Made by a program: the position numbers and the translations under genes. The notes under the pieces are model-generated. The model was given only the letters and a program-made list of their open reading frames with translations. It had not been told where the DNA came from and did not search any database. This document shows, one piece after another, positions 1 through 36,274 of a DNA stretch of 36,274 bases. The DNA lies in the NCBI GenBank assembly GCA_031254575.1, contig JAIRUE010000099.1:1-36274 (forward strand), in the 5' to 3' direction. Position 1 is the stretch's first letter, and every line of letters starts with the position of its first letter. Origin of the DNA: Oscillospiraceae bacterium (GTDB lineage: Bacteria > Bacillota > Clostridia > Oscillospirales > UBA929).

Positions 1-1338
1 GAGTATGAACATGATCATGATGACGCGCATCGTTTCCGAGATCGCGCTGACCAGAACGGCGGAGAGAATCATCATCAGCGGCAGCTGCGGGATGGAGGAG
101 ACGACTTCGGCAAAGCGCATCAGGAACATATCGACCTTGCCGCCGAAATACCCGGACAATCCTCCTATGACGATGCCGATGACGGCGGATATAAGCACCG
201 AGATAAAGCCGACGGTCAGGGTCACGCGCCCGCCGTATACCAAGCGGGTCAGGACATCCCTCCCGATCGCGTCCGTGCCCATCAGGTAGCCCTTTTGCCC
301 CCATACGGTCACCTTTCCGCCGGGATCGATGGCCGCGTTCTGATAATACGCCGTGTTGATCCGGGCGATATTTGAAACCCGGGGATAGCTCGCCTGACTA
401 AACATATCCTCGCCCCAGGAATACACCGACCCGTCGTCCAGAAGGACCGTATAGTGCGTTTTCCCCCCGTCAATATCCACCACCCGGCCCTGGATCTCGT
501 CCGGCACGGTATACGCGGGGGCCGCGAAGCTGCCCCATGTCACGACCGTCCCGTCGTCCAAAAGGGCGGCGGCGGTCTTATCGGTGGAAGCGAGGCCGAC
601 GGCGCGGCCCTGCACGCGGTCCGGAATTCTGTGAAAATGGCTGTCGGTCGCCGAAAGGCAGACGACGGTCTTATCGTCCTTCAGCGCGATGGCCGTCGCG
701 ATGTTCAGCGTAAACGCCGTGAAATGCCCCTGATCGGCCGGATCGGGCTTATAGCTGAACATACTGGCGTTGCCCCAGAAGTACAGCCTGCCCGTATCGT
801 CCAGCACGAGGGTGGACTGATAGCCGGCCTGTATCGCGACGATGTTCTTTCCGACCGCGCCCGGGTTGACGGTGGTGATGTTCAGGCGGTTGTTGCCCCA
901 GGTATAGATCGTGTTGTCCTCCGCGACGGCGACGATATGATCCAGGCCGCAGGCGACCAGCTTGAGCGGCTTCATATCCGCGGGCAGATCCGTCTTGACC
1001 TTGGCGACCGTGTCGCTCATGGTGCCCCACATGTAAAACTTTCCGTCCCGGTCAATCCCGGCGCCGAAGGTGGAACCGAAATCAACGGCTTTGGCGTTGT
1101 CTGTCAGCGCCTTCGGCAGGGAGAGATAATTATAGGACGGAGGCAGGTTCTGCCGTTCCGAATCACTGTAATTCAGATCGATGGGCATGATGAACGACAG
1201 CCCGAAGCAGAGCGCGAAAATGGACAGAAAGACCGCGATGCCGACGATACTGAGCTTTTTCTTGAGAAAATTGAGCGCGGCGGTGCGGCCGGGACTCTGC
1301 ACAAGCTCTTCACGGAAGAGATCCTTGTCTTTTTTCAT
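1..1338 (-). CDS. OppC/DppC-type ABC permease with an inserted seven-repeat RCC1-like propeller (partial, 3' end outside window)
   Basis: Inner-membrane permease of a peptide/nickel-class importer. The frame is open from the ATG at 1338 to base 1, giving 446 residues without a stop. Residues 27-50 form membrane helix 1. Residues 347-446 match the start of the binding-protein-dependent permease domain, with the family motif GTDAIGRDVLTRL at 354-366 and further hydrophobic helices. Between them, where this family normally has a short loop, lie about 280 residues made of seven repeats of roughly 40 residues. Six end in a W-G pair (W104, W147, W188, W268, W308, W346); the fourth, near 227-230, is degenerate. 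Each has a hydrophobic-D-D/G-x-[LVI]-Y-x-W-G pattern typical of RCC1 repeats. The insert should face outside the cell. The ATG lies 12 bases after the oppB stop with a G-rich SD. Permease assignment is sure; the role of the propeller is unknown. Confidence 0.93.
   Translation of the reverse strand, partial: MKKDKDLFREELVQSPGRTAALNFLKKKLSIVGIAVFLSIFALCFGLSFIMPIDLNYSDSERQNLPPSYNYLSLPKALTDNAKAVDFGSTFGAGIDRDGKFYMWGTMSDTVAKVKTDLPADMKPLKLVACGLDHIVAVAEDNTIYTWGNNRLNITTVNPGAVGKNIVAIQAGYQSTLVLDDTGRLYFWGNASMFSYKPDPADQGHFTAFTLNIATAIALKDDKTVVCLSATDSHFHRIPDRVQGRAVGLASTDKTAAALLDDGTVVTWGSFAAPAYTVPDEIQGRVVDIDGGKTHYTVLLDDGSVYSWGEDMFSQASYPRVSNIARINTAYYQNAAIDPGGKVTVWGQKGYLMGTDAIGRDVLTRLVYGGRVTLTVGFISVLISAVIGIVIGGLSGYFGGKVDMFLMRFAEVVSSIPQLPLMMILSAVLVSAISETMRVIMIMFIL
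298..1140 (-). other. Region encoding the RCC1-like beta-propeller insert of the OppC-type permease
   Basis: Residues about 67-347 of the permease. Repeat boundaries, judged by eye, are about 71-106, 107-148, 149-190, 191-230, 231-270, 271-310 and 311-347. Tryptophan spacing is 43, 41, then 80 across the degenerate fourth blade, then 40 and 38. Seven repeats is the blade number of the classical RCC1 fold. The last repeat runs directly into the GTDAIGRD permease motif, so the insert is seamless and in frame. Confidence 0.85.
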
Positions 1339-1350
1339 GACGCCCACCCC

Positions 1351-2340
1351 CTATGCAAGCCGAACGCGCGGATCGACAACGGTATACGCAATATCGATAA
1401 TCAGGTTGCCCACCAGCCCCAGCAGCACGTAAAACATGCCCAGCGCCAGGACGACGGAATAGTCCGAACCCACCAGCGCGTCGTAAAACAGCCTGCCCAT
1501 CCCCTGCCAGGAGAAGATCGTCTCCACCATCAGGGAGCCGCTGAACAGGCTGATCAGCCACCCGATCATCGCCGTCACGAACGGGATCATGGAATTGCGG
1601 AACGCGTGCGAATAAACGACCACTTTTTCCCGCAGCCCCTTCGCGCGCGCCGTACGGATATAGTCCATGCGCAGCGCGTCGATCATCGTCGCGCGGATAT
1701 AGCGGGTGAGCGAGCCGAGGGAGGTAAACACCATGACCCCGATGGGCAGGACGATATGCCACACGCGGTCGAAGAATATATCCGCCTTCGTGCCGGTGAG
1801 GTCCAGCCCGGGCGTGACGGAACCGCCGACGGGAAACCATTGGAGCGTGGACGCGAACAGAAAAATGGAAAACAGGCAGATGATATAGGTCGGCAGGGAG
1901 TAGCCCAGAATGGTCACCACCTGCACCGAGCTGTCAAACACGCTTCCCTTTTTCACGGCGGTGCGGATCCCCAAAGGAATGACGATGATGAAAACGATCA
2001 CCATGGTGATCACATTCAGCATGATCGTATTGGCCATGGGAGCCTTGATAACTTCTATAACCGGCCTGCGGTGGGTCGCAGAGCGCCCGAAATCCAGCCG
2101 GAGCATGTTGCCCATCCACCGGAAATACTGGATATAAACAGGCTTATCCAGCCCAAGCTGTCTCCGCGTCTGTTCCATCAGGCGCTCGAATTGCTCCGGC
2201 CGCATCTCCTGCTCACGGCCCTGCAGCTGCATGCGGACCGGGTCGGACGGCACGGCCTTGTATATGGCGAACATCATAACGGATATAAGGAAAAAGACGA
2301 AAATGATATAGATAAAACGCCTGATGATATACTTTACCAT
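1351..2340 (-). CDS. OppB/DppB-type ABC transporter permease
   Basis: First permease of the oligopeptide/nickel-class importer; it pairs with the OppC-like protein to form the membrane channel. 329 residues, the usual family length. N-terminal helix at about 9-30 (MVKYIIRRFIYIIFVFFLIS), then an extracytoplasmic stretch containing LDKPVYIQYFRWMGNMLRLDFG at about 64-85, typical of OppB. The transport domain follows with the EAA loop, DYIRTARAKGL then a run ending RNSMIPFVT, which docks the ATPase. The C-terminus VDPRVRLA is also typical. The start has a GAGAGGTG Shine-Dalgarno about 8 bases upstream. It lies between oppA and oppC in one minus-strand operon. ATPase genes are not visible and would be expected beyond the left edge. 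Substrate cannot be told from the permease. Confidence 0.95.
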   Translation of the reverse strand: MVKYIIRRFIYIIFVFFLISVMMFAIYKAVPSDPVRMQLQGREQEMRPEQFERLMEQTRRQLGLDKPVYIQYFRWMGNMLRLDFGRSATHRRPVIEVIKAPMANTIMLNVITMVIVFIIVIPLGIRTAVKKGSVFDSSVQVVTILGYSLPTYIICLFSIFLFASTLQWFPVGGSVTPGLDLTGTKADIFFDRVWHIVLPIGVMVFTSLGSLTRYIRATMIDALRMDYIRTARAKGLREKVVVYSHAFRNSMIPFVTAMIGWLISLFSGSLMVETIFSWQGMGRLFYDALVGSDYSVVLALGMFYVLLGLVGNLIIDIAYTVVDPRVRLA

Positions 2341-2410
2341 TCCCGGACACCTCTCATTGATCCCGGCCCCATAGCGGCGCCGAACCGCCCCGGTCAGGGA
2401 CGAAACAATT

Positions 2411-2439
2411 GGGAGGGCAGCAGAGACAGCCGCCCTCCC
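2411..2439 (-). terminator. Intercistronic stem-loop between oppA and oppB
   Basis: Perfect 8-bp inverted repeat GGGAGGGC (2411-2418) / GCCCTCCC (2432-2439) with a 13-base loop, starting 15 bases past the oppA stop. On the minus strand it is followed by AATTGTTTCG, a poor T-tract. It is more likely a partial terminator or mRNA-stabilising hairpin that keeps binding-protein mRNA above permease mRNA than a full stop. The rest of the 114-base gap holds only the oppB ribosome binding site. Confidence 0.6.
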
Positions 2440-2454
2440 GCCTGTATGCGCGGA

Positions 2455-4485
2455 TTATTCGACCCAGGCTTTCACGATCGCGCCAGACCAGGGATACGAG
2501 GCCGAGTGCGCGTAGCCTTTCAGGCCGGGGATAAAGAAGTCGTGGTACAGATCCGAGTAGATCGGGAGGTCCAGCGCCAGCTCGTTGAAACGGACGACGA
2601 AATCCAGCCACTTGCTGAAGAAGCCCTCCTTATCCGTCGGCTCGGTGTTCTTCATGCCCATAACGGCCGCGTAGATCTGGTCGTCGGCGATGAAGTTGCT
2701 GTTCCACTGGCCCCAGGTGCTCGGGTCGGGATCAAAGTAGTACCACGGGGAGTCCGCCGTCGCGAAACCGGTCGCGGAGCTGACCAGGTGGTAATAGACT
2801 TCGCTGTAACCGTAAACCGCGTCGTTGAACGCGCTGCTGGTGCCGTCGTAGTCGGTGCGCGTGATGGAGAAGCCGGCGGCCTCGAGGTTGGGGGTAAACA
2901 GCGGGTCGCAGATGGCGCCGACCTGGACGTTGGCGGCGAACCACTCGAGGTGGAGCTTCATCAGGGAGCCGTCGTCCAGCTTCTTATAGCGGACGCCGCT
3001 CTCATACGGATCGCCGTTCTCGTTCAGAACCCAGCCGTTGCTTACCAGCTCTTCCACGGCGTTGTCCAGGTTGACCGTATAGGGGTTGAGCTTGCTGTCG
3101 ACCAGCTCGACGTTCTGGTTATACATCCACTGGGACATGCCCATGCGGCTGTGCACGATGACGCCGTAACCGCCGGTCCACTGGCGGCAGATCTCCTCGC
3201 GGTCCATGCAGTAGGCGATGGCGCGGCGGACTTCCGCCCATTGGGTCGGGCCTTCGCTGCAGTGCATGGTGAATTTGCCGTAGCCGTAACGCGGGAAGTC
3301 AAAGTAGCTGGAAGCGCCGGTGTCGCAGTAGTCCAGCAGCGCGTTGATGTTTTGCGCGCCGCCGATGCCCACGACCATGTCCACGCCGCCGGAGATATAC
3401 TCGTCGACCAGCGTTTCGCTCTGCGTCTGCTTGACCATGATGTTCTTGATCATCGGCTTGAAGCCCTCGTAGTCGCCCGGAAAATACTCGTTGACTTCCA
3501 GCGTGGCGATGAGGGCGGACGTGTCAAAGCTGAGGAACTTATACGGGCCGGTGGTGACGGTGGGGTTGTAGCGCGCGCCCTCGGAGCCGTTGTCGATGGT
3601 GGAGCGGAGAAGTTCGGCGGAGAAGGGCCCGTCGATATAGACGCCCTGGCCGTCGTCCTTGACCGAACAGCCCGGCGCGTAAATGTGGATCGGTTCGGGA
3701 CTGACCGACGCGTACGTGAGCTGGTAGTAGAAGGGGAAGTTGGTCTCGCGGTCCTCTTCGTTTCCGTCTTCGTCGTAGTAAATGGTTTCTGCGTCCACCG
3801 TCATGGAGAATTCATAGTCTCCCAGCAGGCGGACGCCGCTGAAGACGTTTGTCTTCCCGTTGCGGTAGTCGAGCGCGCCGCGGTAGACCTCGCTGCCCGT
3901 GAAGAGCTGAGCGCCCAGGCCGCCCTCGTCGGTGGTGTCGTTCATCTCCTTGGAGGAGGCCAGCAGCGCGGCAAACGCGTAATTCTCCGCTTTAACGGGG
4001 GTGCCGTCGCTGAACTTCAGGTTTTCGTGAAGTTTGAAGGAATAGGTCTTGGAACCGTCGGCGTTGGTTTCGATCAGAAGGGCTTTTACGACCATCGGGT
4101 CGATGACGAATTCGCCGTCCGCGGTGTAAACGACGGTGGCGAGGCCGTAAATGAGCTCCTTGACGCGGGCGTTGCCGCCCAGGTTGCCCCAGCCGCTCAT
4201 GAAGTCCACGTTCATGGCGTTCTCACCGACGGCCAGCTTGCCGGAGGGCGTCGTCGGACGTCCGGCGACCGAGCGGACGGAAGGCTGCGTAAATTCGATC
4301 CAGTCGCCTTCCTCGACGCTGGGCTGGACGGGGGGAGGGGCGTCGTCGTCGCCGCCGTTGGGCGCGGGGCTTGAATTGGAGCCGGAGTCGGTCGGGGCGG
4401 GTGAGCTGTCGCTGGGGCTCTGGCAGGCTGCAAGCAGGCCAAAGATCATCAGCACGGCGAGGGAAAGCGCTAAGAGCTTTTTCAT
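2455..4485 (-). CDS. Peptide/nickel-class ABC transporter substrate-binding lipoprotein (SBP family 5)
   Basis: Extracellular solute-binding lipoprotein that delivers ligand to the OppB/OppC pair. 676 residues, longer than the usual 500-550. Residues 1-20 are a lipoprotein signal with lipobox LAAC and lipidated Cys21. A Ser/Pro/Asp-rich tether follows to about residue 60. The family 5 fold is then visible: TYSFKLHENLKFSDGTPVKA (about 148-167) is the hallmark SBP_bac_5 motif, and VRRAIAYCMDREEIC near residue 420 is the second. The extra length lies partly in the tether and partly in insertions around residues 230-300. The start has a perfect AGGAGG Shine-Dalgarno and a strong promoter upstream. 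It is the first gene of oppA-oppB-oppC. Whether the ligand is a peptide or another solute cannot be read from the sequence. Confidence 0.95.
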   Translation of the reverse strand: MKKLLALSLAVLMIFGLLAACQSPSDSSPAPTDSGSNSSPAPNGGDDDAPPPVQPSVEEGDWIEFTQPSVRSVAGRPTTPSGKLAVGENAMNVDFMSGWGNLGGNARVKELIYGLATVVYTADGEFVIDPMVVKALLIETNADGSKTYSFKLHENLKFSDGTPVKAENYAFAALLASSKEMNDTTDEGGLGAQLFTGSEVYRGALDYRNGKTNVFSGVRLLGDYEFSMTVDAETIYYDEDGNEEDRETNFPFYYQLTYASVSPEPIHIYAPGCSVKDDGQGVYIDGPFSAELLRSTIDNGSEGARYNPTVTTGPYKFLSFDTSALIATLEVNEYFPGDYEGFKPMIKNIMVKQTQSETLVDEYISGGVDMVVGIGGAQNINALLDYCDTGASSYFDFPRYGYGKFTMHCSEGPTQWAEVRRAIAYCMDREEICRQWTGGYGVIVHSRMGMSQWMYNQNVELVDSKLNPYTVNLDNAVEELVSNGWVLNENGDPYESGVRYKKLDDGSLMKLHLEWFAANVQVGAICDPLFTPNLEAAGFSITRTDYDGTSSAFNDAVYGYSEVYYHLVSSATGFATADSPWYYFDPDPSTWGQWNSNFIADDQIYAAVMGMKNTEPTDKEGFFSKWLDFVVRFNELALDLPIYSDLYHDFFIPGLKGYAHSASYPWSGAIVKAWVE

Positions 4486-4530
4486 TTTTTGTATCCTCCT
4501 ATCTTAATAAAGCGAGACGCTTTGTAGGAC

Positions 4531-4559
4531 AGTATACCATCTTTCCGTCCAAAATGCAA
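4531..4559 (-). promoter_or_regulatory. Sigma-A promoter of the oppABC-like operon
   Basis: On the minus strand, -35 TTGCAT (4554-4559), exactly 17 bases, then -10 TATACT (4531-4536) with an extended -10 TG just upstream. The start codon of oppA is about 46 bases downstream of the -10. The 179-base divergent spacer 4486-4664 is markedly AT-rich. No convincing promoter for the plus-strand gene was found; CATAAT at 4611-4616 is a possible -10 without a good -35. Confidence 0.8.
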
Positions 4560-4664
4560 CTGATTTTTTTGAATGAATCCGCGCCGGTAAGACTTTATTT
4601 AGAAACGCGTCATAATGCTGACAGATTTGCCCCGTACGCTGTCGGTGAAAGGTTGTGATAGCCC

Positions 4665-6929
4665 ATGTGGCTCAAAAAGCTCAGGCACAGGAAGCCGCAG
4701 TTTATTCTGGCCGGGGTCATCCTGTTTGTCTCGGCGCTCATTTTCTCCGCGAGCCTCAGCTTTATGGTGGAATCCAACCGGTTCGGGGAGGCGTATTACA
4801 GCCGGGAGGGCCTGCCCAACCTGTTGATTTGCAGCAATGACGGGCGGACAGACGGCACGATCCGGGAGATTTTTTCCGGCTCAGTCCTCCGCACGCTGGA
4901 GGGCTTTCAGCTCACCCAAGCGGTGGAGATAAACGGCAAAAAAATAAACGGGCTCTTCATGGTGTACCCGTTGGAAGATTTTGTCGCTGAAATACCGTGG
5001 GATTTTGAGCCTAAGGTCGGCGATATAAACGCCAAGGGACCGAAGCCGGGTGAGATTTGGGTCCCGCGTGTGTGGGCGGACATGAAAGACATCGAGGCTG
5101 GCGACACCCTTGTCATACAGGGCGGCGTTTCGCTCCGTGTGAGCGCGCTTTGCAACTCCTATATCAACCCCTCCAGCACCATGTCCCTGTATCAGTTTTT
5201 TATCCACCCGGACGAGATAAGGCGTCTGCCGGAATTACCAGACGAATACGTTGTCCCGCTGTATGTCGAAAAGGATTATGACCAGGTGAAGTCGGCCATT
5301 CTCGCCGCCGTCAAAGGCCATTACGGCGTAGTCGCCGTTGATCAGGGGGGCTTGATCATGAGCCTGAGCATGATCGCGATCCTCATGGGCGGTATCGGCT
5401 TGTTGTCCGCCATATTGGTTTTCGCGGTGGCGGTCATTGCCATACGTTTCATGCTGCGGGCCAACCTGATGAAGGAGTACCGGGCGATCGGCATCTATAA
5501 GTCGCAGGGTTTCCCTAACCGCCGGATACGCGGCTTCTACCTGTCCGGCTACACCGCCGTGGGCGGCGTCAGCATGTTGTTGGGCGTGATTGCCGGCTTC
5601 CCGGCCACCGCCGCCCTCTGTCAAATGGGGATGCGGTATGTGGGGAATTTTGAGTTCAGCGGTTTGATTTTTGCTCTCTCGGCGCTGTCTTTCGTCCTGC
5701 TGATGGCCGCGCTGCTCCTCAATGTGTTTTTGGCGACAAAGCCCATCAGGAAGATAACGCCGGTTGACGCGCTGCGGATCGGGGTGACGTCCACCAGGGC
5801 GAAGTTCAAACGCGCATGGATCAGGAACGCGTCCTCCCCGTTGTCCATGGCGGTCAACGATATCGGCAAGCACAAGGGGCACAGCGCCACAATCGTATTG
5901 ATTTTATGCGTTTCGTTCTATTTGACGTTCTTCGCCCTCTCCACATTGGTGACGACAAAAGCGATCGCCGAGGATTTAGATATCTGGTTCGGGGTCCCAA
6001 AAGCCGACGTTTTCGTGACGGGGCGGGTCAACGACGGCCTGATCGGGTATTTGGAATCCAACCCGGCGGTGGAGAAGCTGATCGTCTCGGAGGAAATTTT
6101 CAAGACACCGATTACCCTGGATGAAATGTATGGGTGTTCCGATCAGGTAAACGCCTTATTTTTCAGCGACTTCTCCACGCTGCCCTATACCATGGGGCGC
6201 GGGCCTCAAGCTGTGAACGAAATCGCGCTCAGCACGACCCTGCTGCGTAATCTTGACATGCGGCCCGGTGAATATCTGTCTCTTACGATCGGGGAGGAAG
6301 AGGACACGTACCTGATTACCGGTTCGTATGACAGCATGATGAACGGAGGCACGACCGTACAGCTCCTGTCGGATTGCCTGCCTGTCTATGACGATGAGTT
6401 CAATCAGGGGATTCTGATGATCCTCTTGAAAAAAGACGCGGCGCCGGCGGACCTGATCGAGGAATTGAACCGGACTTATGAGGGCGTTCTGGCGGAGGCG
6501 AACTTGGAAATGGTTGCGGATGCCGCGACAGGGGTTTCGGAAATGGTCGTTCCCATGACGCTGGTGATGATCGTTATGTTCAGTGTGTTCAGCGTCCTGA
6601 ACATCTCAAACCTGCTCCTGCAGGACCATGCCGACAGCCGGCGGCAATACGGCATCCTGAAGGCTATGGGATTTTCCGCCGCCTATATCACAGCCCGGAG
6701 CGCGTGGAAGATATTCCTGCTGGCTATCGTGGCGTCGGTTTTGAGTTTTCTGCTCCATATCCTGTGTTCCAGGGCGCTGTTTGCCGCCGCCGTGATTAAC
6801 GCGCTCCGTCCGGCTCTTCCCCAAACCCTGCTGATGCTGGGCGGCCTGTTGGCCCTGCTGATGGCCGTCACGTTTCTTTTCTGCCTGCCGATCCGCAAGA
6901 TCACACCGCTTGAATTGATGGAGGAATAA
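4665..6929 (+). CDS. FtsX-family ABC transporter permease, two FtsX domains
   Basis: Membrane subunit of a MacB/Bce-like ABC transporter that couples ATP hydrolysis to movement of extracytoplasmic domains rather than classical import. 754 residues. Helix 1 lies at about 12-35, followed by a large extracytoplasmic domain (about 36-225). The first FtsX module spans about 228-360 and contains a cytoplasmic EYRAIGIYKSQGFP coupling segment. Another helix sits near 405-430, then a second external domain to about 620. The C-terminal FtsX module (about 625-754) contains RRQYGILKAMGFS and ends KITPLELMEE. The repeated KITPV/KITPL ends mark an internal duplication. It is first in a tight set with its ATPase (3-base gap) and a two-component pair. 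Such sets usually act in antimicrobial-peptide or envelope-stress resistance, which is an inference here. Confidence 0.9.
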   Translation: MWLKKLRHRKPQFILAGVILFVSALIFSASLSFMVESNRFGEAYYSREGLPNLLICSNDGRTDGTIREIFSGSVLRTLEGFQLTQAVEINGKKINGLFMVYPLEDFVAEIPWDFEPKVGDINAKGPKPGEIWVPRVWADMKDIEAGDTLVIQGGVSLRVSALCNSYINPSSTMSLYQFFIHPDEIRRLPELPDEYVVPLYVEKDYDQVKSAILAAVKGHYGVVAVDQGGLIMSLSMIAILMGGIGLLSAILVFAVAVIAIRFMLRANLMKEYRAIGIYKSQGFPNRRIRGFYLSGYTAVGGVSMLLGVIAGFPATAALCQMGMRYVGNFEFSGLIFALSALSFVLLMAALLLNVFLATKPIRKITPVDALRIGVTSTRAKFKRAWIRNASSPLSMAVNDIGKHKGHSATIVLILCVSFYLTFFALSTLVTTKAIAEDLDIWFGVPKADVFVTGRVNDGLIGYLESNPAVEKLIVSEEIFKTPITLDEMYGCSDQVNALFFSDFSTLPYTMGRGPQAVNEIALSTTLLRNLDMRPGEYLSLTIGEEEDTYLITGSYDSMMNGGTTVQLLSDCLPVYDDEFNQGILMILLKKDAAPADLIEELNRTYEGVLAEANLEMVADAATGVSEMVVPMTLVMIVMFSVFSVLNISNLLLQDHADSRRQYGILKAMGFSAAYITARSAWKIFLLAIVASVLSFLLHILCSRALFAAAVINALRPALPQTLLMLGGLLALLMAVTFLFCLPIRKITPLELMEE

Positions 6930-6932
6930 ACC

Positions 6933-7685
6933 ATGAACACCGTAATCAGGACCCAAGGGCTGTGCAAGTCCTTTATCTTAGGAAAAACCGGCCTGCATGT
7001 GCTGAAAAATCTGGATATAGCGATCTACGAGGGCGACTTTACCGTTATCATGGGCAGTTCCGGCTCGGGCAAATCGACGCTTCTGTACGCCCTGTCCAGT
7101 ATGGACGGGGCCACCAGCGGGCGCGTCGAGGTGCTGGGGCGCGACATCACCGCCATGAATCCCAAAGCCTTGGAAAGCCTTCGGAAAAGAGACGTGGCGT
7201 TTGTGTTTCAAAGCGTCAACCTGCTGTCCGATCTGACGGCATTTGAAAATATCGCCTATTGCGGGTATAATGGGGGAGAGCCTAAGAAAGCGGTGAACGC
7301 CCGGACTCGGGAATTGCTGGAGCGTTTCGGCCTGTGGGACGACGCCGGAAAGTACCCCGGCGAGATGTCCGGCGGCCAGCAGCAGCGCGTCGCCATCGCC
7401 CGCGCGCTGATCAACAGCGCGAAGATCATCTTTGCCGACGAACCGACCGGCGCGCTCAACTCGGCTATGGGCGAACAGATTCTGGACACCCTGACCGGGC
7501 TGAACAACGCGGGGCAGAGCATCGTCATGGTCACCCATGACATGAAGGCGGCCTGCCGCGCAAACCGCCTGCTCTACTTAAAAGACGGGCGTATTGTGGG
7601 GGACTTGGCGCTGGGACGGTATGAAAAAAACGACATCGAGCGCGAGGAGAAGATTTTTGCCTACCTGAAGGAGAATCAATGGTAA
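6933..7685 (+). CDS. ABC transporter ATP-binding protein, MacB/LolD/BceA class
   Basis: Cytoplasmic ATPase partner of the preceding FtsX-type permease. 250 residues. Walker A GSSGSGKST at 41-49, Q-loop Gln93 in FVFQSVNLL, ABC signature MSGGQQQRV around 145-153, Walker B IIFADE at 165-170 followed by PTGALN (typical of the LolD/MacB/BceA class), and switch His202 in VTHD. Every catalytic element is intact. The Shine-Dalgarno GGAGGAA overlaps the end of the permease gene and the start is 3 bases past its stop, so the two are translationally coupled. It is followed after 15 bases by the response regulator. Confidence 0.96.
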   Translation: MNTVIRTQGLCKSFILGKTGLHVLKNLDIAIYEGDFTVIMGSSGSGKSTLLYALSSMDGATSGRVEVLGRDITAMNPKALESLRKRDVAFVFQSVNLLSDLTAFENIAYCGYNGGEPKKAVNARTRELLERFGLWDDAGKYPGEMSGGQQQRVAIARALINSAKIIFADEPTGALNSAMGEQILDTLTGLNNAGQSIVMVTHDMKAACRANRLLYLKDGRIVGDLALGRYEKNDIEREEKIFAYLKENQW

Positions 7686-7700
7686 GGGCGAGGTGTTATT

Positions 7701-8372
7701 TTGAGCGAAACAATCCTGCTTGTGGAGGACGACCGCGATTTATCGGACGTGGTGGCCGCCTATCTGAAAAACGAGGGCTTTGCCGTCACGCAAGCCTATA
7801 CGGGCGGCGAGGCGCTGGAGCGGGCGAAACAGTTGCCGCGGCTTGTGCTGCTCGACATCATGCTGCCGGAGATCGGCGGGATCGAGCTTTGCCGCCGGAT
7901 ACGGGAGTCCTCCCACGCGCCGATCATCATGCTCTCCGCCAAAAATACCGATATGGATAAACTCCTCTCACTGGGCATGGGCGCCGACGACTATATGACA
8001 AAACCCTTCTCCCTGCCGGAGCTGGCGGGACGGATCCGCGCCCATCTGCGCCGTTATACCGTCTATGACAAGGAGCGGGAAACGAGGCAATACGGTTCGC
8101 TCACCATCGACCCGAAAGCGTACGCCGTCACGGTGGACGGCAGGCCGGTTTCGCTGACCTCCAAAGAGTTTCACCTGCTGGACTTTTTGAGTTCCCACGC
8201 CGGCCAGGTATTTACCAAATCACAGCTGATGGACGAGGTGTGGGGCTACAACGAGTATGTGGATGAGAATACCATCGCGGTGTACATCGGGCGGCTGCGT
8301 GAGAAACTGACCAAAACGCACGGCGGCCATGTCAAGACGGTTTGGGGCGTCGGGTACAAGTGGGATGAATAG
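7701..8372 (+). CDS. OmpR/PhoB-family response regulator
   Basis: DNA-binding response regulator paired with the downstream kinase. 223 residues. Receiver domain 1-115 has acidic pocket D10/D11, phospho-acceptor Asp52 (LLDIMLP), conserved Ser79 and Lys101 in KPF. The winged-helix DNA-binding domain spans about 125-223, with the LTSKEFHLLDFL and HVKTVWGVGYKW signatures. The start must be TTG at 7701, because the frame has an in-frame stop at 7683 and no ATG or GTG between; GAGGTG lies 5 bases upstream. The stop overlaps the kinase start. The most likely targets are the transporter genes just upstream, although no repeat operator was recognised before them. Confidence 0.95.
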   Translation: MSETILLVEDDRDLSDVVAAYLKNEGFAVTQAYTGGEALERAKQLPRLVLLDIMLPEIGGIELCRRIRESSHAPIIMLSAKNTDMDKLLSLGMGADDYMTKPFSLPELAGRIRAHLRRYTVYDKERETRQYGSLTIDPKAYAVTVDGRPVSLTSKEFHLLDFLSSHAGQVFTKSQLMDEVWGYNEYVDENTIAVYIGRLREKLTKTHGGHVKTVWGVGYKWDE

Positions 8373-9699
8373 GTATATCTTTCGGAAGACGCTGCGGTTT
8401 GTCATTGCCGCCGGGTCGGCGGCCGTGGCCGCCGCGGTTTATATCATTCTGATGCTTGCGGTTCTACTGTCCCGTATAGAGGACAGAAGCGCGGAAAGGA
8501 TCGCGGCCCATCAGCTGCAAAACGAGCTGGAAGCTCTGCTGGCGGACGGACGGGGACTGCCGTTTTTGCCGGACAGCGGTTTCGGGTATGCCGTGTTCGA
8601 CCTGGAAGGCGGCAATCTCGGCTCCACCATCCCAATGTATCGGGGCGGCATAGACGTCCGGCTGCTCTCCGCCATGAAAGAATACACCGCGCCGCTGATC
8701 GTGGACGGCGCGCAGGCCGGGACGCTGGTAGCGGATATTCCCCGGAGGGCGCCGTGGGGGACCGTTTTTTTGACGGGCGCCCCCGTCCTCATTTTGTGCG
8801 CCGGGCTGACAGTCTTGCAGGCAAGGCACATCTGGTTTGTCAAAACTGACATAATACGCCCCCTTGAAGAACTTCACGGCGTGGTGGAACGGATGGTCAA
8901 GGGGGATTTGAGCGTGTCGGTTTCGTATGATTACGACGGGGAGATGGGCGCGCTTTGCCACGACTTCGAGGCCATGCGCGACGAACTGCGCGACGCCGCC
9001 CAACGCGAGCGGAGCCATCAGGAAAAGGAACGGCTGCTGTTCGCCAGCCTGTCCCACGACCTGAAAACGCCGCTGTCCTCGATCTCCGGCTATGCCGAAA
9101 GCATCCGGTACGGCGTGGTGAAAGAGCGGGCGGACATTGAGCGGTATACCGGCATTATTCTGAAAAAAACCAGGGATCTGACCCGCTCGATAGAGGATAT
9201 ACTGACCCATGTGCAGACGCAGATGCATGAAATGAGCATCAAAAAAGAGGAGCTGTATTCCAAACCTCTCTTTGAAAAACTGCTCGCGGACGCCGCCCAC
9301 GACGCGGCGGTCAAGGGGCTGACGCTGGAATTGCGGGGGGAGATCCCCAACAGGTTGATCCTCGCGGACCCCGCGCGGATCGCCCAGGTGTGGCAGAATA
9401 TCACCGGCAACGCCATAAAATATACGGAGGCCGGGGGACGTATCACCGTTTCGGTCGAGGCCGCGCGGGAAGAACTGAGAGTTTCCGTGGAAGATACCGG
9501 GCGGGGCATCCGGCCGGAGGATATGCCGTTTGTGTTCGAGCCGTTCTTCCGGGGGGAAAAGTCCCGCGACCCGAATGTGTCGGGATCGGGGCTGGGATTG
9601 TCCATCGCCAGGTACATTGTGGAGCGGCACGGGGGCAGGATCACTTGCGAGAGCGTCCCGGATGAAGGGACAAAGGTTGCATTCTCTGTTGTGATATAG
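8365..9699 (+). CDS. Sensor histidine kinase (HAMP-HisKA-HATPase_c)
   Basis: Membrane sensor kinase for the preceding regulator. With ATG 8365 as start, 444 residues. Helix 1 is at about 10-36, an extracytoplasmic sensor region of about 95 residues follows, and helix 2 is at about 132-156. HAMP spans about 157-215. HisKA carries phospho-acceptor His231 in SHDLKTPL. The ATPase domain has the N box NAIKYTE near 349, VEDTGRGI near 375-382 and GSGLGLSIARYIV near 407-419. ATG 8365 overlaps the regulator stop by 8 bases (ATGAATAG) and gives a normal kinase N-terminus; an upstream in-frame start at 8329 would add 12 untypical residues. The external loop is larger than in BceS-type kinases, so it may sense a ligand directly. 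Confidence 0.93.
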   Translation: MNRYIFRKTLRFVIAAGSAAVAAAVYIILMLAVLLSRIEDRSAERIAAHQLQNELEALLADGRGLPFLPDSGFGYAVFDLEGGNLGSTIPMYRGGIDVRLLSAMKEYTAPLIVDGAQAGTLVADIPRRAPWGTVFLTGAPVLILCAGLTVLQARHIWFVKTDIIRPLEELHGVVERMVKGDLSVSVSYDYDGEMGALCHDFEAMRDELRDAAQRERSHQEKERLLFASLSHDLKTPLSSISGYAESIRYGVVKERADIERYTGIILKKTRDLTRSIEDILTHVQTQMHEMSIKKEELYSKPLFEKLLADAAHDAAVKGLTLELRGEIPNRLILADPARIAQVWQNITGNAIKYTEAGGRITVSVEAAREELRVSVEDTGRGIRPEDMPFVFEPFFRGEKSRDPNVSGSGLGLSIARYIVERHGGRITCESVPDEGTKVAFSVVI

Positions 9700-9776
9700 T
9701 ATCCTTTTCCCAAGACGAATTCTCAGCCCTCAATGGGCCGGGGCCGCTTTACTATTAAAATGGAGGGAAAGAAAAC

Positions 9777-10460
9777 ATGAAAATCGCGAACAACGCGGAA
9801 ATGCTGGAAATCAAAGGCGAGCGCGGCGCGCTTTACCCGGTTTTGCTGTGGGACGGCGCGGAGGTCGTCCTGATCGACACGGCGTTGCCGGGACAGACGG
9901 AACCGCTCGGAGAGGCGGTCCGGCAGGCCGGATTTGAACTGGAGCAAATTACAAAAGTCCTCCTCACCCATCAGGATATGGATCACATCGGGAGCGCCAA
10001 GGCCCTCGCGGGGCTTGGCGCGGAGATCCTCGCCCACAAGGTGGAAGCGCCTTACATCCAAGGCGGCAAAACGTCCGTCCGGATCGTGGAAATGGAGAAA
10101 CGCCTGCCTGAGATGGACGGGGACGAGCGCGCGTTTTTTGAACGGATGAAGGCCGGCGCGCCGCTCTTTACCGTCCCTGTCAGCCGCGCTTTGACGGATG
10201 GGGAACTGCTGGATTTTTGCGGGGGCATTCAGGTGATCCACACGCCCGGTCATACGCCGGGGCATATGGCGCTTCTGCTGAAGGAGAGCAATATCGTGGT
10301 CGCCGGGGACGCCGCGAATATCTCCGGCGGCGCTTTAACAGGCGCCGATCCGTATTTTACGCTGGATATGCCGCAGGCGGAGGCGTCGTTTCAGAAAATA
10401 AAGGCGCTCAATCCGGCCGCCGTGATTTGCTATCACGGGGGGCTGTATCTCCAAAAATAA
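9777..10460 (+). CDS. Metallo-beta-lactamase-fold hydrolase
   Basis: Predicted zinc-dependent hydrolase, cytosolic, substrate unknown. 227 residues, complete. The metal motif is HQDMDH (65-70), the HxDxDH variant of the usual HxHxDH, followed by HTPGHTPGH (155-163), Asp178 in AGD and His220 near the C-terminus. The usual bridging and second-shell residues are therefore present. An excellent GGAGGG Shine-Dalgarno precedes ATG. The 77-base gap from the kinase gene (9700-9776) contains no clear terminator, so it may be read with the upstream cassette, though nothing ties its function to it. Families with this motif include lactonases and thioesterase-like enzymes; no specific activity can be assigned. 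Its 3' end overlaps the convergent small membrane protein gene by 53 bases. Confidence 0.9.
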   Translation: MKIANNAEMLEIKGERGALYPVLLWDGAEVVLIDTALPGQTEPLGEAVRQAGFELEQITKVLLTHQDMDHIGSAKALAGLGAEILAHKVEAPYIQGGKTSVRIVEMEKRLPEMDGDERAFFERMKAGAPLFTVPVSRALTDGELLDFCGGIQVIHTPGHTPGHMALLLKESNIVVAGDAANISGGALTGADPYFTLDMPQAEASFQKIKALNPAAVICYHGGLYLQK

Positions 10461-10701
10461 AAGCCAGCGGCATTGTGACGCCCACACACAACACCGGCAG
10501 GGTATAAAAGAGTTTTTCAGCGAGCGTTATTTCTTCCGACACCTCCTTAAAGCCCAGCGAGTGACGTATAAACATCACCGCGAATCTCGCGTTTTCGCTG
10601 TCCGCCCATAAGGCGCAAACCGTAAAAACACAGAGCGCGGTGAAAAAAGCGATAAAAAGGTGATCGCCATAACGCCGCAGCCATCTTCTAACAGATTTCA
10701 T
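10408..10701 (-). CDS. Small two-helix membrane protein of unknown function
   Basis: 97 residues, not recognised. A basic N-terminus (MKSVRRWLRRYGD) is followed by a hydrophobic helix at about 15-33 and a second at about 65-85, with a charged segment between. The topology is probably both ends inside. The start overlaps the end of the SLOG-family gene by 14 bases and has a strong GGAAGGAGG Shine-Dalgarno inside that gene. This supports a real, co-translated gene even though its tail overlaps the convergent hydrolase gene on the other strand. The two-gene unit suggests a functional link with the SLOG protein, but none is known. Confidence 0.7.
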   Translation of the reverse strand: MKSVRRWLRRYGDHLFIAFFTALCVFTVCALWADSENARFAVMFIRHSLGFKEVSEEITLAEKLFYTLPVLCVGVTMPLAFIFGDTAPRDSKSRRPD

Positions 10702-11254
10702 TCAGTCCGCCTCCTTCCCAAAATATCGGCGTCACCGCCGGCGTGTCCGGGTGGATGATCGTAATGCGCCGCCGCTTTCGCCGGGCGTATCCGACCGTGT
10801 AGGCCGTGCCGCCTTTCCCGCCGCCGTCGTAGACCGCCAGCAGGAACGCGGCGTGGTCAACAAGGTATCTGTTACGCTCGAACATACAGAAACGGGTATA
10901 TTCCTCCGCCAGCGTCACAACGCCGTCGCACACGGCCAGCATATCCAGATACCGCTTCCGCTGTCCCACAGACCAACCGTCGGCCTGCGTTTTGCAGGGC
11001 ACGACGGCGGTCAGACGGACGGCGGGACGTTCTTTTTTTATGCCCAGCACGGCTAACCCCGCCCATTGATCCACCCCCAGCGCCATCCCGGTGTAGAAGT
11101 CCGTCACGCCGCCGGCGACCAGCGCGGCGATCTGTTCGGACAACACCGCTTTCAGCTTCAGGCACCGTTCGTCGGTTTCGTCAGCCCCAAAGGGAAAGCG
11201 CGGCGGGCGGTGCCCTGTGAACGCGCAGGAACATGCAATAAATGGTTCCTGCAT
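10688..11254 (-). CDS. SLOG/YpsA-like (DUF1273-type) protein
   Basis: 188 residues from ATG 11254 (MQEPFIACSCAFTGHRP). The CAFTGHRPPRFPFG start, a glycine/aspartate stretch DFYTGMALGVDQWAG near 60-74, and VYDGGGKGGTAYTVGYARR near 150-168 match the Rossmann-like SLOG nucleotide-ligand-binding family that includes YpsA. Members are proposed to bind nucleotides or nucleotide-derived signals; no reaction is established. The frame continues upstream to 11359, but the extra residues do not look like the family, and GGGGA lies just ahead of 11254. It is transcribed away from the XRE gene at 11383 and is coupled to the small membrane protein downstream. In Clostridia such genes often sit in mobile or accessory DNA. 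Confidence 0.85.
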   Translation of the reverse strand: MQEPFIACSCAFTGHRPPRFPFGADETDERCLKLKAVLSEQIAALVAGGVTDFYTGMALGVDQWAGLAVLGIKKERPAVRLTAVVPCKTQADGWSVGQRKRYLDMLAVCDGVVTLAEEYTRFCMFERNRYLVDHAAFLLAVYDGGGKGGTAYTVGYARRKRRRITIIHPDTPAVTPIFWEGGGLNEIC

Positions 11255-11294
11255 AAAACATCCCCATATCATGCAGATTAGTAAGTATTCATTT

Positions 11295-11323
11295 ATTATA
11301 CGCCGTATCCTGCTTATTTTAAT
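11295..11323 (-). promoter_or_regulatory. Possible promoter of the SLOG-family gene, with direct repeats
   Basis: A perfect -10 TATAAT (minus strand, 11295-11300) lies about 40 bases before the chosen start; the -35 at 17 bases (ATTAAA, 11318-11323) is weak. Two direct repeats TATTCATTT (11286-11294) and TACTCATTT (11323-11331), 37 bases apart, flank the promoter. They could be operator half-sites for the divergent XRE regulator. The 128-base spacer 11255-11382 is very AT-rich. Confidence 0.4.
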
Positions 11324-11382
11324 ACTCATTTTTATATGTGTGCTAGGGTTCTTGCACATACATATAGGAGTGATGATGCATT

Positions 11383-11763
11383 ATGAAGCATTACAGGGAG
11401 ATCATCCGTGATCTTCGTGAGGATAAAGACCTAACGCAAGCAGAGATAGCCACTGTGCTTGGTACAACCCAACAGCATTATTCCAAATATGAGAACGGTG
11501 TGTATGAACTGCCAATCCGGGCACTTACGCTCCTCGCCGATTATTACGCTGTGCCTACCGATTATATATTGGGAAGAAAAGGGTATTTTAGCGAAATACC
11601 GGGATTGAGGAAACGAATCACTGCCGAACACACGGCGGAGGAATTTCTGAACAGTATCCTTTCTCTTAACGCCAAAAGCCGGGCCGATGTGTTTGATTAC
11701 ATTTACATGCAAAAGCTGAAAGAGGCTGATGAGAAGAAAAAGAAAGACGGCCCGCGCCCGTAA
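11383..11763 (+). CDS. XRE-family transcriptional regulator
   Basis: 126 residues. The N-terminal Cro/C1 helix-turn-helix covers about 4-60, with LTQAEIATVLGTTQQHYSKY as the helix-turn-helix core and the typical LADYYAVPTDYILGR end. A C-terminal extension (about 65-126) is helical and very lysine-rich near its end; it is probably for dimerisation or signal sensing. Shine-Dalgarno GGAGTGATG lies upstream of the ATG. It is divergent from the SLOG-family gene over an AT-rich spacer, the usual arrangement for a repressor controlling its neighbour and itself. Confidence 0.9.
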   Translation: MKHYREIIRDLREDKDLTQAEIATVLGTTQQHYSKYENGVYELPIRALTLLADYYAVPTDYILGRKGYFSEIPGLRKRITAEHTAEEFLNSILSLNAKSRADVFDYIYMQKLKEADEKKKKDGPRP

Positions 11764-11848
11764 CGCGGCGCCTTTTTCCCTCGTGCCTGTGCGCCTTATA
11801 ACGGTTTGTTCGCGCAAAAATGCTTTGCCGCGCCACCCCATCTGATAC

Positions 11849-11876
11849 TTGTAAAATATTATATGACATTTATAAT
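11849..11876 (+). promoter_or_regulatory. Promoter of the second XRE gene
   Basis: -35 TTGTAA (11849-11854), 16 bases, perfect -10 TATAAT (11871-11876), in an AT-rich 190-base spacer. The last three bases of the -10 are also the first bases of a 27-bp palindrome, so a bound repressor would block the start site. Confidence 0.6.
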
Positions 11877-11900
11877 ACTCCATATATAATATGGAGTATT
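11874..11900. repeat. 27-bp palindrome, probable operator
   Basis: AATACTCCATAT (11874-11885), centre ATA, ATATGGAGTATT (11889-11900): perfect 12-bp arms. It spans the -10 and the expected transcription start of the downstream XRE gene, whose start codon is 62 bases further on. No T-tract follows, so it is not a terminator. It is best read as the binding site of a dimeric regulator, possibly one of the two XRE proteins. Confidence 0.75.
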
Positions 11901-11962
11901 TCACATTATATAGCGTTTATCGTAAAAGTGCAAGGGGGTAAAATAATACCGGGGTGAACGAA

Positions 11963-12205
11963 ATGGCTGAAGCGCATCACCGCAACGACATACGGTATAT
12001 CAAGCTGGGGCTGAAGATCGCTTATTACCGCAAGATGAACGGACTTACACAGGAACAGCTTGCCGAACGCATCGACATCAACAGCAGGTATCTGTCGCTG
12101 GTAGAATCCCCCACTTTTGTTCAGCCCATATCCTTAAAAGTGTTATTTGCCGCCGCAGATGTCTTTCAGATCCCACCATATAAGTTACTGGATTTTGAAG
12201 AATAG
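11963..12205 (+). CDS. Small XRE-family helix-turn-helix protein
   Basis: 80 residues from ATG 11963. Nearly the whole protein is one Cro/C1 domain (about 10-75), with LTQEQLAERIDINSRYLSLV as the helix-turn-helix core. ATG 11963 is preferred because GGGGTG lies 6 bases upstream; an in-frame GTG at 11954 would add three residues. The helix-turn-helix type suggests a DNA-binding repressor or a regulatory partner of the other XRE protein. Its promoter carries a large palindrome. Confidence 0.85.
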   Translation: MAEAHHRNDIRYIKLGLKIAYYRKMNGLTQEQLAERIDINSRYLSLVESPTFVQPISLKVLFAAADVFQIPPYKLLDFEE

Positions 12206-12221
12206 GGAATTTTGGCGGCGC

Positions 12222-12253
12222 AAAAAATTTCCGCGCCGGTTTAGCCGGCACGG
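12222..12253 (-). terminator. Rho-independent terminator of the adh/nucleoside-hydrolase unit
   Basis: Minus-strand stem CCGTGCCGG (12245-12253) / CCGGCGCGG (12231-12239) with one G-T pair and a 5-base loop, followed by AAATTTTTT. It lies 47 bases past the stop of the nucleoside-hydrolase-like gene. Confidence 0.8.
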
Positions 12254-12299
12254 AGAGGATGAAGATAGCGCGGAAAAAAGAGGGTTGTCAAAGGGGTAA

Positions 12300-13214
12300 C
12301 TATCCCCGCAGTTTTTTGAATAAATCGTCCATCAGCGCGTCCCTGTCCAGATAGGAAACATACTTGATAAAATGCCGCGACGGGTCAAAGGCGTAGTGTC
12401 CGTCATATTCGGGAATCGGGCTTTTTTCCAGCTGTTCGTGGAAAAACCTCCCGTCAAGCAGCCAGGCGACGGCGGTCACGTCCCAGATGACACGCGTCCA
12501 GGGTTTTCCGTCCGCGTACTTCGACGCCTCGCCGATGGCCGTCCGCGCCAGATAGTCGCATAGCCTGTTGTGCCCCAGCAGCCACTTCCGCAGTTCCGCC
12601 TCGCTGACGGTAAAGGCGGAAACGACGCCCAGGCAGGGCAGCTGTACGACCGGGGCCCCGCATCCGAATATGACCCTTGCCGCCGCGACGTCCTGATAGA
12701 GGTTAAATTCTTTTGTGTCCCGCCAGTGGTGAGCGTGGCCGCCAAGCCAGACAATGACGATACTGTCAATAATTTTCGGGTTGAGCAGTATCGCCGAGGC
12801 GACGTCGGTGCCGGCCGCTATGCCCGCCACATACAGCGGGTTTCTCGGGGTGTATCGCGCCGCCAGCTCCGCCAGATGCTCCGCCGCGGGGGAAACGACC
12901 GGCGTTTTTTCATCGGGCAGAAACCGGTCCGAGCCTTTATAAACGCTTCCGCTCATATCCGTACGGCCCGTCAGCGGGAGCAAACGGAGGATCTCGTCAT
13001 AGCTCTTTTCCATGCCGTCTTTAGGGCTTTCCGATTTTTCGTTCAGAAACGGCGCGGCATAGAGGGCTTTTACGTTGAGTTTTTCGGGATTTCTGAACAT
13101 ATAGGCAATGGCGAACTGATCGTCCACCTCGTTGAAGGCGTCGGTGTCCAGAACCATGTCTATTTTCGTTTCGGGACGGTCAAGATTTTTGAGCAGCGTT
13201 TCCCGCGTCATCAT
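12300..13214 (-). CDS. Nucleoside hydrolase-like protein (IunH family)
   Basis: 304 residues, close to the usual 310. The calcium/ribose-binding motif DTDAFNEVDDQFAI (about 24-37) is the signature of inosine/uridine-preferring nucleoside hydrolases, which cleave the N-glycosidic bond of nucleosides. VAGIAAGTDVASAI and VIVWLGG near the middle, EFNLYQD near 170 and the late WDVTAVAWL Asp fit the fold. EFNLYQD departs from the usual EFN-x-x-x-DP. The substrate may therefore differ from inosine or uridine. The start overlaps the upstream dehydrogenase stop (ATGA), so the two are coupled; a second ATG follows immediately. Confidence 0.85.
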   Translation of the reverse strand: MMTRETLLKNLDRPETKIDMVLDTDAFNEVDDQFAIAYMFRNPEKLNVKALYAAPFLNEKSESPKDGMEKSYDEILRLLPLTGRTDMSGSVYKGSDRFLPDEKTPVVSPAAEHLAELAARYTPRNPLYVAGIAAGTDVASAILLNPKIIDSIVIVWLGGHAHHWRDTKEFNLYQDVAAARVIFGCGAPVVQLPCLGVVSAFTVSEAELRKWLLGHNRLCDYLARTAIGEASKYADGKPWTRVIWDVTAVAWLLDGRFFHEQLEKSPIPEYDGHYAFDPSRHFIKYVSYLDRDALMDDLFKKLRG

Positions 13215-14389
13215 TTGACCATTTTGTAAATTTCCAGCACGTCCCGCCAGTACAGTTTTTTCAGGCCGCCGAGGGGCTGTTCGTCATCGAACGCCGCGCC
13301 GGTGGCTTTCTTCGCCATTTCCTCCAGCCTGTCCTCCCCGATGCCGAGCCCCGACAGGGTTGACGTCAGGCCCAGCTTGCCGAAAAACGCCTGAAGCCGG
13401 TCGATGCCTTCCAGGATAACGGCGTCCGGGTCGCGGTAGCCGCCCTCCACGCCCATGACGTTGACGGCGAACTGAACGAACATATTGACGTTATCCTTGT
13501 AAACGTACCGCATCCAGCCGGGCGTCAAAACGGCGAGGCCCGCGCCGTGGGCCACGTCGTAGATGGCGGAAAGCTCGTGTTCCATATTATGGCAGGCCCA
13601 GTCCTGCTCCCGGCCCATCCCCACAAGGCCGTTGTGGGCGACCGTCCCGCCGAAGCCAAGCTCGCTCCACGCGTCATAGTCCCGCATGTTCCGGCAGGCC
13701 AGCGGCGCGTTTTTCATCAGGGTTTTCAAGGTCGCCTCACACAGCCCGTCGGTCAGGTCGGTATGGGTTGTGTTGGTGAAATACCGCTCGAAGACATGGC
13801 TCATCATGTCGGCGACGCCGTTGGCAAGCTGCTCTTTGGGCAGGGTAAAGAAGAGCTCCGGGTTTATGATGCTGAGCAGCGGGCGGAGGCGGGGGCTGCC
13901 GTACCCGTATTTCAGTTGTTTTTCCTCGTTTGTAATGACCGTATCCCCGCTGGATTCGCTCCCCGCGGCGGGAATGGTCAGAATGACGGCGACCGGCAGC
14001 GCCTTTTCGATCTCTATGTTTTGATCGTAGACGTCCCACACGTCGCCGCCGTAACAGACGCCCATCGCGATGGCTTTGGCGGAATCGATCGCGCTTCCGC
14101 CGCCGACCGCCAGAATCAGATCGACGTTTTCTTTTTTGCACAGGGCGATCCCTTCCTTTACCAGGGCCAGGCGGGGATTCGGCCTGACCCCGCCCAGTTC
14201 GGCAAACGCCACGCCGCTCTTTTGCAGGGACGCGGTGACCGTATCGTACAGGCCGCTCTTTTTGATACTGCCGCCGCCATAGTGCAGCAGCACTTTTGAA
14301 GCGTGGGGCTTCAGCAGTTCGCCTATCTGCGCTTCCGTTCCCTTTCCAAACAGGATACGCGCGGGGGCATAGAATTCAAAGTTTAACAT
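13211..14389 (-). CDS. Iron-containing alcohol dehydrogenase (BDH/YqhD type)
   Basis: Group III NAD(P)H-dependent alcohol/aldehyde dehydrogenase. 392 residues from ATG 14389 (MLNFEFYAPARILFGKG), the normal family start and length. Cofactor-binding GGGSAIDSAKAIAMG sits near 92-106 and IPAAGSESSGD near 140-150. The metal site is visible as VADMMSHVFE (Asp and His) and HNMEHELSAIYDVAHGAGLA (two His). The frame continues upstream to 14797, but that stretch contains the promoter repeat and is not coding. The gene is read from the promoter at 14436-14464 and is coupled to the nucleoside-hydrolase-like gene. The substrate is probably an aldehyde reduced with NADPH, by family. Confidence 0.93.
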   Translation of the reverse strand: MLNFEFYAPARILFGKGTEAQIGELLKPHASKVLLHYGGGSIKKSGLYDTVTASLQKSGVAFAELGGVRPNPRLALVKEGIALCKKENVDLILAVGGGSAIDSAKAIAMGVCYGGDVWDVYDQNIEIEKALPVAVILTIPAAGSESSGDTVITNEEKQLKYGYGSPRLRPLLSIINPELFFTLPKEQLANGVADMMSHVFERYFTNTTHTDLTDGLCEATLKTLMKNAPLACRNMRDYDAWSELGFGGTVAHNGLVGMGREQDWACHNMEHELSAIYDVAHGAGLAVLTPGWMRYVYKDNVNMFVQFAVNVMGVEGGYRDPDAVILEGIDRLQAFFGKLGLTSTLSGLGIGEDRLEEMAKKATGAAFDDEQPLGGLKKLYWRDVLEIYKMVK

Positions 14390-14425
14390 TTTGACAGCCC
14401 TTTCCTTTTCAAAGATGGCAACAGC

Positions 14426-14494
14426 CGTTTTCCCAATTGTAGCAGACGGCGGGGGGCATTTCAAGCAAAATATGGCATACAGGCGTATCCGCGC
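14426..14494 (-). repeat. 69-bp repeat, copy 1, containing the adh promoter
   Basis: Identical to 15275-15343 except for one base (14466 C versus 15315 T), same orientation, 849 bases apart. On the minus strand it holds -35 TTGAAA (14459-14464), 17 bases, extended -10 TGCTACAAT (-10 hexamer 14436-14441), then AATTGGG trimmed by start-site sequence. Transcription would begin close to its left end, leaving a leader of about 40 bases before the dehydrogenase ATG. The distal part contains an imperfect inverted repeat GGATAC...GTATGCC that could be an operator. Confidence 0.85.
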
Positions 14495-14518
14495 GTGTTG
14501 TACGGCGTTGAAAGCAGA

Positions 14519-14548
14519 TTGACGAAAGGAGCTCCGCCATGCTATATT
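14519..14548 (+). promoter_or_regulatory. Promoter of the NimA-like gene
   Basis: -35 TTGACG (14519-14524), 18 bases, -10 TATATT (14543-14548) with TG-C just upstream. The expected transcript starts near 14555 and meets a terminator hairpin before the gene. Confidence 0.6.
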
Positions 14549-14573
14549 CAATAAAGCGTGCCGCACTCTTTTC

Positions 14574-14611
14574 CCGTGCGCGGAGGGAGAGGGTACGGCG
14601 CACGGTTTTTT
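14574..14611 (+). terminator. Intrinsic terminator inside the leader of the NimA-like gene
   Basis: Perfect 8-bp stem CCGTGCGC (14574-14581) / GCGCACGG (14598-14605), 16-base loop, then six T (14606-14611). It ends 18 bases before the start codon, so transcripts from the upstream promoter should either stop here or be antiterminated. An upstream CGTGC (14557-14561) could compete for pairing with GCACG in the right arm. Confidence 0.7.
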
Positions 14612-14629
14612 ACTTTCAAGGGGGTAAGC

Positions 14630-15112
14630 ATGAGAAGAAAAGACAGAGAAGTAACGGACATAAACGGGATTGAAGAAATCCTGCTCAAATGCAAAACGTG
14701 CCATATGGCAATGGTCGATGGCGATTTGCCCTATGTGGTACCGTTGAGCTACGGGTATAGGATCTTTGACGGGAACCGGCTGGAGCTGTATTTTCACAGC
14801 GCGCCGGAGGGCAGGAAGCTGGACGTTTTGAAACGCGGCGGGAGGGTATGTTTTGAGATGTCGTATGAAGGCGAGCCGGTCCGGTCCGAAACCCCGTGCG
14901 ATTCCGGCTATTATTTCGCTAGCGTTATCGGGTACGGGAAAGCGGTGTTTATAGAGGATACGGAAGAAAAGCGCGGCGCGTTATCCGTCATGTTCAAACA
15001 CCAGACGGGCAGAGAGGCCGCGTTCACTGACGGACAGGTGAACAGCGTGTGCGTATTCAAAATCGTATCGACGGATTTTACGGGGAAGAAAAAGCCGCGG
15101 CCGGGCGCATAG
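14630..15112 (+). CDS. NimA-like flavoprotein, pyridoxamine 5'-phosphate oxidase fold
   Basis: 160 residues from ATG 14630, preceded by GGGGG. The N-terminus MRRKDREVTD, then CKTCHMAMVDGDLPYVVPL (about 21-39) and YFHSAPEGRKLDVL (about 54-67), match the FMN-binding split-barrel family that includes the nitroimidazole-resistance proteins NimA-J. Those reduce 5-nitroimidazoles to inactive amines; many homologues have unknown housekeeping roles and do not confer resistance. The gene stands alone between two copies of a 69-bp repeat. Its leader holds a terminator, so expression is probably controlled by attenuation. An in-frame extension upstream to 14558 crosses the terminator and is not credible. 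Confidence 0.88.
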   Translation: MRRKDREVTDINGIEEILLKCKTCHMAMVDGDLPYVVPLSYGYRIFDGNRLELYFHSAPEGRKLDVLKRGGRVCFEMSYEGEPVRSETPCDSGYYFASVIGYGKAVFIEDTEEKRGALSVMFKHQTGREAAFTDGQVNSVCVFKIVSTDFTGKKKPRPGA

Positions 15113-15274
15113 GGCAGGGCGGTACGCACCGAGGCAGCGCAACTGTTCAAAAACTTCATCCGGTTTATCGTGGGCGAACGGTAGTAAGGAATTAATAGAG
15201 CGGCGCGTCACGGCAAACGGCATAAGCCGTGTGTGTGGCGAGCCGGGAAGCAGGACATAAGGGGGAGAGGGAAG

Positions 15275-15343
15275 CGTTTTCCCAATTGTAGCAGACGGCG
15301 GGGGGCATTTCAAGTAAAATATGGCATACAGGCGTATCCGCGC
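15275..15343 (-). repeat. 69-bp repeat, copy 2, orphan promoter
   Basis: Second copy of the adh promoter repeat, one mismatch. It keeps -35 TTGAAA (15308-15313), 17 bases and -10 TACAAT (15285-15290), so it should be an active leftward promoter, yet no minus-strand gene follows: the transcript would run antisense into the NimA-like gene. The rest of 15113-15274 shows no gene; ACGGC-ATAA-GCCGT near 15210-15230 is a weak hairpin that might end a short RNA. Confidence 0.8.
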
Positions 15344-15365
15344 CGCCCCCGCTTTCCGGACTATG

Positions 15366-15406
15366 CGAAAACGCCGGACCCCGTATATATACGCCGGGTC
15401 CGGCGT
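15366..15406 (-). terminator. Terminator of tRNA-Leu
   Basis: 11-bp perfect stem ACGCCGGACCC (15371-15381) / GGGTCCGGCGT (15396-15406), followed on the minus strand by TTTTCGC. It begins 5 bases past the tRNA CCA end. Confidence 0.85.
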
Positions 15407-15411
15407 CACGC

Positions 15412-15499
15412 TGGTGCCGATGGCCGGACTCGAACCGGCACGGTGTCGCCACCGGTGGATCTTGAGTCCACTACGTCTGCCAATTCCATCACATCGGCA
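15412..15499 (-). tRNA. tRNA-Leu (anticodon CAA)
   Basis: 88 bases including an encoded CCA. Acceptor stem TGCCGAT / ATCGGCA; anticodon stem GTGGA / TCCAC around the loop CTCAAGA, giving anticodon CAA for UUG codons; a long variable arm CGGTGGCGACACCG as in class II tRNAs; T arm GCCGG-TTCGAGT-CCGGC. It stands alone, with its own promoter and terminator. Confidence 0.97.
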
Positions 15500-15528
15500 T
15501 AAAGAGGGAGCCGTTTCATCGCCCCCTT

Positions 15529-15557
15529 AGTATACCCCGCCTCGTCCCGCGTGTCAA
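15529..15557 (-). promoter_or_regulatory. Sigma-A promoter of tRNA-Leu
   Basis: Minus strand -35 TTGACA (15552-15557), 17-base spacer, -10 TATACT (15529-15534). It sits just past the proS stop codon and about 30 bases before the tRNA, as expected for a strong tRNA promoter. Confidence 0.85.
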
Positions 15558-15561
15558 GCCG

Positions 15562-17283
15562 TTAAGCCGGTGTAAATTCGCCGAGCAACTCCTGTATAAG
15601 ACCCCGGATAAACGGAACCGCCTCGCCGGCCGCGACGTCCAGGGAAAGGGATTTGTCCCGCTTTACAACCTCCACAACGCCCCGGCCAGCGGTCTTGGGG
15701 CTTATGACAACGCGGAGCGGAACACCCAGAAGATCCGCGTCGGAAAACATGACCCCCGCGCTCACGGGGCGGTCGTCATAGAGGACCTCGACGCCGCTTT
15801 TCAAAAGCGCGTCATACAGGGCGTCGGCGGTGCTTCTGACATCCCCCTCGCCGGCGCGGAGCGCGCAGATGTGCGCCTGCCAGGGCGCGACCGGCATCGG
15901 CCAGACCGGCCCGAACGCGTCGTGACGGGCCTCGCAGATCGAAGCCATCAGCCGCCCCACGCCGATCCCATAGCAGCCCATAACGGGATGCCGCGCCGCG
16001 CCGTCTTTGTCGATATACCGCATACCCATAGCCGCCGTGTATTTTGTCCCCAGCTGAAATATATTGCCGACCTCAATGCCTTTCCGGATTATGACGCTCT
16101 GTTTTCCGCAGGAGGGGCAGACGGCCCCCTCGCAGGTCTTGGCAAAGTCGTGGTATTCCACGTCCGGACAGTCCCTGCCGGGCGAAAAGCCTTTGTAATG
16201 GAAATCCGCCTTGTTGGCTCCGGTCACCATCCCCCGCGCGTCCCGCAGGGAACGGTCGAACAGAAGCAGCGCCCCGGCGGTGAAATTGACCGGGCCGCAA
16301 AAGCCGTACGCCACATCGTCCTCATGGGCCGTATCGGGGTGGATCTCCTCCTTGAGATAATTCCTCAGCTTGATCTCATTGACGTCCAGATCCCCCCGGA
16401 TAAACACCGCCACCAAACCGTCCGAGGCGTCTTTACGGTACATCACGGCTTTGCAGGTTTTGTCGGGGGTCACGGAGAGGCGTTCGCAGAGCGCCCCGAT
16501 CGTCTTTGTGCCGGGCGTGGAGATGAGCTCCAGAGGTTCGTCCGCCGTATCGGACGTCCGGACGATACACTCCGCCACGTCGATATTGGCGCTGAAACCG
16601 CAGTGTTCACAGAGCGCGAGGGTATCCTCCCCCGCGTCGGCCAGAAGCATGAACTCATGGGCGACCTTGCCGCCCATCATGCCCGAGTCGGATTGCACGG
16701 CGATGAAGTCCGGAAGCCCGGCGCGGATAAAAATGCGCTCGTACGCCCGGTAACACAGCGCGTAGTAACGCTCCAGATCCTCCTGTGAGGCGTGGAACGA
16801 GTAGGCGTCTTTCATGGTAAATTCCCTGACGCGGATCAGGCCGCCCCGGGCGCGGGGCTCGTCGCGGAATTTGGTCTGTATCTGATAGATCATAAACGGA
16901 TAGTTCGCATATGACGGCGCGGCGTCGCGCACCAGATGAACGGCCGCCTCCTCATGGGTCATCCCCAGCACCATGTCGCTGCCGCCCCGGTCTTTGAAGC
17001 GCAGAAGCTCGCTCCCCACGCTGTCAAAACGCCCCGACTCCTTCCAGAGGGACGCCGGCATCGCCACGGGGAACATGACCTCCTGCCCGCCAATAGCGTC
17101 CATCTCCTCGCGGATGATCGCCTCTATCTTTTGCGTGATGCGCTTGGCGGGGGTAAAAAGGGAAAAGATCCCGCTCCCGACGTTTTTGATATAGCCGCCC
17201 CGCGTCATCAGTATATGGCTCGCAATCTGGCATTCGGCGGGCGTTTCCTTGAACCGCTGCCCCGCCAGTTGGCTCATTTTCAT
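15562..17283 (-). CDS. proS: Prolyl-tRNA synthetase (bacterial type)
   Basis: Charges tRNA-Pro with proline. 573 residues, the normal length of the bacterial three-domain type. Class II core motifs are visible: QEVMFPVAMPASLWKESGR near 67-85, VLGMTHEEAAVHLVR near 105-119, and QIQTKFRDEPRARGGLIRVREF near 133-154 (motif 2). The editing (INS/YbaK-like) insertion covers about 225-400, and motif 3 MGCYGIGVGRLMAS lies near 440-453, before the anticodon-binding domain. ATG 17283 is chosen because GGGAGGG lies 9 bases upstream; the preceding in-frame TTG is less likely. The leader is too short for a T-box. Confidence 0.98.
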   Translation of the reverse strand: MKMSQLAGQRFKETPAECQIASHILMTRGGYIKNVGSGIFSLFTPAKRITQKIEAIIREEMDAIGGQEVMFPVAMPASLWKESGRFDSVGSELLRFKDRGGSDMVLGMTHEEAAVHLVRDAAPSYANYPFMIYQIQTKFRDEPRARGGLIRVREFTMKDAYSFHASQEDLERYYALCYRAYERIFIRAGLPDFIAVQSDSGMMGGKVAHEFMLLADAGEDTLALCEHCGFSANIDVAECIVRTSDTADEPLELISTPGTKTIGALCERLSVTPDKTCKAVMYRKDASDGLVAVFIRGDLDVNEIKLRNYLKEEIHPDTAHEDDVAYGFCGPVNFTAGALLLFDRSLRDARGMVTGANKADFHYKGFSPGRDCPDVEYHDFAKTCEGAVCPSCGKQSVIIRKGIEVGNIFQLGTKYTAAMGMRYIDKDGAARHPVMGCYGIGVGRLMASICEARHDAFGPVWPMPVAPWQAHICALRAGEGDVRSTADALYDALLKSGVEVLYDDRPVSAGVMFSDADLLGVPLRVVISPKTAGRGVVEVVKRDKSLSLDVAAGEAVPFIRGLIQELLGEFTPA

Positions 17284-17312
17284 CAAAAATACCCTCCCGG
17301 ACGGTTTTTGCC

Positions 17313-17341
17313 ATTGTATTCCCTGAACGGGCGAAAGTCAA
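17313..17341 (-). promoter_or_regulatory. Sigma-A promoter of proS
   Basis: Minus strand -35 TTGACT (17336-17341), 17 bases, -10 TACAAT (17313-17318), in the 64-base gap between the HtrA-like gene and proS. The leader is about 23 bases. Confidence 0.75.
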
Positions 17342-17347
17342 CCCGCC

Positions 17348-18526
17348 TTACCGCAAGCTGCCTTCCTCCATCAGCATCACGTCGATCGTCATTGTCCCGC
17401 CCAGCCGGTAGACGGTGAGCCTCAGCACATCGCCCGCGGCGTGCTCGTTTTTGATGTCGTTGACCTCGCCAATGCCGGCGACGGCGATCCCGTTGATATG
17501 GGTTATGATGTCGTTGGGCTGAAGGCCTTTGGTATACGCGTCGGAGTTCTCGTTGACGCCGGTGACGCGGACGCCGGCAGGCAGGCCGTAAAACTGGGCC
17601 ACAGCCTCGGTATAGGTGGTGTCAACGCTGATCCCCAGCGCCGGGCGGCCTGCGATATAGCCGTTCTCGATGAGCTGTTCCACCAGCGGCACGGCGGTAT
17701 TGCTCGGTATGGCGAAGCCCAGCCCCTCGACGGTCTGCGACGCGCTGCCCATGATTTTGCTGGAGATGATGCCGATGACCTGCCCGTATTGGTTGAGCAG
17801 CGGCCCTCCGGAGTTGCCGGGGTTGACGGCGCAGTTGGTCTGCAATACCGTCATGGTAATGTCGCCGGACGAGTCCTCGAGGGTAATGTCGCGGTTGACG
17901 CCGGAGATGACGCCGGTGGTGATGGTGCTGCGCAGCTCAAGGCCGAGGGGGTTGCCGATGGCGGCGACGGAATCGCCGTGTTCCATCGCGTCGGAGTTGC
18001 CGAACTCGGCCGGTGAGAGGCCGTCCGCCCGGATTTTGAGGACGGCGAGGTCGGAGATGCGGTCGGCGCCGATAAGCCTCGCGGAATACTCGACGCCGTT
18101 ATGCAGGATGACGGTTATCTCCCGCGCGTTCTCCACGACATGGTTGTTGGTGACGATATACCCGTCCCCGCTGACGACGATACCGGTGCCGGCACCGCCG
18201 CCGTACTGCGACTCGGAGAGGATAACGGTGACAGACTGGACGTTCTTTTTGTATATCTCGCTGAACGTGAGCGTCCCGCCCGGCTCTTTCCACGCCGGGG
18301 AGACCGACGGGACGGTCACGGCGGGAATGGAAACCGGCGGACGGACGGGGGGGCGCGCCGCGGCAGCCCGTTCCCACTCGCCCAGCATGACGGTGCCGTC
18401 GGAAAACTGAACGAACGCCACGCCGGAGATATTCAGCGCGGCGGCCAGCAGGCCCGACGCGATAAAGATCAGCGCCAGCAGGATGATAAAGGCCGTAAAG
18501 AACAGCCGGTTAGAACGATTCGGCAT
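17348..18526 (-). CDS. HtrA/DegP-like membrane-anchored serine protease with PDZ domain
   Basis: Extracytoplasmic quality-control protease. 392 residues. A single helix at about 9-30 anchors it, followed by a proline-rich linker (about 58-80). The trypsin-like domain (about 85-275) has the full triad His129 (NNHVV), Asp159 (SDLAVL) and Ser239 (GNSGGPL). One PDZ domain covers about 295-385, with the GLQPNDIITHINGIAV core. This is the usual layout of Gram-positive HtrA proteins. GGGGGCGGG precedes the ATG. It has its own promoter and is likely monocistronic, since proS downstream also has one. Confidence 0.95.
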   Translation of the reverse strand: MPNRSNRLFFTAFIILLALIFIASGLLAAALNISGVAFVQFSDGTVMLGEWERAAAARPPVRPPVSIPAVTVPSVSPAWKEPGGTLTFSEIYKKNVQSVTVILSESQYGGGAGTGIVVSGDGYIVTNNHVVENAREITVILHNGVEYSARLIGADRISDLAVLKIRADGLSPAEFGNSDAMEHGDSVAAIGNPLGLELRSTITTGVISGVNRDITLEDSSGDITMTVLQTNCAVNPGNSGGPLLNQYGQVIGIISSKIMGSASQTVEGLGFAIPSNTAVPLVEQLIENGYIAGRPALGISVDTTYTEAVAQFYGLPAGVRVTGVNENSDAYTKGLQPNDIITHINGIAVAGIGEVNDIKNEHAAGDVLRLTVYRLGGTMTIDVMLMEEGSLR

Positions 18527-18560
18527 GTGCCCGCCCCCTGATTTCTAAATTTACCTCCCC

Positions 18561-18589
18561 ATTATAATATGAGGCCGCGCCGGTGTAAA
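18561..18589 (-). promoter_or_regulatory. Sigma-A promoter of the HtrA-like gene
   Basis: Minus strand -35 TTTACA (18584-18589), 17 bases, perfect -10 TATAAT (18561-18566); the start codon is about 35 bases downstream. Confidence 0.8.
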
Positions 18590-18605
18590 GGGGCAAAACG
18601 CCAGA

Positions 18606-18633
18606 CGCCCTGTCCGTGAATACGGACAGGGCG
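18606..18633 (-). terminator. Terminator after glnN
   Basis: 12-bp perfect stem CGCCCTGTCCGT (18606-18617) / ACGGACAGGGCG (18622-18633) with a four-base loop, 17 bases past the glnN stop. On the minus strand TTTT follows only after about 8 bases, so termination may be partial, but the stem is very strong. Confidence 0.75.
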
Positions 18634-18649
18634 CCGGAAACCGAAACGC

Positions 18650-20740
18650 TTAATTGACGCTGTAAAGAAGCTCCGCGTAGCTGGGCAGCGGCCAGTATTT
18701 TTTGGCGACGAGGGTTTCAAGCTCGTCCGCGATCAGACGCAGTTCCGACATGGCGGGAAACACCTTGTCACGGGTAAAGCTCGCGTGCGCGAAGATGTCT
18801 TCCTGATCCCTGGCCTCCAGAAGCACATCCTCCAGAACGGTCAGTTTTTTCAGCAGGCAGGCGGACAGTTTCGCGATATGTTTCAGCAAATGATCCTCCA
18901 GTGAAACGTCGTATTCGCCGCACGATTTTTTCCGCCCCAGCAGTTCCGACAGTTCGTTCTGATAGGCGACGCACGCCGGAATAATACAGCCCCTGACCAG
19001 GTCCGCCATCGTGAGCGCTTCGATATGGAGCGTTTTGCAATAGCCCTCCATGAGGATCTCATAACGCGACTGGATCTCCGTTTCGGAAAAGACGTTGTGC
19101 TTTGTAAACAGTTCGATGTTCTTTCTCGAAATGAACGCGGGCAGCGCGTCCACCGTGGTTTTTAAGTTCGACAACCCGCGCCGCTCGGCCTCGGTCACCC
19201 ATTCGGCGGAGTAATTATTGCCGTTGAAGATGATCCGCTTATGCGCGCTGAAGGTCTTTTTGACGAGTTTCGCCAGATCGCCTGTGAGATCCTCCGACGG
19301 CTCCAACTCGTCCGCGAACTGCCGCAGAACCTCCGCCACCGCCGTATTCAGCACGATGTTCGGCCCCGAGATGGAGAAGGACGAGCCGGGCATACGGAAT
19401 TCAAATTTATTGCCGGTGAACGCGAAAGGCGAGGTGCGGTTGCGGTCGGTGGTATCCCTGGGAAAATGCGGCAGTACCGACACGCCGATTTCCATCTGGA
19501 GCTTTTCCCTGTTCCGGTAATCCGCGCCGGTCTCAAGGGCCTCGAGAACCTCGGTCAGTTCGTCGCCGATAAACATCGACACAATGGCGGGCGGCGCTTC
19601 GTTGGCGCCCAGCCTGTGGTCGTTGCCGGCGCTGGCCACCGAAACCCTGAGCAGGTCCTGATATTCGTCCACCGCCTTGATGACCGCCACCAGAAACAGC
19701 AGGAACTGCGCGTTCTCATGGGGCGTCTCGCCCGGTTCGAGCAGATTACCGCAGTTGTTGGCGGAGATGGACCAGTTGTTATGTTTGCCGCTGCCGTTGA
19801 CGCCCGCGAAGGGTTTTTCATGGAGCAGGCAGGCAAGACCGTGCTTATCGGCGATGCTTTTCATCAGTTCCATCATCAATTGGTTGTGGTCGGTCGCGAT
19901 ATTGGTGGTCGAAAAGATAGACGCCAGTTCGTGCTGCGCCGGCGCGACCTCGTTATGCTTTGTCTTGGCGCAGACGCCCAGTTTCCAAAGCTCTTCGTCC
20001 AGCTCTTTCATAAACGCCGATACCCTCGGCTTGATCGCCCCGAAATAATGGTCGTCCAGTTCCTGCCCTTTGGGCGGGCGGGCGCCGAAGAGCGTCCTTC
20101 CGGTGTATATCAGGTCCGGGCGTTTGAGGTAGGCCGCTTTGTCAAGGAGAAAATACTCCTGTTCCGGGCCGACTTCGGCCATTACGCGGGTCGCCGCCGT
20201 GTTGCCGAACAGCTTGAGGATGCGCAGCGCCTGCTTGTCGACCGCTTCCATCGAGCGGAGCAGCGGCGTTTTTTTGTCAAGGGCTTCGCCGCTGTATGAG
20301 CAGAACGCCGTGGGGATACAGAGGGTCCCGTCCTTGATAAAAGCGTAGGAGGTAATATCCCATACGGTATAGCCTCTGGCCTCGAAGGTGGCGCGCAGGC
20401 CGCCGGAGGGGAAACTGGACGCGTCCGGCTCCCCCCGGACAAGCTCTTTGCCGGAAAATTCCATGATGACCCTGCCGTCCCCGACCGGAGAGATGAAGCT
20501 GTCGTGCTTTTCCGCCGTGGTCCCGGTCATGGGCTGGAACCAGTGGGTAAAGTGCGTGGCGCCTTTCTCCACGGCCCAGTCCTTCATGGCGTTGGCCACC
20601 GCGTTGGCAACGTCAAGTTCCAGGTGAGTGCCCTGCGACATGGTTTTTTTGAGCGCCTTGTAGGCGTCTTTGGGAAGACGCTCCCGCATGACCGTGTCGT
20701 TGAATACCATACTGCCAAATAATTCGGGAATGTTTTTCAT
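18650..20740 (-). CDS. glnN: Glutamine synthetase type III
   Basis: Makes glutamine from glutamate, ammonia and ATP. 696 residues, the typical GSIII length and far longer than GSI. N-terminal [13 protein letters not shown] is the GSIII signature start. Catalytic elements include [16 protein letters not shown] (about 62-77), [12 protein letters not shown] (about 196-207), [14 protein letters not shown] (about 275-288) and the glutamate-binding [14 protein letters not shown] (about 327-340). [10 protein letters not shown]-type residues appear as [19 protein letters not shown] precedes the ATG. It lies 38 bases after the ammonium-channel gene, so ammonium uptake and assimilation are transcribed together. 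Confidence 0.97.
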
Positions 20741-20778
20741 GATAACGCACCTCTTTACTAAAAATATAGCGCTTTGGT

Positions 20779-22527
20779 TTATTCCTCGTCCTGCAAAGCG
20801 TCGTATCCTTCCTCACCGGTACGCACTTTGACGACATTTTCAATATCGGAAACGAATATTTTACCGTCGCCCACATTCCCCGTATACAATACGTCCTTCA
20901 CCGTGCTTATCACGGTTTCAGGGGGTATTTTGCACACGACAATATCCACCTGGACTTTCGGCAGGAGCCTTACGTTGACCGGAGCGCCGCGGTAGTATTC
21001 CAGATGTCCTTTTTGCATCCCGTGACCAAGGACGTTTGTGACCGTCAGGCCGTTAATGCCGATTTTGTCAAGCGCGGTGTGAAGCATCGGGAATTTGTCC
21101 TGATTGGTAATAATTGTGACCCTTGTCATCTTCACGCCCGGGCGCGCGCTGTTCACCACGGGTATGGCGACTTCCGGCGCGACCGGTTCCGCCGCGCGTC
21201 CCGTCATTTTAACCGGAGCGGCGGCAGCGATCCCGTTTCCGTCGCCCGTTTCCATAATAGGCGCCACAATTTCAAAGTCGGGATAAGCGCGGTTGCCATG
21301 CTCGCCAATATCAAGGCCTTCGATTTCCTCCTGAAGGCTGACGCGGATTCCTATGGTCTTTTTAAGGAGGGACCATACCAGCACGGACAAAACGGAAACA
21401 AACGCGCCGACAGCGACGACCCCCAGCGCCTGCACGCCGAGCAGATGAAACCCGCCCCCGAAGAACAGGCCGTTAACTTCAGAGAGGCTTGTCACGCCTT
21501 CCTCGGCAAAAAGCCCGATGCAAAGCGTTCCGAAAACGCCGCAGGCCAGATGGACGGAGGTCGCGCCCACGGGGTCATCAACTTTCGCCCTGTCAAAGAG
21601 AATAACGGCAAACACGACAATGATGCCGGAAAGGGCGCCGATGATCAGGGAACTCCCGACGCTGACATAGGCGCAGCCGCCGGTAATGCCGACAAGCCCC
21701 GCAAGACAGCCGTTGATGGTCATGCCAAGGTCAGGCTTGCCAATGAAAACCCAGGAAGTGGCGGTGGCGGTCAGCACCGCCGCGATCGCCGCGGTATTGG
21801 TGGTCACAAGAATGTGCGCGACGTCGCCGGGGTTTTGAAAACTCATGGTGGAGCCGGGGTTAAACCCGAACCACCCCAGCCACAGTACGAACAGGCCGAT
21901 CACGGCAAGGGACATGTTGTGGCCGGGAATCGCCCGCGGCTTTCCGTCCTTGCCGTATTTACCGTGACGGGGGCCCAGCAGCAAAGCGCCGGCCAGGGCC
22001 GCCCAGCCGCCGAGCGAGTGAACGACGGTATCGCCCGCGAAATCCATAAAACCCAGGTTTGAGAGCCAGCCGCCGCCCCAGATCCAGTGGCCGACGACAG
22101 GATAGATGAAAAGTGTCAGCACAAAGGAAAACAGGATAAACGATATGTACTTGACGCGTTCCGCGACCGCCCCGGACACAATGGTCGCCGCAGTGCCGCA
22201 AAATACCAGCTGGAAAAAGAATTTGCCCCAGAACGGCACAACCGGCGTCAGGGTGTCCTTGTAGAAATCAAGCGATGTTTTGCTTAAAGCGAACAGGTTT
22301 TGCGTCCCGATAACCGGATTCTCCCCGCCGAACATCAGGCCCCAGCCCAGCAGCAGGTATCCGAGGGAGGCGACCGCGAACACGATAAAGTTCTTTGAGA
22401 GGATGTTCACGGCGTTTTTTGATCTGGCCATGCCGGATTCGACTGCCGCAAAACCGAGATTCATAAAGAATACCAGTATGGCGGCCAGCAGTACCCACAG
22501 GGTATCAACAATCATGGTGGTGCTCAT
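20779..22527 (-). CDS. Ammonium channel (Amt) with C-terminal fused P-II signalling domain
   Basis: 582 residues. Residues 1 to about 405 form an Amt/MEP channel of about 11 helices, with conserved [35 protein letters not shown] and GFNPGS motifs. A linker of about 60 residues follows. Residues 467-582 are a complete P-II (GlnB/GlnK) protein that keeps the MQKGH (Gln39, Lys40 in P-II numbering) and GDGK (Lys90) ligand residues. In the T-loop the sequence is RGAPVNV instead of RGAEYMV, so the uridylylated Tyr51 is replaced by Val. The domain could plug or gate its own channel in response to ATP/ADP and 2-oxoglutarate. Amt-P-II fusions are known in some Clostridia. It is cotranscribed with glnN. 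Confidence 0.95.
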
Positions 22528-22672
22528 ATGTCTGTTCCCCCTTCAAAAAAATGAAGGCATATGCCCTCCGCGCTCATCCTCAGGAAGGAGCACGGAACCA
22601 CACACGCCTTTGTGCGCCGGCAAACAATAAGACGCCGCGGACACGAGTCCACAGCGTCTTTGCTGTTGCCGG
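22528..22672 (-). promoter_or_regulatory. Structured 5' leader of the amt-glnN operon
   Basis: The transcript should start near 22671 and runs about 144 bases before the ATG. Its 5' end folds into a long three-tier hairpin: outer helix 22666-22672 / 22617-22623 (7 bp), middle helix 22654-22660 / 22629-22635 (AAGACGC / GCGTCTT), inner GGAC-GTCC helix around 22639-22650. Further down are GTGCTC...GAGCGC and a CCTTCA-T6-TGAAGG stem-loop that overlaps the ribosome binding site (GAAGGGGG). It looks like an RNA control element; no described riboswitch class was recognised. Confidence 0.55.
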
Positions 22673-22677
22673 ATATT

Positions 22678-22706
22678 ATTATACACAGGAATAAATCAGT
22701 TGTCAA
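22678..22706 (-). promoter_or_regulatory. Consensus sigma-A promoter of amt-glnN, inside the end of gatB
   Basis: Minus strand perfect -35 TTGACA (22701-22706), 17 bases, perfect -10 TATAAT (22678-22683) with TG upstream. The -35 is formed by the last codons of gatB, so promoter and coding sequence constrain each other. Confidence 0.9.
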
Positions 22707-24117
22707 GCATATTTTTTAATATTTTTTTCACCGCGTCCGGATTCGCCGTTCCCCCCAGCTTCCTCATGACCTGTCCCATCAGGAATCCGAACGCTTTTGT
22801 CTTGCCCGCGCGGTAATCCGCCGCGGCGTCGGGATTCGCGGCAATGACCGCGCCCGCCGCTTCGGAAACCGCGTCGCTGTCATTGACCATCAGCAGTCCC
22901 TTCTCGCTGATATACGCCTCCGGGTCGGCGCCGCTCATAAAGACCGCCTCGGCAGTCTCCTTATAGGCGTTGCGGTTTATTTTGCCTTCCATCATAAGCG
23001 AAACGAGCGCCGACAGCTTTCCGGCGTCCAAGGCCAGATCCTCCGGCAACGTGTTCGTGACGTTCATCAGCCGCATGATCTCGCCCGTGATCAGGCGCGC
23101 CGCCTCCAGCGGGTACCCGCACCGTTCCGAAACCGCCTCAAACAAATCGGAGAGGCTCTTGTGCCCGGTCAGAACGGTCGCCTCAAAGCCGGAAAGCCCG
23201 AAATCACGGACGTACCGTTCCCGTTTTTGATGGGCCAGCTCCGGAATGGTCTCCCGGATTTGCTCAAGCCAGTCTTCACCGATCCGTAACGGAAGCAGAT
23301 CAGGCTCGGGGAAATAGCGGTAATCCTGCGCGTTTTCTTTGGAACGCATGCCAAAGGATTCCCCCGCTTCGTCGTCCCAGCGGCGGGTCTCCTGCGTGAT
23401 CCGGCCCCCGCTCTCCAAAACCTTTATCTGGCGCAGCCTCTCAAATTCGATGGCCCGGCCGACGGCCTTAAAGGAGTTCAGATTCTTCATCTCGGTCCGC
23501 ACGCCAAACTCGCCGTCCGGACGGCGCACCGAGAGGTTGACGTCGGCCCGCAGGGAGCCCTCCTGCATTTTACAGTCGCACACGCCGAGATAGAGAAGGA
23601 TCTCCCGCAGTTTTTCCAGGTAAGCGGTCACCTCGCCGACGCTCCGGAAATCCGGCTGGCTGACGATTTCCAGCAGCGGCACGCCGCAGCGGTTGAAGTC
23701 CATAAATGTTCCCTGCGCGTCGTGGATGAGCTTGCCCGCGTCCTCCTCCATATGGATCTCGCGTATCCCGACCGTCTTTGCCTGTCCGCCGGCCTCAATG
23801 TCCAGCCGGCCGTCGCGGCAGATGGGCGAATACAGCTGTGATACCTGATAAGCCTTCGGCAGATCGGGGTAAAAATAGTTTTTCCGGTCAAATTTGCAAT
23901 ACCTTGTGATCTCACAGCCAAGGGCAAGCCCCAGCCGTACGGCGTATTCCACAACGGCGCGGTTCAGCCGCGGCAGGACGCCGGGCATCCCCGAACAGAC
24001 CGGGCAGACGTGCGTGTTCGGCTCGCCGCCGAACGCGGTGGTGCAACCGCAGAAAATCTTTGATTTTGTCGAAAGCTCCGCGTGGACTTCCAACCCGATA
24101 ACCGTCTCCCACGTCAT
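22696..24117 (-). CDS. gatB: Asp-tRNA(Asn)/Glu-tRNA(Gln) amidotransferase subunit B
   Basis: Kinase/tRNA-binding subunit of GatCAB, which amidates Glu-tRNA(Gln) and Asp-tRNA(Asn). 473 residues, usual length. WETVIGLEVHAELSTKSKIF at the N-terminus is the family signature, with zinc-site cysteines in FCGCTTAF and CPVCSGMPG. FDRKNYFYPDLPKAYQVSQ and the DFNRCGVPLLEIVSQPD segment follow. The C-terminal YqeY/GatB tail (about 330-473) carries FLMGQVMRKLGG. The start overlaps the gatA stop (ATGA) with GGGAGGTGA inside gatA. The adjacent amt promoter overlaps its last codons. Confidence 0.98.
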   Translation of the reverse strand: MTWETVIGLEVHAELSTKSKIFCGCTTAFGGEPNTHVCPVCSGMPGVLPRLNRAVVEYAVRLGLALGCEITRYCKFDRKNYFYPDLPKAYQVSQLYSPICRDGRLDIEAGGQAKTVGIREIHMEEDAGKLIHDAQGTFMDFNRCGVPLLEIVSQPDFRSVGEVTAYLEKLREILLYLGVCDCKMQEGSLRADVNLSVRRPDGEFGVRTEMKNLNSFKAVGRAIEFERLRQIKVLESGGRITQETRRWDDEAGESFGMRSKENAQDYRYFPEPDLLPLRIGEDWLEQIRETIPELAHQKRERYVRDFGLSGFEATVLTGHKSLSDLFEAVSERCGYPLEAARLITGEIMRLMNVTNTLPEDLALDAGKLSALVSLMMEGKINRNAYKETAEAVFMSGADPEAYISEKGLLMVNDSDAVSEAAGAVIAANPDAAADYRAGKTKAFGFLMGQVMRKLGGTANPDAVKKILKNMLDN

Positions 24118-25574
24118 ACCGCTTCACCTCCCGCCGGCCTCTTCGTATGCCAGTCCGTCCGGCGCTGATACGCCATAGCGGCGGCGGCCAGCTTTTTCTC
24201 GGAAAACGCTTCCCCGATCAGCTGAAACCCTACCGGCAATCCCTTGCCGTCAAAGCCGCACGGCAGCGAGACGGCGGGCAGCCCGGCCAGATTCACCGAT
24301 ACGGTGTATATATCCCCCATATACATTTTCATCGGGTCGTCCACATTTTCATTGAGCCTGTATGCCGTTGTGGGCGCGACCGGTGAGAGGATCATGTCAA
24401 AGCGCTTGAAGAGGCCGTCATAGGCGTCCTTGATCAGCGCGCGGGTCTGCAGCGCCTTTTTATAGTAGGCGTCATAGTATCCCGACGACAGCACGAACGA
24501 GCCCAGCATGATCCTCCGCTTGACCTCCAGCCCGAAGCCCTCGCTGCGGGAAAGGCGGTACACCTCCGACAGGGTATTCGCGCTTGCGCTCCTGTATCCG
24601 TACTTCAGCCCGTCATACCGCGAAAGATTGCTCGACGCCTCGGCGCAGGCGATGATATAGTACGCGGGGATCACATAATCCATCAGCGGCATTTCAAATT
24701 CCTCAACGCGCCCGCCCGCGTCCTCAAGCTCTTCCGCCGCCGCCAGAACGGCCTGCCTGACCGCGCCGTCTATCCCGCCGCCGAAGTAATTGCGGGGAAG
24801 CCCGATCACAAAGCCGTCCAGCTTCTCCGGAATGTCCCGCCCGAAATCAAAGGCTTTACCGGTCACACAGGTGCTGTCCTTTTCGTCCGGCCCGCTTATG
24901 ACGGACAGCAGGGCGGCGCAGTCTTCGACGCTTTGCCCGACAGGCCCGATCTGGTCGAGGGACGAGGCGTAGGCGATCAGCCCGTACCGCGACACCGAGC
25001 CGTATGTGGGCTTTATGCCGGTGACGCCGCAGAAGGAGCAGGGCTGGCGTATGCTGCCGCCGGTGTCCGAACCGAGAGCAATGGGTATCTCCCCGCCCGC
25101 GACCGCCGCGGCGCTGCCGCCGGACGAACCGCCGGCGACCCGGGAAACGTCCCACGGATTGCGCACCGGGCCGAACGCCCCGGTTTCGCTGGAACCTCCC
25201 ATCGCAAACTCGTCCATATTGAGCTTTCCCATAACGACCAACCCGGCCCGTTCCAGTTTTTCAACGACCGTCGCGTTATACACGGGCACATATCCGCCCA
25301 GCATTTTGGAGGCGCAGGTGGTCCTGACGCCCGCCGTGGTAATGTTATCCTTCAGGGCAATCGGAACGCCGGCCAGCGGGGAGAGAAGTTCCCCCGCGTC
25401 AAGCCGCGCCTGTACGGCGCCGGCGCGGGCAAGGGCCCGTTCGCCGTCCACCGTGAGAAAGGCGTTATGCCCGTTTCCGGCGGCTTTGTCCAAATACGCC
25501 CGCACCGCCTCGGCAACGCCGAGTTTTTTTGCCCTGACCGCATCCGACAGTTTCAACGCGCTCATGTTCAGCAT
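24114..25574 (-). CDS. gatA: Asp-tRNA(Asn)/Glu-tRNA(Gln) amidotransferase subunit A
   Basis: Glutaminase/amidase subunit that produces ammonia for GatB. About 486 residues. Amidase-signature triad present: Lys in PIALKDN (near 77), Ser in GGSSGGSAAAVAGG (near 153) and Ser in SDTGGSIRQP (near 177). The C-terminal GLPVGFQLIGEAFSEKKL is typical. The exact start is unsure: in-frame GTG 25583, ATG 25574 and ATG 25565 all lie just after the purL stop with only a GGTG Shine-Dalgarno; 25574 is chosen for spacing. It is coupled to gatB and follows purL by less than 25 bases. gatC lies on the far side of purL. Confidence 0.97.
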   Translation of the reverse strand: MLNMSALKLSDAVRAKKLGVAEAVRAYLDKAAGNGHNAFLTVDGERALARAGAVQARLDAGELLSPLAGVPIALKDNITTAGVRTTCASKMLGGYVPVYNATVVEKLERAGLVVMGKLNMDEFAMGGSSETGAFGPVRNPWDVSRVAGGSSGGSAAAVAGGEIPIALGSDTGGSIRQPCSFCGVTGIKPTYGSVSRYGLIAYASSLDQIGPVGQSVEDCAALLSVISGPDEKDSTCVTGKAFDFGRDIPEKLDGFVIGLPRNYFGGGIDGAVRQAVLAAAEELEDAGGRVEEFEMPLMDYVIPAYYIIACAEASSNLSRYDGLKYGYRSASANTLSEVYRLSRSEGFGLEVKRRIMLGSFVLSSGYYDAYYKKALQTRALIKDAYDGLFKRFDMILSPVAPTTAYRLNENVDDPMKMYMGDIYTVSVNLAGLPAVSLPCGFDGKGLPVGFQLIGEAFSEKKLAAAAMAYQRRTDWHTKRPAGGEAV

Positions 25575-25588
25575 CGTAATCACCGCAT

Positions 25589-28500
25589 TTACTTAAAATA
25601 GCTTACCCCGCCTTCAAAGAGGGGCAGGAACTTATTCCCCGGAACATTTTTTGCCACATATTCGCGGCCGCACCGTTCCATGTGCGCCATTTTACCGAGC
25701 ACCCGCCCGCCGGCGCCGCACAGGCCCTCGATCGCCCAGACGGAACCGTTGGGGTTATACAGCACGTCCATCGACGGCAGTCCCTCATGGTCAACGTATT
25801 GAAAAGCGATCTGGCCATTTTCTCTCAGACTGTCCAGCATGTTCGCCGGCGCCGTCAGCCGCCCCTCGCCGTGCGATACGGGCTGGACGTATATCTCCCC
25901 CGGTTGGCATTTCGACAGCCAGGGCGAGAGGACGGAGGAGACGCGGGCGCTGATATACCGCGCCTGATGCCGCCCGATCCGGTTGAATGTCAGCGTGGGA
26001 CAGCCGGCGGTCATGGGGGCGACGCGGCCATAAGGAAGCAATCCCAGTTTGATCAGCGCCTGAAAGCCGTTGCATATGCCCAGAATCAGCCCGTCCCGGT
26101 TGTCCAGCAGTTCATGCAGCGCGCCGGCAAGGCGCGGGCCCCGGAATAACGAGACGATGAATTTGCCGGAGCCGTCCGGTTCGTCGCCGCCCGAAAAGCC
26201 GCCCGGGAAAACGACCATCTGCGCCGACGAGATCGCTTTCTCCAGCCCGGCGGCGGACGCCCGCAGCGTTTCGGGCGTCAGGTTGCGGATGAGGACGATC
26301 TCGGCGCTGCCGCCGGCGCGCTCGATGGCCCCGGCGGTATCATACTCGCTGTTAGTTCCGGGAAAAACCGGAATAACCGCCTTGGGCCGCGCAAACGAAG
26401 CGCCTCTCCGCCCCGCGCTCCGCCTCCCGTCCGCAATCAGCGGAGCGTCGCCGGCCTGCTCCGTTCTGACGGGAAAGACGCCTTCAAGCGGGGCTTCCCA
26501 GACCCGGCGGAGTTCCTCCAGCGGTACCGTCTCCCCTCCGAAGGAAAGCGCCGGTCCGTCCTGCGTATACCCCAGCAGCGGAAATCCTTCCAGTTCCCCG
26601 TCCGCCTCAAACAGGATCGACCCCCACAGACGGCCAAACAGCCTCCCGTCCGCGCCCCCGGAAAACCCGATCATATTGCCGAGCGCCATTTTCATGATAC
26701 CGCCGTAAACCCCGCCGTCTTCGCACGCCCAGGCGGACAGTACGTGTCCCGAGCGGCACAGCGCCGCGTACCGGTCCCACGCGGACCGCAACGGCGTGTA
26801 ATCGGGCATCCCGCCGGAATCCAGCGGCGTTTCCAACAGATAAACCGGATGCCCCGCTCCTTTGAATTCGGGGCTGATCAGACGCGAAGCGTCGGCAATC
26901 CCTACCGCGAACGATATAAGCGTCGGCGGCACATCCAGCTCCCCGAAACTCCCCGACATGGAATCCTTTCCCCCAATGGCCGCGATCTTCAGGCCCATCT
27001 GCGCCGAAAACGCTCCCAGCAGCGCGGCAAAGGGCCGTCCCCACCGCGCGGGGTCATTGTCGGCGCGGGGAAAGTATTCCTGAAGGGAGAGATGAACTGT
27101 TTCAAGCGGGACGCCCGCCGCGGCCAGTTTTGCGACCGAGGTCACGACCGCGTATACCGCTCCGCCGAACGGATCGGCCTCCGTGAAATACGGATCAGCC
27201 CCATAGGCCATGACGGAAGCGGTGCGCGTCCCCCGGGCGGGGAGCATCGCCGCCATGACCTGCGTTTCCGTCAGCGCGTATGTCCCGCCGTAAGGCTCGA
27301 AAACACTCGCCGCGCCGACCGAATGGTCAAACCGTTCCACAAGCCCTTTCTGCGAGCAAAAGCGCAGATCTCCCGCGAGCCGGAGCAATCTTTCGCCGAC
27401 CGTCCCTCCGGACAGCCCGGGGCCGTCCGCGCCCGCGAGCCCGCAATCGGGCACAACCACGTCCGCCCGCCGCTCCGCCCCGTTTGTGTCCAGAAAATCC
27501 CTCGCAATATCCACGATCGCCTTTCCTCGCCACAGCATGACAAGGCGTTTGTCCTCCGTTATCCGGGCGGCGGCGGACGCCTCGATATTCTCCGCCTCCG
27601 CATGGCGCGTCATTTCCGGCAGATCGCTCTCCGCGATCACAACGGCCATCCGCTCCTGCGATTCCGAAATGGCGAGATCCGTGCCGTCCAGCCCCTCGTA
27701 TTTCACAGGCAGGGCGTCAAGGTCGATCTCAACCCCGTCCGCCAGCTCTCCTATGGCCACGGCCGCCCCTCCGGCCCCGAAGTCGTTGCACCGCTTGATC
27801 AGCCTTGTCACGGCCGGGTCCCGGAACAGGCGCTGGAGTTTGTGTTCCTCCGGCGCGTTTCCTTTCTGGACTTCCGACGCGCATTGGGACACCGTATCCG
27901 TCCCGTGCGTTTTGGACGAGCCTGTGGCGCCTCCGATCCCGTCCCGTCCGGTACGCCCTCCCAGCACCACCACGACGTCGCCGGGCGCCGGGCTCTCCCG
28001 GCGTACCGAGGACAGAGGAGCCGCGCCGATCACGGCGCCCGTCTCCAGCCGTTTGGCGATATAGCCCTCGTGGTACAGTTCTCTCACATACCCGGTGGCA
28101 AGCCCTATCTGGTTGCCGTACGCGCTGAACCCGTCGGCGGCGGACACGGTGAGCTTGCGCTGGGGGAGCTTGCCCGGCAGCGTATCCGTTACCGGTTTTC
28201 TGGGATCGCCCGCGCCCGTGATCCGCATGGACTGATACACATACGCCCGCCCCGAAAGGGGGTCGCGGATCGCCCCGCCGATACAGGTGGCCGCGCCGCC
28301 GTAAGGTTCCACTTCCGTCGGGTGGTTATGCGTCTCGTTCTTAAAGAATAAAAGCCATTCCTCACGCCTGTCCGCAAATTCCGCTCCGACCCGCACAGTA
28401 CAGGCGTTGACCTCATCGGACAGGTCAAGCATGGGCAGTCCGCCCTGCCCGCGGAGGCGCCGCATGGCGGCGGTGGCTATATTCATAAGCGTCACGGGTT

Positions 28501-29305
28501 TACCGCCGTTAGCCTCCAAAAACAATTCATAGGCTTTTTGCACGCGCCCGTCACGGATGCCGGCGGAGTTTATCACCGTGTTGAAGGTCGTATGCCTGCA
28601 ATGGTCCGACCAGTAAGTATCCAAGACGCGGATCTCGGTGATTGTGGGATCGCGGTCCTCGCCTGCAAAATACTCCCGGATCATAAGGAGGTCGGAAACC
28701 GTCATGGCAAGCCCGAGGCGGAGCCGCAGCGCGTCAAGGCCGCCGTCATCCGTCTTTATAAACCCGTCCAGTACCGGAATATCGCCGGGAGGCGGGCCGC
28801 CGTTCCGGGGCAGCGTGTCAGGCTTGTCCAACGCCGCCTCCCGGCACTCCACGGGATTGATCAGGTACGCCCTCACCCGGTCAAAAGCCGCCCCGTCCGC
28901 GCCCCCGACCGCATAGATCCGGGCCGACCGCGCGTCCGGCCGCCGGCCGCCCAGCAACATTTGAATGCACTGTTCGCACGAGTCGGCGCGCATATCAAAC
29001 TGGCCGGGCAGCGGCTCGACGCACAGCAGCCGCGTGCCGTCCGGAAAAGGCGGCAGGGTATCCTCATAACAAATATCGCACACGGGTTCGCTCAGCACCG
29101 TATTCATGACGGACGGCCAATCCCGCGGCGGAAGGCGCTGGACGTCGTAGCGGTTAAAAAGCCGGACACTTACGCGGGGCAGCCTTAAAACTTCCGAAAG
29201 TTCGGTCTGCAAGGCCCTTGCGGCCACGTCGAATCCCGGCCTTTTTTCCACATAACACCGGTACAGCTTCTCCTGCAAAATGATTTCACTCCCCGGGACG
29301 TTCAT
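25589..29305 (-). CDS. purL: Phosphoribosylformylglycinamidine synthase, long single-chain form
   Basis: Fourth step of purine synthesis: FGAR plus glutamine and ATP gives FGAM. 1238 residues, as in the fused PurL type of Clostridia in which PurS-like, PurL and PurQ parts are one chain. N-terminal VEKRPGFDVAA (about 19-29) is typical. TYWSDHCRHTTFNT near 230-243 and the ETHNHPTEVEPYGGAATCIGG site near 316 mark the synthase core. The C-terminal class I glutaminase domain (about 980-1238) has nucleophile Cys in LGICNGFQ and His-Glu in SHGEGR. The Shine-Dalgarno before ATG 29305 is weak; TTG 29278, with GGGGAG 8 bases upstream, is an alternative start. The gene sits between gatC and gatA. Confidence 0.96.
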   Translation of the reverse strand: MNVPGSEIILQEKLYRCYVEKRPGFDVAARALQTELSEVLRLPRVSVRLFNRYDVQRLPPRDWPSVMNTVLSEPVCDICYEDTLPPFPDGTRLLCVEPLPGQFDMRADSCEQCIQMLLGGRRPDARSARIYAVGGADGAAFDRVRAYLINPVECREAALDKPDTLPRNGGPPPGDIPVLDGFIKTDDGGLDALRLRLGLAMTVSDLLMIREYFAGEDRDPTITEIRVLDTYWSDHCRHTTFNTVINSAGIRDGRVQKAYELFLEANGGKPVTLMNIATAAMRRLRGQGGLPMLDLSDEVNACTVRVGAEFADRREEWLLFFKNETHNHPTEVEPYGGAATCIGGAIRDPLSGRAYVYQSMRITGAGDPRKPVTDTLPGKLPQRKLTVSAADGFSAYGNQIGLATGYVRELYHEGYIAKRLETGAVIGAAPLSSVRRESPAPGDVVVVLGGRTGRDGIGGATGSSKTHGTDTVSQCASEVQKGNAPEEHKLQRLFRDPAVTRLIKRCNDFGAGGAAVAIGELADGVEIDLDALPVKYEGLDGTDLAISESQERMAVVIAESDLPEMTRHAEAENIEASAAARITEDKRLVMLWRGKAIVDIARDFLDTNGAERRADVVVPDCGLAGADGPGLSGGTVGERLLRLAGDLRFCSQKGLVERFDHSVGAASVFEPYGGTYALTETQVMAAMLPARGTRTASVMAYGADPYFTEADPFGGAVYAVVTSVAKLAAAGVPLETVHLSLQEYFPRADNDPARWGRPFAALLGAFSAQMGLKIAAIGGKDSMSGSFGELDVPPTLISFAVGIADASRLISPEFKGAGHPVYLLETPLDSGGMPDYTPLRSAWDRYAALCRSGHVLSAWACEDGGVYGGIMKMALGNMIGFSGGADGRLFGRLWGSILFEADGELEGFPLLGYTQDGPALSFGGETVPLEELRRVWEAPLEGVFPVRTEQAGDAPLIADGRRSAGRRGASFARPKAVIPVFPGTNSEYDTAGAIERAGGSAEIVLIRNLTPETLRASAAGLEKAISSAQMVVFPGGFSGGDEPDGSGKFIVSLFRGPRLAGALHELLDNRDGLILGICNGFQALIKLGLLPYGRVAPMTAGCPTLTFNRIGRHQARYISARVSSVLSPWLSKCQPGEIYVQPVSHGEGRLTAPANMLDSLRENGQIAFQYVDHEGLPSMDVLYNPNGSVWAIEGLCGAGGRVLGKMAHMERCGREYVAKNVPGNKFLPLFEGGVSYFK

Positions 29306-29338
29306 TATCTTGAGTAACCGCTGTCACCTTGCGCCGCA

Positions 29339-29412
29339 CCCGGCGGGCGCTCACGGAAACCCCTCCGGCTGCGCTCAACGCCCAGCGTACGCTTGGCGTT
29401 AAGCCCGCCGGG
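29339..29412. repeat. Large GC-rich inverted repeat between gatC and purL
   Basis: Outer arms CCCGGCGGGC (29339-29348) and GCCCGCCGGG (29403-29412) enclose an inner near-perfect palindrome, AACGCCCAGCG (29377-29387) / CGCTTGGCGTT (29390-29400). It fills most of the 149-base gap and could form a branched hairpin in the mRNA between gatC and purL. No T-tract follows. Confidence 0.65.
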
Positions 29413-29454
29413 CCTGCGAGGTATTCCGCAACCTGCCGGGTACCGCAAGCGCTC

Positions 29455-29742
29455 TTACTCGACCGTTTTGGGCGCGACGAACACGTCGCCTCTTCTGTTC
29501 GGCGCGTTTTTCAGAATCAGCTCGCGGTCAAACGGGGGAAGCGTCTCGTCCTCCCGGAACGCGTTCACGTCGTCAAACGGATGGCTGCGCTCGGGCACGT
29601 TCCCGGTATCCAGTTCCCCCAGCCGTGCCATACCGCCGAGGATCTCCTCCAGATCGCCCGTCAGGCGGTTTTTCTCGTCCTCCGAAAGCGTAAGGCAGGA
29701 CAGATCCTCCAAATACGCGATCAGACTCCCGTCAATTTGCAT
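29455..29742 (-). CDS. gatC: Asp-tRNA(Asn)/Glu-tRNA(Gln) amidotransferase subunit C
   Basis: Small belt subunit that holds GatA and GatB together. 95 residues from ATG 29742 (MQIDGSLIAYLEDLSCLTLSEDE), which has GGAGGGG 8 bases upstream; the longer in-frame start at 29799 would add 19 untypical residues. AYLEDLSCLTLSEDEKNRL and the late NAFREDETLPPFDRELILKNAPNRRGDVFVAPKTVE segment, with the N-A-P and F-V-x-P-K-x-V/I-E ending, identify the family. It is separated from gatA by the 3.7-kb purL gene; gatCAB is usually contiguous. Confidence 0.93.
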   Translation of the reverse strand: MQIDGSLIAYLEDLSCLTLSEDEKNRLTGDLEEILGGMARLGELDTGNVPERSHPFDDVNAFREDETLPPFDRELILKNAPNRRGDVFVAPKTVE

Positions 29743-29837
29743 AGCGCGCCCCTCCTTTGTCCCGCAACACATAAAAGCGCCCACCGGCAACCGGCGCAAA
29801 GCTAGTCTGCCGATAAACGCCTTTGTTTATCACGATG

Positions 29838-29866
29838 AGGTTATCACAACGGGGCCGGTTTGTCAA
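29838..29866 (-). promoter_or_regulatory. Probable promoter of gatC-purL-gatA-gatB
   Basis: Minus strand perfect -35 TTGACA (29861-29866), 17 bases, weaker -10 TAACCT (29838-29843). The -35 overlaps the dapL stop codon. The leader would be about 90 bases. Confidence 0.6.
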
Positions 29867-31044
29867 TCCATGAATGCTTTTATTCTTTCCATCGCCTCCG
29901 CGACGTCCTCTCTCTTCCCAAACGCGCTAAGCCGGAAGAATCCCTCGCCGTTGGCGCCGAATCCCGCGCCGGGAGTGCCGACGACGCCCGCATTTTCAAG
30001 CAGGGTGTCAAAAAACGCCCACGACGACATGCCGTCCGGACATCTCATCCAGATGTAAGGGGCGTTCCGGCCGCCGGTGAACCAGACGCCGAGCCCGGTC
30101 AGCGTATCCGCCATCAGCCGGGCGTTTTCAAGATAATAGTCTATATCGGCTCTGACCTGCGCCGGCCCGCCGCCGGTGAACACCGCCTCCGCGCCGCGCT
30201 GGACGATATACGGCACCCCGTTGAATTTCGTCGTCTGCCGCCGCAGCCAGAGACCGTTCAGCGGCGTCCCGGCCCGCGCGAGGGCGTGCGGGACGACGGT
30301 GTACCCGCATCTTGTCCCGGTAAACCCGGCCGTTTTCGACAGCGAGCAGAACTCGACCGCGCATTCACACGCGCCGTCGATCTGGTAAATGCTCGTTGGC
30401 AGCGCGGCGTCCCGGATATACGCCTCATACGCGCCGTCAAAGAGAATGACGGCGCCGTTTTCCAGGGCGTAATCCACCCACATTTTCAGCTGTTCGCGGC
30501 TGTACACCGCTCCGGTCGGGTTGTTGGGCGAGCAAAGGTAAATAATGTCCGCCCGCACGTTCCGGCCGGGCAGGGGAAGAAACCCGTTTCCGGCGTTCCC
30601 GTCCATATAGACGATTGTCCGGCCCGCCATGATGTTGGTATCGACATAGACGGGGTAAACCGGGTCGGGTATCAGCACGGTGTTATCCGGCGAAAAAATA
30701 TCGAGGATATTGCCCAGGTCGCTTTTCGCGCCGTCGCTGACAAACACCTCGTCCTCCCGCAGGGATACGCCCTTCCCGGCATAATACCCGCCTATTGCCC
30801 GGCGCAGGAACTCATATCCCTGATCAGACCTGTATCCCTTGAAAGTGCTGGCGTTTCCCATTTCCGCGACGGCGCGCCGCATGGCTTCGGTCACGGCGGG
30901 GGCCAGCGGCAGGGTCACATCCCCGATCCCGAGGCGGATGATTTCGCTTTTCGGGTTTTTAGCCTTATACGCGCCGACCTTCCGGTCTATTGTAATAAAC
31001 AGGTAGCTGTCCTTCAGTTTTAAGTAATTTTCATTGATCCTCAT
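29863..31044 (-). CDS. dapL: LL-diaminopimelate aminotransferase
   Basis: PLP enzyme that converts tetrahydrodipicolinate directly to LL-diaminopimelate with glutamate as donor, for lysine and peptidoglycan. 393 residues, slightly short of the usual ~400. [17 protein letters not shown] near 35-51, [17 protein letters not shown] near 68-84, the cofactor [12 protein letters not shown] near 170-181 and PLP-Lys in [17 protein letters not shown] near 233-249 are DapL features. The start overlaps the hisF end by 14 bases with GGGGAGG upstream. It is the last gene of the pyrG-nadE-hisH-hisF-dapL series. Confidence 0.96.
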
Positions 31045-31843
31045 GCCGCGCCTCCCCGCTTATTCTTGACGGCCGCGCCGCGATCCCGTTTCGCAGAAGG
31101 TATTCCTTCAGCTCCGCGACCGCGTAATTCCGCTCCATCCGCGGCGAATACAGCATACTGCTGATAATAGCCGCCTGTACCCCCGTACCGGCAAACAAAT
31201 CCTTCAGATGCCCGGGATTTCCCGCCCCGCCCGAAGCGATCAGCGGGACGGAAACGGCATCCTGCGCCAGTCTCATCAGCTCAAGGTCATAGCCGGACAG
31301 GGTCCCGTCCCGGTCAATGCTGTTCACGCATATCTCGCCGGCGCCCAGTTCCTGGCCGCGCCTGAGCCACTCCACGGCGTCCATCCCGGTCGCAAGCCTG
31401 GCCCCGTCTATATAGACCTCATATCCGCTCGGGGTCAGCCCGGTGTGTTTGACCTGCGCAGACAGCACCACGCACTGCGAACCGAAGGCTTTGGCGCCGT
31501 CGCTGACGATCTGCGGGTTCCTGACGGCCATAGAATCGACGCTGATTTTTTCCGCCCCGGCTTTCAGCGCCTCATACATATCCTCAAGGCTCTTGATGCC
31601 GCCGCCGACGGTAAACGGGATAAACACGCGGCGCGCCACTTCCTTTACCGTTTCAATGTCGATAGGCCGCTTCTCCGCACTCGCCGTAATATCGTAGAAA
31701 ATAAGCTCGTCGATTTGCGCGTCGTACATGGCCCCGGCCATTTCCCCGGCGGGAGCCACGTTTATGTTGTCCTGAAACCGCACGGCCTTTGTCACCATAC
31801 CGTTCACAATGTCAAAACAGGCGATCAGCCTTCTGGTCAGCAT
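31031..31843 (-). CDS. hisF: HisF-type imidazole glycerol phosphate synthase cyclase subunit, divergent
   Basis: TIM-barrel cyclase partner of HisH; canonically makes imidazole glycerol phosphate and AICAR from PRFAR and ammonia. 270 residues, with a longer C-terminal tail than usual. [12 protein letters not shown]-type (here [12 protein letters not shown]), [15 protein letters not shown] and [14 protein letters not shown] are clear HisF motifs, and the first catalytic Asp is kept in CFDIVNG. At the second catalytic position, where HisF has VVAIDAK, this protein has VVLSAQVK, so the Asp appears to be Gln. The N-terminal [15 protein letters not shown] also differs from the usual IIPCLDVKDGRVVKG. 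It overlaps the hisH stop. It could be a true variant HisF or a paralogue with another substrate. Confidence 0.85.
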
Positions 31844-32451
31844 AACCCGGCCCCCTTTTTCAGCCCTAGGAAGCCGTTCAGCAGCGCGAGCCCGGCCTCT
31901 CCGCTCTTTTCCGTATGGAACTGCGTGGCGTAGATATTGTCCCTGTGCACGGCGGCGGTGAACGGGCCGTTATAATCGGCCGTCCCCCAGACGTCGGACT
32001 TGTCCTCCGGCAGCGCGTAATAGGAGTTCACAAAGTAGAAGTGATCCTCCAGAGCCGCGTTCACGGGGCTTTCCGCGAGGCGCACATTGTTCCACCCCAT
32101 CTGCGGGACACGGACCGCCTTTCCGTCAAACCGGACGACCCGGCCCTTGAGCCATCCGAGACAGTCCTCGTCTCCCTCCTCGCTGTGTTCAAAGAGGATC
32201 TGCATCCCGATGCAAATGCCGAGAAACGGAATTTTTTTCCGCAGCACCGCGTCCTCCAGCGCGCCGGCCATCCCCGTCCCGCGCAGCGATTCCATCGTCG
32301 CCCCCGCGCTGCCGACCCCCGGCAGGATGATATGCGTGGCGCCGGCAAGGCTGTCCGGCTCACGGGCGAAACCGGCGCCGTATCCGAGACGGGTGACGGC
32401 GTGCATCACGCTTGGGGCGTTCCCCGCCTTGTAGTCGATGATCTTTATCAA
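31837..32451 (-). CDS. hisH: HisH-type glutamine amidotransferase
   Basis: Class I glutaminase that feeds ammonia to HisF. 204 residues from TTG 32451 (IKIIDYKAGN), chosen because GGAGGG lies 7 bases upstream within the last codons of nadE; the frame continues upstream to 32820 through nadE and is not coding there. Catalytic triad: Cys in FLGICIGMQILFE (near 80) and His-Glu in ATQFHTEKSG (near 180-189). VPQMGWNNV and FYFVNSYYA are typical HisH segments. It overlaps hisF by 7 bases. Confidence 0.93.
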   Translation of the reverse strand: MIKIIDYKAGNAPSVMHAVTRLGYGAGFAREPDSLAGATHIILPGVGSAGATMESLRGTGMAGALEDAVLRKKIPFLGICIGMQILFEHSEEGDEDCLGWLKGRVVRFDGKAVRVPQMGWNNVRLAESPVNAALEDHFYFVNSYYALPEDKSDVWGTADYNGPFTAAVHRDNIYATQFHTEKSGEAGLALLNGFLGLKKGAGLC

Positions 32452-32455
32452 ACCC

Positions 32456-33178
32456 TTACCCTCCGTACACAACCGGCAAGCCGCGCTTATGCCCGCTTGC
32501 CCTGTGGAATGTCTGGATGATCGCCTTATCCCGTTCGTCCGCCGTCCCGGTGAGCAGATAGCGGTCGATAGCGGCGTAGGACACGCCCATTTCATCCTCG
32601 TCCGTCTGCCCGTCAAACAGTCCCGCCGACGGGGCCTTGTCAAAGAGAAAACCCGGCGCGTCGAGGTACCGCAGAAACTCGTATATCTCCGTGACCGTGA
32701 GGTCGCCGACCGGATTAAAGTCACAGGCGCCGTCGCCCCACTTCGTAAAATAGCCCATATACCCCTCGCTGCGGTTGCCGGTGCCGGCCACCAGCCTATT
32801 CTCGTTCGCGGCCACGGCATACAGCGCGGTCATGCGCAGCCGCGGCGCGATATTGGCAAGCGCCGCGCCGCCCAGCCCCGCTCCCGCGGTCCGGATAAAT
32901 TCGTCCCTTACGCCGGATAGATCAATGACCCTCGCCGCAATGCCAAACCGCTCCGCCAACCTTTCCGCGTCGGCTTTGTCCTCCCCGTAATTCCGTTTTG
33001 ACCCGCACGGCATGATCAGCCCCACCGTGTTTTCACAGGCCATTTTACAGAGAATCCCGACAAGCGCGCTGTCTTTGCCGCCGCTGTTGCCGTATACGAT
33101 CCCGTCCGCGCCGGCGGAACGCATCACGCCGCGCACAAACTCGGCTCTCCTCGCCGCTTCGGCCTCATAGTCTCTCAT
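32456..33178 (-). CDS. nadE: NH3-dependent NAD synthetase
   Basis: Final step of NAD synthesis: adenylates deamido-NAD and amidates it. 240 residues, the size of the ammonia-dependent type without an attached glutaminase. PP-loop [12 protein letters not shown] near 29-40, where most family members have [47 protein letters not shown] is the typical core, starting near 128. The ATG overlaps the pyrG stop (ATGA), and hisH starts 4 bases past the nadE stop, so pyrG-nadE-hisH are translationally linked. Because it lacks its own glutaminase, ammonia must be free or come from a partner. Confidence 0.93.
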
Positions 33179-34785
33179 CCCGTCACCTCCCTCGCGTCAA
33201 GCGCCGCCTGAATAAGCCCTAAAAACAACGGATGCGGTTTGTTCGGCCGGCTCTTAAACTCCGGATGAAACTGAACGCCGACGAAAAAAGGGTGATCCGG
33301 CAATTCCACCGCCTCCACAAGATTCCCGTCCGGCGACGCGCCGCTTATGACAAGCCCGCCGCGCGTGAGGGCCTCCCGGTACTCATTGTTGAACTCGAAC
33401 CGGTGGCGGTGACGCTCGCTGATTTCCGGCTTTCCGTACAGTTTGTTCAGCAGTGTCCCCGGGACTGTTTTACAGGGATACGCGCCGAGGCGCATGGTAC
33501 CGCCGCTGCCCAGCAGCCCGGCCTGTCCCGGCATGAGGTCGATCACGCGGTGCGGCGACGCGGGGTCAAACTCGCCGGAGTTTGCGCCGTCCAATCCGCC
33601 CGCATGGCGGGCGTATTCAATCACGGCAATGTGCATCCCAAGGCAAATGCCCAAAAAGGGAATGCCGTTTTCCCTCGCGTGGCGGCAGGCGGCGATCTTG
33701 CCCTCTATCCCCCTGTTGCCGAAACCGCCCGGAATGATCATGCCGTCGGCGTCGCGGAGGCTGTTTTCAGCGTTGCCGGCGGTCACATTTTCGCTGTCGA
33801 CCCATCTGATCTGTATATTTGTCCCGGTTTCAAATCCGGCGTGGTTCAAGCTCTCGATGAGGGAAAGATAGGCGTCGTGAAGACTGACGTACTTCCCGAC
33901 AATCGCTATGTTCACCCGCTTCTCCCTCGACGCCATCTTTTTCGTCATATCCCGCCACTCGCTCAAATCGGCTTCGGGCGCGTTTAACCCCAATTCCCGG
34001 CATACGACCCTATCCAGCCCGTTCTGATGCAGCATCAGCGGCGCTTCATACAAAGAGGGCAGGGTGACGTTCTCAATGACGCAATCGGGCTTGACATTGC
34101 AGAACAGCGCGATCTTTTCTTTTATCCCGTTTTTCAAAGGCTCGTCCGCCCGCGCGATAATGATGTTCGGGGTGATGCCCATCGATTGAAGCTCCTTGAC
34201 GGAGTGCTGGGTGGGCTTGGATTTATGCTCGCCCGAGGCTTTCAGATAGGGGACGAGCGTCACATGGATAAACAGGCAGTTCTCCCGGCCTTTTTCAAGG
34301 GAAATCTGCCGGATGGCTTCTATGAACGGCTGGCTCTCTATGTCGCCCGCCGTGCCGCCGATCTCGGTAATCAGCACGTCCGCGCGGCTGTTTGAGGCTC
34401 CCGCGTAGATAAAATTCTTGATCTCCTCCGTAATGTGGGGAATGACCTGCACGGTGCCGCCGAGATAGCCGCCCGCGCGCTCCCGCTCCAGAACGCTCCA
34501 GTACACCCTGCCGGAGGTCAGGTTGCTGAGTTTCGTCAGGTTCTCGTCAATAAAGCGTTCATAATGTCCCAGATCAAGGTCGGTCTCCGCCCCGTCGTCG
34601 GTCACGAACACCTCGCCGTGCTGAAAGGGGCTCATAGTGCCGGGGTCCACATTCATATACGGGTCGAGCTTCTGTGCCGCGACTTTCAGCCCCCGCTGCT
34701 TGAGCAGCCTGCCCAGCGACGCGGCGGTGATCCCTTTGCCAAGGCCGGAAACCACCCCGCCCGTTACAAATATGTATTTTGTCAT
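33175..34785 (-). CDS. pyrG: CTP synthase
   Basis: Makes CTP from UTP, glutamine and ATP. 536 residues, normal length. The amidoligase domain starts [20 protein letters not shown] and contains [21 protein letters not shown] and the [11 protein letters not shown] region. The C-terminal glutaminase (about 290-530) has Cys in [17 protein letters not shown] and His-Glu in [11 protein letters not shown]. Start ATG 34785 has AGGAG 8 bases upstream; the in-frame GTG at 34794 overlaps less well. It heads the pyrG-nadE-hisH-hisF-dapL series; no clear promoter was found in the repeat-filled 191-base gap to guaA. Confidence 0.98.
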
Positions 34786-34819
34786 ACGCTTCACTCCTAT
34801 GTCAAGTATGGAGAGGTCC

Positions 34820-34860
34820 GCCCGCGCGCCTTAGCCTCCCTGCGGGCTTGCTCCGCTCTT
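34820..34860. repeat. 41-bp intergenic direct repeat, copy 1
   Basis: Matches 34932-34972 with one mismatch, same orientation, 112 bases apart, both within the guaA-pyrG spacer. The unit contains GCGGGCTTGCTCCGCTCTT. The interval between copies (34861-34931) is also GC-rich, with similar words (CGCTTCGCCCGC, GGCTACGCTCGC), suggesting decayed further units. No coding potential was credited. Confidence 0.8.
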
Positions 34861-34931
34861 TTGCTGTCAAGTTCCGCTTCGCCCGCACCCGGTCGCCTAA
34901 GCCGCTTTGGCTACGCTCGCAGGCTCGCTAT

Positions 34932-34972
34932 GCCCGCGCGTCTTAGCCTCCCTGCGGGCTTGCTCCGCTCTT
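34932..34972. repeat. 41-bp intergenic direct repeat, copy 2
   Basis: Second copy, one mismatch to copy 1 (C to T near its left end), ending 4 bases from the guaA stop codon. Probably a dispersed intergenic repeat family. Confidence 0.8.
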
Positions 34973-34976
34973 CTTC

Positions 34977-36274
34977 TTATTCCCACTCCACCGTGGCCGG
35001 CGGCTTTGCCGTAATATCGTATACGACGCGGCTGACGGACGGTATCTCGCCGGTTATCCGCGACGATACGCGTCCCAGCAGCTTGTGGGAAAGGGGCGCG
35101 TATCCGCATGTCATAAAGTCGTCCGTCGTCACGGCGCGGATGGCGATAACGGGGTCGTATGTCCTGTCGTCGCCCTTGACGCCGACCGATCGGGTGTCGG
35201 TCAGAACGGCGAAATACTGGTCCGGTTTGCGCCGCAGGCAATCCAATTCCTCCCGGAGAATGGCGTCGGCCTGCCGCAGAACATCCAGTTTTTCCTCCGT
35301 GACCTCGCCCATCACCCGGATGGCAAGCCCCGGCCCCGGAAAAGGCTGCCGGCCGGCCAGCGCGGACGGCAACCCCAGCTTTTTGCCGAGGGCGCGGACT
35401 TCATCCTTGAAAAGGCCCGACAGCGGCTCAATGACGTCGGTAAACGCAAGGTTTTCAGGCAGCCCGCCCACATTATGATGGCTCTTGATGGTCGCGCCGT
35501 GCGCCCCTCCCGATTCCACGACGTCGGGGTAGATCGTCCCCTGCGCCAGAAAGGGGATATGCCCGAGCTTCGCGGCCTCCTCCTCAAAAACCCGTATAAA
35601 TTCCCCGCCGATCCGTTTCCGCTTGGTTTCCGGGTCGGTCACACCCTTCAGCCTGCCGAGAAACCGTTCCCTCGCGTTTACCCGGATAAAGCGAAGGTCT
35701 CTCCCGGAAAACGCCTGTTCAATCTCGTCGCCCTCACGCAGGCGCATGAAACCGTGGTCGACAAAGATACACGTGAGCTGTCCCGGCACAGCCCTTGCCA
35801 GCAGCGCCGCGCAGACGGACGAGTCGACCCCGCCCGACAGGGCCAGCAAGACTTCCCGCGTACCGACGGTCCGCCGGATACGTTCGATTTGCGCCGCAAC
35901 CACATCGTTCAGCCTGTAATCCCCCGCCGCGCCGCAAATATCGAACAGAAACCGGCGGAACAGCGCCCGCCCGCCCTCGGTATGCGCCGATTCGGGATGG
36001 AACTGCACCCCGTACAGCTTCCTTTCCGCATCCTCACAGGCGGCGGTACACGCGGCGGTACACGCGGTCATACGGAATCCGTCCGGCAGCCGCGTCACCG
36101 CGTCCCGGTGGCTCATCAGGGCCTCAAAAGGTTTTCCGTCCGCGCCGTGAAACAATCCCGAAGGACCGCCCGGCGTCACCGTGACGCGCCCGTATTCGCC
36201 CGCGCGCGCCGGGACGACTAAGCCGCCCAGCGCGCGGCAGATAAGGTGCGTCACGTAGCAGATGCCGAGAACGG
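34977..36274 (-). CDS. guaA: GMP synthase (glutamine-hydrolysing), partial at the 5' end
   Basis: Converts XMP to GMP. 432 residues lie in the window; the N-terminal part is beyond the right edge. The class I glutaminase domain is visible with Cys in VLGICY at the edge and His-Glu in GVQFHPESAHTE. The PP-loop LLALSGGVDSSVCAALL, PDVVESGG and the dimer-domain GRQPFPGPGLAIRVMGE follow, ending TVEWE as usual. Two oddities: after the nucleophile the sequence reads GICYVTH where the family has GICYGMQ, and a small tandem duplication (TAACTAAC) lies between glutaminase motifs. Confidence 0.97.
   Translation of the reverse strand, partial: VLGICYVTHLICRALGGLVVPARAGEYGRVTVTPGGPSGLFHGADGKPFEALMSHRDAVTRLPDGFRMTACTAACTAACEDAERKLYGVQFHPESAHTEGGRALFRRFLFDICGAAGDYRLNDVVAAQIERIRRTVGTREVLLALSGGVDSSVCAALLARAVPGQLTCIFVDHGFMRLREGDEIEQAFSGRDLRFIRVNARERFLGRLKGVTDPETKRKRIGGEFIRVFEEEAAKLGHIPFLAQGTIYPDVVESGGAHGATIKSHHNVGGLPENLAFTDVIEPLSGLFKDEVRALGKKLGLPSALAGRQPFPGPGLAIRVMGEVTEEKLDVLRQADAILREELDCLRRKPDQYFAVLTDTRSVGVKGDDRTYDPVIAIRAVTTDDFMTCGYAPLSHKLLGRVSSRITGEIPSVSRVVYDITAKPPATVEWE
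36041..36064. repeat. Tandem 12-bp repeat inside guaA
   Basis: Two perfect copies of CGGCGGTACACG (36041-36052, 36053-36064) followed by a partial third. They keep the reading frame and add a four-residue ACTA-type repeat in a surface segment of the glutaminase domain. Confidence 0.85.

Follow-up and report, generated by a model that had tools for sequence, protein, structure and literature searches.

The stretch of DNA analysed here, the window, comprises 36,274 nucleotides and is a complete contig (G000:C108) of an Oscillospiraceae bacterium, to which all window coordinates refer. At its left end, on the minus strand, lies a gene for an OppC-type permease, preceded by genes for an OppB-type permease and a family-5 substrate-binding lipoprotein (Table 1). 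The minus-strand frame at 1-1347 has 449 codons without a stop and continues past the contig end; the likely start of the gene is the ATG at 1338, which gives 446 residues. Because the window is the whole contig, the gene is cut, and comparison with relatives indicates that about 135 C-terminal residues are absent. Neither the remainder of this permease nor its ATPases were found in the window's own genome assembly.

Table 1 Features of the permease gene and its operon in the window
Feature	Position	Strand	Evidence
OppC-type permease (446 residues, truncated at the contig end) carrying the RCC1-like propeller	1..1338	-	Open frame, Pfam, NCBIfam, end-to-end homologues
Membrane helix 1 region, inside OppC_N	1189..1281	-	Pfam OppC_N; helix 29-51 in the model of the relative L075
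Seven-bladed RCC1-like propeller	298..1095 (about)	-	Repeat coordinates; L075 model with seven three-stranded blades; BLIP-II match
Propeller blades, about	970-1095, 844-969, 730-843, 607-729, 484-606, 370-483, 298-369	-	
GTDAIGRD permease motif, after a 6-residue junction from blade 7	256..279	-	Sequence; junction conservation
Start of permease core from TM2, truncated at the contig end	1..255	-	Partial BPD_transp_1; NCBIfam Opp4C E 1.6e-32
OppB-type permease, 329 aa, own TM1-TM2 (scoop) segment kept	1351..2340	-	Pfam BPD_transp_1 E 1.1e-35, BPD_transp_1_N; NCBIfam Opp4B 300.8 bits
Family-5 substrate-binding lipoprotein, 676 aa, lipobox LLAAC	2455..4485	-	Pfam SBP_bac_5 E 9.1e-27; model pLDDT 89.0

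An earlier note on this DNA, made from its letters, had described a single frame joining membrane helix 1, seven repeats (six with a WG pair) and GTDAIGRD. That description is accurate, as judged from the open frame and the WG count. The six WG pairs, at residues 104, 147, 188, 268, 308 and 346, close repeats 1-3 and 5-7, and repeat 4 has none. When the residues of the window permease were shuffled 2000 times, WG occurred 0.6 times on average and four times at most. The domain searches that the note had called for found both parts with Pfam. OppC_N matches residues 18-70 with 27.0 bits (cut-off 23.9), and RCC1_2 matches in five stretches with 96.6 bits (E 4.8e-28, cut-off 22), while an RCC1-like domain model also matches below its cut-off. 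BPD_transp_1 is matched over its first third with 19 bits (profile positions 1-59 of 184), a partial match because the gene is cut. The NCBIfam OppC models cover residues 328-449 of the frame.

The window permease is a subunit of a five-gene peptide-type ABC importer, which is ordered, where the flanks suffice, as binding lipoprotein, OppB, OppC with propeller, OppD and OppF. The first three of these genes are in the window, and OppD and OppF were seen in relatives with enough flank, where OppF matches ABC_tran and oligo_HPY. At two loci, L095 and L151, no binding-protein match was found at the expected place. The set has the hallmarks of Opp/Dpp importers, namely OppC_N with a full BPD_transp_1 core (the core shown in L075), OppB, a family-5 binding protein and, in the relatives, two ATPases. 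Incidentally, many carrier operons encode an OppF (e.g. L079:9704-11173 and L107:9735-11282) with a charged insertion of ~150-180 residues, probably a coiled coil, that separates the Walker A region from the Q-loop; L085:9714-10721 and other carriers lack it.

The structure was predicted for the full-length permease of L075, which is 62% identical to the window protein, using a 42-row alignment. The model has a mean pLDDT of 87.9 and a pTM of 0.82, and consists of a helix at 29-51, seven three-stranded blades over 83-347, and helices from 362 onward. The propeller, mostly above pLDDT 90, is predicted to close as a seven-bladed fold. In comparison with solved structures, residues 68-338 match BLIP-II, beta-lactamase inhibitory protein II (Z 32.5, rmsd 2.0, 256 aligned, 29% identity), and the remainder, spanning 14-576, aligns with E. 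coli OppC over the full 278 residues of that chain (Z 30.0, rmsd 2.3, 37% identity). UVR8 and BLIP-II were also top-ranked in a sequence search of the PDB. As modelled, the L075 permease is a whole propeller inside an ordinary, whole OppC. The claim that the first external OppC loop holds a complete propeller of seven blades is thus borne out by this model and by conservation in many genomes; a prediction without a propeller had been named in advance as what would speak against it, and in the L075 model the propeller is present.

The insertion point is the TM1-TM2 loop of OppC, which is external by established topology. We infer that the propeller-bearing loop lies outside the membrane and beside the pore, in the position that partners the OppB scoop. 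The junction from the propeller to helix 2, RGYLMGTDQSGRD in L075 and WGxKGYLxGTDxxGRD in the family, is the family's most conserved stretch with a mean entropy of 0.59 bits, compared with 1.02 bits for TM2-6, 1.6-2.2 bits for the blades and 2.3 bits for the inter-blade loops, the least conserved part. Five to six WG pairs are near-invariant. Because the junction is short and highly conserved, its sequence suggests that the propeller is fixed in position relative to helix 2, as would suit a rigid platform rather than a loose tether.

Five other genomes encode proteins of this build that align with the window permease along its length, with identities from 63 down to 33%. A scan profile composed of helix 1, the propeller and GTDxxGRD was matched end to end, or very nearly so, by 28 of 394 genomes of the order, once in each; these 28 represent ten families. 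Three further matches in the order were partial, and one of these probably comes from a carrier truncated at a contig end. Sampling across the phylum found the build in 14 of 398 genomes, a count that includes the window's genome and one locus at a contig end. A scan of named genomes yielded 123 loci, and in the best 80 of the 123, which were analysed, the build is in a single frame without exception (two are cut by a contig end). By NCBI title, 68 of these best 80 loci are from Bacillota, 9 from Spirochaetota and 3 from Chloroflexota, although labels of metagenome bins may err. Named isolates among them include Coprococcus comes MSK.16.63, Hungatella effluvii DSM 24995, Soehngenia longivitae 1933P, Anaeromassilibacillus sp. 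An200, Gemmiger sp. An120 and Falcatimonas sp. MSJ-15. The fusion sought in other genomes therefore recurs in at least 80 bacterial genomes. An assembly or binning artefact fusing a permease gene with an RCC1-repeat gene might have been suspected from a contig that stops within the gene and a remainder not found in its assembly, but it is refuted with near certainty by the uninterrupted build in 80 separately assembled loci, isolates included.

Permease history was examined with a tree of the permease core built by a quick method with the propeller left out, in which the close relatives L074 and L075 stand in for the window, whose fragment is too short. A single branch (SH-aLRT 93) sets all 44 carriers apart, and none of 500 shuffles was as clustered. 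A search of 295 genomes of the order with the L075 core gave carriers as its 20 best matches (at least 262 bits and at least 50% identity), all of them already found in the profile scan. The next-best matches reach 231 bits and 47% in permeases of ~520-540 aa, and those that were read contain an insert of a different kind. No loss of the propeller was seen in these 295 genomes, and the simplest reading of the sequences is one gain with no observed loss. The three Spirochaetota rows of the tree cluster (SH-aLRT 99) among Bacillota rows, and this nesting suggests transfer.

The nearest propeller-less OppCs (L205-L209, L211) have inserts of ~60-380 residues in loop 1, with no RCC1 repeats and, in those scanned, no Pfam match. 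They resemble the carriers in insertion point, operon order and long binding proteins, and differ in lacking RCC1 repeats; we found no published account of them. Since varied inserts occupy one loop, OppC loop 1 seems to be a site of domain gain in this branch. In L205:7773-9320, L206:5428-6990 and L207:8012-10066 the inserts are beta-rich, ~200-380 residues long and without a Pfam match, and the binding proteins are 757-781 aa.

Compared with known Opp/Dpp importers (E. coli OppBCDF, 8z21, and DppABCDF, 8z1y; M. tuberculosis OppABCD, 8j5q), the carriers share the five-gene set, the oligo_HPY-tailed ATPases and an OppC core aligned throughout with that of E. coli, but add ~270 residues, the propeller, between TM1 and TM2 of OppC. 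BLIP-II (3qi0, 1jtd), the closest solved propeller, is alike in fold only; it is a separate secreted protein, whereas the carrier propeller is part of a membrane permease. The RCC1-like domains of RCC1, UVR8 and HERC share the repeat family and the seven-bladed fold, but are eukaryotic and intracellular with longer repeats, unlike the external, bacterial propeller of the carriers, for which Ran-type GTPase exchange activity is implausible given its location and host. GlnPQ and OpuA also have an extracytoplasmic soluble domain covalently on the permease. In these importers it is a terminal substrate-binding domain, whereas the carriers have an unrelated propeller within a loop and keep a separate binding protein. 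We found no paper in the searched open-access literature on RCC1 repeats in an ABC importer permease, and none on a transporter of such a build, as the earlier note had supposed. The parts are known and their combination appears undescribed, though automatic annotation may already list it.

The substrates are most likely oligopeptides. Oligopeptidase F (PF01432, PF08439) adjoins the operon in 14 of 83 carrier loci, ten times upstream and four times downstream, and in none of 18 propeller-less operons; with looser clustering it is found at 19 carrier loci. The link is suggestive rather than strong because related loci are counted separately, and these neighbours belong to a minority of carriers clustered in few lineages. 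They are only a hint of peptide import; family-5 binding proteins also take nickel and other ligands. For the holding of cell-wall fragments, another proposal of the note, we found nothing in support, and oligopeptidase F, where a lineage has it next to the operon, suggests peptides. Of 23 carriers tested within the window's order, 19 have the propeller permease as their sole OppC_N-matching protein, so that it may be the main route of peptide uptake there; outside the order, each of the five carriers tested has three to six such proteins.

The model of the window's binding protein matches the structures of NikZ, DppA, AppA and lactococcal OppA with Z of 24-27, and about 470-517 of its some 600 ordered residues were aligned to the nearest chains. 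The note's length for this protein stands (676 aa), and in the carriers full-length binding proteins have the family-5 fold and a length of about 600-715 aa. Length as a sign of a co-evolved receptor is not supported, and as a mark of the propeller it was rejected, since the binding proteins of related propeller-less operons are longer still (750-854 aa). In 63 operons, the partial correlation of propeller distances with those of the binding protein, with the other operon genes removed, is 0.02, against 0.38 for OppB, 0.43 for OppF and 0.35 for the permease's own core. Specific co-evolution of the two was thus not detected.

A lipobox, found in the window's own binding protein, is missing by a simple pattern in 15 of 72 carrier operons. 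Binding proteins without it include those of L106, L131, L133, L137, L140, L147, L149 and L153, from MAGs labelled Clostridia, Clostridiales or Chloroflexota. A propeller that retains a non-lipidated binding protein was considered and rejected, as sugar-type binding proteins with readable N-termini, compared in seven of these eight genomes, also seem to lack the lipobox. Its absence therefore looks like a lineage trait, and such a lineage may anchor its binding proteins otherwise.

How the propeller may act can be approached from E. coli DppABCDF, where DppB and DppC are both capped by the binding protein and DppB inserts its TM1-TM2 scoop into the cleft of that protein (PMC12136057). Placed in the equivalent loop of the other permease, a domain would therefore adjoin the binding protein. 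On this analogy the propeller likely contacts the capping binding protein, and docking of that protein by the propeller is plausible on geometry. Our tentative reading, which we put a little short of an even chance, is that the propeller forms a rigid platform on the outer side, next to the pore, and engages the binding protein. Contact with the docked protein would raise its occupancy or steer its docking and release, within a transport cycle that would otherwise be the Opp/Dpp cycle. Since OppB keeps its own TM1-TM2 segment, the usual docking would probably be supplemented rather than replaced. Such a platform is favored by the presence of the build in all of the best 80 of 123 loci, the conserved operon order, the whole propeller within a whole OppC in the L075 model, the absence of observed losses, the low entropy of the junction and the oligopeptidase F neighbours. 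On the other hand, the missing co-variation and the long binding proteins of non-carriers count against it, and with the inter-blade loops so variable, no shared docking surface is evident. As no co-variation signal was obtained, the platform reading rests on position and conservation.

The same variable blade loops could form a specificity surface if the propeller itself bound the substrate, be it a peptide or a molecule that bears one, and passed it to the binding protein or the pore. Propellers are common ligand binders, and GlnPQ and OpuA are precedents for capture domains fused to permeases. Nevertheless we regard this as unlikely, because nearly every operon still encodes a full binding protein and no conserved pocket residues were seen beyond the RCC1 consensus. 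It is likewise improbable that the propeller anchors another extracellular protein or a wall component, e.g. a peptidase, beside the importer in the manner of BLIP-II. RCC1-like domains are mostly protein binders, as is BLIP-II, and fast-evolving loops would agree with this. However, no conserved partner gene lies beside the operon save oligopeptidase F in a minority, and that enzyme is usually cytoplasmic. Improbable to a greater degree is a passive spacer or shield without a specific partner; quite different inserts at the same loop in relatives indicate a permissive loop, but all sampled members of the group keep seven blades, an almost invariant junction and the near-invariant WG pairs.

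In the usual view, the permease surface on which binding proteins dock is nearly bare. A conserved propeller beside the pore would bring a third party into this docking, and the build means that an ABC importer permease can hold a large foreign domain within a loop. The carriers could, on a balance that we see as tilted slightly against, constitute a distinct class of peptide importer. The permease-borne propeller of this class would serve as an additional receptor or docking element, and would have arisen by a single gain and spread through Bacillota and into Spirochaetota. The wider group around this class would be one in which OppC loop 1 takes up different external domains time and again, altering how binding protein and pore meet. 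Cultured carriers exist, e.g. Coprococcus comes and Hungatella effluvii.

Three further features were observed in the window and its genome. A separate open frame of 1065 aa at G000:C25:64468-66549 (minus strand) has 14 RCC1 repeats, at most ~30% identical to the permease propeller. Divergent from the operon, at 4665-9699 on the plus strand of the window, an FtsX-type ABC permease, an ATPase, a response regulator and a histidine kinase are encoded in series, an arrangement resembling antimicrobial-peptide sensing modules. At 20779-22527 on the minus strand, an ammonium transporter and a C-terminal P-II regulatory domain are fused in one frame.
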